Of a stretch of 48,736 bases of DNA, positions 1 through 48,736 are shown piece after piece. Location of the stretch: positions 1 to 48,736 of the forward strand of contig JAPSIR010000004.1 of assembly GCA_031178625.1 (NCBI GenBank), given 5' to 3'. This stretch comes from Cellulomonas sp. (GTDB lineage: Bacteria; Actinomycetota; Actinomycetes; Actinomycetales; Cellulomonadaceae). Numbering within the stretch: position 1 is the stretch's first letter; every line of letters starts with the position of its first letter. Under the pieces are notes generated by a model. It did not search any database. It was not told where the DNA came from and saw nothing but the letters and a program-made list of their open reading frames with translations. The translations under genes and the position numbers were made by a program.

Positions 1-11
1 CGTCAGGCACG

Positions 12-1016
12 TCAGGGCGCGACCGTGCCACCCGTCAGGCGGCGGAACGCGTACGCCGAGATGAGGATGGCCACCGGCGTGCCCACGAGGGCGCCCACCC
101 CGCACAGCGCCGCGCCCACGGCCGACACGAGCCACGCCACGAGCACGACGAGGATCGACGTGCCGACCTCGCGCGTCTGCACGGTCGCGCTCGAGCGGAT
201 CGCGTCGATCGCGCCCTGCCCGCGGTCCACCACGAAGTGCACGGCGAAGAAGACGAAGTACACGACCGCGAGCAGCAGCAGCGGCCCGAGCAGCGGCACC
301 CAGCTCACCAGCAGGTACGCCACGGTGACGAGCAGGCCGACCACGAACACCGGCCCGGTGTGCGAGAGGTCGAACATGTCGGCGACGGTGACCTGCCGGC
401 CGTCCGCCACCTTGAGCGCCGCCCGGACGTACGCGGCCAGCCACAGCGCCGACAGCAGGACGGTCAGCGCGCCCAGCACGAGGCCGCCCACGCCGAAGCC
501 GATCGCCGAGAGCGCGCCGGCGGCGCCGTCCGCGCTCTGCGCGAGGGCACCGAAGCCGCCGAACGCGATGGAGGCGACCAGCACGACGAGGAGGATCCCC
601 ACCGCCCACGCGATCCCGCCGACCACGAAGGCGACCCAGTTCTGCCCGAACTTGGTGAACGCCCACGACAGGCTCGCGCCCACGTCCACCGCCGGCGGAC
701 GCGACGCACCCGCGTAGGGCTGGCCGTAGGGAGCACCGGGCTGGCCGTACGGCTGCCCGGGCGGCGGGTACGTGCCGCCGGGTGCGCCGTACCCCGGCTG
801 GCCCTGGCCGGGGCCCTGACCCGGTCCGCCCGGTCCCGGCTGCCCGTACGCCGGCGGCGGGGGGTACGCGCCGCCGGCCGGCGGGCCGTACGGCGACGCC
901 GGCGGCTGCCCCGGCGCGGGGGGCGGGTAGGCACCGCCCGGCTGTCCCTGACCGGGCGGCGGCGGCACGCTGCCGTCGTCGTCGCGCGGCGGCGTGCCGC
1001 CGGGGTTCTCGCTCAT
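12..1016 (-). CDS. Pro/Gly/Tyr-rich multi-pass membrane protein
   Basis: 334 aa if started at the ATG at 1016, which has AGGAG just upstream; the longer ORF-track start has no such site. Roughly the first 125 residues are a low-complexity Pro/Gly/Gln/Tyr tail (PPPPG, YGQPG type repeats), predicted cytosolic. The rest holds about five hydrophobic segments and a well conserved-looking domain (FGQNWVAFVVGG, later VHFVVDRGQGAIDAIRSS) of the kind seen in actinobacterial membrane proteins of unknown role. It is divergent from the two DUF4870-like genes that follow, which also are small membrane proteins. No catalytic motif is visible, so no function is assigned. Confidence 0.75.
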   Translation of the reverse strand: MSENPGGTPPRDDDGSVPPPPGQGQPGGAYPPPAPGQPPASPYGPPAGGAYPPPPAYGQPGPGGPGQGPGQGQPGYGAPGGTYPPPGQPYGQPGAPYGQPYAGASRPPAVDVGASLSWAFTKFGQNWVAFVVGGIAWAVGILLVVLVASIAFGGFGALAQSADGAAGALSAIGFGVGGLVLGALTVLLSALWLAAYVRAALKVADGRQVTVADMFDLSHTGPVFVVGLLVTVAYLLVSWVPLLGPLLLLAVVYFVFFAVHFVVDRGQGAIDAIRSSATVQTREVGTSILVVLVAWLVSAVGAALCGVGALVGTPVAILISAYAFRRLTGGTVAP

Positions 1017-1205
1017 GCGCGGGGGTCTCCTGTCCGACGGGCGCACCGTGCGCCCACGCAGGTCAGCGAACCGACACGCGGGAAGCGGTGTCAAGGCGGG
1101 GCACGGCCGCACGTCCGCGGCACCGCCCGCGCCGGTACGCTGCGACCCGGACGAAACGCCCGTCCGGCCGCACCCGTGCCGGGCGCCCCCACCTCAGGAG
1201 CACCC

Positions 1206-1583
1206 GTGTCGCACGACCCGTACGCCGCACCGCCGGCCCGCTCGACGCCCGCCGCGACGTGGGCCGTCCTCGCGCACCTCGGCGGGATCCTCGCCTACTT
1301 CTTCGTCGGCTGGGTCACGGCCCTGGCCGTGTGGCTCGCGCACCGCGGCAAGGACCACGGGGTCGCCCACCAGGCGCTCGTGGCGCTGAACTTCCAGCTC
1401 ACCGTCCTCGTCGCGCTGGTCGCCGCGCGGATCCTCGCCGAGTTCCCGCTCATCGGGTTCGTCGGCTGGATCGCGATGGTCGCGATCGGCGTCGCGAGCC
1501 TCGTGCTCTCGGTGCTCGCCGCGGTCGCGGTGAGCGGCGGCGGCACGTACCGGTACCCGGTGACGCTGGACCTGGTCCGGTGA
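1206..1583 (+). CDS. DUF4870/Tic20-like small membrane protein
   Basis: 125 aa. GTG start at 1206 with the SD-like CAGGAG 6 nt upstream. The sequence reads as a DUF4870-type protein: TWAVLAHLGGI near the N-terminus, three hydrophobic segments, a central HQALVALNFQ motif, and a C-terminal GTYRYPVTLDLVR. The family is annotated as Tic20-like membrane proteins of unknown function. The stop overlaps the start of the next gene by 4 nt (GTGA), so the two paralogues are translationally coupled and may act as a hetero-oligomer (inference). Confidence 0.85.
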   Translation: MSHDPYAAPPARSTPAATWAVLAHLGGILAYFFVGWVTALAVWLAHRGKDHGVAHQALVALNFQLTVLVALVAARILAEFPLIGFVGWIAMVAIGVASLVLSVLAAVAVSGGGTYRYPVTLDLVR

Positions 1584-1945
1584 CGGGCCACCCCGTCCCC
1601 CCGGTCGGCCCGCCGCTGCGGCCGGAGGAGGAGCGGACGTGGGCGGTGCTCGCGCACGCGCTGCCGCTCCTCGTGTCGTTCGTCGCCCCGCTCGTCATCT
1701 GGCTCGTGCTGCGCGGCCGCGGCCCGTTCGTCGAGCACCACGCCAAGGAGTCGCTGAACTTCCAGATCACGGTGCTCGGCGTGGCGGCGGGGACCGTCGT
1801 CGCGGCCGTGATCACGTTCGGCCTGCTCGCCTTCGTGCCGTACCTGGTCCTCGTCGCCGGGGCCGTGCTGCACGTGCTCGGCGCCGTCGCGGCGTCCCGC
1901 GGCGAGTGGTACCGATACCCGGTGTCGGTCCGCCTCGTCCGCTGA
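1580..1945 (+). CDS. DUF4870/Tic20-like small membrane protein, second copy
   Basis: 121 aa, GTG start at 1580 overlapping the upstream stop by 4 nt. It shares the family skeleton with its neighbour (TWAVLAHALPLL, HHAKESLNFQITV, EWYRYPVSVRLVR) and has three hydrophobic segments, so this is a tandem duplication that has diverged. The charged HHAKE/NFQ signature is the most conserved part of the family. Function is unknown. It converges on hemW with only 7 nt between the two stops. Confidence 0.85.
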   Translation: MTGHPVPPVGPPLRPEEERTWAVLAHALPLLVSFVAPLVIWLVLRGRGPFVEHHAKESLNFQITVLGVAAGTVVAAVITFGLLAFVPYLVLVAGAVLHVLGAVAASRGEWYRYPVSVRLVR

Positions 1946-1952
1946 CGGCGGC

Positions 1953-3191
1953 TCAGGCCGCGAGAGTGCGCACGACCGCGTCGGCCAGCAGCCGTCCGCG
2001 GCGCGTGAGCACGACGCGGCGCGTGCCGTCGAGCCCGAGCGCCGCCCGGGGGTCGACGAGCCCGTCCGCGACGAGGCCGGCCACCGCGGCGCGCGCGGTC
2101 GGCGCCAGCTCGCCGATGGGCAGCCCCTGCGCGATCCGCACGCCGAGCATGACGTGCTCGAGCTCGGCCGTCGTCTCGTCGACCACCTCGCGTCCCGCCG
2201 CCGGGCTGCGCCCCGCCGCGAGGCGGTCGGCGTACGCGCGCGGGTGCTTGACGTTCCACCACCGCACGCCGCCGACGTGGCTGTGCGCGCCGGGGCCGAT
2301 CCCCCACCAGTCGTCGCCCCGCCAGTAGCCGAGGTTGTGCCGGGAGGCGTCGGCGGGCGTGCGTGCCCAGTTGCTGACCTCGTACCAGTGCAGCCCCGCC
2401 GCCGTCAGCAGGTCGTCGGCGAGCTCGTACTTGGCCGCCTGGTCGTCCTCGTCCGGGAGCGTGAGCTCGCCGCGGCGCACCTGCACCGCCATGCGCGTCC
2501 CCGCCTCGACCACCAGGGCGTACGCGCTCACGTGGTCGACGCCGGTCGCGAGCGCGGCCTCGAGGCTGCGCCGCCAGTCGTCGAGCGACTCCCCCGGCGT
2601 GCCGTAGATGAGGTCGAGCGACACCCGCAGCCCCGCGTCGCGCGCCCACCGCACGACGTCCGGCACCCGCCGCGGGTCGTGCGTGCGGTCGAGCGTCGCG
2701 AGGACGTGCGGCACGGCGGACTGCATGCCGAACGACACGCGCGTGAACCCGGCCGCGGCGAGCCGCCGCAGGCCGTCGGGCGTGACGGAGTCGGGGTTCG
2801 CCTCGGTGGTCACCTCGGCATCCGGTGCGAGCCGCCACGTGTCCTGCACGCCGCCGATCAGACGCACGAGGTCGTCGACGGGCAGCAGCGTCGGCGTGCC
2901 GCCGCCGACGAACACCGTCGACACCGGCCGATCCGGCAGCCCCGCGTCCCGCAGCACGCGGTCCGCCAGCGCGACCTCCTCCAGCGCCGTCGCGGCGTAG
3001 GCGGTCAGGCTGGCGCCGCCCCCGAGCTCGGTGGCGGTGTACGTGTTGAAGTCGCAGTAGCCGCAGCGCACCGCGCAGAACGGCACGTGCAGGTACACGC
3101 CGAACGCGCGCCCGGCCGACCGTGCCGCGACCGACGGCGGCAGCCCGCCGTCCTCGGGCGGGACGTCGCCGTCTGGCAGCGCCGGGCTCAT
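1953..3191 (-). CDS. hemW: HemW-type radical SAM heme chaperone
   Basis: 412 aa with an ATG start. The radical-SAM cluster motif C39-x3-C43-x2-C46 (FCAVRCGYCDFNTY) is followed by Phe rather than the extra Cys of HemN, which marks HemW (the former HemN-like protein) rather than true oxygen-independent coproporphyrinogen oxidase. Other family blocks are VFVGGGTPTLL, EANPD, GMQS and DLIYGTPGE. HemW proteins bind heme and are thought to insert it into respiratory enzymes; the historic name coproporphyrinogen oxidase is probably wrong for this branch. It lies 10 nt after lepA on the same strand, the usual actinobacterial lepA-hemW pairing. Confidence 0.93.
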   Translation of the reverse strand: MSPALPDGDVPPEDGGLPPSVAARSAGRAFGVYLHVPFCAVRCGYCDFNTYTATELGGGASLTAYAATALEEVALADRVLRDAGLPDRPVSTVFVGGGTPTLLPVDDLVRLIGGVQDTWRLAPDAEVTTEANPDSVTPDGLRRLAAAGFTRVSFGMQSAVPHVLATLDRTHDPRRVPDVVRWARDAGLRVSLDLIYGTPGESLDDWRRSLEAALATGVDHVSAYALVVEAGTRMAVQVRRGELTLPDEDDQAAKYELADDLLTAAGLHWYEVSNWARTPADASRHNLGYWRGDDWWGIGPGAHSHVGGVRWWNVKHPRAYADRLAAGRSPAAGREVVDETTAELEHVMLGVRIAQGLPIGELAPTARAAVAGLVADGLVDPRAALGLDGTRRVVLTRRGRLLADAVVRTLAA

Positions 3192-3201
3192 GCCCGCACC
3201 G

Positions 3202-5091
3202 TCACTTCTTCTTCGCGTCCTTCGCGTCCCGGCCGCCGCTCGAGCCGGCGCCCTCCGACGTCAGCGCGGCGATGAAGGCCTCCTGCGGCACGTCGACCCG
3301 GCCGATCGTCTTCATGCGCTTCTTGCCCTCCTTCTGCTTCTCCAGCAGCTTGCGCTTGCGGGTGATGTCACCGCCGTAGCACTTGGCCAGCACGTCCTTG
3401 CGGATCGCGCGGATCGTCTCGCGCGCGATGATCCGCGAGCCGATCGCGGCCTGGATGGGCACCTCGAACTGCTGGCGCGGGATGAGGTCCTTGAGCTTCG
3501 CCGTCATCATGACGCCGTACGCGTACGCCTTGTCCTTGTGCACGATCGCGCTGAACGCGTCGACCTGCTCGCCCTGCAGCAGGATGTCGACCTTGACCAG
3601 GTCGGCGACCTGGTCGCCGATGGGCTCGTAGTCGAGGCTCGCGTAGCCTCGCGTGCGCGACTTCAGCTGGTCGAAGAAGTCGTAGACGATCTCGGCGAGC
3701 GGCAGCACGTACCGCATCTCGACGCGGTCCTCGGACAGGTAGTCCATGCCCTGCAGGTCGCCGCGCTTGCCCTGGCAGAGCTCCATGATGGCGCCGATGA
3801 ACTCGCTGGGCGCGAGGATCGTCGCCTTCACGACCGGCTCGTGCACCTCGCGGATCTTGCCGCCGGGGAACTCGCTCGGGTTCGTGACGCGGACCTCCGT
3901 GCGGTCCTCGAGCACGACGTCGTAGACGACGTTCGGCGCCGTCGAGATGAGGTCGAGGTCGAACTCGCGCTCGAGGCGCTCGCGGATGATCTCGAGGTGC
4001 AGCAGGCCGAGGAACCCGACGCGGAAGCCGAAGCCGAGCGCGACCGACGTCTCGGGCTCGTAGTTCAGCGCGGCGTCGTTGAGCTTCAGCTTGTCGAGCG
4101 CGTCGCGCAGCACCGGGTAGTCGGTGCCGTCGATCGGGTACAGCCCCGAGAACACCATCGGCTTGGGGTCGGAGTAGCCGCCGAGCGCCTCCGAGGCCGG
4201 CTTGGCGGAGTTCGTCACCGTGTCGCCGACCTTCGACTGGCGCACGTCCTTCACGCCCGTGATGAGGTAGCCGACCTCACCGACGCCGAGCCCCTTGGTG
4301 GGCACGGGCTCGGGCGAGATCACGCCGATCTCGAGCAGCTCGTGCGTCGCCCGGGTCGACATCATCGCGATGCGCTCGCGCGGGTCGAGGTGGCCGTCGA
4401 CGACCCGCACGTAGGTGACGACGCCGCGGTAGGTGTCGTAGACGGAGTCGAAGATCATCGCGCGTGCCGGCGCAGCGGCGTCGCCGACGGGGGCCGGCAC
4501 GGTGCGCACGATGCGGTCCAGCAGCGCCTCGACGCCCTCGCCGGTCTTGCCGGAGACGCGCATGACGTCCTCCGGGTCGCCGCCGACCAGGCCCGCGAGC
4601 TCCTCGGCGTACTTCTCCGGCTGCGCCGCCGGCAGGTCGATCTTGTTGAGGACGGGGATGATCTGCAGGTCGTTCTCGAGCGCGAGGTACAGGTTCGCGA
4701 GCGTCTGCGCCTCGATGCCCTGCGCCGCGTCGACGAGCAGCACGGCCCCCTCGCACGCGGCGAGCGAGCGCGACACCTCGTACGTGAAGTCGACGTGCCC
4801 GGGGGTGTCGATCATGTTCAGCGCGTAGGGGGTGCCGTCGACCTCCCACGGCATGCGCACGGCCTGCGACTTGATCGTGATGCCGCGCTCGCGCTCGATG
4901 TCCATGCGGTCGAGGTACTGCGCGCGCATCGCCCGCGCCTCCACGACGCCCGTGAGCTGCAGCATGCGGTCGGCGAGGGTCGACTTCCCGTGGTCGATGT
5001 GCGCGATGATGCAGAAGTTGCGCAGCAGCTCGGGCGTCGTGGCCGCCGGGGCGATGCGTGCCGCGGCGGCGGCGCTCGGGATCGGGGACAC
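3202..5091 (-). CDS. lepA: Elongation factor 4 (LepA) GTPase
   Basis: 629 aa. Translational GTPase with G1 AHIDHGKST (about residues 30-38), G3 DTPGH and G4 NKID, followed by the EF-G-like domains and the LepA-specific C-terminal domain. EF4 acts on stalled or mis-translocated ribosomes. Slightly longer than the usual 600 aa because of a short Ala-rich N-terminal extension and a [14 protein letters not shown] tail. GTG start at 5091 with a GAGAG SD. The 164 nt upstream up to the transglutaminase stop hold no gene that I can support and should contain the promoter. Confidence 0.97.
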
Positions 5092-5255
5092 GCGCTCTCA
5101 GGCTCCCGGGTCGTGGGGGCGCCGGTGCGGCGCCGGAGGTCTGTCGGTCTCGGTCGGGTCCGACGGGGCGGCTCGGCCCTGGTGGGCGGTCGCGGGTCGG
5201 TACCACCATGCTCCCATGACGAGCGACGTGTCGGCCCCACCCGTCCCCGGGGGCG

Positions 5256-6095
5256 TCACGCCTCCCGCGTGATGCGGACCTCCACCACGAGGTCCTCCGT
5301 CTGCGGGCCGGCGTAGATGCCGCGGAGGGGCGGCACGTCGTCGTACGACCGCCCACGTCCCAGCACGACGTGCTGGTCACCCGCGGCCACCCGGTTGGTC
5401 GGGTCGAAGCCGTACCACTCGCCGGTCCACCACTCGACCCACGCGTGCGACTCGCCGCTCACCGTCCGGCCCACCTCGCCCCCGGCGTCCGGGTGCAGGT
5501 AGCCGGAGACGTACCGCGCGGGGATCCCGACCGACCGCAGCGCGCCGAGCGCCAGGTGCGCCATGTCCTGGCAGACGCCGGTCCGGGCCAGCCACGCCTC
5601 CGCGGCGGGCGTGTGCACCGTCGTGACGCCCGGGATGTACTCCAGCTCGTCCCGCACCGCCCGGCACACGGCCTCCGCGGCCGCCGCCGGCGACAGCCCG
5701 TCCGCCGCCGCGCGGGCGAGCGTCACGACGTCGTCCGGAACGGCCGTCGTCGCGGCGTCGGCGAGGAACTCCGCGAGCCGGTCGCGCACCTCGCCGCCCC
5801 GCAGCAGGTCCCAGCCGACGTCCGCGGACGGCGCGGAGCGGTCCGCGACCTCGACGACGTGCTCCGCGGTCAGCAGCAGCGACCGGTGCGGCGCGAGCAC
5901 CTCGAACGCCGTGACGTGCGTGCCCCAGTAGTCGCGGTAGTCGTGCGACCACGTCTGCGGCTGGACGTCGACGCGCGTCTCCAGGACCGACTGCCCGGGC
6001 TGCGACAGCGGGGTCACGCGGGCCTCGTTGTAGGAGGCCTGCACGGGCTCCGCGTACCGGAACGCCGACGTGTGCACGATCCGCAGCCGGCTCAC
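5256..6095 (-). CDS. Transglutaminase-like cysteine protease-fold protein
   Basis: 279 aa, GTG start at 6095 overlapping the upstream stop by 4 nt. N-terminal beta domain (RIVHTSAFRYAEPV...) followed by a transglutaminase core with a Cys in TGVCQDMAHL, a His in ESHAWVEWW and an Asp in GFDPTNR, the full catalytic triad. Family COG1305, which is regularly linked with alpha-E and ATP-grasp proteins as here. The set is thought to form or process a peptide-like bond, but the substrate is unknown. Third gene of the operon that starts at 8598. Confidence 0.92.
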   Translation of the reverse strand: MSRLRIVHTSAFRYAEPVQASYNEARVTPLSQPGQSVLETRVDVQPQTWSHDYRDYWGTHVTAFEVLAPHRSLLLTAEHVVEVADRSAPSADVGWDLLRGGEVRDRLAEFLADAATTAVPDDVVTLARAAADGLSPAAAAEAVCRAVRDELEYIPGVTTVHTPAAEAWLARTGVCQDMAHLALGALRSVGIPARYVSGYLHPDAGGEVGRTVSGESHAWVEWWTGEWYGFDPTNRVAAGDQHVVLGRGRSYDDVPPLRGIYAGPQTEDLVVEVRITREA

Positions 6096-7021
6096 AGCGC
6101 CTCCCCCACCCACGTCAGCTCGGCACCGGACGGGAAGTAGCGGCCCCGGATCGCGTCGGAGGCGGCCGCGCACGCGCGCTGCACGAGCTCCATCTCCCGC
6201 GGCAGGTCGTCGAGGATCACCATGAGCGGGCGGTACTCCAGGTTCGAGCGGACGTGACCGAGGTGCCGGCGCGCGTCGTCGATGCCCGCACGGTCGCTGA
6301 CCGGCTCGAGCGCCGCCAGGCACGCCTCCGCCTGGTTCAGCGCCGACACGATCGAGCGCGGGAAGAGGCGGTCCAGCAGGAGGAAGCCGGCTGCGCGCTC
6401 GTCGGGCGCGGTGCCGCGGTACGTGCGCAGGAACGCCTCGTGCGCCCCGCAGGAGCGCAGCAGCGTGGTCCAGCCCGGGCCGGCCGAGCCCGCGAGCGCG
6501 CGCGTCGTCAGCAGGCGCGCGGTCATGTCCGCGCGCTCGATCGAGCGGCCGAGCACCATGAACGACCACGTCTCGTCGCGCGACGTCGTGCCGTCCATGA
6601 TCCCGGCGACGATCGCGGCCCGCTCACGCACCCAGGTGAAGTAGTCGTGCGGCCGCGTGGGCCGCATGTGGGTCGGCAGCTGGTTCCACGTCGCGTTGAG
6701 GCACTCCCACAGCTCGGTCGAGACGATCTCCCGCGCCCGGCGGGCGTTCTCCCGCGCCGACACGAGGGCGCCCGCGATCGCCGACGGCGAGAACCGGTCG
6801 TAGGCCAGCACGTCGAGGACGTGCTCGCGGCCCACCTCCACGTCCGGCGGCGGCGCCGGCCGGTCCATGACCGACAGCAGCGACCGGCACGCGGCGTCCT
6901 CCTCGGCCCACGGGTCCTCGAGGAGGATCTGCACGTGCACGTCGAGCAGGCGCGCGGTGTCGTCCGCGCGCTCGACGTACCGACCGATCCAGAACAGCGA
7001 CTCCGCGATGCGGCTCAGCAC
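6092..7021 (-). CDS. Alpha-E domain protein (DUF403)
   Basis: 309 aa, GTG start at 7021, chosen because the protein then begins with the family's LSRIAESLFWIGRYVERADD. All-helical alpha-E domain with typical blocks NARRAREIVSTELWE, RDETWSFMVLGRSIERADMTARLL and SNLEYRPLM. It overlaps the ATP-grasp gene by 7 nt upstream and the transglutaminase by 4 nt downstream, so all three products are probably made in fixed ratio. In many bacteria the alpha-E domain is fused to the ATP-grasp partner; its biochemical role is unknown. Confidence 0.93.
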   Translation of the reverse strand: MLSRIAESLFWIGRYVERADDTARLLDVHVQILLEDPWAEEDAACRSLLSVMDRPAPPPDVEVGREHVLDVLAYDRFSPSAIAGALVSARENARRAREIVSTELWECLNATWNQLPTHMRPTRPHDYFTWVRERAAIVAGIMDGTTSRDETWSFMVLGRSIERADMTARLLTTRALAGSAGPGWTTLLRSCGAHEAFLRTYRGTAPDERAAGFLLLDRLFPRSIVSALNQAEACLAALEPVSDRAGIDDARRHLGHVRSNLEYRPLMVILDDLPREMELVQRACAAASDAIRGRYFPSGAELTWVGEAL

Positions 7022-8598
7022 GTCGCACCCCCGGCCGCCCGCTGCTGCTGCTGCTGCTGCATGACCTGCACGCGCGCGTCCTGCGGGTTCGCGTCGATCG
7101 GCACGGACGCGTCCTGCGCGACCGCCGGGCGCTGGTGCTGCGCCTGCTGCTGCGAGCGCCGCGGGACGCGCCCGCCGAGCACCCAGGTGTCCTTCGACCC
7201 GCCGCCCTGCGACGAGTTCACGACGAGCTGCCCCTCCGGGAGCGCCACGCGGGTGAGGCCGCCCGGCAGCACGTAGACCTGGTCGCCGTCGTTGACGGCG
7301 AACGGCCGCAGGTCGACGTGGCGCGGGCGCAGGCCGGCGTCGACGAGCGTCGGCACGGTCGACAGCTGCACCACCGGCTGCGCGATCCACCCGCGCGGGT
7401 CCTCCCGCAGGCGCGCCCGCAGCGCGTCGAGCTCGGCCCGGGACGCCGTCGGCCCGACGACCAGGCCCTTGCCGCCCGACCCGTCGACGGGCTTCACCAC
7501 GAGCTCGTCCAGCCGGTCGAGGACCTCCTCGAGGGCGCCCGGGTCCTCCAGACGCCACGTGTCGACGTTCGGCAGCAGGGGCTCCTCGCCGAGGTGGTAG
7601 CGGATGAGGTCGGGCACGTACGTGTAGAGCAGCTTGTCGTCCGCGACGCCGTTGCCGACCGCGTTCGCGAGGGTCACCGTGCCGAGGCGCGCGCACGTCA
7701 TGAGACCCGGGCAGCCGAGCAGCGAGTCGGAGCGGAACACGACCGGGTCGAGGAACTCGTCGTCGACGCGGCGGTAGATGACGTCCACCCGGCGCCGGCC
7801 CTGCGTCGTGCGCATCCACACGCGCCCGCCGGAGCAGTACAGGTCGCGTCCCTCGACGAGCTCCACGCCCATCGTGCGGGCGAGCAGCGTGTGCTCGAAG
7901 TACGCGCTGTTGTAGACGCCGGGCGTGAGGACGACGACCGTGGGGTCGTCGACGCCCGCCGGGGCCGCGGCGATGAGGGCCGCCAGCAGCCGCCGCGAGT
8001 AGTCGACGACCGGCCGGATGCGCAGGGTCGCGAACAGCTCGGGGAACGTCTGCGCCATCGCGCGGCGGTTGCTCAGCACGTAGCTGACGCCGGACGGCAC
8101 GCGCACGTTGTCCTCGAGCACGCGCCAGCCGCCGAGGGAGTCGCGCACGAGGTCGATCCCGGACACGTGCACGCGCACCCCGTTCGGCGGCGCGATGCCG
8201 CGCGCCGCGCGGTGGAAGTGCGTCGAGGAGACGACGACCGAGCGGGGCACCACGCCGTCGGCGACCGCCTTCTGCGGTCCGTACACGTCCGCGAGGAACG
8301 CCTCCAGGGCACGCACCCGCTGCTGCACCCCGGGGGCGACGTGCTCCCACTCGTCGCCGCCGACCACGCGCGGGACGACGTCGAGCGGGAAGGGCCGTTC
8401 CTCGCCCGCGAAGTCGAAGGTGACGCCCTGCGTGAGGTACGAGCGGGCCAGCGTGTCGGCGCGCGCCCGCAGCTCGCCGTCGGACAGCTGCGCGAGCGCC
8501 GCGTGCACGTTGCGGTACGCCGTCCGGACCTCGCCGTCCGGGCCGATCATCTCGTCCCAGGCAGCCCCTGCCGGGTAGTCGTCGAACAGGTCCGCCAT
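7015..8598 (-). CDS. Circularly permuted ATP-grasp protein (COG2308 type) with Gln-rich tail
   Basis: 527 aa. Family blocks include FPLDVVPRVV, GVRVHVSGIDLVRD, RVLEDNVRVPSGVSYV, TPGVYNSAYFEH, NAVGNGVADDK and the nucleotide-binding DELVVKPVDGSGGKG. Such enzymes are predicted carboxylate-amine ligases in a peptide-synthesis or modification system together with alpha-E and transglutaminase partners. The last about 45 residues are unusual: a Gln-rich stretch (RRSQQQAQHQ) and a run of six Gln before the stop, encoded by a CAG repeat. The ATG at 8598 lies 7 nt after TAGATT, so the transcript is probably leaderless. Confidence 0.92.
   Translation of the reverse strand: MADLFDDYPAGAAWDEMIGPDGEVRTAYRNVHAALAQLSDGELRARADTLARSYLTQGVTFDFAGEERPFPLDVVPRVVGGDEWEHVAPGVQQRVRALEAFLADVYGPQKAVADGVVPRSVVVSSTHFHRAARGIAPPNGVRVHVSGIDLVRDSLGGWRVLEDNVRVPSGVSYVLSNRRAMAQTFPELFATLRIRPVVDYSRRLLAALIAAAPAGVDDPTVVVLTPGVYNSAYFEHTLLARTMGVELVEGRDLYCSGGRVWMRTTQGRRRVDVIYRRVDDEFLDPVVFRSDSLLGCPGLMTCARLGTVTLANAVGNGVADDKLLYTYVPDLIRYHLGEEPLLPNVDTWRLEDPGALEEVLDRLDELVVKPVDGSGGKGLVVGPTASRAELDALRARLREDPRGWIAQPVVQLSTVPTLVDAGLRPRHVDLRPFAVNDGDQVYVLPGGLTRVALPEGQLVVNSSQGGGSKDTWVLGGRVPRRSQQQAQHQRPAVAQDASVPIDANPQDARVQVMQQQQQQRAAGGATC
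7041..7060. repeat. CTG/CAG trinucleotide tract
   Basis: About 6.7 uninterrupted GCT/CTG units on the + strand, encoding the poly-Gln tail of the ATP-grasp protein on the minus strand. A second short CTG cluster lies near 7138-7152 in the same tail. Length variation here would only change the number of Gln residues. Confidence 0.9.
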
Positions 8599-8605
8599 GG
8601 CCGCG

Positions 8606-8611
8606 AATCTA
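8606..8611 (-). promoter_or_regulatory. -10 element TAGATT of the ATP-grasp operon
   Basis: On the minus strand TAGATT ends 7 nt before the ATG at 8598, the geometry of actinobacterial leaderless transcripts. No SD is present. Confidence 0.6.
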
Positions 8612-8690
8612 GTCCTGCCGTGTCAACGACGCGTTACGTCCCGGACAGCGCTCGCCCGGACGCGTCGGCGCCGGGCGGCGACCGTGTCGT

Positions 8691-8696
8691 TACGCT
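8691..8696 (+). promoter_or_regulatory. -10 element TACGCT before the PemK-like gene
   Basis: TACGCT lies 7 nt before the GTG at 8704, again a leaderless arrangement, and supports that GTG as the start. Confidence 0.5.
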
Positions 8697-8703
8697 CCCC
8701 CTC

Positions 8704-9204
8704 GTGCCCTCCGCCCGCTGGACGTCCGTGCTGCGCGCCGTCGCGGACGCCGTCCGGCCCGCCGGCCGGGCACGTCCCGGGCGCCCGGCCGCGGCCCGCC
8801 CGGCCGCCGTCCGCCCCACCGCCGTCCGCCCGACGTGGGCCCCGCGCGCCGACGGCGCCCCCGACCCCGGCGAGGTCGTCTGGGCGTGGGTGCCGTACGA
8901 GGACGACCCGTCCCGCGGCAAGGACCGGCCCGTGCTCGTGCTCGACCGCCGGGGCGGCACGCTCGTCGCCCTCATGCTCAGCAGCCGGGACCACGACCGC
9001 GACGCCGCCGACGAGGCCCGCCACGGGCGGGTGTGGACGGACGTCGGCACCGGCGGCTGGGACCCGCGCCGCAGGCCCAGCGAGGTGCGGCTCGACCGCG
9101 TCCTGCGCCTGCGCGTCGACGCGGTCCGGCGCGAGGGCGCCGCGCTCGACCGCGCGGTGTTCGACCGCGTCACGCGCGCCGCTGCGGACCTGCACGGCTG
9201 GTAG
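8704..9204 (+). CDS. PemK/MazF-like protein, no visible antitoxin
   Basis: 166 aa from the GTG at 8704. About 55 residues of Arg/Ala/Pro-rich sequence (repeated AVRPTAVRPT) precede a PemK/MazF-type barrel: GEVVWAWVPYEDDPSRGKDRPV, then LVALMLSSRDHD. MazF-type proteins are mRNA endonucleases, but this actinobacterial branch is usually chromosomal and solitary. No small antitoxin ORF lies on either side: upstream is the divergent ATP-grasp operon and downstream is a terminator followed by rpsT. Toxicity is therefore doubtful, and a housekeeping RNA- or protein-binding role is possible. Confidence 0.8.
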   Translation: MPSARWTSVLRAVADAVRPAGRARPGRPAAARPAAVRPTAVRPTWAPRADGAPDPGEVVWAWVPYEDDPSRGKDRPVLVLDRRGGTLVALMLSSRDHDRDAADEARHGRVWTDVGTGGWDPRRRPSEVRLDRVLRLRVDAVRREGAALDRAVFDRVTRAAADLHGW

Positions 9205-9217
9205 CATCGTGATCCGC

Positions 9218-9241
9218 GTGTCCGCCCGGGTCGGCGGACAC
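9218..9241 (+). terminator. Hairpin after the PemK-like gene
   Basis: Perfect 9-bp stem GTGTCCGCC/GGCGGACAC with a 6-nt loop, 14 nt after the stop. No T-tract, as is common in high-GC actinobacteria. Confidence 0.6.
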
Positions 9242-9348
9242 CTGCGCAGGCCGTTCCCCGCGGGTATCCCCACGCCCCAGTCCCGGCGCTGCGCACGCCC
9301 TCTACGACCTGTCAGATCGCTTCGGCGACCACACCAGAGAGTCCACAC

Positions 9349-9609
9349 GTGGCGAACATCAAGTCCCAGATCAAGCGCATCACGACGAACGAGAAGGCGC
9401 GCCTGCGCAACAAGGCCGTCAAGTCGGAGCTGAAGACGTACGTGCGTCGCGTCCGCGAGGCCGTCGCCGGCGGCGACAAGGACGCGGCTGCCGCGGCCCT
9501 CGTGACGGCGTCGCGCAAGCTCGACAAGGCCGTGTCGAAGGGCGTCATCCACGCCAACCAGGCCGCCAACCGCAAGTCGGCGCTGGCGAAGGCCGTCAAC
9601 GGTCTCTGA
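9349..9609 (+). CDS. rpsT: 30S ribosomal protein S20
   Basis: 86 aa, GTG start with AGAGAG 6-7 nt upstream. The sequence is a canonical bS20: [29 protein letters not shown] at the N-terminus and [17 protein letters not shown] at the C-terminus. It binds 16S rRNA early in 30S assembly. Monocistronic, followed by two strong hairpins. In many actinobacteria rpsT neighbours holA directly; here they are separated by about 2.7 kb of accessory genes. Confidence 0.98.
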
Positions 9610-9631
9610 CCGCGGCCGCTGACGGCCACGG

Positions 9632-9657
9632 CCGTCACCGCCCGCGGGCGGTGACGG
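9632..9657. terminator. Perfect palindromic hairpin after rpsT
   Basis: 26-nt perfect palindrome (CCGTCACCGCCCG and its complement) 22 nt after the rpsT stop. As RNA it folds to a long GC-rich stem with a minimal loop. Confidence 0.65.
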
Positions 9658-9688
9658 TTCCGGCCGCGGCACCGCACGCTCCACCGAA

Positions 9689-9724
9689 CGAGGGCGTCAC
9701 CCCCCCTGCGGGGTGACGCCCTCG
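9689..9724. terminator. Bidirectional terminator between rpsT and the HTH-TPR gene
   Basis: 15-bp perfect stem (CGAGGGCGTCACCCC and complement) with a 6-nt loop, placed between two converging genes. The + strand continues with GTCCGTGTCCC, with no strong T-tract. It forms a tandem pair with the palindrome at 9632-9657. Confidence 0.85.
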
Positions 9725-9782
9725 TCCGTGTCCCGCCGGCAGCGGACCGCGCGGCGGGGTCGGTCGCCCCACCGCGCGCCGG

Positions 9783-11108
9783 TCAGCCCAGCGACCAGGT
9801 CTGGTGCGGCGTGCCGGTCGGCACGGAGGGCTGGAAGCCCGCCTCCCGCAGCGCGCGGTCGTAGGCCTTGGCGGCCTCGTCGACGTCGCCGCGTCGCAGG
9901 TAGCGGTCGCCGAGCTCGCGCCACACGCCGGCCGAGTGCCGCGTCGCCGCCATCATCCCGAGCATGTCCGCACCCCAGCGGTAGGCTGCCGCGGCGCCGT
10001 CCTGGTCCCCGCGTGCCGCGAGGACGTCGCCCAGCGCCAGGTGCGCGGTCGCCGCCTCCAGCCGCGGGGCCTCCCCCAGCGCGGTCAGCGCGGCACGGGC
10101 GTCCGTCTCCGCCGCGGCCACGTCCCCGAGCAGCAGGTGCGCGCGCGAGCGCTCCACCTGCAGCCGCGCGACGTCGACCGTCGAGCCCGCGGCCGCCAGA
10201 CCCGGCTGCGCGAGGTCGATCTGCTCGAGCGCGCCCCGCGGGTCGGCGGGGTCGGAACGCAGCAGCAGCCACGCGTAGTTGACGCGCAGACGCGGCAGGT
10301 CGCGGTCCGGCTCACCCTCGGACAGCAGCGCGAGCGCGCGCTCGGTGTACCGCTGCGCCAGTTCGTAGTCGCGGCGCTGCTCGGCGACGAGCGCCGCGTT
10401 CCAGTAGACGGACCCCCGCCCGCGCGGCGTACCGAGCGACTCCGCGAGCCGGACGAGCTCCGAGGCGCGGTGCGTCGCGTAGAGCAGGTCGCCGCGCTCG
10501 ACGTACGCCCACAGCACGGTCGACGCGAGGCGCAGGTGCTCGTCCGTGCCGACGAGGTCCGCCGTGTCGAGGTCCGCGAGGGTGCGCTCCCCCACCTCGA
10601 CGGCGCGGTGCAGGTCGCCCGCCTCCAGGTAGCAGCCCACGAGCGCGGTGGTGAGCACCGCGGCGCGCAGCTGGTCGTTGCGCCCCTGCGTCTCGGCGAG
10701 CAGCGGCTCGAGGATGGTGATCGCCGCCTCGAGCTCACCCGTCATCTCGTGGGCGCGCGCGAGCGTGGTGAGCACCTCCGAGCGCAGGGCCGGCGTGATG
10801 ACCGACAGGTCGAGGCCCGAGATGCGGTGGACGGCGCCGGACGCGTCGCCGCTGGCGAGGTCGAGGCGGGCGTAGTCGAGCTCCAGCCGGGTGCGGGCCT
10901 CGTTCGGCCCGTCGTCCCCGTGCTTGAGGAACTCGAGCGTGGTGCCGAGCCGCTCCGCCAGCACCGTCAGCGCGGCGTCGGTCGGCTCCCGGTGCCCGGC
11001 CTCGATGAGGGAGATGTAGCTGGGTGAGAACGCGTTGCCGGCGAGGGCGGTCTGCGAGAGCCCTGCCGCCAGGCGCGCTTCGCGCACACGGTCACCGATG
11101 GTCGTCAT
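9783..11108 (-). CDS. XRE-family HTH regulator with TPR-like C-terminal region
   Basis: 441 aa. Residues about 5-60 are a Cro/C1-type helix-turn-helix (DRVREARLAAGLSQTALAG, then SPSYISLIEAGHREP). The remaining 370 residues are alpha-helical with repeated A/L/G patterns of tetratricopeptide type. This HTH+TPR layout is that of the RRNPP superfamily (PlcR, NprR, Rgg), whose TPR domain binds a short imported peptide; many actinobacterial members have unknown ligands. Leaderless: TAGAAT lies 8 nt before the ATG and inside an inverted repeat suggestive of autoregulation. A short exported-peptide gene sits directly upstream on the same strand. The link between the two is inference. Confidence 0.88.
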   Translation of the reverse strand: MTTIGDRVREARLAAGLSQTALAGNAFSPSYISLIEAGHREPTDAALTVLAERLGTTLEFLKHGDDGPNEARTRLELDYARLDLASGDASGAVHRISGLDLSVITPALRSEVLTTLARAHEMTGELEAAITILEPLLAETQGRNDQLRAAVLTTALVGCYLEAGDLHRAVEVGERTLADLDTADLVGTDEHLRLASTVLWAYVERGDLLYATHRASELVRLAESLGTPRGRGSVYWNAALVAEQRRDYELAQRYTERALALLSEGEPDRDLPRLRVNYAWLLLRSDPADPRGALEQIDLAQPGLAAAGSTVDVARLQVERSRAHLLLGDVAAAETDARAALTALGEAPRLEAATAHLALGDVLAARGDQDGAAAAYRWGADMLGMMAATRHSAGVWRELGDRYLRRGDVDEAAKAYDRALREAGFQPSVPTGTPHQTWSLG

Positions 11109-11114
11109 GAGAAG

Positions 11115-11129
11115 TCATTCTACGTATGA
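11115..11129 (-). promoter_or_regulatory. -10 element with overlapping inverted repeat (candidate operator)
   Basis: On the minus strand TCATACGTAGAATGA contains a near-consensus -10 (TAGAAT, 11117-11122) ending 8 nt before the regulator's ATG. The element is an imperfect dyad (TCATnC...GnATGA), so a dimer bound here would block RNA polymerase. It is also AT-rich against a GC-rich background. Confidence 0.55.
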
Positions 11130-11209
11130 CGCCCGTGTGCGCCAGCCCTTCACAGCGGCGAGTCGGGATCCGGTCCCGCGGGCTCGTCACCCGCGTCGGT
11201 CAGCGGGCG

Positions 11210-11248
11210 CGGTGGGACGCGCCGCGGTCACCCGCGGGCGTCCCACCG
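11210..11248 (-). terminator. Long hairpin between the peptide gene and the regulator
   Basis: An 11-bp perfect stem (CGGTGGGACGC and complement), a single bulged base, then an inner 6-bp CCGCGG stem with a TCAC-type tetraloop. It begins 13 nt after the peptide stop and would end the peptide transcript before the regulator gene. No T-tract. Confidence 0.7.
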
Positions 11249-11261
11249 ACGGCTCACCGGG

Positions 11262-11393
11262 TCAGACCGCGTCCTTGCAGCAACCGGCGGCACCGCCGTT
11301 GAGCGAGACCGAGGCGGCCGTCACGGCCGGGACGCCGGCCGCCAGCGAACCGGTGAGGACGAGGGCGGCGAGGGCAGCGGCGACGGACTTCAT
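11262..11393 (-). CDS. 43-aa exported peptide with vicinal Cys pair (not in ORF track)
   Basis: Too short for the track. The ATG at 11393 has a perfect AGGAG 7 nt upstream. The peptide has a classical signal peptide: MK, a hydrophobic core rich in A/L/V, then VPAVTA as a likely cleavage site. That leaves about 17 residues ending GGAAGCCKDAV. A long terminator hairpin follows the stop. The good SD, signal sequence and own terminator argue that it is real. Its position next to an HTH-TPR regulator suggests a signalling propeptide, but a small antimicrobial or envelope peptide is equally compatible. GACGTC occurs twice upstream exactly 20 bp apart (11435 and 11455), a possible regulator site. 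Confidence 0.7.
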   Translation of the reverse strand: MKSVAAALAALVLTGSLAAGVPAVTAASVSLNGGAAGCCKDAV

Positions 11394-11567
11394 GTCGTAC
11401 TCCTGTCAGGGCTCGGCGCCTGGGCGGGACACGCGACGTCCTCGCCAGGCCGGGGACGTCGCGGCAAGGGTGACACACCGGGCGGCGCCACGGGAACCTC
11501 GGGTGCGCCCGGACGGGTCACCCGAGGATTCCACCCCCTCGCGACGAGTTCACAGGGCGCGACATGT

Positions 11568-11590
11568 GGTGTCATGGTCGCCATGACACC
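11568..11590. promoter_or_regulatory. Inverted repeat over the EAL-gene start codon
   Basis: GGTGTCATGG-TCG-CCATGACACC, a perfect 10-bp inverted repeat with a 3-nt spacer that spans both candidate ATGs (11574 and 11583). It could be an operator in DNA or a hairpin hiding the start in mRNA. Confidence 0.55.
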
Positions 11591-12311
11591 CGACGGGCGC
11601 GAGTCGACGCTGGCGCGGCTCGGCGCCGCGGTCGACGCCGCGATCCCGCAGGAGCTGCGGCGGGCGTGGGAGCAGCACGTCGCCCGGCAGCCCGTGCTCG
11701 TCGCGCGGCAGGGCATCTACTCGATGCACGGGCGCCCCTTCGGGTACCAGTTCAGCTACCGCGCGCCCGGCCACCACGCCGACGTCGCACGCGGATGGGG
11801 TCCGCGCGACCACGAGCGCGCCACCGAGCACGTGCTGCGCGCGACCTTCGGCCGCGCCGAGCTCGAGAGCGTGGCCCACGGTCGCCTGCTGTTCGTCCGG
11901 TGCCCGCGCGCGCACCTCGTCGGCGAGCTCGAGGTCCCCGCCCGCCCCGACCGCCTCGTCCTCGAGGTGAGCGGCACCACCGAGATCGACGCCCAGGTGC
12001 TCGCGGGGATCCGGCGGCTGCGGGAGCGCGGCTTCCGGGTCGCGCTGCCGTCGTTCGTGGACCGGGCCGACCAGCGCCGGCTGCTCCCGCACGCCGACTT
12101 CGTCAAGATCGACGTGCGGGACCTCGACGTCGAGGGGCATCCGGTGGTCGGCGTGGCGCGGTCGTTCGGCGCCATGCTCATCGCCGAGTACGTCGAGGCG
12201 CCCGAGACGCTGCGGCACGCGCGCGACCTCGGGCTCACGCTGTTCCAGGGCAACCTCATCGAGCGCGCGGGCGTCCTCGACCGTGCCGGCGCCCGGCTCG
12301 TCGGGCGCTGA
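11574..12311 (+). CDS. Degenerate EAL-domain protein (YuxH-like, without HDOD)
   Basis: 245 aa. The N-terminal VARQGIYSMHGRPFGYQFSYR matches the opening of YuxH/CdgJ-type EAL proteins (RQPI-Y...GYELLYR), and RLVLEVSG, RGFRVALPSFV and FVKIDVRDLD follow the EAL barrel. The EAL signature and several metal ligands are not conserved and the HDOD half is missing, so c-di-GMP hydrolysis is unlikely; a binding or adaptor role is more plausible. Two in-frame ATGs (11574, 11583) both lie within a perfect inverted repeat. No SD is evident. It is divergent from the peptide gene. Confidence 0.75.
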   Translation: MVAMTPDGRESTLARLGAAVDAAIPQELRRAWEQHVARQPVLVARQGIYSMHGRPFGYQFSYRAPGHHADVARGWGPRDHERATEHVLRATFGRAELESVAHGRLLFVRCPRAHLVGELEVPARPDRLVLEVSGTTEIDAQVLAGIRRLRERGFRVALPSFVDRADQRRLLPHADFVKIDVRDLDVEGHPVVGVARSFGAMLIAEYVEAPETLRHARDLGLTLFQGNLIERAGVLDRAGARLVGR

Positions 12312-12354
12312 CCACCGACGGGCGGCCACGGCCCCCGCACCGGCGGCTGCCCTG

Positions 12355-13419
12355 TCAGCGGTCGACCGAGCCGGCCACCCGCAGCACCGCGCGCTCGACC
12401 GCGAACCGCGGGTCACGCCCCTCGCCCTTGACCTCGGCGTCCGCCTGGGCGACGGCCGAGATCGCCGCGGCGAGCCCCTCGGGCGTCCACCGGCGCAGGT
12501 CCGCCGCCGCCCGGTCCACCTGCCACGGCGCCATGCCGAGCTCCCGCGCCGCGGCCGCGCCCCGACCGCGCACCGCCCCCACCTTGGCGAGCGTCCGCAG
12601 CCGCGCGGCGAGCGCCGCCACGACCGGCACGGGGTCCAACCCCGTCGCCAGGGCGTGCCGCAGCAGGGCGACGGCGCGACCGGCGTCCCCGGCGACGGCC
12701 GCGTCGGCGACCTGGAAGCCCGTCGCCTCGACCCGCCCGCCGTGGTAGCGCTGCACGACCTCCTCGCCGATGAGGCCGCTCGTGTCGGCCACCAGCTGGG
12801 CGCACGCCGCCGCGAGCTCGCGCAGGTCCGACCCCACGGCGTCCACGAGCGCACGGACCGCGCGGGCGTCGGCCCGGCGACCGGCGCGCGCGAGCTCGTC
12901 CTGGACGAACGACGCCTTGTCGGCGTCCGACTTGACCGCCTCGCACGACACCGTGGGGACCTGCGCGGCGCGGGCCGCGTCGAGCAGCCGCTTGCCCCGC
13001 ATGCCGCCGGCGTGCCGGAGCACGACGACGACGTCGGGCACGGGCCGCGCCACGTACGCCTCCGCGTCGAGCAGCAGCGCGTCACCCGAGTGCTCCACGC
13101 CCTCGACGAGCACGACCTTGCCGTCCGCGAACAGCGACGGGCTGGTGAGCACGGCGAGCTCCCCGGCGGCGTACTGGGCCGCGTCGACGCGGACCACCTC
13201 GACGTCCGGGTCCCGCTCGCGCACCCGGGCGACGACGCGCTCCGCCGCGCGTTCCGCGAGCAGCTCCTCCGGGCCCGACACCAGCACCACGGGCGCCGGC
13301 TCGGCCTGCGTCCACGGGACGCCGGCGGGTGCGCCGCCGCCCCGCCCCGATCGCGCCGAGGAGGACGGGCGTGCGGAGGACGAGCGCGCGGACGAGCGGG
13401 ACGCGGGGCGGGCGGGCAC
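12355..13419 (-). CDS. holA: DNA polymerase III subunit delta
   Basis: 354 aa from the GTG at 13419; the ORF-track start 14 codons upstream is less likely. After a Ser/Arg/Ala-rich 45-residue N-terminal tail the HolA fold begins with APVVLVSGPEELLAERA (a degenerate P-loop region), then VLRHAGGMRGKRLLD, PDKASF-like DADKASFVQDEL and the C-terminal APWQVDRAAADLRRW. HolA opens the sliding clamp as part of the clamp loader. holA-comEC-comEA on one strand is the usual actinobacterial order. Confidence 0.93.
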   Translation of the reverse strand: MPARPASRSSARSSSARPSSSARSGRGGGAPAGVPWTQAEPAPVVLVSGPEELLAERAAERVVARVRERDPDVEVVRVDAAQYAAGELAVLTSPSLFADGKVVLVEGVEHSGDALLLDAEAYVARPVPDVVVVLRHAGGMRGKRLLDAARAAQVPTVSCEAVKSDADKASFVQDELARAGRRADARAVRALVDAVGSDLRELAAACAQLVADTSGLIGEEVVQRYHGGRVEATGFQVADAAVAGDAGRAVALLRHALATGLDPVPVVAALAARLRTLAKVGAVRGRGAAAARELGMAPWQVDRAAADLRRWTPEGLAAAISAVAQADAEVKGEGRDPRFAVERAVLRVAGSVDR

Positions 13420-13554
13420 GGACCCAGTGTGCCGGACCCTGCCGACAGCGCGGCGGCACAAGCCCGGCGGACGGGCGGGCGAGCGCCGTCGTGCCGGTGC
13501 CGGCGCCGTGCGGTGGCGTCGGGGTCCGGCGCCGTGGCCGCGCCCCGCCGCACG

Positions 13555-15081
13555 TCAGTCGCGGCCCGCCCGTCCGGCGAGCAGCACGGCCGCAGCGACG
13601 GCCACGAGCAGCGCGCAGCCCGCACCCACCGGTCCGGCCAACCAGGCGACCGCCGCACCGGGCAACCCGGCGCAGACGCGCGCGACGGCGCCCGTCCACC
13701 AGCACGCGGCGCCCGCGACCGCCGCCAGGGCGGCCGCACCGGTGGGCCACCACCCGGCCAGCGCGACGGCCGCGAGGCCGAGCACCGTCGCGGGAGCCAC
13801 GACCGGGGCCGTGAGCAGGTTCGCCGGCACGGACCAGACGCCGAGGCTCGGCCACAGCGCCAGCACGACGGGCAGGCAGCCGAGCTGCGCGGCCACCGGC
13901 GCCACCAGCACGCCCGCGGCGGCGCGGCCGCACCGCGGGGCCCACCGCGCGACCAGCGGCGGGCCGAGCACGACGAGGCCGGCCGTCGCACCCACCGACA
14001 GCACGAAGCCAGGTGCCACCGCGAGCCACGGGTCGTGCAGGAGCAGCACGACCACGGCGGTGCACAGAGCCGCCGGGCCCAGCGACCGGCGGCCGGCGAG
14101 CAGGCCCACGAGGCCGACCGCGCCCATCACCGCGGCACGCACGACGCTCGGCTCGGGGCCGACGACGAGGACGAGGGCCCCGCTCACGAGGCCGACCGCC
14201 GCGGCGCGCACGACGCGCGGCGCACCGAGCGCGCCGGTGCAGGCCAGCGCCAGGGCGCCCAGCAGCGCGAAGTGCGCCCCCGAGACCGCCGTCAGGTGCG
14301 CGAGCCCGGACGTGCGCATGGCGTCGCGCAGGTCGTCCGGGACACCGCCCGTGTCACCGACCGTCACCCCCGGCAGCAGCGCGCCCGCGTCACCGGGCAG
14401 GGCGGCGGCCAGCTCGCGCGCGTGCCCGCGGGCGGCCGCCGACCACGCCGACCACGGCCGGGGGCCGTCGAGCACCCGCGGGGCGCCGCGCACGGCGACC
14501 ACCACCGCGGCGCGCTCGCCCGCCGGCCGCAGGGACGCGCGCCCACGGACCGCGACCTGCACGCCCACGTCGACGGACGGCACCGCGACCGCCCGTGCCC
14601 CGTCGGCCGAGGGGTCCACGGGCACGAGCAGCTCGACGTGGACGCGTCCGCCGAGGAGCTCGCCGGTGCGCGCGGACCGCACGGCTTCCGCCGCGACCGT
14701 CGTCGCGACGCGCCGCGGCACCACCCCGCCGCCGAGCGGCCGCGGCGGAGCGGCGACGCGTCCGACGACGTCGACGAGCGCACCCTCCTGGGCCGCCCGG
14801 ACGACGCCGGCCGGCGCGGCCGCCCCGCGCTGGAGCACTCCGGCCCCGAGCACGGAGATCCCGACGACCACGGCCAGCGCCGCCGCCGGGAGGACCCGGA
14901 GCCGCGCCCGACCGGAGCACGCCAGGAGGGCGGCGGCGCCCAGCAGGAGGGCCGCCACGCCGCACGCCGCCGCGAGCCGCGCCCGGTCGACGGGGACGAG
15001 CACGACGCACGCGGCGGCACCCCACGCCACCGCCGCGGACGGCAGCAGGCGCAGGTCGACGCGCGGCTGGACGGCGCTCAC
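13555..15081 (-). CDS. comEC: ComEC/Rec2-type DNA-uptake channel, short form
   Basis: 508 aa. N-terminal membrane segments and an OB-fold region (about 90-200) are followed by the competence domain, with SGLAHLTAVSGAHFALL, EPSVVRAAVMG and many hydrophobic segments. The protein ends within the last hydrophobic stretch (LLAGRAGRD), so the C-terminal metallo-beta-lactamase nuclease-like domain found in about 750-aa ComEC proteins is absent. ComEC forms the membrane channel for single-stranded DNA during transformation. GTG start, 4-nt overlap with comEA. Nothing shows that the cell is naturally competent. Confidence 0.9.
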   Translation of the reverse strand: MSAVQPRVDLRLLPSAAVAWGAAACVVLVPVDRARLAAACGVAALLLGAAALLACSGRARLRVLPAAALAVVVGISVLGAGVLQRGAAAPAGVVRAAQEGALVDVVGRVAAPPRPLGGGVVPRRVATTVAAEAVRSARTGELLGGRVHVELLVPVDPSADGARAVAVPSVDVGVQVAVRGRASLRPAGERAAVVVAVRGAPRVLDGPRPWSAWSAAARGHARELAAALPGDAGALLPGVTVGDTGGVPDDLRDAMRTSGLAHLTAVSGAHFALLGALALACTGALGAPRVVRAAAVGLVSGALVLVVGPEPSVVRAAVMGAVGLVGLLAGRRSLGPAALCTAVVVLLLHDPWLAVAPGFVLSVGATAGLVVLGPPLVARWAPRCGRAAAGVLVAPVAAQLGCLPVVLALWPSLGVWSVPANLLTAPVVAPATVLGLAAVALAGWWPTGAAALAAVAGAACWWTGAVARVCAGLPGAAVAWLAGPVGAGCALLVAVAAAVLLAGRAGRD

Positions 15082-16073
15082 ACCCGCACGTGCGGCCGCA
15101 GCCGCTCGAGGACCGCGGGACCGATGCCGCTGACCTCGTCGAGCTCGTCGACCGACGTGAACGGCGCCTCCTCACGGCGGTCCAGGATCCGCTGGGCGAG
15201 CACCGGGCCGACGCCCGGCAGCGCGTCGAGCGCGGCGAGGTCGGCGGTGTTGAGGTCGACGCCCGCAGGCCCCGGCGCGGCGCCGGCGGTGCCCGTCACC
15301 GCGCCGGGCTCCAAGGTCGCCGGCGCGGGCGCCGTGACGGCCTCGCCCGCCCGCGGCACGCGCAGCTGCTCGCCGTCGACGACCGTGCGCGCGAGGTTGA
15401 GCCCGGCCAGGTCGGCGTCGGGCGCCGCTCCGCCCGCCGCGGTGACCGCGTCGGCGACCCGCGCGTCCCCGGGCAGGGTCACGACCCCGGGCGCCGCGAC
15501 GGCGCCGACGACGTGCACGACCGCCGGCTGCACGGAGGGGGTCGGCACGGCGGCGGCCGCCGGCGGTCCCGTCGGGTCCGCCTGCACGCGCGGGCGCGGC
15601 ACGTCGACGGGCGCGCCGGCGGGCCCGGTCGAGGCGCGCAGGGCGACACCGCCCGCGAGCAGCGCGACCGCGAGGGCGGCGGCCGCGGCGGCACGCGGGG
15701 CGACGGCCCACCGCACGCGGGACCGTGCCGGCCGGGGCCGGTGCGCCGTCGCGACGGTGCCGTCGGCGTCCGGATCGGGTGTCCCGGGTGATCCGGCACG
15801 TCGTGCCGCGTCGGCCAGCGCGTCGAGCGTCGCCGCGCGTCGCTCCGGCGCCGGCGGGACGCCCTGCCGCGGCACCGAGCCGGACGACGCGGCTGCGGGC
15901 GAGCGCGGCGTCCAGCCCGTGGGCGCCGTCGGCGGCACGGGCGTCGACCGCTCCTCGGGCGTCGCCGCCCGTCCCGGTGCCGTCGGCCGTGCGCGCCGCG
16001 CCGCCGGGTCGCCGCCGGCCAGCGCGGCGAGACGGTGCGCCACGGCGGGCTCGGGTCGGTCGCGGGAGGGCAC
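15078..16073 (-). CDS. comEA: ComEA-type helix-hairpin-helix DNA receptor
   Basis: 331 aa. The first about 120 residues are a Pro/Ala/Arg-rich cytosolic tail, followed by one transmembrane helix (AAAAALAVALLAGGVAL). Next come an SLBB-type segment (VVHVVGAVAAPGVVTLP...) and a C-terminal tandem helix-hairpin-helix (VDLNTADLAALDALPGVGPVLAQRI, then SGIGPAVLERLRPH). Membrane-anchored DNA-binding protein that hands DNA to ComEC. The GTG start lies 6 nt after TAGCGT, so the comEA-comEC transcript is probably leaderless. Confidence 0.93.
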   Translation of the reverse strand: MPSRDRPEPAVAHRLAALAGGDPAARRARPTAPGRAATPEERSTPVPPTAPTGWTPRSPAAASSGSVPRQGVPPAPERRAATLDALADAARRAGSPGTPDPDADGTVATAHRPRPARSRVRWAVAPRAAAAAALAVALLAGGVALRASTGPAGAPVDVPRPRVQADPTGPPAAAAVPTPSVQPAVVHVVGAVAAPGVVTLPGDARVADAVTAAGGAAPDADLAGLNLARTVVDGEQLRVPRAGEAVTAPAPATLEPGAVTGTAGAAPGPAGVDLNTADLAALDALPGVGPVLAQRILDRREEAPFTSVDELDEVSGIGPAVLERLRPHVRV

Positions 16074-16079
16074 GGCGGC

Positions 16080-16085
16080 ACGCTA
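16080..16085 (-). promoter_or_regulatory. -10 element TAGCGT of comEA-comEC
   Basis: Minus-strand TAGCGT ends 6 nt before the GTG at 16073. The same hexamer recurs before other starts in this window. Confidence 0.55.
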
Positions 16086-16242
16086 GGCAGCCGGACACCC
16101 GGCGCAGGCCCGCGGACGGGCGCCCGTGGACCGGCTGCCGACGCGGACGGGCTGGGGTCGGCTCGACGGCGGGCGCACCGGCCCGGCGGCGTCCCCACCC
16201 GGAAGAGACCCGGCGGGTCCCGCCGGGCGCGCCGTCGTCCGC

Positions 16243-17205
16243 TCAGGCGTCGGCGACGACCACCGCGAGCAGCCCGGGGCCCGCGTGGGCGCCGAGGACC
16301 GCACCCGCGCCGGCGACGACCACCTCGACCGCCTCGTGCGCACCGTCGGCCAGGCGCCCGGCCAGGTCCTGCGCGGGGCCGACGTCGCCGGCGTGGTGCA
16401 CGCCGATGCGGACCGCGCCGCGACCCGCGACGTCCGCGGCCGCCACCTGCTCGATCCGCTCGCGCGCCGCGCGCCGCGTGCGGACCTTGTCGGCCACGAC
16501 GACGCGGCCGTCCTGCACGGCCAGCAGCGGGCGCAGCCCGAGGACCGTGCCGAGCGCCGCCGCGGGCGCGCTGAGCCGTCCCCCGCGCCGCAGGTGCTCG
16601 AGCGACTCGACGAGGAACCACGTGCGCGTGCCCGCCGCCGTCGCGGCCGCCACCTCGGCGACGCGCGTGACGTCGGGCCACACGGGCGCGGGTCCGCGTC
16701 GTCGCCCGGGCCGGCCGCCGACGGGCCGGCGGCGCCGTGCCCGGGCGTCGTCCGGCGCGGCGTCCGGCACCGGTGCGCCGGCGCAGCGGGCCGCCGCGAG
16801 CGCCGCGAAGCCCAGGCCGAGCGCGACCGTGCCGGAGTCGACCACGCGCACCGGCACGGGGCTCACCGTGGCGGCGGTCCGGGCCGAGCGCACCGTGCCG
16901 GACATCTCCCCCGACAGGTGCACGGAGACGATCTCGCGCGCACCGGCCGCGGCGGCCCGCTCGTAGGCCGCGGCGAAGGCCGACGGCGGCGGCTGCGACG
17001 TCGTGACGCGGGCGCCGCGCTCGAGCGCGCGCAGCAGCTGGGCGGGCGTGACGTCGATGCCCTCGACGTGCCGCGCGCCGTCGATGGTCACGTCGAGCGG
17101 CACGACCGTCAGCCCCGCCGCCGCCGCGAGGTCGGGCGGCAGGGCCGACGTCGAGTCCGTGACGACCGCGACCCGGGGCGGGTGCGGCGCGGGCGCGCCG
17201 CTCAG
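16243..17205 (-). CDS. DegV-family fatty-acid-binding protein, apparent CTG start
   Basis: 320 aa as drawn. The track starts at 17103 and so omits the DegV N-terminus. The frame continues upstream with [17 protein letters not shown], the canonical DegV opening with its DSTS motif. No ATG, GTG or TTG exists in that extension; the first plausible initiator is a CTG at 17205 that overlaps the leuS stop as CTGA, mimicking the ATGA/GTGA couplings elsewhere in the window. Later blocks are [13 protein letters not shown] and [15 protein letters not shown]. An Arg-rich insert of about 30 residues ([13 protein letters not shown]) separates the two lobes. DegV proteins bind fatty acids for phospholipid synthesis. 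Confidence 0.8.
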
Positions 17206-20171
17206 GCGGGCACCACGTTGACGAGCTTGGGTGCCCGCACGATGACGGTGCGCACGCCGCGGCCGTCGAGCGCGCGCTGCACGCCCGCGTCGGCGAGTGC
17301 GATCTCACGGAGCTCGTCGTCGCCGACGGACGGGGACACCTCGGCCCGACCGCGGACCTTGCCGGCGACCTGGAGGACGCACGTCACCGTCTCCTCGACC
17401 AGGTACGCCGGGTCCGCCTCCGGGAACCGCGCGTGCACGACCGAGCGGTCGTGGCCCAGGCGCTGCCACAGCTCGTCGGCGATGTGCGGCGCGACGGGCG
17501 CCGTCATCACGACGAGCGCCTCGACCGCGGCGCGCGGCGCGCGGTCCAGCGTCGTCAGGTGGTTGTTGAGGACGATCAGCTTGGCGATGGCGGTGTTGAT
17601 GCGCATCGCCTCCATGTCGTCCCGCACGTCCGCGACCGTGCGGTGCAGCAGCCGGAGCGTCTCGGTCGACGGCGCGTCGTCGGACACGACGAGCTCGCCG
17701 GTCCGCTCGTCGACGACGTTGCGCCACAGCCGCTGCAGGAAGCGCTGCGCCCCGACGACCGCGCGCGTCTCCCACGGGCGCGACAGGTCCAGCGGGCCCA
17801 TCGACATCTCGTAGACGCGCAGGGTGTCGGCGCCGTACGCCTCGTACATCTCGTCGGGCGAGACGACGTTCTTCAGCGACTTGCCGATCTTCCCGTACTC
17901 GCGGTGCGCGGGCTCGCCCTGGTAGCTGAAGCCGGTCGGGGACGCCTCGTCCTCGACGACCTCCGCCGCCGGGACGTGCACGCCGCGGTCGTCGGTGTAC
18001 GCGTACGCCTGGATGTAGCCCTGGTTGAAGAGCTTGTGGAAGGGCTCCGCGCTGCGCACGTGCCCCAGGTCGTACAGCACCTTGTGCCAGAAGCGCGCGT
18101 ACAGCAGGTGCAGGACGGCGTGCTCGACGCCGCCCACGTACAGGTCGACGCCACCGACCGAGCCGGCCTGCTGGTGGCCGTGGCCCGGGCCGAGCCAGTA
18201 CTGCTCCAGCTCCGGGTCCACGACCGCGTCCGCGGACCGCGGGTCCAGGTAGCGCAGGTGGTACCAGCAGGAGCCCGCCCAGTTCGGCATGGTGTTGGCG
18301 TCGCGGCGGTAGCGCTTGCGGCCGTCGCCCAGGTCGAGCTCGACGTGCAGCCAGTCCTCGTTGCGCCCCAGCGGCGGCTCCGGCTCGGAGTCCGCGTCGT
18401 CGGGCGCGTAGGTGCGCGGCGAGAAGTCCGGTACGTCCGGCAGCTCGACGGGGAGGGCCGAGTCGGGCAGCGCGATGGGCGTGTCGTCCTCGTCGTAGAC
18501 GATCGGGAACGGCTCGCCCCAGTACCGCTGGCGGCTGAACAGCCAGTCGCGCAGGCGGTACGTGACCGTCTTCTCCCCCGCGCCGCGCTCCGCCAGCCAC
18601 GCGACGACGCGCTCCTTGGCGTCCGCGACGGTCAGGCCGTTCAGGTCGAGCTCGTCGTTCGCGGAGTTGACGACGACGCCGTCGCCGGTCCGCGCACCCT
18701 CCGGCGCGTCGTCGGGCGCGTCGATCGTGTGGACGACGGGCAGCTCGAACGCCTGGGCGAACGCGAAGTCGCGCTCGTCACCGCCGGGCACCGCCATGAT
18801 CGCGCCCGTGCCGTAGCCCATGAGCACGTAGTCGGCCGTGAACACCGGCAGCAGCGCGCCGTTGACGGGGTTGACGGCCAGGTGGCCGGTGAACACGCCG
18901 GTCTTGCGGCCCGCGTCCTGCTGGCGCTCGACGGCGGTCTTCGCGGCCGCCTCGGCCCGGTACGCCGCGACGGCGTCGGCGGGCGCGGCGTGGCCGCCGG
19001 TCCACACGTCGTGCGTGCCGTCGGGCCAGGCTGCGGGCACCTCGTCCAGCAGCGGGTGCTCGGGGGCGACGACCATGAACGTCGCGCCGAACAACGTGTC
19101 GGGGCGCGTCGTGAACACCTCGACGGCCTCGCCGCCCTGCACCGCGAAGCGCACGCGGGCACCCGTCGAGCGGCCGATCCAGTGCCGCTGCATCGAGCGG
19201 ACCTTCTCGGGCCAGTCGATGTGGTCGAGGTCGTCCGTCAGGCGGTCGGCGTACGCGGTGATGCGCATGTTCCACTGGCGCAGGTTGCGCTGGAACACCG
19301 GGAAGTTGCCGCGCTCGGACCGGCCGTCCGCGGTGACCTCCTCGTTCGCCAGCACGGTGCCCAGGCCGGGGGCCCAGTTGACGGGCGTCTCGGAGAGGTA
19401 CGCCAGGCGGCGGCTGTCGACGACGCGGCGGCGCGCCGTCGCGTCCAGCTCGGCCCACGTCGCGCCGGCGGGCACGCCCGGGATGCCGTCGGGCACGGGA
19501 CGCACGCCGCGCTCGAGCTCGTCGACCAGCTCCGCGACGGGGCGCGCGCGCCCGCGGCCGCCGTCCGGGCGGACCGCGTCCTCGTCGTACCAGGCGCCGA
19601 ACACCTGCAGGAAGATCCACTGCGTCCAGCGGACGTAGTCGGGGTCGATCGTCGCGAACGTCCGGCGCGGGTCGTGCGCCAGGCCCAGGCGGCGCAGCTG
19701 GCGCTGCATGATCGCGATGTTCGCCTCGGTGGTCGTGCGCGGGTGCTGCCCGGTCTGCACGGCGTACTGCTCGGCGGGCAGGCCGAACGCGTCGAAGCCC
19801 AGTGCGTGCAGGACGTTGTCCCCGCACATGCGCCGGTACCGGCCGACGACGTCGGTCGCGATGTACCCCAGCGGGTGGCCCACGTGCAGGCCCGCGCCCG
19901 AGGGGTACGGGAACATGTCCATCACGTAGAACGGCCGCGCCGCCGGGTCGGCGTGGTTGCCCTCGCCGTCGGTGAGGTCGCCGACGGGGTTCGGCGTGAA
20001 GTAGGTGCCGCGACGCTCCCACTCGTCCTGCCAGCGCAGCTCGATCTGCTCGGCCAGCGCGGCGGTGTACCGGAAGGGGACGTCGTCGGGGGTGCTGCCC
20101 GGGGTTGTCGTACCGGAAGTTGTCGTACCGGGAGTGGTCGTACCGGGGGTGGTGCTGGGGGCCTGGCTCAT
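17202..20171 (-). CDS. leuS: Leucyl-tRNA synthetase
   Basis: 989 aa. Class I synthetase with HIGH-type [12 protein letters not shown], an editing CP1 domain ([13 protein letters not shown]), and KIGKSLKN in place of KMSKS, as usual in actinobacterial LeuRS. N-terminal extension of about 28 residues made of TTTPG repeats. ATG at 20171 with SD AAGGA 8 nt upstream. The 115 nt before it contain a Leu-rich leader ORF and a helix able to sequester this SD (see separate entries), so expression is probably controlled by leucyl-tRNA charging. degV follows with a 4-nt overlap. Confidence 0.97.
20098..20155 (-). repeat. 15-bp tandem repeat in the leuS 5' coding region
   Basis: About 3.5 copies of CCCGGTACGACAACT (with single-base changes) encode the PGTTT units at the LeuRS N-terminus. 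The repeat lies outside the catalytic fold. Confidence 0.8.
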
Positions 20172-20176
20172 GGTCG

Positions 20177-20267
20177 TCCTTCGCCGCGGTCTCGTCGGGG
20201 GTCAGCCGGCACGGCGCACACCGCGACGAGTGACCGGCCTAGGGGGTCTCGCCGCGGCGTCGAAGGA
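20177..20267 (-). promoter_or_regulatory. Candidate leuS translational attenuator (SD-sequestering helix)
   Basis: mRNA segment UCCUUCG-ACG-CCGCGG (20267-20252, inside the leader ORF) can pair with CCGCGG-CGAAGGA (20189-20177), forming 13 bp with one 3-nt bulge. The second segment contains the whole leuS SD. Nested inside is a hairpin, GCCGGUCAC/GUGCCGGC (20238-20205, 8 bp, one bulge). A ribosome paused at the Leu codons would break the outer helix and free the SD. There is no U-tract, so control would act on translation rather than on termination. Confidence 0.6.
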
Positions 20268-20286
20268 GGAGCGTCCTCACCAGCAC
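20239..20286 (-). CDS. Leu-rich leader peptide of leuS (15 codons, not in ORF track)
   Basis: Codons GTG CTG GTG AGG ACG CTC CTC CTT CGA CGC CGC GGC GAG ACC CCC TAG give MLVRTLLLRRRGETP: four Leu in 15 residues, three in a row, all three readable by one tRNA-Leu (anticodon GAG). CTT is a rare codon in such GC-rich DNA. Its use here also supplies the U residues that pair with the leuS SD. The GTG lies 6 nt after a TAAGGT -10, so the leader would be translated from the very 5' end of the transcript. Stop 67 nt before the leuS ATG. Confidence 0.65.
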   Translation of the reverse strand: MLVRTLLLRRRGETP

Positions 20287-20292
20287 GGGACG

Positions 20293-20323
20293 ACCTTACC
20301 CCCGCCCCCGCCGGCCCGGACAA
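20293..20323 (-). promoter_or_regulatory. leuS promoter
   Basis: Minus strand TTGTCC (20323-20318), 19-nt spacer, TAAGGT (20298-20293); the transcript would begin at or next to the leader GTG at 20286. Confidence 0.5.
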
Positions 20324-20352
20324 CCGAGCGGGGCCGCGGCCACCCGGGCGGC

Positions 20353-21684
20353 TCATGCCCGTGCGGGGACCGTGGCGCGGCGGTCCGGCACCTCGTCGGG
20401 CACGGCGTCCGGGACGGCGTCCGGCACCTCGTCGGGCACGCCGTCCGGCGCGGTGTCCTGCACAGCGCGCGGCACGGCACCCGGCACGGCACCCGGCGCA
20501 GGGCCGCGGCCCACGGTGAGGACGACCACCAGCCCGAGCGCCGTGAGCCCGGCGCCGACCCACGCGGGTGCGAGCAGGCCCCACCCGCCCGCGATGACGA
20601 GGCCGCCGAGGAACGCGCCGGCGGCGTTGCCGAGGTTGAGCGCCGAGTGGCACAGCGCCGCGCCGAGCGACGGCGCGGCGGGCGAGACGTCCATGAGCCG
20701 CGTCTGCAGCGCGAGGCCGAGCACCTGCGACGTGACGCCGAGCAGCACGAGCGCGGGCACGACCGCCGCCGGCCACGGCCCGACGAGCGCGATGACGACG
20801 AGCACGACGATGGTGGCGACCATGCCGCCGACGACGGTGCCGAGCACGGACCGGTCGGCGAGGCGCCCGCCGAGCAGCGTGCCGACCGTCATGCCGACGC
20901 CGTACAGCGCGAGCACGAACGGCACGGTCGTCACGGCGAGACCGCTCACGTCGGTGAGGAGCGGCTTGACGTAGGAGTAGACGGCGAACATGCCGCCGAA
21001 CCCGATCGCCCCCGCGCCGAACGCCACCCACAGCGGGCCGTTGCGCAGGGCGGCGAGCTCGCCGCGCACGGTCGCGTCGGCGGCCGCCGGGAGCGACGGC
21101 GTCCAGGCGCGCAGCGCGACGAGCGTCGCGAGGCCGATGCCGCCGACCGCGACGAACGCCCACCGCCAGCCGACGGCGTGCCCGACCACCGACGACAGCG
21201 GCACGCCGACCGCGCAGGCGACCGTGAGGCCGGCCATCATGGCCGACACCGCGCGGCCGCGGCGCTCGGGCCCGACGACGGCGGTGCCCACGACGGCCCC
21301 GACGCCGAAGAACGCGCCGTGCGGCAGCCCCGCCAGGAAGCGGGCGGCCACGAGCGTCTCGGCAGTGGGCGCGAACGCCGCGAGGACGTTGCCGACCGTG
21401 AACGCCGCCATGAGCAGGAGCAGGAGGCGACGGCGGTCGGTGCGGGCGCCGAGCGCGGCCAGCGTGGGGGCGCCGAGCACGACGCCGAGCGCGTACGCGG
21501 TGATCGCGTGGCCCGCGACCGGGATGGACACGTCGAGGTCCGTCGCGATCTCCGGCAGCAGGCCCATCGTGGCGAACTCGGTGGTGCCGATGCCGAAGCC
21601 GCCGAGGGCGAGCGCCAGCAGCGCCGTACGGGCACGCCGGGCGGAGGGGGCCGCGGCGGTGGCGGGCGGGGCGGTGACGGTCAC
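20353..21684 (-). CDS. MFS exporter of the DHA1/AraJ type
   Basis: 443 aa from the GTG at 21684; the track's GTG at 21723 would place a 16-bp palindrome inside the gene. Twelve hydrophobic segments. GGFGIGTTEFATMGLLPEIA at the first helix and ARTDRRRLLLLLM in loop 2-3 are typical of AraJ/YdhP-like drug or sugar effluxers. Substrate unknown. The cytosolic C-terminal tail is a run of VPDEVPDAVPDAVPDEVPD-like units. The palindrome CTCGAATCGATTCGAG 5 nt before the GTG suggests specific repression. Confidence 0.85.
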   Translation of the reverse strand: MTVTAPPATAAAPSARRARTALLALALGGFGIGTTEFATMGLLPEIATDLDVSIPVAGHAITAYALGVVLGAPTLAALGARTDRRRLLLLLMAAFTVGNVLAAFAPTAETLVAARFLAGLPHGAFFGVGAVVGTAVVGPERRGRAVSAMMAGLTVACAVGVPLSSVVGHAVGWRWAFVAVGGIGLATLVALRAWTPSLPAAADATVRGELAALRNGPLWVAFGAGAIGFGGMFAVYSYVKPLLTDVSGLAVTTVPFVLALYGVGMTVGTLLGGRLADRSVLGTVVGGMVATIVVLVVIALVGPWPAAVVPALVLLGVTSQVLGLALQTRLMDVSPAAPSLGAALCHSALNLGNAAGAFLGGLVIAGGWGLLAPAWVGAGLTALGLVVVLTVGRGPAPGAVPGAVPRAVQDTAPDGVPDEVPDAVPDAVPDEVPDRRATVPARA

Positions 21685-21689
21685 GCGAC

Positions 21690-21705
21690 CTCGAATCGAT
21701 TCGAG
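21690..21705. promoter_or_regulatory. Perfect 16-bp palindrome before the MFS gene
   Basis: CTCGAATCGATTCGAG, 5 nt upstream of the MFS GTG, with a partial third half-site (ATCGAG, 21711-21716) next to it. AT-rich centre in a GC-rich background. Candidate operator for a dimeric regulator, possibly the neighbouring DtxR/MntR protein or an unlinked TetR/MarR. Confidence 0.6.
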
Positions 21706-21751
21706 CACGGATCGAGGGGACACCGTCGGCCGCTCGGGGGATGAGGCCAGA

Positions 21752-22444
21752 CTACGCCGCGACCGGCGCGGCGAGCCAGATGGCGCTCGCCGCGACCTCG
21801 CCGAGCTCCACGCGCGCGGGCGGCACGCCGTCGATCTCGACGCTGACCACCCCGGTGACGGCTCGGCGCTCGTCGAGCCGCACCCGGGCGTCGAGGACCA
21901 GCCCCACGTCGTCGAGGTACCGCAGCAGCTCCGGGTCCGCGTCCGAGATCCGCGCCACGACGTACTCGCCGGGCTCGACCTCCCACATCACGCGAGCGTC
22001 CGGCAGGTGCACCGTGCCGTCCGGGCCCGGGATGGGGTCGCCGTGCGGGTCGCGGTCCGGGTGGCCGAGCAGCTCGGCGACGCGCTCGACGAACCGGTCG
22101 CTCACGGCGTGCTCCAGCACCTCGGCCTCGTCGTGGACCTCGTCCCACGCGTAGCCGAGCTTCTCGACGAGGTACGTCTCGATGAGCCGGTGGCGACGCA
22201 CCATCACGACCGCGTGCGCGCGGCCGACGTCCGTCAGCTCGACCGCGCCGTACGGCCGGTGGGTCACCAGCCCCGCGTCCGCGAGCCGGCGGACGGTCTC
22301 CGACACCGTGGAGGCGCCGACACCGAGGCGGCCCGCCAGGAGCTTGGTCGTCACCGGCGCGTCGGACCACTCCTGGGCACCCCAGATGACCTTGAGGTAG
22401 TCCTGGCCGACGGCCGTCAGCGGGGCGGGGCTGTCCGAGGTCAC
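21752..22444 (-). CDS. DtxR/MntR-family metal-dependent repressor
   Basis: 230 aa from the GTG at 22444. Winged HTH (LAGRLGVGASTVSETVRRLADAGLV), dimerisation/metal domain (HRLIETYLVEKLGYAWDEVHDEAEVLEHAVSD) and a C-terminal SH3-like region. In the metal site, Asp replaces the Met of DtxR/IdeR (DYLKVIW) and Glu replaces the Cys (AEVLEH). Both changes are characteristic of MntR, so Mn(II) rather than Fe(II) is the likelier co-repressor. Leaderless: TACCCT 7 nt before the GTG. It lies upstream of the MFS gene, same strand, 67 nt apart. Confidence 0.88.
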   Translation of the reverse strand: MTSDSPAPLTAVGQDYLKVIWGAQEWSDAPVTTKLLAGRLGVGASTVSETVRRLADAGLVTHRPYGAVELTDVGRAHAVVMVRRHRLIETYLVEKLGYAWDEVHDEAEVLEHAVSDRFVERVAELLGHPDRDPHGDPIPGPDGTVHLPDARVMWEVEPGEYVVARISDADPELLRYLDDVGLVLDARVRLDERRAVTGVVSVEIDGVPPARVELGEVAASAIWLAAPVAA

Positions 22445-22451
22445 GGGCACC

Positions 22452-22457
22452 AGGGTA
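22452..22457 (-). promoter_or_regulatory. -10 element TACCCT of the MntR-like gene
   Basis: Ends 7 nt before the GTG at 22444 on the minus strand; no SD. Confidence 0.5.
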
Positions 22458-22487
22458 GGACCGTCCGCGGCACGTCGGCCGCGTCGC

Positions 22488-24050
22488 TCAGTGCCCGTCC
22501 ACGCTCCAGTGCCACGGCTCCCCGGGCAGGTTCTCGAGCCCGTACGCGGCGGCGTGCTCCGCGAGCCACACGTAGCCGGCCGACGTCGAGCCGAGCGTGC
22601 GGCCGCCGACGGTGAAGTCGATCGCCAGGCCGCGCTCGTGCCGCGACGAGCCGGGCCGGGCGGTGCTCGGCGAGCAGGACGACGCCGGCGCCTCGTACAC
22701 GTGCCAGTCCGTGGGGCCGCAGTGCGCCCGCCGCAGCGCCACCTGCTGGTCACCGCTGCGCCAGCCGCCGCCCCGCAGCTCGACGCCGTCCGCGCGCGCG
22801 GCCTCGACGAGCGCGTCGACGGTCTCCGCCAGGCACGGGTGCACCCGGATGCCGCTGCGCGTGACCACCGTGTCCGCCTGCGCGACGGGGCCGTCGACGA
22901 GGTCGCAGTCCGTGGGCTGCGCGCCGGTCGGCACCCGCGCCTCCGGCGCGGCGACCTGCCACAGCACCTCGCCTACAGGGCCGTGCAGCACCACCGCCGC
23001 CTCCTCGAGCACGAGCCGTGCACCCGCGCGCCCCGCCGTGGCGGTGCTCCACACGGGCGCACCGGCGGCGTCGAGGAGCACGAGGTCGCCGTCCTCCTGC
23101 AGGCGCGCCGTCACACCGGTGGTCGTCCCGGACGTCCACAGCGGCTCGCCGTCGAACGTCACCACGAGGGCGCCGTCCGCGACCTCGACGCGCAGGTGCC
23201 CGGACGGCGAGCCGAGGGACGCACCGGCACCGAGCTCGCCACCGGGCGCGAGCTCGGGGGGCCCGATCGGCGCCCCGGACGACCACACGGGAGCGCCGGC
23301 CGCGTCGAGCAGCACGAGCGTCCCGTCGTCCTGGACGGCCAGCGTCGTGCCGCCCTGCCCGGCCGTCCGGCTGCGCCACAGCCACGCGCCGTCCTCGTCG
23401 ACGGCGACGAGGTTCCCGTCGGGACGCAGCTCGAGCGCGACCGCCGGTGCGGCCGGCGCGGCCGACGTCGCCGCCCGGTCCGCCGCGCCGGGGGTCCAGC
23501 GCACCGTGCCGTCGGGACCCATGAGCTGCACGCCCACGTCCGGCAGCACGAAGAGGTTGTGCAGGCCGTCGGGCGACGACAGCACGTCGCCCGCGTCGAG
23601 GCGCACCGGGCCGGAGAGGCTGGCGGGCTCCTGGGCGGTGCCGCTCTGCCACGCGACGGCGCCCGCCGCGTCGACGACCACGAGGTCGCCGTCGTCCCGC
23701 ACCTGCAGCGCTCCGCCCGCCGCCGCGGTGCCGGTGCGCCACACCACGCCGCCGTCCGGCGCGACGAGCTCGACGTCGCCCGCCTCGGTCGCGCGCAGGG
23801 TCGAGCCCGGCACGCCCCGGCCCGACGACCAGCGGACCTTCCCGTCGACCCCGTAGAGGCCGAGCGCACCGTCCGGCTGGACCACCAGCGTGTGCGCGCC
23901 GCCCGGCGCGAGCAGCGCCTGCCCGGCGCTCAGCGTCTCGTTCGCGCGCAGGGCGTCCTCGCCGGCGACTGCCGTCGCGGGGCCGCCCAGGGCGACGAGG
24001 AGCGCCGCGGCGAGCGGCACGGCCAGGACGACGACGGACGCACGGCGCAC
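22488..24050 (-). CDS. Secreted B-lectin repeat / VanY D,D-carboxypeptidase fusion
   Basis: 520 aa from the GTG at 24050 (GAGGGAA SD). Signal peptide (RRASVVVLAVPLAAALLVALGG...). Residues about 35-380 carry several bulb-type lectin-like units, each with a D-G-x-L-x-V/L core and a W-x-S/T-G ending (DDGDLVVVDAAGAVAWQSG, DDGTLVLLDAAGAPVWSSG, EDGDLVLLDAAGAPVWST). The C-terminal about 125 residues are a peptidase M15B/VanY domain with the zinc motif SRHERGLAIDF and EPWHW. It probably trims peptidoglycan stem peptides while the lectin part tethers it to wall glycans or extracellular polysaccharide (inference). No TM anchor remains after cleavage. Confidence 0.88.
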   Translation of the reverse strand: MRRASVVVLAVPLAAALLVALGGPATAVAGEDALRANETLSAGQALLAPGGAHTLVVQPDGALGLYGVDGKVRWSSGRGVPGSTLRATEAGDVELVAPDGGVVWRTGTAAAGGALQVRDDGDLVVVDAAGAVAWQSGTAQEPASLSGPVRLDAGDVLSSPDGLHNLFVLPDVGVQLMGPDGTVRWTPGAADRAATSAAPAAPAVALELRPDGNLVAVDEDGAWLWRSRTAGQGGTTLAVQDDGTLVLLDAAGAPVWSSGAPIGPPELAPGGELGAGASLGSPSGHLRVEVADGALVVTFDGEPLWTSGTTTGVTARLQEDGDLVLLDAAGAPVWSTATAGRAGARLVLEEAAVVLHGPVGEVLWQVAAPEARVPTGAQPTDCDLVDGPVAQADTVVTRSGIRVHPCLAETVDALVEAARADGVELRGGGWRSGDQQVALRRAHCGPTDWHVYEAPASSCSPSTARPGSSRHERGLAIDFTVGGRTLGSTSAGYVWLAEHAAAYGLENLPGEPWHWSVDGH

Positions 24051-24163
24051 GCGGTTCCCTCCCCCGAGGTCACCGGCGGCCACCCCCTGCGGCCGTCGGC
24101 TGCACCAGGGCAGCACCTCCGTCGCCGATGCGCAAGACCCCGTCCGCCCCTGGGGTCAGGTGT

Positions 24164-26182
24164 TCACCCGCCGTCGACGGCGCCGTCGCCGTCGACGGGC
24201 ACGTCGCCCGCGCCGGTGCCCTCCGTGGCCGGCTCGTCGGCGCCCGGCTCGTCCGCGCCCGGCTCGTCCGCGCCCGGCTCGTCGCCGTCAGGCTCCACGA
24301 CGTCCGGCCACGGCTGCCGGTCCTCGACCGTCACCGTCGCGTCGGGCGCCACGCGCACGACCTGCACGTCGAGGAAGCGGCGGTCCCGCGGGTCGAACCG
24401 CAGCAGCGTGAGCTCCGCGACGCCGCGCAGCGGGCCGACCGTCGGCTGCCCGAGCGTCGCGCCGGCCGTGCTCGAGCTGATGTACCGGATGCCGAGGCCG
24501 ACCTGCTCGGGACCGACGCGGCGGTGGTAGTGACCGGACACCTGTGCCGGCACACAGCCTTCCTCGAGCGCCTCGTCGCCGGCGGTCGGGGTGTGCACGA
24601 GCAGCAGGTCGACGTCGCCGTCGTCGCACGCCGTCTCCGCGAGCCGGCGGGCCTGCTCGCCCGGCGTCTCCTGCGCCGCCGTCGTGCCGCCGCCGACGCG
24701 CGTCTCGTTGGCGTCCCGGTCGCCGAGCACGCGCAGGCCCGCGACGTCGACCACGGACCCGTCCAGCACGGTCGCGCCCGCACGGGCGTACCGGCGCGTC
24801 GTGTCGCGCGAGTCGTGGTTGCCGGGCGACGTGACGAGCGGGACGCCCGACGGGACCGTGCGCGCGAACGAGGTCACGCAGTACTGCTCGACCGACGTGC
24901 CGTTCATCGTGGTGTCGCCCGCGTCGAGGACCGCGTCGACGCCGGCCAGGTCGGCGAGCGTGCCGACCAGGGGCGCCATGCCGACGTTGCAGTGCAGGTC
25001 CGAGATGACGAGCAGCGTGACCGGCTCCACCGGCTCCTCGTCGTCGCCGCCGCGCGTGGCGTCGGCCGTGGGCGTCGGGTCCGACGGAGCGCCCGGACCC
25101 TGGCGGGCGGGCGCGTCGTCGGCGCCGTCCGCCCCACCACCCGGCGGCGCGTCGCCGGCGGCGGCGCCGTCGGCACCGGCCCCCGCGTCCTGCGCGCCCG
25201 CACCCTCTGCGCCCGCGCCGTCCGCGTCCGCGCCGTTCGGGTCCGCGCCGTCCGTGTCCGCGCCGCCGACGTCGGCGCCGTCCGCCCCCGCACCCTCCGC
25301 GCCCGCGCCGTCCGCGTCCGCGCCGTCCGCGGCCGCCTCCTCGGCGCGGCGCTCCTCGTCCTGCGCCCACTCGTCCCACGCCGACGCGAGCGCGACGTCC
25401 GCCCTCGCGTAGAAGTCCTGGTTGGCGCGCCACGCGTCGACGGCGTAGCCGCCGTACGTGTCGATGACGCCGCCGAGCCGCCCGGTGACGCGGGCGCCTG
25501 CGAGCGGGGTGCCGTCGAAGACGGCGGACGCGACGACGCGGGGCTGCGGCTGGTCGGTGGGGGCGACGCTCGAGGTGAGCAGCGTCGCCCCGAGGACGAG
25601 CGTGAGAGCGGCCGCGACCGCGGGACGCCGGTGCGGGCGCAGGGCTGCGGCGAGCTGTGCCCGCCGCTCGGCGCCGAGCAGCAGCCGTCCCGCCCACCAC
25701 ACGGCGGTCAGCACGAGCAGGGCGACGAGCGAGCGCGCCGCGGCGTCGGCCGCGATCGCGACCGCGACGTCCCGCACGGCCGCCTCGGGCCCGGAGAAGA
25801 ACTGCAGGTACGCGGTCAGGTCGTCGCCGAGCGCCTGCAGCGTCGTCGCCTCACCCAGCTCGGTGACCTGCGCCGGGATCTCCTGCACCGTCGCGCGGGC
25901 ACCGAGCGTCAGCGGCAGGGGCGAGTCGATCTGCAGCGTGCCCAGCGGGCCGAGGTCGATGGTCACCGTCGCGTCGGTGGTGACGTCGTACCGCGTGACG
26001 TGCGGGCCGAGCGACGCCTGCACCGACGCGGTCGTCACGCCGAAGACCAGGGACGCGACCACGGCCAGCAGTGCGAGGAGCACCGTCGACGGCCGGGGCG
26101 CGCGCAGCCGGACGGGTCGGCGCCACCACGGCGGGCCGACGGGTGCCCCGTCAGCCGGGGGTGCGCTGCGCGGGTCGTCCAT
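24164..26182 (-). CDS. Membrane-anchored metallophosphoesterase with Ala/Gly/Asp linker
   Basis: 672 aa. Three hydrophobic segments at about 30-55, 150-165 and 185-205 precede a low-complexity linker (about 270-365) of ADGA/AEGA/GADxxGA units. The calcineurin-like phosphoesterase domain follows: VISDLHCN, DAGDTTMNG, SPGNHDS, HTP and SGHYHRR supply the whole metal-ligand set. The tail repeats EPGAD four times. The enzyme is expected on the outer face; substrate unknown. The ATG at 26182 lies 8 nt after TAGGCT, which overlaps the divergent promoter of the SRPBCC gene. Confidence 0.87.
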   Translation of the reverse strand: MDDPRSAPPADGAPVGPPWWRRPVRLRAPRPSTVLLALLAVVASLVFGVTTASVQASLGPHVTRYDVTTDATVTIDLGPLGTLQIDSPLPLTLGARATVQEIPAQVTELGEATTLQALGDDLTAYLQFFSGPEAAVRDVAVAIAADAAARSLVALLVLTAVWWAGRLLLGAERRAQLAAALRPHRRPAVAAALTLVLGATLLTSSVAPTDQPQPRVVASAVFDGTPLAGARVTGRLGGVIDTYGGYAVDAWRANQDFYARADVALASAWDEWAQDEERRAEEAAADGADADGAGAEGAGADGADVGGADTDGADPNGADADGAGAEGAGAQDAGAGADGAAAGDAPPGGGADGADDAPARQGPGAPSDPTPTADATRGGDDEEPVEPVTLLVISDLHCNVGMAPLVGTLADLAGVDAVLDAGDTTMNGTSVEQYCVTSFARTVPSGVPLVTSPGNHDSRDTTRRYARAGATVLDGSVVDVAGLRVLGDRDANETRVGGGTTAAQETPGEQARRLAETACDDGDVDLLLVHTPTAGDEALEEGCVPAQVSGHYHRRVGPEQVGLGIRYISSSTAGATLGQPTVGPLRGVAELTLLRFDPRDRRFLDVQVVRVAPDATVTVEDRQPWPDVVEPDGDEPGADEPGADEPGADEPATEGTGAGDVPVDGDGAVDGG
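25190..25345. repeat. Low-complexity 15-bp repeats inside the phosphoesterase gene
   Basis: Repeated GCGTCCGCGCCGTCC-like units on the + strand encode the acidic ADGA-type linker. Prone to slippage in steps of 15 nt without frameshift. Confidence 0.75.
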
Positions 26183-26190
26183 CGGCGCCG

Positions 26191-26200
26191 AGCCTATGCT
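26191..26200. promoter_or_regulatory. Overlapping divergent -10 elements
   Basis: AGCCTATGCT holds TAGGCT on the minus strand (8 nt before the phosphoesterase ATG) and TATGCT on the plus strand (7 nt before the SRPBCC GTG). The two share 2 bp, so the genes probably cannot be transcribed at the same time from one template. Confidence 0.55.
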
Positions 26201-26207
26201 CGGCCGG

Positions 26208-26699
26208 GTGCGCGCGCGTCCTTACGAGCTGACGTCGGTCTGGCACGTCCCGGCGCCGCCGCAGGAGTGCTGGGACGTCCTCGGCGACCCACGCATGACG
26301 TGGCCGCGGTGGTGGCGGGGCGTCGAGGCGCTCGACGTGCGGCCCGCCGCCGGGACGACCGGCTCCGCGGCCCGGCTGCGCTTCCGCTCCCCCGTCGGCT
26401 ACGCGCTCGTGCTCGACCTCGTCGTGGGCGCGGCCACGCCGCCCGAGCACGTGCGCCTGCACGTCGACGGCGACCTGCGCGGCCACGGCGACGTCCGGCT
26501 CACCGCGCCGGCGCCGGGCACGACGCGGGTCGACATCCGCTGGCACGTGCGCACGACGCGGCTCTGGATGAACGCCGTCGGCCCCGTCGCCGCGCCCGCC
26601 TTCGCGCTGGCGCACGCGGCGATGATGCGCAGCGGGGAGCGGGGGCTGCGCCGGCACCTCGCCGAGCGCAGCGGGACGGCCGGCCCGGCGGGGCCGTGA
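26208..26699 (+). CDS. SRPBCC (START/Bet v1-like) domain protein
   Basis: 163 aa from the GTG at 26208; an ATG at 26196 is in frame but would overlap the TATGCT element. The polyketide-cyclase/START-like opening YELTSVWHVPAPPQECWDVLGD is followed by WPRWWRGVEALDV, and the strand pattern ends with an amphipathic C-terminal helix. Such proteins bind hydrophobic ligands in a helix-grip cavity; the ligand is unknown. Divergent from the phosphoesterase through an overlapping promoter pair. Confidence 0.8.
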   Translation: MRARPYELTSVWHVPAPPQECWDVLGDPRMTWPRWWRGVEALDVRPAAGTTGSAARLRFRSPVGYALVLDLVVGAATPPEHVRLHVDGDLRGHGDVRLTAPAPGTTRVDIRWHVRTTRLWMNAVGPVAAPAFALAHAAMMRSGERGLRRHLAERSGTAGPAGP

Positions 26700-26701
26700 G
26701 G

Positions 26702-26723
26702 CGGCGCCGCCGGGCCGGCGCCG
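26702..26723. terminator. Small hairpin between converging genes
   Basis: CGGCGCC/GGCGCCG stem, 7 bp with an 8-nt loop, within the 28 nt between the SRPBCC and LLM genes. Confidence 0.45.
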
Positions 26724-26727
26724 AGGG

Positions 26728-27504
26728 TCAGAGCGCGTCGCGCCAGGCCAACCAGCGCTTCACGAGCGACAGGTCGTAGTCGGGCCCGCTCGTGCTCAGC
26801 GTCAGCAGCCGCACCCCCGCGTCGAGCCATTCCTGGGCCGTGTCGCCCGGCTCCTGCCCGTCGACGCCGATAGAGCGTGTGACGAGCGACGCCGTGTCGC
26901 GGCCGACCGCCGCGCCGTGCTCGTCGAGGATGCCGCTCTTGCGCCGCAGCGTCTCGACGTCGCCGAACGAGTGCCAGACGTCCGCGTGCTCCGCGACCAC
27001 GCGCAGCGTCTTACGCTCGCCGCCGCCGCCGATCATCACGGGGATCTTCCGCGTCGGGGCCGGGTTCATGGCCGCCCAGCGGGCCTTGATCCGCGGCATC
27101 GCCTGCGCCAGGTCGGCGATCCGCGCGCCGGCGGTGCCGAACTCGTAGCCGTACTCGTCGTAGTCCCGCTCGAACCAGCCCGCGCCGATGCCGAGGATCA
27201 GCCGCCCGCCGCTGATGTGGTCGACCGTGCGGGCCATGTCGGCCAGCAGGTCCGGGTTCCGGTAGGAGTTGCACGTGACGAGCGCGCCGATCTCGACGCG
27301 GCTCGTCTGCTCCGCCCACGCGCCCAGCATCGTCCAGCACTCGAAGTGCTTGCCGTCCGGGTCGCCGTACAGCGGGAAGAAGTGGTCCCAGTTGAAGATC
27401 ACGTCGACGCCGAGGTCCTCGGCGCGCAGCACGGCGTCGCGGATCTGCGCGTAGTCGGCGTGCTGCGGCTGCAGCTGGACGCCGATCCTGACGGGAGCGG
27501 TCAT
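26728..27504 (-). CDS. LLM-class F420-dependent oxidoreductase
   Basis: 258 aa from the ATG at 27504 with GAGGAGA upstream; the longer track ORF begins in noncoding sequence. Luciferase-like TIM barrel: RIGVQLQPQHADYAQIRDAV, VIFNWDHFFPLYGDPDG, TCNSYRNPDLLADMARTVDHISGGR and LGIGAGWFERDY. The family uses F420 (or FMN) for hydride transfer, and the NWDHFFPL block is seen in the actinobacterial F420 TIGR03560-like subgroup. Substrate unknown. Located 97 nt after the aldo/keto reductase gene on the same strand. Confidence 0.88.
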   Translation of the reverse strand: MTAPVRIGVQLQPQHADYAQIRDAVLRAEDLGVDVIFNWDHFFPLYGDPDGKHFECWTMLGAWAEQTSRVEIGALVTCNSYRNPDLLADMARTVDHISGGRLILGIGAGWFERDYDEYGYEFGTAGARIADLAQAMPRIKARWAAMNPAPTRKIPVMIGGGGERKTLRVVAEHADVWHSFGDVETLRRKSGILDEHGAAVGRDTASLVTRSIGVDGQEPGDTAQEWLDAGVRLLTLSTSGPDYDLSLVKRWLAWRDAL

Positions 27505-27601
27505 CGGGTCTCCTCGGCTCGGGCGGCGCTCGCCGCGCACGCCGGTGATGGTGCCACCTCGGGCGCGGGCGAGGCCCGGGCCCCGCGGCGCCCCTGACGG
27601 G

Positions 27602-28438
27602 TCAGAACTCCTCGTACTCCGCCGGGTCCTGGTCCTGCAGGCGGCCGTCGGGGCGGTCGAGCGCACTGATGGCCGTGACCTCCTCGTCCGTCAGCGTGAA
27701 GGACAGCACCTCCAGGTTGCGCCGCTGCCGGTCCGGGTCGGCGGCCTTGGGCAGCGGGACCGCGCCGAGCTGCGTCACCCACCGCAGGATCACCTCGCCC
27801 GGGCCCACGCCGTGCGCGCGGGCGATCTCGACGACGGTCCGGTCCTCCAGCACGTCGCTGCCGCGCCCGAGCGGGCTCCACGCCTCGGTCACCACACCCA
27901 GCAGCTCGTCGGCCGCGCGCTGCTCACGCTGCACGAACCGCGGGTGCAGCTCGACCTGGTTGACGCTCGGCACCCGCCCCGTCGCGTCGAGCAGCGCCTG
28001 CAGGTGCGCCGGGAGGAAGTTGGAGACGCCCACCGACCGGACCAGCCCCGCCTGCTGCAGCTCGAGCAGCGCGCCGAACGCCTCGACGAACAGGCCCTGC
28101 TTCGGGTTCGGCCAGTGGATCAGGTACAGGTCCCAGTGATCGAGCCCCGCCCGGTACAGCGACTCGTGCACGGCCCGCACGGCGTCGTCGTGCCGGTGGT
28201 AGCGGCCGGGCAGCTTCGAGGACAGCACCAGCTCGTCGCGCGGCACGCCGCTGCGGCGCACGGCCTCGCCGACCGCGCCCTCGTTCTCGTAGTTGTACGC
28301 GGAGTCGATCAGGCGGTAGCCGACGTCGATCGCGGAGCGGATCGCCTCCGCACCGTCGTGACCCTTGAGCGGGTAGGTGCCGAAGCCGATGACCGGCAGC
28401 TCGAGCCCGTCGACCAGCGTGCGCGTGGGGACCGTCAT
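27602..28438 (-). CDS. Aldo/keto reductase
   Basis: 278 aa from the ATG at 28438. Catalytic tetrad visible: D and Y in LIDSAYNYENE, K in SSKLPGRYH and H in LIHWPNP. The C-terminal NADPH site reads VPLPKAADPDRQRRNLE. It matches the AKR5-type 2,5-diketo-gluconate reductase group, general carbonyl reductases. Leaderless promoter TAGCGT 7 nt before the ATG; no SD. Confidence 0.93.
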   Translation of the reverse strand: MTVPTRTLVDGLELPVIGFGTYPLKGHDGAEAIRSAIDVGYRLIDSAYNYENEGAVGEAVRRSGVPRDELVLSSKLPGRYHRHDDAVRAVHESLYRAGLDHWDLYLIHWPNPKQGLFVEAFGALLELQQAGLVRSVGVSNFLPAHLQALLDATGRVPSVNQVELHPRFVQREQRAADELLGVVTEAWSPLGRGSDVLEDRTVVEIARAHGVGPGEVILRWVTQLGAVPLPKAADPDRQRRNLEVLSFTLTDEEVTAISALDRPDGRLQDQDPAEYEEF

Positions 28439-28445
28439 GCCCGCC

Positions 28446-28451
28446 ACGCTA
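28446..28451 (-). promoter_or_regulatory. -10 element TAGCGT of the aldo/keto reductase gene
   Basis: Minus-strand TAGCGT ends 7 nt before the ATG at 28438. Confidence 0.55.
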
Positions 28452-28501
28452 GGCAGGACGCGACCCGGTCCGCACGCCGACGGCGGCACGTCGCCGCCGG
28501 G

Positions 28502-30310
28502 TCACTGGTACGTCACCAGGTCCGGCACGGGCTGCACCTGGTACGTCTGCACCGGGTCCAGCATCGGCACGTCCTCGTCGTAGAAGTTCTTCCAGCCCCA
28601 GTGCACCGGCGGCGCGCCGTTGCGCAGGGTCGCCCACGTGCCCGCCTTCGCGGGCTGGCTGCCCTGCCCGTCGACGTGGATGACGGTGGCGAGCTCGTCG
28701 TGCGAGGTGTCGATGCGCTCCCGGTCGGTGAGCATGCGCAGCTGGAACTGGTGCAGCACGAACATCTTCTGGGGCAGGCCGCGGTCGCGCGTGAACTGCG
28801 CGAGCCACTGCGCCGTCGCGTTCACCTCGTCGGCGCCGACCGACCCGATCTGGCGCAGGTGCACCTGGTCGGGGGCCAGCCGCCACTCCGGGTCCAGCGC
28901 GAGGCCCACGTGCGGCAGCGCGAGCAGGTCGGCGTAGAGCTGCGCCTGCGTCACGAAGTCGGTGCGCCCGGGCTGCAGGTCGAGGACGACGTACGTGCCG
29001 GCGGCACCGGCGGCCTCGACGAGCGGACGCAGGTCCTCGACCGGGCGCTCGTTGGAGTAGTTGCCGTCGTCGCCCGGGCCGGCCGACGCGATCGTCGCGA
29101 TGATCTCGACGGCCGGGACGACCGTGTCGGTGGTCAGGCCCCGGTACGGCGCCGCGTGCTGCTCCGCGCGGGCGAGCGTGGCCGGCACGTCCTGCTCGCC
29201 GAGCACGCCGAGCGCGCCGGAGCCGGGCGTCCCGTACAGGGCGACGTACCGCTTGCCGGGCTGCCCCTCGGCCGCCGGGAACACGAGCTGGCCGCCGCCC
29301 GGCAGCTGCGCACCCGTGCGCGCCGCCGCGACGCGCGCCGCCAGCCGGTCCGGCGTGCCGAACGCCTCACCGAGCGCCACGACGGCCGCCGGCTGCGCGG
29401 CCGTGACCTGCTCGACCGCGGCGGACGTCGCGCGCGGGTCGGCGCCGGGCACGTCGACGACGCCGGCGCCCGCGGCCCGCAGCGTCGCCAGCGCGGCGAG
29501 CGGCTGCGGCCCGGAGACGAGGCCGAGCACCGCGGGCCCGGGCTCCGGCGACGCGGTCGCCGGGAGCCGCGCGGCACCCGCCCCGGCGTCCTGGGACGCC
29601 GTCGCGTCCTCCGCCGTCGCGTCCTCCGCCGGCTCGCCCGTCGCCTCGACCGCACCGCTCCCGCCGCCCTCGTCCGCCCCGGCGCCGCCCTCGGGACGCA
29701 GCACCGCCGCCGCGTCCGCCGCGAGGGCACGCACCGCGGCCGCCTCCCCGCCCGCGGGGACCGACGTGTCGGCGCCCGCCGTGCGGCCGGTCGCGTCCGC
29801 GACGGCGTCGGCGTCGGCGCCGGACGCGAGCGGGACGGCGTCGACGTCCTCGGGGAGCACCGACGCGTCCGCGGCGCCGACGACGAGCGCCGCCGCGGCA
29901 CCGAGCCGGTCGACCTCGCCCGCGACGTCCGCGTCGCCGCCCGTGAGCAGCACCGGCGCCCCGACCGCGACGGCGGCGGAGGCGGCGGTGAGCTGCCCCG
30001 GCACGTCCGCGGCGTCGGCGAGCACGACGACCGGCGCGGTCGCGAAGACCGCGGCCGAGACCTGGACGGCCGCGCTCGCGTCCGACCCCGCGGCGACCGT
30101 GGCCGGCGGCGGCGACGCCTGCAGCGTCGCCGCGACGGGCGTCGGCGACGGCGAGGCCTCGTCCGTCCGTCCGGAGCCGTCGGGGGTGCCGGCGGTGCAC
30201 GCGGTGAGCGCGGCGACGGCCGCGACGAGGCCCACCAGCCGGCGGCGGCGCACCGCCGGGGGGCGACGCCGGGTCGAAGGGTCGGACGGCTGGGGTCGGG
30301 CCGGCTGCAC
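28502..30310 (-). CDS. Lipoprotein with CWB2-like repeats and an unassigned C-terminal domain
   Basis: 602 aa from the GTG at 30310 (AGGGGA SD 6 nt away). Twin-Arg-rich N-region, hydrophobic core and lipobox LTACTAG predict a lipid-anchored surface protein. Residues about 60-300 contain units like cell-wall-binding repeat 2 (VVVLADAADVPGQLTAASAAVAVGAPVLLTGG, then LVVGAADASVLP), interrupted by an Ala/Glu-rich spacer. The C-terminal about 260 residues (VPAVEIIATIASAGPGDDGNYSNE, GLALDPEWRL, VHWGWKNFYDEDVPM) look like one folded domain, possibly a TIM barrel. I cannot name it, but the conserved Asp/Glu/Trp content would suit a glycan-active role. Confidence 0.75.
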   Translation of the reverse strand: MQPARPQPSDPSTRRRPPAVRRRRLVGLVAAVAALTACTAGTPDGSGRTDEASPSPTPVAATLQASPPPATVAAGSDASAAVQVSAAVFATAPVVVLADAADVPGQLTAASAAVAVGAPVLLTGGDADVAGEVDRLGAAAALVVGAADASVLPEDVDAVPLASGADADAVADATGRTAGADTSVPAGGEAAAVRALAADAAAVLRPEGGAGADEGGGSGAVEATGEPAEDATAEDATASQDAGAGAARLPATASPEPGPAVLGLVSGPQPLAALATLRAAGAGVVDVPGADPRATSAAVEQVTAAQPAAVVALGEAFGTPDRLAARVAAARTGAQLPGGGQLVFPAAEGQPGKRYVALYGTPGSGALGVLGEQDVPATLARAEQHAAPYRGLTTDTVVPAVEIIATIASAGPGDDGNYSNERPVEDLRPLVEAAGAAGTYVVLDLQPGRTDFVTQAQLYADLLALPHVGLALDPEWRLAPDQVHLRQIGSVGADEVNATAQWLAQFTRDRGLPQKMFVLHQFQLRMLTDRERIDTSHDELATVIHVDGQGSQPAKAGTWATLRNGAPPVHWGWKNFYDEDVPMLDPVQTYQVQPVPDLVTYQ

Positions 30311-30488
30311 GCGGTCCCCTCCCGGGTGTCGGGCGGCACGCGGCCGCGGGTGGCACGGCCGCGGCCGTGGCCGGCGTCCGCCGACGCCCAGCCACTGTAG
30401 GCGGCGGCACCGACGGCCGCAGGCGACGGCCGGCCTCCCGGCGCCCCTCCACCTGCGGCGCGCGCCCGCGCGGGGCATCATCGGGCGC

Positions 30489-31616
30489 GTGGACGACGAC
30501 GCGCAGACCACCGGCACCACCTCGACCGACGCCACCGGCACCGCCGCGGACGCCCCCGGCACCGCGGGGACGTCGGCACACGACCGGCCCGGCGTCTACG
30601 TGACCCCGGGCGCCGACTACGACCGCGACACCCGGTACATCACCACCCGGATCACCGCCGACGGCCGCGACGGCTGGCCCGTCGAGGCGGGCCGGTACCG
30701 GCTGGTCGTCTCGCGCGCGTGCCCGTGGGCGAGCCGCGCGATCGTGGTGCGCCGCCTGCTCGGCCTGGAGGACGCGCTGTCGATGGGAGTCTGCGGGCCG
30801 ACCCACGACGAGCGCTCGTGGACCTTCGACCTCGACCCGGGCGGCGTCGACCCGGTGCTCGGCATCGAACGCATCCGCGACGCCTACCTCGCGCGGGACC
30901 CGGAGTACCCGCGGGGGATCACGGTGCCCGCGATCGTCGACGTGCCGTCCGGCAAGGTGGTGACCAACGACTTCGGGCAGATCACGCTCGACCTCGAGAC
31001 CGAGTGGACGGCGCACCACCGCCCCGGCGCGCCGGACCTGTACCCCGAGGCGCTGCGCGACGAGATCCACGAGGTCGACGCGCGCGTCTACCGCGACGTG
31101 AACAACGGCGTGTACCGGTGCGGCTTCGCGGGCTCGCAGCGGTCGTACGAGCGCGCGTACGACCGGTTGTTCGCCGGCCTCGACTGGCTGTCCGAGCGCC
31201 TCGCCGACCGCCGCTACCTGGTCGGCGACGCGATCACCGAGGCGGACGTGCGCCTGTTCACGACGCTCGTCCGCTTCGACGCCGTCTACCACGGCCACTT
31301 CAAGTGCAACCGCTCCAAGCTCACCGAGATGCCGGTGCTGTGGGCGTACGCGCGGGACCTGTTCCAGACGCCGGGCTTCGGCGACACCGTGGACTTCGTC
31401 CACATCAAGCAGCACTACTACGAGGTCCACACGGACATCAACCCGTCGGGGGTGGTGCCACGAGGGCCGCTGGTCGGCGGGTGGCGCACGCCGCACGGCC
31501 GCGAGGCGCTGGGCGGCCGGCCGTTCGGGGACGGCACGCCGCCGGGCCCCGTCCGGGACGACGAGCGCGTCGCGGCCGGGCACGGCGCCGACGGCGACGA
31601 CGAGGGCGCGGCATGA
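30489..31616 (+). CDS. Xi-class glutathione transferase / glutathionyl-hydroquinone reductase-like
   Basis: 375 aa, GTG start (no SD; CATCAT lies 7 nt upstream, a weak -10). The thioredoxin-fold half carries the catalytic CPWA motif (SRACPWASRAIVVRRLLGLED), followed by GITVPAIVDVPSGKVVTNDF and the helical C-terminal half (DWLSERLADRRYLVGDAITEADVRLFTTLVRFD, FKCNRSKLTEMP). ECM4/YqjG relatives reduce glutathionyl-hydroquinones; since actinobacteria use mycothiol, the physiological thiol here may differ. Overlaps the CHAD gene by 4 nt (ATGA). Confidence 0.93.
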   Translation: MDDDAQTTGTTSTDATGTAADAPGTAGTSAHDRPGVYVTPGADYDRDTRYITTRITADGRDGWPVEAGRYRLVVSRACPWASRAIVVRRLLGLEDALSMGVCGPTHDERSWTFDLDPGGVDPVLGIERIRDAYLARDPEYPRGITVPAIVDVPSGKVVTNDFGQITLDLETEWTAHHRPGAPDLYPEALRDEIHEVDARVYRDVNNGVYRCGFAGSQRSYERAYDRLFAGLDWLSERLADRRYLVGDAITEADVRLFTTLVRFDAVYHGHFKCNRSKLTEMPVLWAYARDLFQTPGFGDTVDFVHIKQHYYEVHTDINPSGVVPRGPLVGGWRTPHGREALGGRPFGDGTPPGPVRDDERVAAGHGADGDDEGAA

Positions 31617-32551
31617 GCGGCACGTCGGACGCACCGTCGACGCCGCTGCCGCACGCGTCCGCCGAGCCGCGCGACGGCACGGCGCGCGAGCACGTCCGCG
31701 CCTACGTGGCCGCCGCCGTCGCGGCGCTCGTCGCCGCCGGGCCCGGGCTCGAGGCGGGCGAGGACGACGCCGTGCACGACGCCCGCGTCGCGACGCGGCG
31801 CCTGCGCACCGCCCTCGGGGTCTTCCGGCCCGTCCTGGACCGCGAGCGCGTCGAGCCCCTGCGGGACGACCTGCGGGCGCTGGGTCGGCTGCTCGGGGAC
31901 GTGCGCGACCCGGCGGTCGAGCGCGACGCCCTCCTGCGCGGCCTCGAGCGGGAGCCCGACGAGCTCGTCGTCGGACCGGTCCGCACGCGCGTGGACGACG
32001 ACCGGCGCGCCGCCCGCACCACGGCGCTCGACCCGCTGCGCACGCACCTGGCGTCCGGGGCGCACCGGCGCACGCTCGCCGCGCTCGCCGCGCTCGCCGA
32101 GGACCTCCCGGCCGGTCCGCGCGCCGACGAGCCGGCCGACCGCCTCCTCCCCCGCCGGGCGCGCCGCGCCTGGCGCCGCTTCGACGCGGCCGTGGGGCGC
32201 GCCCTCGCCCTGCCGCCCGGCGACGCGCGCGACCACGCGCTGCACGAGGCCCGCAAGGACGCGCGCCGCGCCCGGTACGCGAGCGAGGTCGCGGCGTCCG
32301 CCGTGGGCCGCCCCGCGCACCGGTCCGCAGGCCGCGCGAAGGACGTGCAGTCCGCGCTCGGCGACCACCACGACGCGCGCGTGCGGCAGGCGTCCCTGCG
32401 CCGGATGGCGATGGAGGCCCACCTCGACGGCCAGAACACCTTCACGCTGGGCCGCCTGCACGGGCTCGCCGAGGCGGCGGCGGACGCAGCCGAGCGCGAG
32501 GCGGTGACGGCGATCGACCGCGCCCGGCGCCGGCGGGGCTGGCTCGGCTGA
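31613..32551 (+). CDS. CHAD-domain protein
   Basis: 312 aa, all-helical. Two CHAD halves are visible, each with a conserved His in a helix (DAVHDARVATRRLRTAL and DHALHEARKDARRARYAS), plus ALGDHHDA near the C-terminus. CHAD domains bind inorganic polyphosphate through Lys/Arg-rich surfaces. Usually CHAD is fused to or next to a CYTH domain; here the CYTH protein lies 6 kb away (38383-39027). Translationally coupled to the glutathione transferase. Confidence 0.92.
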   Translation: MSGTSDAPSTPLPHASAEPRDGTAREHVRAYVAAAVAALVAAGPGLEAGEDDAVHDARVATRRLRTALGVFRPVLDRERVEPLRDDLRALGRLLGDVRDPAVERDALLRGLEREPDELVVGPVRTRVDDDRRAARTTALDPLRTHLASGAHRRTLAALAALAEDLPAGPRADEPADRLLPRRARRAWRRFDAAVGRALALPPGDARDHALHEARKDARRARYASEVAASAVGRPAHRSAGRAKDVQSALGDHHDARVRQASLRRMAMEAHLDGQNTFTLGRLHGLAEAAADAAEREAVTAIDRARRRRGWLG

Positions 32552-32620
32552 GGCGACGCAGGGCCGTCCTCGCGCGGCCCGGCGACCCCGTCCCGGGAGG
32601 CCGGTCCGACGCCCCGCCCG

Positions 32621-32626
32621 TAGCGT
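32621..32626 (+). promoter_or_regulatory. -10 element TAGCGT of the NTF2-like gene
   Basis: Ends 6 nt before the ATG at 32633; the intervening GGAGGG also resembles an SD but is too close to the ATG to act as one. Confidence 0.5.
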
Positions 32627-32632
32627 GGAGGG

Positions 32633-32992
32633 ATGACGGATCGTCCCGAGGTGGAGCAGTTCTTCGACGAGTACGCGCGCGGGCTGCTCGCCCGCGACGC
32701 CGCCGCGGTCGCCGGGCTGTACGCGGTGCCCGCGCTGATCGCGTTCCCCGCGCAGTCGCTGGCGGTGGCCGACCGGTCGCAGACCGAGGCGTTCTTCACG
32801 AGTGCGTGGGAGCAGTACGACGGGGTCGAGGACGTCTCGTCCGACGTGCGCGTCGTGGCGGAGACCGGCCACAGCGTCTGGGCCGACGTGACCTGGCGCT
32901 ACGGCGACGAGCGGACCGAGCGGTTCATCTACCAGCTGGTCGACGACGCGGGGACCTGGCGGATCGCCGTGCTGACGCCGATCACCGACTGA
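32633..32992 (+). CDS. NTF2-like / SnoaL-fold protein
   Basis: 119 aa. The pattern VEQFFDEYARGLLARDAAAVAGLYAVPALIAFP..., then SVWADVTWRYGDERTERFIYQLV and TWRIAVLTPI, fits the cone-shaped alpha+beta NTF2/SnoaL fold. No catalytic residues are obvious, so the function may be ligand binding. Leaderless start; monocistronic, followed after about 100 nt by the thiamine operon promoter. Confidence 0.8.
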   Translation: MTDRPEVEQFFDEYARGLLARDAAAVAGLYAVPALIAFPAQSLAVADRSQTEAFFTSAWEQYDGVEDVSSDVRVVAETGHSVWADVTWRYGDERTERFIYQLVDDAGTWRIAVLTPITD

Positions 32993-33112
32993 GCCGCGGG
33001 GCCGGGCGGCGTCCCGGGTCGCGCCTCTCGTGGAGGACGCCGAGCAGCGGGCGACCCGGTGCCACGGACGCCCTGGTGCCGCGGGCGCGGCGCGCGCTAG
33101 GGTCGGCGCACA

Positions 33113-33221
33113 CACGCCCCCGGGGAGCGCAGGAGCGCTGAGAGTGCCGGCCGGACGCCCGTCGTCCCACCGGCTGACCCGTGGAACCTGATCTGGTCAG
33201 CACCAGCGTAGGGAGCAGGGC
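33113..33221 (+). ncRNA. TPP (THI-box) riboswitch
   Basis: All conserved blocks are present in order: CGGGGAGC, GCTGAGA, GGCTGACCC, GAACCTGATCTGGTCAGCACC and AGCGTAGGGA. Binds thiamine pyrophosphate and, when occupied, lowers expression of the downstream ykoFEDC genes. A TAGGGT -10 lies at 33098-33103. No Rho-independent terminator follows, and anti-SD sequences do, so translational control is likely. Confidence 0.95.
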
Positions 33222-33247
33222 TCGTGCCGCGGCGACCGCGGCGCGCC

Positions 33248-33366
33248 TCCTCCCCGTCGCGCGCCCCCGCGGCTGCGCGCCGGGGCTCGGCGCGCACGGG
33301 TGCCGGGTGCGTCGCGTCCTCCTGCCCCGGCTGCGTCCTCACCCGGGGGCCCGACCCCGGGGAGGA
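33248..33366 (+). promoter_or_regulatory. Expression platform of the TPP riboswitch
   Basis: TCCTCCCC (33248-33255) is the exact complement of the ykoF SD GGGGAGGA (33359-33366). A second, nearer anti-SD (TCCTCC around 33318) and a CCCGGGG/CCCCGGG hairpin beside the SD offer alternatives. Ligand-dependent SD masking is inferred. Confidence 0.5.
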
Positions 33367-33369
33367 CCC

Positions 33370-34128
33370 GTGACCCGCACGACCAGCAGCCCGCCCGCAC
33401 CGGCACCCGCGCCGCCGGCGACGTCCGCGGCGCAGACCACGGCCGGCTCCGCGGGGCCGACCGGCGACCCCGCCGGCCCCGACGGCGCGGCCCTCGCCCG
33501 CGACACCACCGCCGACGACCACGCGCACGCCCGCTCGCGGGCCGCCGCGCTGGGCGTGGGCGCCCGCGTGTCGGTGCACCCGCACCGCGACGACTTCGCC
33601 GACGTGCTCCTCGGCGCACTCGCCGCCCTCGACCGCACCGGCGTGGACGTCGTGACCGACGACGTGTCGACCCTCGTGCGCGGCCCCGAGGCCGACGTGC
33701 TGCGGGTCGTCGTGGACCTGGTCGCCGCGGTCGCGCGTGCCGGCGGGCACGTCGTCGCGCACGTCCACCTGTCACGCGGCTGCCCCGGCGAGGTCGCGTG
33801 CGACCTCGGCGACGACGTCGTCCTCGCGCCCGTCGACCTGGCGCCGCCGGCACCGGTGGGCGTGCCCGCGAGCGCGCACTGGGCGCTGTACCCGCTGGGT
33901 GTCGACGGACACCTCGACGCCGTGCTGACGGCGGTCGACGAGGCGGGGGTGCGCGTGCGCGTGACGCCCGAGCACTACGTCACGCGGCTCGACGGCGACC
34001 TCGCCGACGTGCTCGGGACCGTCGCCCTCGCGTGGGCGCGCACCGGCGAGCACGTGCGGCACGTCGTCACGCACGTGACCGTGTCCGTCGGGTCGCCGTC
34101 CGTCGCGTCGCCGGCGGGGGCGCCGTGA
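33370..34128 (+). CDS. ykoF: YkoF-type thiamine/HMP-binding protein
   Basis: 252 aa from the GTG at 33370 with SD GGGGAGGA. An Ala/Pro-rich N-terminal tail of about 60 residues precedes two ACT-like halves (GARVSVHPHRDDFADVLLGALAALDRTGVDVVTDD and ALYPLGVDGHLDAVLTAVDEAGVRVRVTPEHYVTRLDGD), each with the family's DDVSTLV/EHYVTRL element. YkoF of Bacillus binds thiamine or its HMP part. First gene of the riboswitch-controlled operon, GTGA overlap with ykoE. Confidence 0.88.
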   Translation: MTRTTSSPPAPAPAPPATSAAQTTAGSAGPTGDPAGPDGAALARDTTADDHAHARSRAAALGVGARVSVHPHRDDFADVLLGALAALDRTGVDVVTDDVSTLVRGPEADVLRVVVDLVAAVARAGGHVVAHVHLSRGCPGEVACDLGDDVVLAPVDLAPPAPVGVPASAHWALYPLGVDGHLDAVLTAVDEAGVRVRVTPEHYVTRLDGDLADVLGTVALAWARTGEHVRHVVTHVTVSVGSPSVASPAGAP

Positions 34129-34820
34129 CCGCGGCCGGGCGCGACGTCGCGCCGGACGCGGGGGCCGACCGCGTGGACGCCGACGGGCGCGCCGACGCGC
34201 CGGTCGTCGACGTGCGGGCACGGCGCGGGCTCACGCTCTCCGAGCTGGTGCTGCTGGCGGTGCTCGCGGTCCTCTTCGGGTTCCTGTACTGGGCCCTGGT
34301 GCAGGCGTGGGCGGCGCTGCAGATCGCGATGGGCCCGTTCGGCGACCTGGCGCAGCACGTGCTCATCGGCGGGTGGATGGTGGTCGCGCCCCTGGCGATC
34401 TACATCGTCCGCAAGCCCGGCGTCGGGGTCGTCGTCGAGCTGGTGGCCGCGCTCGTGGAGTTCGCGTTCCTCGCCTCGCCGGTCGGTCCGATGCTGCTGC
34501 TCGTCGGGCTCGTGCAGGGCGTGGGCGCCGAGCTCGCGTTCACGCTCACCCGGTACCGCCGGTACGGGTGGTGGGTCTTCGTCGCCAGCGGCGTCACCGC
34601 CGCGCTCGCCAGCACGCTGCTCGGGACCGTCCGGTACGGCTGGCACCTGCAGGACCTGTTCGCGCTGCGCGTGGGGCTGCAGGTCGTCAGCGGGATCGTG
34701 CTGTGCGGGCTGCTCGCGCGCGTCCTCGGTGACGCGCTCGCCCGCACGGGTGTGCTGGACGAGACGGCGCTGGGCCGCGAGCGGCGTGCGCGCCGGGCCG
34801 CCGCGGAGGTGCCCGCGTGA
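34125..34820 (+). CDS. ykoE: YkoE-type ECF transporter substrate component
   Basis: 231 aa. An Asp-rich N-terminal tail precedes about six hydrophobic segments. LYWALVQAWAALQIAMGPFGDLAQHVLIGGWMV and GVVVELVAALVEFAFLASPVG match YkoE, the predicted S component of an energy-coupling-factor importer for HMP/thiamine. Translational overlaps at both ends tie it to ykoF and to the ATPase gene. Confidence 0.9.
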   Translation: MTAAGRDVAPDAGADRVDADGRADAPVVDVRARRGLTLSELVLLAVLAVLFGFLYWALVQAWAALQIAMGPFGDLAQHVLIGGWMVVAPLAIYIVRKPGVGVVVELVAALVEFAFLASPVGPMLLLVGLVQGVGAELAFTLTRYRRYGWWVFVASGVTAALASTLLGTVRYGWHLQDLFALRVGLQVVSGIVLCGLLARVLGDALARTGVLDETALGRERRARRAAAEVPA

Positions 34821-36523
34821 TCGAGGCCACCGGCCTGCGGGTGCGCTGGCCGCACACCGCGGACGACGTGCTGGCCGGCGTGGACCTGCGCGTCGACGCC
34901 GGTGAGCGCGTCCTCCTGCTCGGCACGTCCGGGTCCGGCAAGAGCACGCTGCTGCGCGCCCTCGCCGGCGTCGTGCCGCAGCAGGTCGACGCGTCCACGT
35001 GGGGCGACGTGCGCGTCGCGGGGCACCGCGTGCTGAGCCCGACCGCCCCGGGTGCGCCCGCCGTGCCCACGACCACGACTGCCGTCCTGGCGCGCGACGT
35101 CGGCACCCTCACGCAGGACCCGTGGGCCCAGCTGTGCCTGCCGACCGTCGAGGACGAGGTCGCGTCGGGCCTGGAGCACCGCGGTGTCCCGCGGGCGCAG
35201 ATCGGTCGCCGCGTCCGGGAGGCGCTGCTGGCCGTGGGGGCGGCGCACCTGCGCGGCCGCCGCACGGCGGAGCTGTCGGGCGGCGAGGGGCAGCGCGTGG
35301 CGCTCGCGACCGTCCTGGCGGCGCGCCCGCGCGTGCTGCTGCTGGACGAGCCGACGGCGCTCCTCGACCCGGCGGCGGCCACGGCGGTCGCGCACGCGCT
35401 GCGCCGGGCCGCGACCGGCCGGGCGACGCTGCTCGTCGAGCACCGGCTGGACGAGCAGGGGGCCGACGAGCAGGGCGCGGACGAGCCCGCCAGGCGCGGC
35501 ACGGACGAGGCGCGGTCGGACGGAGGGGCGACGGACGGGCAGGACGCCGCCGCGGGTCTCCCCGGGCGCGTCGTCGTGCTGGGCCCGGCGGGTCGGGTGC
35601 TGGCCGACGGTCCCACGGCGGACGTCCTGCGCGACCTGGCGCACGACCTCGCGGCGCTCGGCACGTGGCTGCCGTGGTGGGCCGAGCTCGCCGCCGCGCG
35701 GGTGCGCGACCTGGCGGACCTGCCGGCGGTGGCTCCGGCCCGCGCCCCGGACGACGCACCGGTCCTGCTGCAGAGCCGGGACCTCGTGGTCCGCCGCGGG
35801 GACCGCACGGCCGTCGCCGGGGCGTCTCTCGACGTGCGTGCCGGACGCGTCACGGCCGTCGTGGGTCTCAACGGCTCGGGCAAGAGCTCGCTGCTGCTGG
35901 CGCTCGCCGGTCTGCTCCCCGCCGAGGGTGTCGTGCGCGGCGCTCGACCGGCCCTGGTCCTGCAGCGGCCCGAGCAGCAGCTCCTCGCCCGCACCGTGCG
36001 GGACGAGGTGGCCTGGGGGCCGCGCCGCGCCCGCCTCCCGGACGCCGACGCGCGCACGGACGCGGCTCTCGCGGCCCACGGCCTCACCGGGCTCGCCGGT
36101 GCGGACCCGTTCCGGCTGTCCGGGGGCCAGCAGCGCCGCCTCGCGGTCGCGGCGGTGACCGTCGGCGACCACGAGGTCGTCCTCGCGGACGAGCCGACGT
36201 TCGGCCAGGACCGGGCGACGTGGCGCACCTGCGCGCGCGCCCTGCGCGGCCTCGCGGACGCCGGGCGCGGCGTCGTCCTGGTGACGCACGACGTGCGGCT
36301 CGTCGCGGAGGTCGCGGACGACGTGCTCGTCCTGCGGGACGGACGGGTGCTCGCGCACGGCCCCGTGGACGCGGTGCTGCGCGCCGGCGCCCTGCCCCGT
36401 GCCGGCCTGCCCCTGCCGCCCGCCGTGCGTGCGGCGCTCGCGGACGGCCGGCCGGTCGCCGCCGTCCTCGGTGCGCTCGCCGCCCGCGTGGGCGAGCACG
36501 CCGTGGCCGGGGTGCCCGCATGA
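34817..36523 (+). CDS. ykoD: Double ABC ATPase of the ECF transporter
   Basis: 568 aa with two complete ATPase halves. First half: Walker A GTSGSGKST, signature LSGGEGQR, Walker B VLLLDEPTA. Second half: Walker A GLNGSGKSS, signature LSGGQQRR, Walker B VVLADEPTF. A hydrophilic linker with DEQGADEQGADEPARRG lies between the halves. Powers uptake through YkoC and the S component YkoE. GTG start overlapping ykoE by 4 nt. Confidence 0.94.
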   Translation: MIEATGLRVRWPHTADDVLAGVDLRVDAGERVLLLGTSGSGKSTLLRALAGVVPQQVDASTWGDVRVAGHRVLSPTAPGAPAVPTTTTAVLARDVGTLTQDPWAQLCLPTVEDEVASGLEHRGVPRAQIGRRVREALLAVGAAHLRGRRTAELSGGEGQRVALATVLAARPRVLLLDEPTALLDPAAATAVAHALRRAATGRATLLVEHRLDEQGADEQGADEPARRGTDEARSDGGATDGQDAAAGLPGRVVVLGPAGRVLADGPTADVLRDLAHDLAALGTWLPWWAELAAARVRDLADLPAVAPARAPDDAPVLLQSRDLVVRRGDRTAVAGASLDVRAGRVTAVVGLNGSGKSSLLLALAGLLPAEGVVRGARPALVLQRPEQQLLARTVRDEVAWGPRRARLPDADARTDAALAAHGLTGLAGADPFRLSGGQQRRLAVAAVTVGDHEVVLADEPTFGQDRATWRTCARALRGLADAGRGVVLVTHDVRLVAEVADDVLVLRDGRVLAHGPVDAVLRAGALPRAGLPLPPAVRAALADGRPVAAVLGALAARVGEHAVAGVPA

Positions 36524-37329
36524 CGACCGCCGGGCGGACGGCGCCCGGGCCGACGGCGCTCGCGCGGCGCGACCCGACGGTGGTCCTCGGGACCCTGCTC
36601 GTGGTGTCTCTGCTGCTGCTCGTGCCCGTCGACCCGTGGACGCCGGGCGCGCTGCTGGTCGCGGCCGTCGCGGCGGCGCGCGCCGGCGGCGTGCCGTGGC
36701 GGACGCTGCTGCGGGGGGCGGCGACGTTCGGCCCGTTCGCCGTGTCCGTGCTCGCGGTGAATCTCGTGACCCGCCCCGGGGTGCCCGTCGCCCACGTGGC
36801 CGGCCTCACCGTCACGGACGTCGGCGCCCTCGTCGGCGCGGGCCTGGCCGTGCGCACGCTGCTCGTCGGGACGCTCGCGGTCGTGGTCGCGTCGTCGCTG
36901 GACCCCGTGCGGCTGGTGACGAGCCTGCACCAGCGGGTCGGGCTGACGTCGCGGGCCGCGGCGGCGCTGCTGGCGGGGCACCGTGTGCTCGAGCAGCTGC
37001 CCGCGCGCTGGGTCGCGGTCCGGCAGGCCCAGGCGGCGCGGCTGCCGGGACCGCGCCCGCGTCGGCCCGGTCGGCTGCCGGCGAGCCCTCGTCTGCTCGG
37101 CCGGGCGGCGTTCACGCTGCTCGTGGTGACGCTGCGGCAGGCGCAGCAGATGGCCGTGGCACTCGAGACCCGTGGGGTCGGGTCGGGTCCGCGGACCGTG
37201 CACCGGCCCGTGCCGCTCGGGCCGGGTGACGGCGTGCTCGCGGCCACGGCGCTCGGCGTCGTGCTGCTGGTCGGCCTGGTGACGTGGCGGCTCGGCCTGC
37301 TCGAGACGTGGGGCACCGTGGGTCGGTGA
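36520..37329 (+). CDS. ykoC: ECF transporter transmembrane (T) component
   Basis: 269 aa, ATG overlapping the ATPase stop by 4 nt (ATGA). Five to six hydrophobic segments plus the cytosolic coupling helices with Ala-Arg-like motifs (VAVRQAQAARLPG and ALETRGVGSG) that contact the ATPases. Last gene of the TPP-regulated operon; a hairpin follows. Confidence 0.92.
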   Translation: MTTAGRTAPGPTALARRDPTVVLGTLLVVSLLLLVPVDPWTPGALLVAAVAAARAGGVPWRTLLRGAATFGPFAVSVLAVNLVTRPGVPVAHVAGLTVTDVGALVGAGLAVRTLLVGTLAVVVASSLDPVRLVTSLHQRVGLTSRAAAALLAGHRVLEQLPARWVAVRQAQAARLPGPRPRRPGRLPASPRLLGRAAFTLLVVTLRQAQQMAVALETRGVGSGPRTVHRPVPLGPGDGVLAATALGVVLLVGLVTWRLGLLETWGTVGR

Positions 37330-37344
37330 CCCGGGCGGTCCCGG

Positions 37345-37377
37345 GGCGGACGGTCGCCCCGCGCCCGGCCGTCCGCC
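37345..37377. terminator. Bidirectional terminator hairpin
   Basis: GGCGGACGG/CCGTCCGCC 9-bp stem with a 15-nt loop, between the converging ykoC and VOC genes. Confidence 0.55.
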
Positions 37378-37380
37378 GGC

Positions 37381-38340
37381 TCAGGCGGCGTGCACCTCGC
37401 GCGCGCTGACGCGCACGACGTTGCGCCACGGGTCCGCGAAGCGGAGCGTCGCGCCGTCGTCGTCCGGCGTCACGCCCGCGGACCGGACCCGGTCACGCAG
37501 CGCCCCGAGGTCGTCGGCCGTCGGGACGACGACGCGCACCTCGCCCAGGCCGAGGGACGACGCCCGCGGCCCCGCCCCAGCGGTGCCCCACGTGTTCATC
37601 GCGAGGTGGTGGTGGTAGCCGCCGGCCGACACGAACAGCGCTCCCTGCCACTCGGCCTGCACCTCGAAGCCGAGCGCGTCCACGTAGAAGGCGCGCGCGC
37701 CGGCGACGTCCCCCACCTGGAGGTGGACGTGACCGACCACCGTCGCGTCGTCGTGGGACGGCTCCGGGTGGGCCAGGTGCTCGCCGAGGAACGCGTGCGG
37801 GTCCAGGCGCAGCGAGTCCATGGCGATGCCGCCCCGCGCGGTGCGCCGCCACAGCTCACGGCCGCGGTCCCAGTACAGCTCGACGCCGTTGCCCTCGGGG
37901 TCCGTGAGGTAGAAGGCCAGCGAGACGAGGTGGTCCGCGGACCCCACGTAGGTGTGCGGGGCGTGCCGCGCCACCGAGGCGAGGGTCGCGGCGAGCCCGG
38001 CACGGTCGTCGAAGAGCAGGGCCGTGTGGAACAGGCCTGCAGACCCGCGTGCACGGGGCGGCAGGTCGGGTGCGTGCTGCAGCACCACGAGCGGGACGCC
38101 GCGGCGGCCGAGCACCACGCGCGTCGGCCCCGCACCCCCGGCCTCGCCGCCGAACCGGTCCCCGGGTCGGTCGAGCGGCTCCAGGCCGAGCACGTCCCGG
38201 TAGTAGGTCAGCTGCCCGTCGAGGTCGCCGACGAGGAGCGTGACGGCGTCCATCGCGGTGCCGGCGGCGATGGGCTCGGGCGCGCGGTGACGGGCGAGCG
38301 ACCGGTCGCTGCCGGCTCCGGGGACGGGTGCGGTGGGCAT
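37381..38340 (-). CDS. VOC-family dioxygenase (catechol 2,3-dioxygenase-like)
   Basis: 319 aa from the ATG at 38340; the longer track start lies upstream of the promoter. Two tandem glyoxalase/bleomycin folds (MDAVTLLVGDLDGQLTYYRDVLGLEPL and VGHVHLQVGDVAGARAFYVDALGFEV). Metal ligand candidates are the His of GLFHTALLF, the His of VGHVHLQV, the His of GYHHHLAMN and Glu of NGVELYWDR or GLGEVRV. It resembles CatE/YfiE-like ring-cleavage enzymes, often controlled by quinone-responsive MarR regulators. Promoter with repeated TTGAAC lies immediately upstream. Confidence 0.9.
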   Translation of the reverse strand: MPTAPVPGAGSDRSLARHRAPEPIAAGTAMDAVTLLVGDLDGQLTYYRDVLGLEPLDRPGDRFGGEAGGAGPTRVVLGRRGVPLVVLQHAPDLPPRARGSAGLFHTALLFDDRAGLAATLASVARHAPHTYVGSADHLVSLAFYLTDPEGNGVELYWDRGRELWRRTARGGIAMDSLRLDPHAFLGEHLAHPEPSHDDATVVGHVHLQVGDVAGARAFYVDALGFEVQAEWQGALFVSAGGYHHHLAMNTWGTAGAGPRASSLGLGEVRVVVPTADDLGALRDRVRSAGVTPDDDGATLRFADPWRNVVRVSAREVHAA

Positions 38341-38346
38341 GCCACC

Positions 38347-38383
38347 ACCGTACGGTTGACCGTTCAATAGTTCAACTGTCAAC
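38347..38383 (-). promoter_or_regulatory. Promoter and repeat-rich operator of the VOC gene
   Basis: Minus strand: TTGAAC (-35, 38375-38370), 17-nt spacer, TACGGT (-10), then 6 nt to the ATG: a leaderless promoter. TTGAAC recurs at 38367-38362 inside the spacer, and GTTGAC/GTCAAC halves flank it, giving interlocking direct and inverted repeats typical of a MarR-type site. Confidence 0.6.
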
Positions 38384-39027
38384 TAGCGATCGTACGCACC
38401 CGACATGCGGTGGTCACGCCCGAACCCGGGCAGGAACCGGGGCCCCGCCGCGGCGAGCTCCGCGGCGTACGCGTCCGCCCAGGCGCCGAACGGCGCGTGC
38501 GCGAGCGCGTCGTTCGCGAACCGCGCGTCCTCCGTCAGCTCCGTCACGCAGAAGCCCGGGATGGCGAGGTCCGTCACCGGACCGCCACGCTCCACCTCTG
38601 CGACGACGAGCGGCGCGTTGGCACCCGCGAAGACGTCGATGACCCAGCCGTCGTCGCCCAGCCACACCGAGTGCCGCAGCTTGGCCACGCGCGCACCGCC
38701 CCGGCGGACCATCTCGACCCCGACCTGCGCGTCGATCTCCCGCTCGGCCTCGTACCGCGTGCCGCCCGCCATCGGACCCTTCACCGTGACGGCGCAGAAG
38801 TCGACCGCGCCCGCGAAGCGCTCGAGCAGCGCGGCCTCGTCCAGGCGCAGGTCGACGGGCACGTCGACCGAGGACGCCTGCGCCCGCACCCGGAGCGCGT
38901 AGCCGCCGTCGGCGAGGTAGTAGCTCTGGACGATCAGCGCCGGCGCGGTCTCCAGGAGCCGCGCCGGGACGTCGCGCGCGAGGAACCGTCGCTCGAACTC
39001 GAAGTCGCCGTACCCCGTGTCGCTCAT
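38383..39027 (-). CDS. CYTH-domain protein (polyphosphate/triphosphate tunnel fold)
   Basis: 214 aa from the ATG at 39027. The CYTH opening FEFERRFLARD (ExExR variant) is followed by alternating charged strands (YALRVRAQ, CAVTVKGP, RYEAEREID, RVAKLRHSVWLGDDGWVIDVF, VVAEVERG) that line a triphosphate tunnel. Possible activities are triphosphatase, polyphosphatase or adenylate cyclase-like. Functional partner of CHAD proteins such as 31613-32551 (inference). A TAGCGT -10 at 39078-39083 would give a 5' leader of about 44 nt. Confidence 0.9.
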   Translation of the reverse strand: MSDTGYGDFEFERRFLARDVPARLLETAPALIVQSYYLADGGYALRVRAQASSVDVPVDLRLDEAALLERFAGAVDFCAVTVKGPMAGGTRYEAEREIDAQVGVEMVRRGGARVAKLRHSVWLGDDGWVIDVFAGANAPLVVAEVERGGPVTDLAIPGFCVTELTEDARFANDALAHAPFGAWADAYAAELAAAGPRFLPGFGRDHRMSGAYDR

Positions 39028-39404
39028 GGTCCGCCCGTCCGCCGCCGGGCCGCGCGGGACGCGCGGTCCTCGCACCCACGCTAGCGACAGCGCGGGCGGG
39101 CGCGCGGCAGCGCGCCCGTCCGCGCCAGCGCGCCGCGGCAGCACGCGGCGACGGAAGGCGGCGGCACCACCCGCCCGCGGGCGCACCGGCCGGATGCAGG
39201 GCGGCGCCCCGGCTGGGCGGGTCGGACGAGGCGGGCATCGAGGTGCGGTCGCGGAGTCGCGAGCAGGCCGGTCCGGCGGCTCGGTCGGACGCCGCAGGAC
39301 CGGCACTGGGGATTGCGCTTCCCGCCGTCCTCGTGCCACGGTGGGTGAGGTCGGCGAGAAACCGGTTTCTCGTCGTCCTCGCCACCGAGACGAAGGAGTC
39401 CGGC
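39028..39404. other. 377-nt intergenic region between CYTH and pectate lyase
   Basis: No gene supported. Holds a TAGCGT -10 for the CYTH gene (39078-39083, minus) and, for pectate lyase, TTGCGC (39313-39318), 18 nt, CACGGT (39337-39342), the palindromic operator at 39355-39372 and a GAAGGAG SD. The central part, about 39090-39300, shows nothing I can name. Confidence 0.6.
39355..39372. promoter_or_regulatory. LacI-type palindromic operator of the pectate lyase gene
   Basis: CGAGAAACCGGTTTCTCG, a perfect 18-bp palindrome with the central CG and GAAAC/GTTTC arms typical of LacI-family sites. It starts a few nt after the predicted transcription start and 32 nt before the ATG, well placed for repression until an inducer (perhaps a pectin oligomer) appears. 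Confidence 0.7.
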
Positions 39405-41495
39405 ATGCGCGCCGCCCCTGCCCACACCCCTGCCCCCACCGCCCACGACCTCGCCGGCCCCGCGCGACGGACCCGCCTGCCCGGACGCCGTGCCGCCGTC
39501 GCCGCGCTGGCCGTCGCGGGCCTCACGCTGCCCCTCGCGGCCACCGCCCCCGCCACGGCCGCAGCGGCGGGCGGACCGACCGCCGGCCCGGCCGCCCGCG
39601 ACCTCGGCCGCGAGGTGCTCGCCGACGGTGACGGGTGGGCGTCGTGGTCCGGCACGACCCGCCCCGACGGCCGCGTCGTGGAGGCCACGGGCACGACCGG
39701 TGGCGCGGCCGCCGCGGCGTCCGAGGTGTACGTCGTCGACACGTGGACCGAGCTGCGGGACGCGCTCGCCGGACGTCCCGGCGGGTCGCAGACCGACGCC
39801 CGCCGCAGCACCACGCCACGGATCGTCTACGTCCGCGGCACGCTCGACGCCTTCGCCGCGGCCGACGGCACGCGCCTGACGTGCGACGACTTCGCCGCGC
39901 AGGTGACCGTCGCCGGCACGGGCGCGCCGTTCTCGATGGACGACTACGTCGCCCACTACGACCCCGCCGGCCCGTGGGGACGCGAGGACCCGTCCGGGCC
40001 GCTCGAGGACGCGCGCGCCGCGGCGGCCACCGTGCAGGCCCGCCAGACGCAGCAGCACGTCGGCTCGAACGTCACGATCGTCGGCGTCGGGGACGACGCG
40101 GGGATCGTCGGCGCGAACCTGCGCATCCGCGACGCCGCGAACGTCATCGTCCGCAACCTCACGCTCTCCGACGCGTACGACTGCTTCCCGCAGTGGGACC
40201 CGGGCGACGGCGAGACGGGCAACTGGAACTCCGCCTACGACAACGTGTCGGTCTGGACGTCGACCAGCGTGTGGGCCGACCACCTGACCCTCGACGACGG
40301 GGACAACCCGCCGGACTCGCTGCCGACCGTGTACGGGCGCCCCTTCGAGGTCCACGACGGCCTGCTCGACGTCACGCACGGCTCCGACCTCGTCACGGTG
40401 TCGTGGAGCCACTTCGACGACCACGACAAGACCAGCATCGTCGGGTCGTCGGACTCGCGGCTGCAGGACCGCGGCCAGCACCGCGTCACCTACCACCACA
40501 ACCGGTGGACCGACATCGGCCAGCGCGCGCCGCGCGTGCGGTTCGGCGACGTGCACGTCTACAACAACCTCTACGAGCAGACCCGTCCCGGGCTGTTCTC
40601 GTACTACTGGGGCGCCGGGATCGAGTCGAGCATCGTCGCGGAGAACAACGCGGTCGAGCTCGCCGAGGGCGTCGACCCCGCGCGCGTCGTCGCGGAGTGG
40701 AAGGGCACCCAGCTGCGCGAGACGGGCACGCTCGTGAACGGCGCGCCGGTGGACGTCGTCGCCGCGTTCAACGCGACCGCGCCGCGGCCGCTCGCGGACA
40801 CCGCGCGCTGGACCCCCGCGGACCACTACGACCCGGTCGTGCAGCCCACGGAGGAGGTCGCGGCCGCGGTCCGTGCCGGGGCCGGCGCGACCCTGCCGTC
40901 CGGGACGCCCGTGGCCACCGCCGCACCCGACGCACCGCGCCTGTCCCACGACAACGCGCACGGCACCGGCCTGCACGACGGCGACTACACCGTGACGTCC
41001 ACCCTGTACTGGGGCCAGAACGCCACGGTCGTGCGGTTCTACGAGAACGACGTGCTGGTGGACGCGCAGTGGGTCGACGGCCGCTCCCCGCGCCGGCAGA
41101 CCGCCACGCTCGACGTCACGGGTCGGACGAACGGCACGTACACCTACGTGGCGGAGGTGCTCAACCCGTGGGGCACGGCGCGCTCCGCCCCGCTGACGGT
41201 GACGGTCCGCGACGCGAACCCGTCGCGGCCGACCGTGACGGCGGGTCCGGTGCGGGACGGCGCCGTGACGGTCACGACGACGCTCTACTGGGGTACCAAC
41301 GCGACGTCGTACGCACTCCTCGTCGACGGCGTCGAGGTCGACCGTCAGGACCTCGTCGCGCAGACGCCGCGCCGCCAGCGGGCGACGACCACGCTCACGG
41401 GCCTGGCGCCCGGCACGCACACGGTCGTGGCGCGCCTGTCCAACGCCGCCGGCTCGACCGACAGCCACCCGCTGACGATCACCGTCCGCCGCTGA
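39405..41495 (+). CDS. Secreted pectate lyase (PL1 family) with tandem C-terminal beta domains
   Basis: 696 aa. ATG with a GAAGGAG SD. Signal peptide (RRAAVAALAVAGLTLPLAATAPATA). The parallel beta-helix domain (about 100-500) shows PL1 hallmarks: NVTIVGVGDDAGIVGANLRI, NVIVRNLTL, the calcium/active region DALTL-like WADHLTLDDGD, VTVSWSHFDDHDKTSIVGSSD and the Arg-bearing HHNRWTDIGQRAPRVRFG. Two similar Ig-like domains follow (HDNAHGTGLHDGDYTVTSTLYWGQN and VTVTTTLYWGTNATSYALLVDG), a carbohydrate-enzyme accessory module. Cleaves polygalacturonate by beta-elimination outside the cell. Confidence 0.94.
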   Translation: MRAAPAHTPAPTAHDLAGPARRTRLPGRRAAVAALAVAGLTLPLAATAPATAAAAGGPTAGPAARDLGREVLADGDGWASWSGTTRPDGRVVEATGTTGGAAAAASEVYVVDTWTELRDALAGRPGGSQTDARRSTTPRIVYVRGTLDAFAAADGTRLTCDDFAAQVTVAGTGAPFSMDDYVAHYDPAGPWGREDPSGPLEDARAAAATVQARQTQQHVGSNVTIVGVGDDAGIVGANLRIRDAANVIVRNLTLSDAYDCFPQWDPGDGETGNWNSAYDNVSVWTSTSVWADHLTLDDGDNPPDSLPTVYGRPFEVHDGLLDVTHGSDLVTVSWSHFDDHDKTSIVGSSDSRLQDRGQHRVTYHHNRWTDIGQRAPRVRFGDVHVYNNLYEQTRPGLFSYYWGAGIESSIVAENNAVELAEGVDPARVVAEWKGTQLRETGTLVNGAPVDVVAAFNATAPRPLADTARWTPADHYDPVVQPTEEVAAAVRAGAGATLPSGTPVATAAPDAPRLSHDNAHGTGLHDGDYTVTSTLYWGQNATVVRFYENDVLVDAQWVDGRSPRRQTATLDVTGRTNGTYTYVAEVLNPWGTARSAPLTVTVRDANPSRPTVTAGPVRDGAVTVTTTLYWGTNATSYALLVDGVEVDRQDLVAQTPRRQRATTTLTGLAPGTHTVVARLSNAAGSTDSHPLTITVRR

Positions 41496-41508
41496 CGTCC
41501 GCGGCCAC

Positions 41509-41552
41509 CGAGCGCCCTGCCTGCCCGGCACCACCGGGCGGCAGGGCGCTCG
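41509..41552. terminator. Strong bidirectional terminator
   Basis: 13-bp perfect stem CGAGCGCCCTGCC/GGCAGGGCGCTCG extended after one bulged T by GCCCGG/CCGGGC with a 5-nt loop; lies between converging pectate lyase and sigma-factor genes. Confidence 0.85.
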
Positions 41553-41564
41553 TCGCTGCACCGA

Positions 41565-42659
41565 TCAGGCGCGGGCGGCGCCCCCCGCGCCGGCGTCGAG
41601 CTCCGCGGGCAGGCCGAACCGGGCGAACAGCTCCGCGCCGAACCACACGGTCACGTGCCGCACCCCGTCCTCGCCGAGCGTCACCTGCTGCAGCTGGAAC
41701 GCCCGGTGCACGCCGTCGGCACCGCGCATGTACAGCCCGTAGGCCGGCAGGCCGTTCGCGGCGGTCGGCAGCATCCGCATGGACCCGGGCCCCGTCGCCG
41801 GGCACCACGTCGCGATGAGGTGGCCCACGGCGGCCGGCCCCTGGTACCAGCCGGGAAAGGGCGGCATCTCCCAGACGACGTCGGCGGCGAGCAGCTCGAC
41901 GATCGCCGCGACGTCGTACGCCTCGAACGCGGCGACGTACCGCGCGAGGAGGGCACGGTGGCGCGGGTCCGTCGGCTCGAGGGGCGGCACGTCCTGCACG
42001 TTGGCCATGTGCGCACGGGCCCGCTGCAGCGTCGAGTTCACCGCGGCGACCGACAGGCCGAGGGCGTCGGCGACCTCGGCGGCCGACCACGCCAGGACGT
42101 CGCGCAGCAGCAGCACCGCCCGCTGCTGGGCGGTCAGGTGCTGCAGGGCCGCGACGAACGCGAGCCGGACCGTCTCCCGCCCGACGGCCGACTCGGCCGG
42201 GTCCACCGGCGCCGTCGACCACACGAGCTGGTCGGGCAGCGGCTCGAGCCACGGCACGCTCGTGTCCTCGCGCGGCTGGTCGCGCGGGTCCGCCGCCGCG
42301 GCGCCGATGCCCGTGGGCAGGGGCCGCCGCCTGCGCCCCTCCAGGTGGGTGAGGCACGTGTTGGTCGCGATGCGGAACATCCACGTCCGCAGCGACGACC
42401 GGTTCTCGAACCCGCGCATCGCCCGCCAGGCGCGCAGGTACGTCTCCTGCAGCATGTCCTCCGCGTCGTGCACGGACCCGGTCATGCGGTAGCAGTGCGC
42501 GAGGATCTCCCGCCGCAGCGGGGCCAGGCGCGCGGTGAACTCCTCCTCCGACAGGTCGCCACCGACGGCAGCGGGCGCGGCGGTGGCGGATCCGGCGGTG
42601 ACGGGCTCGGCGGTGACGGGCTCGGCCGGCGGTGGCTCCTGCGATGTGGTCGTGGTCAC
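41565..42659 (-). CDS. ECF sigma factor with C-terminal SnoaL domain (SigG/SigX5 type)
   Basis: 364 aa from the GTG at 42659. Sigma region 2 (LRREILAHCYRMTGSVHDAEDMLQETYLRAWRAM, then SSLRTWMFRIATNTCLTHLE) and region 4 (LTAQQRAVLLLRDVLAWSAAEVADALGLSVAAVNSTLQRARAHM). The DPRDQPREDTSVPWLEPLPDQL linker is diagnostic of the SigG/SigX5 group. The last about 120 residues are an NTF2/SnoaL-like domain (YVAAFEAYDVAAIVELLAADVVWEMPPFPGWYQG) that takes the place of an anti-sigma factor in regulating activity. The N-terminal tail repeats EPVTA. Leaderless TAGCGT promoter; divergent from a VOC gene. Confidence 0.93.
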   Translation of the reverse strand: MTTTTSQEPPPAEPVTAEPVTAGSATAAPAAVGGDLSEEEFTARLAPLRREILAHCYRMTGSVHDAEDMLQETYLRAWRAMRGFENRSSLRTWMFRIATNTCLTHLEGRRRRPLPTGIGAAAADPRDQPREDTSVPWLEPLPDQLVWSTAPVDPAESAVGRETVRLAFVAALQHLTAQQRAVLLLRDVLAWSAAEVADALGLSVAAVNSTLQRARAHMANVQDVPPLEPTDPRHRALLARYVAAFEAYDVAAIVELLAADVVWEMPPFPGWYQGPAAVGHLIATWCPATGPGSMRMLPTAANGLPAYGLYMRGADGVHRAFQLQQVTLGEDGVRHVTVWFGAELFARFGLPAELDAGAGGAARA

Positions 42660-42666
42660 ACGAGCG

Positions 42667-42672
42667 ACGCTA
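42667..42672 (-). promoter_or_regulatory. -10 element TAGCGT of the ECF sigma gene
   Basis: Minus-strand TAGCGT ends 7 nt before the GTG at 42659. Confidence 0.55.
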
Positions 42673-42858
42673 GCGGCGACCACCGACACCCGGAACCCCG
42701 TCGGTCGGGCCCGGCCCGCCGCGCACGCACGACCCGCCCCGATGAGTCCGCCCCCGTGCGGAGGTCGGCACCGCTGACGCGACGGACGCACCGCGCGTCG
42801 CCACCGGACGGCGCCCCCGCCGCAGCCCGTCCGGCCGACCGCACCCAGGGAGCCCGCC

Positions 42859-43257
42859 GTGGACCGCATGATCTTCGTCAACCTGCCGGTGACCGACCTG
42901 GCTGCGGCCCGCGCGTTCTACGAGGGCCTCGGCTTCGGCGTCAACGACATGTTCTCCGACGAGCACGTCGTCAGCGTCGTCGTGTCCGAGACCATCTGCG
43001 TGATGCTGCTCGAGCAGGAGCGCTTCGCCGCGTTCACGCCCCTGCCCGTGTCCGACGCCCGCACGAGCACGCAGGTGCTGCACTGCCTGTCCGCGTCCTC
43101 GCGCGCGGAGGTCGACGACCTGGTCGCACGCGCGCTGTCCGTCGGGGGCACCGAGTTCCGCGGCGTGCAGGAGGACGGGCCGATGTACGGGCGGGCGGTC
43201 GCCGACCCCGACGGGCACGTCTGGGAGATCCTGCACATGGACCTCCTCGACGCCTGA
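42859..43257 (+). CDS. Single-domain VOC/glyoxalase-like protein
   Basis: 132 aa. GTG start with CAGGGAG upstream. One VOC domain: MIFVNLPVTDLAAARAFYEGLGFGVN, EHVVSVVVSETICVMLL and RAVADPDGHVWEILHMD, which supplies a His and a Glu ligand. The long loop with MYGRAVADPDGHVWE is typical of the PhnB/lactoylglutathione-lyase-like group often found beside SigG/SigJ-type ECF genes. Divergent from the sigma gene over a 199-nt region. Confidence 0.9.
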   Translation: MDRMIFVNLPVTDLAAARAFYEGLGFGVNDMFSDEHVVSVVVSETICVMLLEQERFAAFTPLPVSDARTSTQVLHCLSASSRAEVDDLVARALSVGGTEFRGVQEDGPMYGRAVADPDGHVWEILHMDLLDA

Positions 43258-43299
43258 GCGCGCGCCCGGGGCCGCGACGCCCGTGCCAGACTCCCCCGC

Positions 43300-43854
43300 A
43301 TGCCCACCGCCCCCGACGCCGCGCCGCAGCGCGCGGACGACCACGGTGCCGCCCCGGACCCGGAGCGGTACGCGCCCGACGACCACCTCGGCAGCCGTTC
43401 GCTCCTCGTGGCGGCCGCGTACGTGGTGCTGCGCCGGCGCGTCGACGGCCGCGACGAGGTGCTCCTCCAGCTGCGGCGCGGCACCGGGTACATGGACGGG
43501 TGCTGGGCCACGCTCGCCGGCCACGTCGACCCGGGCGAGAGCGTGCACGAGGCCGCCGTGCGCGAGGCTGCGGAGGAGGCGGGGGTCGTCGTCGCGCCCG
43601 GCGCGCTGGTGCCGCTCACGGCGCTGCACCGGTTCGAGCGCGGCGGCCCCGCGGTCGAGCAGCGGCTCGACGCGTTCTTCGAGGTCACGACGTGGTCGGG
43701 CGACCCGACCCCGCGCGAGCCGGACAAGACCGCGGCGATGGGGTGGTTCCCGCTCGACGCGCTGCCGGACCCCGTGGTCCCGCACGAGCGGCTCGTGCTC
43801 GGCATGCTGGCCGGCGGCGTGCCGCTGCCCGCGGTCCTCTCGCTGCCCACCTGA
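43300..43854 (+). CDS. Nudix hydrolase
   Basis: 184 aa. Complete Nudix box GHVDPGESVHEAAVREAAEEAGV. The ATG at 43300 has no clear SD; CAGACT lies 7 nt upstream. About 30 disordered residues precede the domain. The box sits beside MDGCWATLAGHVD, and the domain ends with DKTAAMGWFPLDALPDPVVPH. Substrates of this branch include nucleotide diphosphates and sugars; not resolvable here. Confidence 0.92.
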   Translation: MPTAPDAAPQRADDHGAAPDPERYAPDDHLGSRSLLVAAAYVVLRRRVDGRDEVLLQLRRGTGYMDGCWATLAGHVDPGESVHEAAVREAAEEAGVVVAPGALVPLTALHRFERGGPAVEQRLDAFFEVTTWSGDPTPREPDKTAAMGWFPLDALPDPVVPHERLVLGMLAGGVPLPAVLSLPT

Positions 43855-43922
43855 CGCGCGGCCCGCCGGCGCACGGAGGGCGGGTCACACCCCCGGCGGT
43901 GCCCCGCCGCCGCCCCGGCCGC

Positions 43923-43928
43923 TACGGT
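43923..43928 (+). promoter_or_regulatory. -10 element TACGGT of the AAA+ gene
   Basis: Ends 6 nt before the ATG at 43935; leaderless geometry, no SD. The same hexamer precedes the VOC gene start at 38340. Confidence 0.55.
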
Positions 43929-43934
43929 GCGCCC

Positions 43935-45437
43935 ATGCTCCACGTCCCGACGCCCACCGTCTCGCGGGACGACCTCAGCGCCCTCGTGGCGGCACGGTCC
44001 CCGCTGGTGGTGCTCGAGACGGACGACGAGGCGGGTGCCGTCGCCCTCGTCACGGCGTCGGCGACGCGGGTGGCGGGACCGCCGCGGCCGGTGTTCCGGT
44101 GGAGCGTCACCGAGGGCCTGTCGCGCGCCGACGTGCCCGGCGCCGCGCCGCAGCGGCACAACGCCGAGGCGGTCGCCGTGCTCCGGTCGGTGGTCGACAG
44201 CACCGTGCCGGGCGTCTACGTGCTGCTCGACCTGCACCCCTTCCTCGACGACCCGGTCGTCGTCCGCCTCCTCAAGGACGCGGCACACGTGCCCGTCGCG
44301 CGCCGCAGCACGGTCGTCCTCGTGTCGCGGACGCTGCGGGTGCCACCCGACCTCGAGCACCTGGCGGTGCGCCTGCCCACCCACCTGCCGACGGCCGAGG
44401 AGCGCGCACGCATCGTCGACGGCGTCGTCGCCGCCTGGGCCACGACGACCGGCACGCCCCCGCCCGTGGACCCGCACGCGCGCGACCTGCTCGTCGCGCG
44501 CCTGGCCGGGCTCTCGCACGGCGACGTCGCCCGCCTCGCCCACGGCGCCGTGGTGACGGACGGCGCGCTGACCATGCGCGACGTCCCCGAGGTCGAGCGC
44601 GCGCGTGTGGAGGCCCTCGCGGGCGACGGGATCCTGTCCTACGAGTACGCCACGGCGGCACCGGAGGACGTCGTCGGGCTCGACGGCGTGCTGCGCTGGC
44701 TGCACGTGCGCCGTGCCGCGCTCGACGGCAGCGCGCCGCACCTGCCGGCACCGCGCGGCATGCTCCTGCTCGGCGTGCAGGGCTGCGGGAAGTCGCTGGC
44801 CGCGCGCGCGGCCGCCGCGCTGCTCGGTGTGCCGCTGCTGCGCCTGGACCTCGCCGGGGTGCACGACAAGTACGTCGGCGAGTCGGAGCGGCGGCTGCGC
44901 GAGGCCCTGGCCGCGGCCGAGGCCCTGGCGCCGTGCGTGGTGTGGGTGGACGAGATCGAGAAGGCGCTCGCCGCGTCCGACGGCGACGGCGGGGCGTCCC
45001 GCCGCGTGCTGGGCACGCTGCTGACGTGGCTCGCCGACCGGCGCGCACCCGTGTTCGTCGCGGCCACCGCGAACGACATCTCCGCGCTCCCCCCGGAGCT
45101 CGTGCGCAAGGGCCGCTTCGACGAGCTGTTCTTCGTCGACCTGCCCGACGCGCCGGTGCGCGCCGCGCTCGTGCGCTTGCACGCCCGCCGCCACGGCGCC
45201 GACCCGACGGACGCCGAGCTCGCGGCACTCGCCGCCGAGACGGAGGGCTTCTCCGGCGCGGAGATCGAGCAGGCGGTCGTGGCCGCGACGTACGCGGCGC
45301 ACGCCCGCCGGGGCCCGCTCGACGCCGCGGCCGTGCTCGCCGAGGTCCGCGCGACACGCCCGCTCGCCGTCGTCATGCACGAGCGGGTCGCGGCGCTGCG
45401 GGCCTGGGCGGCCGGCCGGACGGTGCCGGCACGCTGA
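43935..45437 (+). CDS. Ycf46-like AAA+ ATPase
   Basis: 500 aa. The N-terminal about 230 residues form a degenerate P-loop-like domain (SPLVVLETDDEAGAVALV, VYVLLDLHPFLDDPVVVRLLKD). The C-terminal AAA+ domain has Walker A GVQGCGKS, the KYVGESERRLREAL helix, Walker B CVVWVDEIEKAL, sensor 1 AATAND and the second region of homology ELVRKGRFDELFFVDLP. This double layout is that of Ycf46, linked in cyanobacteria with inorganic carbon use and otherwise poorly known. It lies near ppc, an anaplerotic CO2-fixing enzyme; that is noted as context only. Confidence 0.9.
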   Translation: MLHVPTPTVSRDDLSALVAARSPLVVLETDDEAGAVALVTASATRVAGPPRPVFRWSVTEGLSRADVPGAAPQRHNAEAVAVLRSVVDSTVPGVYVLLDLHPFLDDPVVVRLLKDAAHVPVARRSTVVLVSRTLRVPPDLEHLAVRLPTHLPTAEERARIVDGVVAAWATTTGTPPPVDPHARDLLVARLAGLSHGDVARLAHGAVVTDGALTMRDVPEVERARVEALAGDGILSYEYATAAPEDVVGLDGVLRWLHVRRAALDGSAPHLPAPRGMLLLGVQGCGKSLAARAAAALLGVPLLRLDLAGVHDKYVGESERRLREALAAAEALAPCVVWVDEIEKALAASDGDGGASRRVLGTLLTWLADRRAPVFVAATANDISALPPELVRKGRFDELFFVDLPDAPVRAALVRLHARRHGADPTDAELAALAAETEGFSGAEIEQAVVAATYAAHARRGPLDAAAVLAEVRATRPLAVVMHERVAALRAWAAGRTVPAR

Positions 45438-45444
45438 CGGGCGC

Positions 45445-45475
45445 GCCGGCCGGCGGGCGCCGGGGCGCGGCCGGC
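45445..45475. terminator. Hairpin between AAA+ gene and ppc
   Basis: GCCGGCCG/CGGCCGGC 8-bp stem with a 15-nt GC-rich loop in the 114 nt between two converging genes. No T-tract. Confidence 0.4.
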
Positions 45476-45551
45476 CCAGCAGGGCGCGCGGGACGACGAC
45501 GACCCCGGCGCGGACGAGCCGCACCGGGGCCGGGACGCCGGACCGGACCGG

Positions 45552-48227
45552 TCAGCCCGTGTTCTGCAGACCCGCGGCGACGCCGTTGACGGTCAGCAGG
45601 AGGAGCCGGCGCAGCTCGTCGGCCTGCTCGGGCGCCGCCCCGGTGCGCAGGCCGTGCAGCGCCCGCAGCTGCAGCAGCGACAGGGCGTCCACGTACGGGC
45701 TGCGCAGCTGCACGGCCCGGCCGAGGATGCGGCGCCGGCCCAGGATCGCGTCGGAGCCGGTCGTCGCGAGCACCCAGCGACGGGTGAGCGCCATCTCGGA
45801 CAGCACGAGCTCGGCGAGGTCCTGCCGGTCGCCGAGTGCGAGGTAGCGGGCGGCGATCCGCTCGTCCGTCTTGGCGAGCGACATCTCGACGTTGTCGATG
45901 ATCGTCGCGAAGAGCGGCCACTCGGCGTAGGCCGTGCGCAGCTCGTCGAGGTCGCCCACGGCGTCCATCGCCGTGCCCAGCCCGTACCAGCCGGCGAGGT
46001 TGATCCGCGCCTGCGACCAGGAGAACACCCACGGGATCGCCCGCAGGTCGTCGAGCGACGACACGGACAGGCCGCGGCGCGCCGGGCGCGACCCGATGGG
46101 CAGCAGCCCGAGCTCCTCGAGCGGCGTCACCTCGGCGAACCAGGCCGGGAACCCCTCGGCGCGCACGAGCTGGTGGAACCGGTCGCGCGACGCGGCGTCG
46201 AGCCGGCGCGCGAGGTCGGCGAACCGTGCCGCGGCGTCGTCGTTGCGCCGCACCACGCTGGGCGCGTCCGCGAGCAGCGTGGCTGCCGTGACCTGCTCGA
46301 TGTGGCGGGTCGCGATGTCCGGGTCGCCGTACCGGGCGAAGATGACCTCGCCCTGCTCGGTGAGCTTGAACCGGCCGTCGACCGAGCCCGGCGGCTGCGC
46401 GAGCACGGCCCGGTTGGCGGGGCCGCCGCCGCGCCCGAGGGCGCCGCCCCGCCCGTGGAAGAGGGTGAGCGCGATGTCGTGGCGGCGCGCCCAGTCGGCG
46501 ATGCGGCGCTGCGCGTCGTCGAGGGCGAGCGTCGCGGAGACCGGGCCGACGTCCTTCGACGAGTCGGAGTAGCCGAGCATGACCTCGACGCGGCGGCCGT
46601 TGACCGCGAGCCGCTCCTGCACCCGCGGGTGCGCGAGCGCCTCCTCGAGGATGTCGACGCTGGCCTGCAGGTCGGCGAACGTCTCGAACAGCGGGATCGC
46701 GTCGATGACCGGGGCGTCGTCGGCGCCGCCGAACGCGAGCTCGGCGAGGCGGTAGACGGCCGCCAGGTGCTCGGCCGACTGCGTGAACGACACGATGTAG
46801 CGCCGCGCGGCCGCCACGCCGAACCGGCGCTGCACGGCGCCGAGCGCCCGGAACGTGTCGAGGACCTCGACCGTCTGCGGCTGGAGGTCGCCGTCCACGC
46901 CGTTCGCCTCGATGTCGGCGAGGGCCGCGGCGTGCACCTGCGAGTGCTGACGGACCTCGAGCTCGGCGAGGTGGAAGCCGAACGTCTGCACCTGCCACAG
47001 CAGCCGCTGCAGGTCCCCGTAGGCGGCGCGCCGGGCACCGGCGGCGACGAGCGAGTCCTGCACGACCCGCAGGTCCGCCTCGAGCTCCTCGGCGTTCGCG
47101 TAGGCCAGGTCCGCGTCGCGGCGCCGCGTGGCCGCGATCCGCTCCGCGACGACGAGCATCGCGCGGTGGTGCGGCTCGTTCGGGGCGTCGTTCGCCGCAC
47201 GCGTCGCGATCGCCTCGTCGAGCGACCGCTGGCGCTGCCAGAGCGCGCTCAGGCCGGGCGACGGCGGCGTGCCGACGCCGTCGAGCGTGAGCCCGGACGC
47301 CGTCCGGCGCGCCGAGACCAGCAGCGCGTCGAGCGCGTGCTCCGACGCCGCCACCGCGGCCGCGCGGGTCACCTCCGCCGTCACGTTCGGGTTGCCGTCG
47401 CGGTCGCCGCCGATCCACGTGCCCAGCCGGGCGAACGGCTGCACCACGGGCGCCGTGGTGCCGGCGTCGGTCGCCAGCAGCCAGTCGTCGAGGCGCCGGT
47501 AGACCTGCGGCAGCACGTCCGCGAGCGTCGCGTCGACGATCGACAGGACGGTCTCGACCTCGTCCAGGACGGTCGGCTTCTCGGCGCGCAGCGGGGACGT
47601 GCGCCACAGCGTGTCGATCTCGGCGAGCAGCCGGCGCTCGTTCTCGGCGAGCGTCGTGCCCCCGATGTGCATCGTGTCGCGCTCGGCGACGAGCTCGGCC
47701 ACCCGGCGGATCGAGCGGGCGACCGCGCGCCGGCGGGCCTCCGTCGGGTGGGCCGTGAACACGGGCCGGAACTCGAGCGCGGCCAGGCGCTCGCGCGCGG
47801 CCTCGGCGCCGATCTCCTCCTCGAGGCGCTGGTACGCCGCGGGCAGGGAGTCGTCGGGCGCGAGCTCGTGCGGCGCGAGGCGGGACTCGCGGTCGCGCAG
47901 CACGCGGACGCGGTGGTACTCCTCCGCCAGGTTCGCGAGGTGGAAGTAGCACGTGAACGCACGGGCCACCTGCTCGGCGCGCTCCGGCGAGAACCCGGCG
48001 ACGAGGCGCTCCGCCTCGGCCATCGCGTCACCGTCGGGCTCGCCGTGCGAGCGGATCGTCAGCTCGCGCAGCCGCTCGACGTCCGCCAGCAGGTCGTCCC
48101 CGCCGGCGTCGCGCAGCACGCGCCCGAGCAGCTCACCGAGCAGCCGGACGTCGTTGCGCAGGGGCTCGGGGACCTCGTGGCTGGCCACGCCGCGCGGGAC
48201 CTCGGTCGCGTTCTCCGCTGCACTCAC
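45552..48227 (-). CDS. ppc: Phosphoenolpyruvate carboxylase
   Basis: 891 aa from the GTG at 48227, chosen because TACCTT lies 7 nt upstream; the track adds 13 codons. Family blocks: VFTAHPTEARRR with the catalytic His, GSWIGGDRDGNPNVT-like GTWIGGDRDGNPNVT, MLGYSDSSKDVG, FHGRGGALGRGGGP with catalytic Arg/Gly residues, PRRGLSVSSLDDLRAIPWVFSWSQ, and the C-terminal QNTG that contributes to the allosteric site. Converts PEP and bicarbonate to oxaloacetate. Length is normal for bacterial PEPC. Confidence 0.97.
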   Translation of the reverse strand: MSAAENATEVPRGVASHEVPEPLRNDVRLLGELLGRVLRDAGGDDLLADVERLRELTIRSHGEPDGDAMAEAERLVAGFSPERAEQVARAFTCYFHLANLAEEYHRVRVLRDRESRLAPHELAPDDSLPAAYQRLEEEIGAEAARERLAALEFRPVFTAHPTEARRRAVARSIRRVAELVAERDTMHIGGTTLAENERRLLAEIDTLWRTSPLRAEKPTVLDEVETVLSIVDATLADVLPQVYRRLDDWLLATDAGTTAPVVQPFARLGTWIGGDRDGNPNVTAEVTRAAAVAASEHALDALLVSARRTASGLTLDGVGTPPSPGLSALWQRQRSLDEAIATRAANDAPNEPHHRAMLVVAERIAATRRRDADLAYANAEELEADLRVVQDSLVAAGARRAAYGDLQRLLWQVQTFGFHLAELEVRQHSQVHAAALADIEANGVDGDLQPQTVEVLDTFRALGAVQRRFGVAAARRYIVSFTQSAEHLAAVYRLAELAFGGADDAPVIDAIPLFETFADLQASVDILEEALAHPRVQERLAVNGRRVEVMLGYSDSSKDVGPVSATLALDDAQRRIADWARRHDIALTLFHGRGGALGRGGGPANRAVLAQPPGSVDGRFKLTEQGEVIFARYGDPDIATRHIEQVTAATLLADAPSVVRRNDDAAARFADLARRLDAASRDRFHQLVRAEGFPAWFAEVTPLEELGLLPIGSRPARRGLSVSSLDDLRAIPWVFSWSQARINLAGWYGLGTAMDAVGDLDELRTAYAEWPLFATIIDNVEMSLAKTDERIAARYLALGDRQDLAELVLSEMALTRRWVLATTGSDAILGRRRILGRAVQLRSPYVDALSLLQLRALHGLRTGAAPEQADELRRLLLLTVNGVAAGLQNTG

Positions 48228-48234
48228 GGCGCCA

Positions 48235-48240
48235 AAGGTA
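48235..48240 (-). promoter_or_regulatory. -10 element TACCTT of ppc
   Basis: Minus-strand TACCTT ends 7 nt before the GTG at 48227; supports the shorter start and a leaderless mRNA. Confidence 0.55.
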
Positions 48241-48306
48241 GACGACGCGGGGCCGTCGCCGTCCACGCGCCCGGGCCGTGGGCACCCGAGGGGACTGTCG
48301 CGCGGG

Positions 48307-48736
48307 TCACAGCCGGTCGTCGGCGGCGGCGGCCTCGGGGACCTCGTCGCGGGCGGCCACGGCCCACGGGCGGCGGTACCGGCGGAGCGGCGCCCCGGCG
48401 CGCTGCGCGGGCCGCGCGAGCCGGCGCGCGCCGGTGCGCAGGGGCCGTCCGAGCAGCCCGCCGAGGGTCACGCCCGCCGCGAGGCCGAGCGCGACCATCG
48501 CGGCACCCAGCAGCACGGCGCCGCCCTGCCCGGCGCCGCCGGCCTCGACGAGGTCGAACAGCCCGCGGTAGATCGCCAGGCCGGGGAGCAGCGGCACGAT
48601 GCCGCAGACCGAGGTGACGACGGGCGGCACCCGCAGGCGGCCGCCGAACAGCTCGGCGGCGAGGCCGACGACGAGGGCGGCGCCCGCGCCCGCGACCGCA
48701 GGGCCGACGCCGACGGCCCCGAGGGCGGCCTGGACC
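48307..48736 (-). CDS. ThrE-type threonine/serine exporter, C-terminal part (5' end outside window)
   Basis: At least 142 aa and open at the window edge; the track's start at 48630 is internal, since the frame runs on upstream (AELFGGRLRVPPVVTSVCGIVPLLPG). The motif VPPVVTSVCGIVPLLPGLAIYRGL is characteristic of the second half of ThrE/YjjP-YjjB exporters. The C-terminal tail is Arg-rich and cytosolic. Probably exports Thr/Ser; only the last few membrane segments are visible. Confidence 0.88.
   Translation of the reverse strand, partial: VQAALGAVGVGPAVAGAGAALVVGLAAELFGGRLRVPPVVTSVCGIVPLLPGLAIYRGLFDLVEAGGAGQGGAVLLGAAMVALGLAAGVTLGGLLGRPLRTGARRLARPAQRAGAPLRRYRRPWAVAARDEVPEAAAADDRL

Follow-up and report, generated by a model that had tools for sequence, protein, structure and literature searches.

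The leuS leader of a small Cellulomonas clade is almost certainly a copy of the LEU element and likely a leucine-codon-sensing attenuator

In the window, the whole 48,736-nt stretch of Cellulomonas sp. contig JAPSIR010000004.1 analysed here, leuS is preceded by a leader which is, on sequence grounds, almost certainly a copy of the LEU element. This element was described upstream of leuA in most Actinobacteria by Seliverstov et al. (2005; PMC1262725), and in that description its parts are a leader ORF rich in Leu codons, a base stem formed between Leu codons and the Shine-Dalgarno (SD) sequence, a pseudoknot and an alternative hairpin. The features assigned at leuS are the following:

20318..20323 (-), -35-like TTGTCC, 19 nt before the -10-like hexamer, assigned by sequence comparison
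20293..20298 (-), -10-like TAAGGT, 6 nt ahead of the leader GTG; a leaderless start is predicted
20167..20292 (-), LEU element, full match of the leuA-trained covariance model (104.2 bits, E 1.7e-20)
20239..20286 (-), leader ORF, VLVRTLLLRRRGETP and stop; frame and Leu run common to the relatives' leuS copies and to leuA leaders
20263..20271 (-), Leu run CTC CTC CTT, codons 6-8, from codon conservation in 71 leuA-type elements
20261..20267 (-), P1 5' arm UCCUUCG, within the Leu codons, from family structure and covariation
20248..20257 (-), P2 5' arm CCGCGGCGAG, from family structure and covariation
20234..20239 (-), pseudoknot 5' arm GGCCGG, within the loop of P2 and sharing one base, the last, with the stop codon
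20221..20230 (-), P2 3' arm CUCGUCGCGG, from family structure and covariation
20204..20209 (-), pseudoknot 3' arm CCGGCU, from family structure
20177..20183 (-), P1 3' arm CGAAGGA, containing the leuS SD sequence GAAGGA, from family structure and covariation
17202..20171 (-), leuS, leucine--tRNA ligase (TIGR00396.1, leuS_bact, NCBIfam; 860.6 bits vs a cut-off of 548.4)

The leader ORF starts with the GTG at 20286, comprises 15 codons, four of them Leu, and ends with the stop codon at 20241-20239; 67 nt separate it from the leuS ATG at 20171, which is led by the SD sequence at 20182-20177 (-). The sequence and coordinates given in the first-pass annotation for TAAGGT, the 6-nt spacer and the 15-codon ORF with CTC CTC CTT upstream of leuS were correct. 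The -35-like TTGTCC gave no match in a consensus promoter scan; its leuA counterpart is TTGCGG, with identical spacing. The LeuS protein of the window carries an N-terminal Thr/Pro/Gly-rich repeat (20171-20070) that is missing at the LeuS starts of genome G036 and of Cellulomonas telluris, and the gene upstream of leuS (20356-21723) resembles chloramphenicol-efflux-type MFS transporters, although below every NCBIfam cut-off (297.5 vs 400 bits).

The leader is real and not a product of chance because of its homology, namely the leuA copy and the match to a covariance model made from leuA leaders only (104.2 bits, E 1.7e-20), and not because of its predicted folding energy, which is ordinary (z -0.95; 34 of 200 shuffles as good). 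Chance pairing was rejected on the same decisive ground of homology. When the genome that contains the window (a 3.43-Mb draft, 79% complete) was searched at the DNA level, it returned one strong second copy, with 81% identity across query bases 1-125 of 141 (E 4.7e-26), which lay roughly 70 bp upstream of the match to leuA; over the genus such a search gave matches in 64 of 81 genomes. Leaders with a Leu-rich ORF were found at only 3 of the 79 leuS loci of the genus, those of the window, G036 and G051. In the relatives' leuS genes without the leader that were inspected, the GTG start follows a -10-like hexamer at a distance of a few bases. In a set of 80 named leuS loci, which overlaps the genus set, the element was present once, in Cellulomonas telluris CPCC 204705, and the 29 leuS loci of the phylum sample held no copy. 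The expected conservation in close relatives thus holds within one small clade, and the leader is absent from most of the genus.

The covariance model was trained on 46 distinct leuA leaders of the genus alone, and at leuS it scored 104.2 bits in the window, 99.6 in G036, 91.9 in G051 and 107.3 in C. telluris; besides the window, G036 and G051, the 79 leuS sources gave no match of at least 20 bits. In all three checkable genomes that carry a leuS copy, leuA keeps its own element. Counted over whole one-contig genomes, a single element is present in each of seven relatives, two are present in G036, and two together with a weak match (E 0.04) in G051. A tree of the elements unites the four leuS copies in one clade (support 100/98), nested in a group which otherwise consists of the leuA elements of related genomes, and the LeuS proteins of three copy-bearing species also form one clade (99); G051 was left out of the LeuS tree owing to its frameshifted leuS. 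This frameshift, at about codon 480 (L006, near 2916-2931) of a gene that is essential, in a one-contig genome, is likely a sequence error.

The matching stretch takes in the promoter: the promoters of the leuS leaders resemble those of leuA in the GGGGGTANGGTCG-like sequence around the -10 hexamer and, in most cases, in the -35 TTG, and not the CGTCGGTACGATT type found at the relatives' leuS. Exceptions are the leuS of G036, which is without the TTG, and that of G051, which departs at the -10 flank. The distance between leuA and leuS is about 39 to 53 kb in six one-contig genomes (G036, G051, G029, G049, G078 and G010). Since the leuS copies form one clade and the three LeuS proteins form one clade, a single copying event is the simplest reading; the ancestor of a small Cellulomonas clade probably acquired at leuS, in one event, a copy of the leuA cassette of promoter, leader and SD sequence. 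The cassette probably replaced a leuS start that followed its promoter immediately.

The structure conserved in the family consists of P1, which pairs the Leu codons with the SD sequence, P2, a helix of 11 pairs with the stop codon in its loop, and a pseudoknot of 6 bp. It agrees only in part with the earlier drawing of the leader, a 13-bp helix of UCCUUCG(ACG)CCGCGG with CCGCGGCGAAGGA. The complementarity exists, with a 3-nt bulge, but the CCGCGG part belongs to the 5' arm of P2, of which 10 pairs are formed at leuS, and the conserved helix between Leu codons and SD is UCCUUCG/CGAAGGA plus two pairs past a mismatch. The nested helix as first described also differs from the family structure: a nested CUCGUCG/CGACGAG hairpin competes with P2. 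The 13-bp fold may be an alternative conformer of the leader, as its computed energy of -51.6 kcal/mol compares with -49.8 kcal/mol for the family structure, the energy of the pseudoknot being uncounted.

The family was described from 71 elements drawn from the order; leuA was located downstream of 70, and the remaining one ends at a contig edge. Covariation in the stems is seen in them: 91.1% of the cells pair and 13 pairs change on both sides, in a model-fitted alignment that favours the structure, and none of 500 shuffles reaches any of five measures of stem covariation, again with the alignment fitted to the model. P2 and the pseudoknot are nearly invariant among the 46 leuA leaders; in the pseudoknot 96.7% of the cells are paired, and it is mostly invariant and thus provides little covariation evidence. 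Within the genus, an arm-swap test of P1 was marginal: between 1177 and 1538 of 20000 permutations did as well.

At the three positions of the run, Leu is encoded in 70, 71 and 71 of the 71 elements, with synonymous changes, while the following codon is free. Codon 1 of the run is CTC in 41 elements, CTG in 17, CTT in 10, CTA, TTG and another codon in one each; codon 2 is CTC in 50, CTT in 18 and CTG in three; codon 3 is CTT in 69 and CTC in two. Only 2 of the 689 Leu codons counted in 28 of the window's ORFs are CTT, so codon 3 would be kept for SD pairing or as a slow codon. The Leu run CUCCUCCUU contains what we take to be the anti-SD core of 16S rRNA, so the Leu codons could serve as sensor and lock together. 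The comparison within the family bears out that both the Leu codons and the helix they form with the SD sequence are conserved features, and the conserved Leu run with the covarying stems favours codon-sensing translational attenuation. The leader start lies directly behind a -10-like TANNNT hexamer in 45 of 53 rows (8 rows were left unresolved by the script); the script by design returns a distance from this start to the Leu run that is divisible by three, and this distance is hence uninformative.

It could be argued that the LEU element is the site of a protein, and that leuS entered the regulon of this protein through the copied site. The near invariance of P2 and the pseudoknot would suit such a site, a co-occurring protein was reported in the 2005 paper, and S. 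coelicolor mutants in the Leu codons were reported there not to fit attenuation, on which account the authors set codon sensing aside for LEU elements (PMC1262725). These mutants argue against simple codon sensing at leuA. However, the codons stay Leu through synonymous change, even codon 1, which is mostly outside P1, LEU-like elements before leuB-like genes carry Ile/Val/Leu codons, and the leader start follows the hexamer directly in the rows cited above. We consider the protein site unlikely.

Codon sensing by a translational attenuator would operate at leuS as follows. With charged Leu-tRNA, the ribosome would reach the stop codon in the P2 loop and free the Leu codons, which would pair with the leuS SD sequence in P1, so that together with P2 and the pseudoknot the SD would be locked. 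If Leu-tRNA were uncharged, a ribosome stalled at CUC CUC CUU would cover the 5' arm of P1 and leave the SD open, and more LeuRS would be made. That the leuS element works by such stalling on Leu codons is, in our view, likely. When the first 31 nt of the window element were covered in the folding calculation, the unpaired probability of the SD rose from 0.18 to 0.53, and with a ribosome at the stop codon it was 0.05. With a uniform footprint the stall opens the SD in 41 of 46 leuA copies and in 2 of 4 leuS copies; the SD of G051 is exposed (0.95) even in the free leader. The gain upon stalling is small relative to that of shuffled leaders (0.11 observed and 0.03 shuffled), with 39% of the shuffles giving a gain as large.

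This mixed folding support would also agree with a passenger, a copied block that only gives leuS a stronger promoter and SD and whose leader regulates no longer. In the same direction point the replacement of the first Leu of the run by Phe in 2 of 4 leuS leaders and the strength of P1, which in each of three genomes compared is lower at leuS than at leuA (-10.3 vs -14.6, -8.3 vs -11.0 and -8.3 vs -12.7 kcal/mol); each of the four leuS copies has lost one inner P1 pair. The leader has nevertheless been maintained. Compared between the four species, the leader ORFs show 92-100% identity and the non-coding stretches up to the leuS start 90-96%, far above the 61-77% at leuS four-fold sites, and judged by these identities the leuS copy is under purifying selection. 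All four copies retain seven contiguous P1 pairs and 10 of the 11 P2 pairs, and the pseudoknot arms GGCCGG/CCGGCU are present in the window, G036 and G051 copies as well as in L155 (C. telluris). Loss of regulation is thus quite improbable, somewhat more so than the protein site. For a translational attenuator, the weaker P1 at leuS suggests a leakier lock, which would be in keeping with an essential gene.

Control by transcription attenuation, either intrinsic or dependent on Rho, along the lines proposed for leuS of Streptomyces, where a leaderless Leu-rich leader is accompanied by a terminator (PMC1262725, PMC8079986), is very improbable here, since a terminator-like site is absent at 20100-20400 and the leader is homologous to the leuA type and not to the Streptomyces leuS leader MRAVRLLLSEPR; the S. 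lividans leader of the leuA type is reported to be without a typical terminator (PMC8079986). The first reading of the leader as a device without terminator or T-box held on both points: no intrinsic-terminator-like site was found in that interval and no credible Rfam match at the window, where the only scan match up to E 5 was a CRISPR repeat (E 4.3). At seven leuA leaders Rfam gave four matches, all far below the gathering scores of their families.

The covariance model detected elements in 235 of the 297 genomes sampled from the order and in 92 of the 148 sampled from the class. The gene downstream was classified for part of these matches: 67 leuA, 8 leuC and 4 unassigned among 79 loci of the order sample, and 36 leuA, 2 leuC and 10 others, five of them leuB-like, among 48 loci of the class sample. 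Further leuS copies may exist among the genomes with a single match. One actinobacterial family, f19, has a second element before leuC in all eight genomes examined, leuC being identified by NCBIfam for one; these elements are in L261, L262, L263, L265, L266, L267, L268 and L270 (element from 1501), and two more genomes are represented by L384 and L386. LEU-like elements with Ile/Val/Leu codons precede leuB-like ORFs in five loci (L342, L355, L371, L373 and L379), about 100-180 nt upstream; an example of such a leader is MRHIFVLRCRGGAS, and the ORF of L355 is a 3-isopropylmalate dehydrogenase by NCBIfam. Weak model matches in L285 and L286 (32.0 and 30.5 bits), with the leaders MQRLSLLIASRGEVR and MTRRVLLIPGRDGVR, are possibly of ilv type. 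Unrelated short Leu-rich leaders lie directly behind a -10-like hexamer at other actinobacterial leuS genes (L308, L310, L311, L314, L221, L222 and L225), among them VRTGLLLTEPR, VRGLLLLIRPR, MSRIRSLLIQPR and the Streptomyces leader. A literature search by title and abstract, with subscription journals mostly outside its coverage, returned no description of a LEU element at leuS or leuC.

We lean slightly towards a broader reading, in which the element is a portable cassette for leucyl-tRNA charging. Its CUC/CUU codons would mimic the anti-SD, and the block would have moved from leuA to leuS, and to leuC elsewhere, with Ile/Val/Leu versions before leuB; at leuS it would have given a promoter-adjacent start a controllable SD. 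The 2005 paper that named the LEU element left its working open (PMC1262725). A natural transplant onto the gene for Leu-tRNA charging, with Leu codons kept through synonymous change, points to codon sensing. It also offers a clean test, as one device is present twice in one cell, on leucine synthesis and on leucine charging, and it suggests that a synthetase gene can acquire charging feedback without a T-box, by the copying of a ready-made cassette.

Among known systems, the actinobacterial ileS T-box is by analogy likewise a charging-dependent control of a synthetase at translation initiation (PMC1262725); however, a T-box reads the tRNA directly, and the window leader has no T-box match. 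The Streptomyces leuS attenuator, leuL2, shares with the window a leaderless, short, Leu-rich leader before leuS, but it has another leader sequence and a reported terminator hairpin with a U-run (PMC1262725, PMC8079986). An attenuator of this type was rejected in view of the different leader and the lack of such a hairpin and U-run before leuS, and the LEU model gave no match in two Streptomyces-type leuS loci, L311 and L314. The leader leuL1, MRFGLLLLSCRGEGL, of S. lividans leuA is of the same leader type (LLL..CRGE), leaderless by its mapped start and reported without a typical terminator (PMC8079986); it differs from the window leader in the gene served, leuA vs leuS. The LEU element itself has the same Leu-rich ORF, base stem, hairpin and pseudoknot, with homology in both sequence and covariance model. 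In the 2005 account it is given for leuA only, together with a look-alike internal to a transposase (PMC1262725), whereas the window copy, with its lost inner P1 pair, is located at leuS and has its sister copy at leuA, the location not being part of the structure.

Follow-up and report, generated by a model that had tools for sequence, protein, structure and literature searches.

B-lectin modules are best known from plant lectins and bacteriocins. Among the latter, albusin B of Ruminococcus albus 7 consists of a B_lectin domain followed by a peptidase of the M15 family PF08291 (PMC6240691, PMC6465234), and the LlpA bacteriocins are tandems of MMBL domains with no enzyme attached (PMC3585409). 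On target cells, UmbA4, from the umbrella toxins of Streptomyces, binds a teichuronic-acid-like polymer that is linked to the wall (PMC13274773). We analysed a 48.7-kb contig (the window) from a fragmented Cellulomonas genome assembly, which contains a gene for a protein with three MMBL domains and a C-terminal VanY-type M15 peptidase domain.

This protein resembles albusin B in that an N-terminal B_lectin part is joined to an M15 peptidase. However, albusin B has one lectin domain instead of three, and its peptidase belongs to PF08291, which has no match at E<1 in the Cellulomonas protein, where the peptidase belongs to PF02557. Albusin B has reported antibacterial activity, whereas none is known for the Cellulomonas protein, and it is a strain-level bacteriocin, whereas the Cellulomonas locus is conserved in the genus. 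A literature search for B-lectin combined with VanY returned no description of the triple-MMBL form with PF02557. Thus the union of B-lectin with M15 is already known in kind from albusin B, whereas for the genus-conserved triple-MMBL form with PF02557 we found no earlier description. The combination had been called uncommon in a reading of the sequence only; it has this one precedent and is indeed rare outside Cellulomonas, with a single independent case in about 400 genomes sampled across the phylum.

LlpA, putidacin L1 and pyocin L1 share the tandem MMBL beta-prism (Foldseek and phmmer matches), but they lack an enzyme domain and their sugar motif is not kept in the Cellulomonas protein. 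The putidacin L1 family model NF033557 has a cut-off of 275 bits; the lectin part reaches 119 and so falls outside that family. UmbA4 (9oee) is likewise a secreted actinobacterial protein whose repeats resemble MMBL (phmmer E 5e-13), but UmbA is part of a toxin particle and carries an inactive trypsin-like domain and no M15 domain. Among solved structures, the best relatives of the catalytic domain are the D,D-carboxypeptidase VanYB and the L,D-carboxypeptidases LdcB/DacB (M15B), with which it shares the zinc-site motifs. It differs from them in being compact (140 aa) and linked to lectins, in having conserved cysteines of its own, and in lying outside any van operon. Finally, VanY proteins of Acidimicrobiia carry an N-terminal coiled coil where the Cellulomonas protein has lectins.

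Lectin and peptidase domains

The coding sequence is complete and occupies positions 22488..24050 of the minus strand (520 aa, GTG start to stop), exactly as proposed in the sequence-only reading; all features of the gene given below are on the same strand. Reading of the sequence places a Shine-Dalgarno-like GGGGGAGGG (24057..24065) six bases 5' of the GTG. The product is 83% identical to its C. telluris counterpart, and the GC3 of the gene resembles that of the adjacent genes, as expected of a native gene. Judged by eye, residues 1-29 (23964..24050) look like a signal peptide, with VRR, a hydrophobic core and the ending PATAVA before a glycine. The ending P-A-x-A is common to the orthologues. 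Sec-type export is predicted on this basis, and the protein is probably secreted, as had been proposed.

The lectin part comprises nine blades, each ending in a tryptophan, where several B-lectin-like units had been noticed before. They make up three whole MMBL / B_lectin domains: residues 30-145 (23616..23963; W74, W104, W134), supported by AlphaFold strands, profile and alignment; residues 146-264 (23259..23615; W185, W225, W256), where the best Pfam stretch lies; and residues 265-372 (22935..23258; W305, W334, W364), supported by profile and alignment. All nine tryptophans are invariant in 30 orthologues, and their spacing of 30, 30 and about 50 residues, repeated three times, is the MMBL pattern. 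The 520-aa protein matches B_lectin PF01453 with E 2e-13 and 51 bits (Pfam cut-off 32.4). The first domain alone falls under the cut-off (E 8e-4), and the second and third together exceed it (39.6 bits). No B_lectin match at E<1 was obtained with the lectin region reversed or with its residues shuffled (two shuffles). Both PF01453 and PF02557 are matched by 30/30 orthologues, so a failure of the repeats to fit B-lectin profiles, named earlier as one way to refute the proposal, was not seen.

The whole-chain AlphaFold model, built from 30 sequences, has strands in every blade and a pLDDT of 85.7; its pTM is 0.49, the relative placement of the domains being uncertain. Part of it superposes on the beta-prism II lectin 4tkc (TM 0.81 by target, 2.3 A, 111 columns), and three-blade beta-prism II units are thus predicted by the model. 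We also considered a beta-propeller of the PQQ/BamB type. PQQ_2 is matched by 8/30 orthologues, and designed propellers appear among both the sequence and the fold matches of the repeat region. However, B_lectin is matched by all orthologues, the tryptophans do not have the even spacing of a propeller, and the propeller superpositions are poor (rmsd 15-20 A, TM 0.1-0.17). The propeller reading is therefore scarcely tenable, and it was dropped on the grounds of spacing and superposition. Poor propeller superpositions dominated the whole-chain Foldseek list because the domains are flexibly linked, and the M15 domain was therefore modelled separately.

The sugar-binding residues are not those of mannose-binding lectins. 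The strict motif QxDxNxVxY does not occur in any of the nine blades in the 30 orthologues; other actinobacterial fusions of MMBL with hydrolases, used as a comparison set, have three to six strict motifs. Since the motif is degenerate in every blade, mannose targeting by the lectin part is unsupported, and sugar binding may even have been lost. The pocket is partly kept in blades 3, 5, 6 and 8, with Asp in 25-30 and Val in 26-29 of the 30 sequences; Asn is often replaced by Asp in these blades, blade 5 excepted.

The VanY-type zinc peptidase domain comprises residues 381-520 (22491..22910), as seen by Pfam, alignment, profile search of the PDB, the model and Foldseek. VanY PF02557 is matched with E 2e-9 and 37.6 bits (cut-off 25). 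The motif SxHxxGxAxD (residues 469-478, 22617..22646) supplies the zinc ligands H471 and D478, and ExWH (residues 511-514, 22509..22520) supplies the catalytic E511 and the ligand H514. Both motifs and these four residues are invariant in 41 M15 domains from Cellulomonas and Acidimicrobiia, so that the zinc domain of M15B type is intact, as had been noted. The domain modelled alone has a pLDDT of 96.6. In a profile search of PDB sequences VanYB ranks first (E 6e-17) and L,D-carboxypeptidases of the LdcB type follow; Foldseek with the model of the domain gives the same order. Because these are the best matches in both sequence and fold, carboxypeptidase chemistry on stem peptides is likely. D,D-specificity appears more likely than L,D-, although the fold does not decide which bond is cut.

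Locus and inheritance in Cellulomonas

The search for related loci found the full architecture in 30 named or numbered Cellulomonas species or strains, and lectin and VanY stand in one frame in about 36/60 sampled genus-mates. The conserved upstream neighbour encodes a metallophosphoesterase (PF00149) with N-terminal hydrophobic segments (24164..26182, minus strand). Downstream, after a gap of 43 bp, lies the gene of a metal-dependent repressor of the DtxR/MntR family (21752..22444, minus strand), and in the genus an MFS transporter gene (20353..21723, minus strand) often stands between dtxR and leuS. The order metallophosphoesterase, lectin-VanY gene, dtxR, (MFS), leuS holds wherever the contig permits. 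This fixed site has no immunity-type neighbour. In several species without the gene the metallophosphoesterase directly adjoins dtxR, leaving an empty site; others lack the phosphoesterase as well. Since it is missing in some Cellulomonas, the gene is not essential.

Presence and absence require four changes on the dtxR tree, compared with a mean of 11 after shuffling. Pairwise distances correlate with those of dtxR (lectin part r = 0.93, M15 domain r = 0.89; 0/2000 permutations as high). In pairwise comparison with C. telluris, the M15 domain has a dN/dS of 0.10 and the lectins 0.13-0.22. With a mean distance of 0.46, against 0.22 for dtxR, the lectin part has diverged at roughly double the rate of that gene, which could reflect an arms race. 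This is a vertically inherited, non-essential gene of the genus under purifying selection, and not a recently acquired mobile bacteriocin. A search for phage origin gave no phage match. A viral origin was rejected, as the IMG/VR matches cover the M15 domain only, and so was a plasmid origin, as the plasmid matches span either the VanY domain only or lectin-type proteins only.

Several features of these loci deserve mention in their own right. In the metallophosphoesterase, Ala-Asp-Gly repeats form long tracts of low complexity and EPGAD is repeated in tandem at the C terminus; its gene is sometimes lost together with the lectin gene. Near leuS and a DegV-family gene the window encodes a ComEA-like protein (15078-16073) with SLBB and helix-hairpin-helix domains, suggestive of a DNA-uptake gene. 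The C. septica orthologue (L059:1449-2651) is 98% identical to that of C. algicola, and exactly 80 residues are missing from it between two VVQDDG repeats that resemble each other, the result of either in-frame repeat recombination or assembly collapse.

Probable role of the protein

We consider it most probable, with a probability of about 0.55, that divergent lectin modules tether this protein to the wall of the cell that secretes it, where it acts as a D,D- (or L,D-) carboxypeptidase. It would be exported and its signal peptide removed. The three tandem beta-prism MMBL domains, diverged from mannose-binding ones, would then anchor it in the glycopolymer-rich wall of the producer, and the C-terminal domain would trim stem peptides; most likely it would cleave the last D-Ala from pentapeptides, the alternative being L,D-cleavage. 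We infer zinc-dependent activity, wall binding through the lectin part, and a self rather than foreign target. By analogy, attachment to the producer's own wall would agree with the occurrence of the same module on other wall hydrolases (NlpC/P60, CHAP), with the binding of a lectin of the UmbA family to a wall-linked glycopolymer (PMC13274773), and with the wall of Cellulomonas flavigena, whose sugar is chiefly rhamnose, accompanied by some mannose (PMC3035266). The sequence-only reading had suggested that a lectin directs the peptidase either to a specific glycan or against foreign cells. The domains are real and their fusion is rare, and lectin targeting remains the best, though conjectural, reading; the case for a specific glycan is weakened, because the canonical sugar-binding residues are degenerate in all blades. 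A foreign target is less likely than the producer's own wall, because the gene occurs across the genus by vertical inheritance, evolves under purifying selection and occupies a fixed site that lacks any neighbour of the immunity type.

The main competing explanation is a bacteriolysin resembling albusin B, its lectins binding a glycan of competitors and its M15 domain cutting their peptidoglycan. The precedent is close, as albusin B acts on R. flavefaciens (PMC6240691, PMC6465234); tandem MMBL domains are the core of the LlpA bacteriocins, the lectin part does score on the putidacin model, and this part evolves fast. However, that score is well under the cut-off, PF08291 is unmatched, and genes of lectin-like bacteriocins are patchy in distribution and atypical in composition (PMC6465234), whereas the Cellulomonas gene is genus-wide, syntenic, vertically inherited and native in GC3. 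VanY-type carboxypeptidases trim the wall and do not lyse it, which also counts against a bacteriolysin. We regard this as a minor possibility. A role in glycopeptide resistance, with D-Ala removed from precursors and vancomycin binding reduced, would be in keeping with VanYB as the best match in sequence and fold. But the VanY fold serves many housekeeping carboxypeptidases, and across 30 species the neighbours are the phosphoesterase, dtxR, MFS and leuS genes, with no vanHAX or vanRS, making resistance very improbable.

It is also conceivable, though unlikely, that the repeats have lost sugar binding and form a structural spacer or a platform for protein binding, and that the enzyme acts in the wall without recognising a glycan. 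The degenerate motifs alongside invariant core Trp, Gly and Leu would fit such a role, and the N-terminal MMBL domain of LlpA has a role of its own although its mannose site is not functional (PMC3585409). Against this, blades 3, 5, 6 and 8 retain parts of the pocket under purifying selection, which points to altered rather than lost binding. As a tentative extension of own-wall anchoring, the pockets redesigned from Asn to Asp may recognise a Cellulomonas-specific wall glycopolymer; the triple MMBL would then provide a species-tuned lectin address for a peptidoglycan trimmer, co-evolving with the wall sugars of each species.

If the targeting is true, B-lectin modules double as wall anchors of a peptidoglycan enzyme that is conserved and probably has a housekeeping role, and actinobacteria join them to at least three types of hydrolase (M15, NlpC/P60, CHAP). 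One could then also ask whether species-specific wall sugars co-evolve with the enzymes beneath them.

Lectin-hydrolase fusions and VanY relatives in other genomes

Other genera of Cellulomonadaceae gave lectin-only or VanY-only matches and no fusion, and none of the 28 B_lectin open reading frames read from 395 class-wide genomes has an M15 motif. The 397 phylum-wide genomes yielded one further fusion, in genome G600 of another lineage of the phylum (L140:1015-2391, minus strand), with two MMBL domains and VanY. Its sugar motifs are intact (six strict mannose motifs) and its VanY sequence is different; it looks to have arisen independently. Nearby, L140:4551-5813 encodes MMBL repeats preceded by a CHAP-like region. 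A resolvase-type recombinase gene separates it from the fusion gene, and the two may form a mobile hydrolase pair. A second lectin-hydrolase fusion within Cellulomonas (genome G250, L144:1341-2876) consists of three MMBL domains with six strict mannose motifs and NlpC/P60. MMBL is fused to CHAP in other actinobacteria as well (L141). These cases show that MMBL modules have repeatedly been joined to wall hydrolases.

Outside the genus the closest relatives of the M15 domain are the coiled-coil VanY proteins of Acidimicrobiia, with about 45-60% identity. No ftsEX genes were found beside two of them. In four loci (L084, L100, L109, L110) they form tandem arrays of up to three paralogues. It is possible that this family represents putative wall peptidases.
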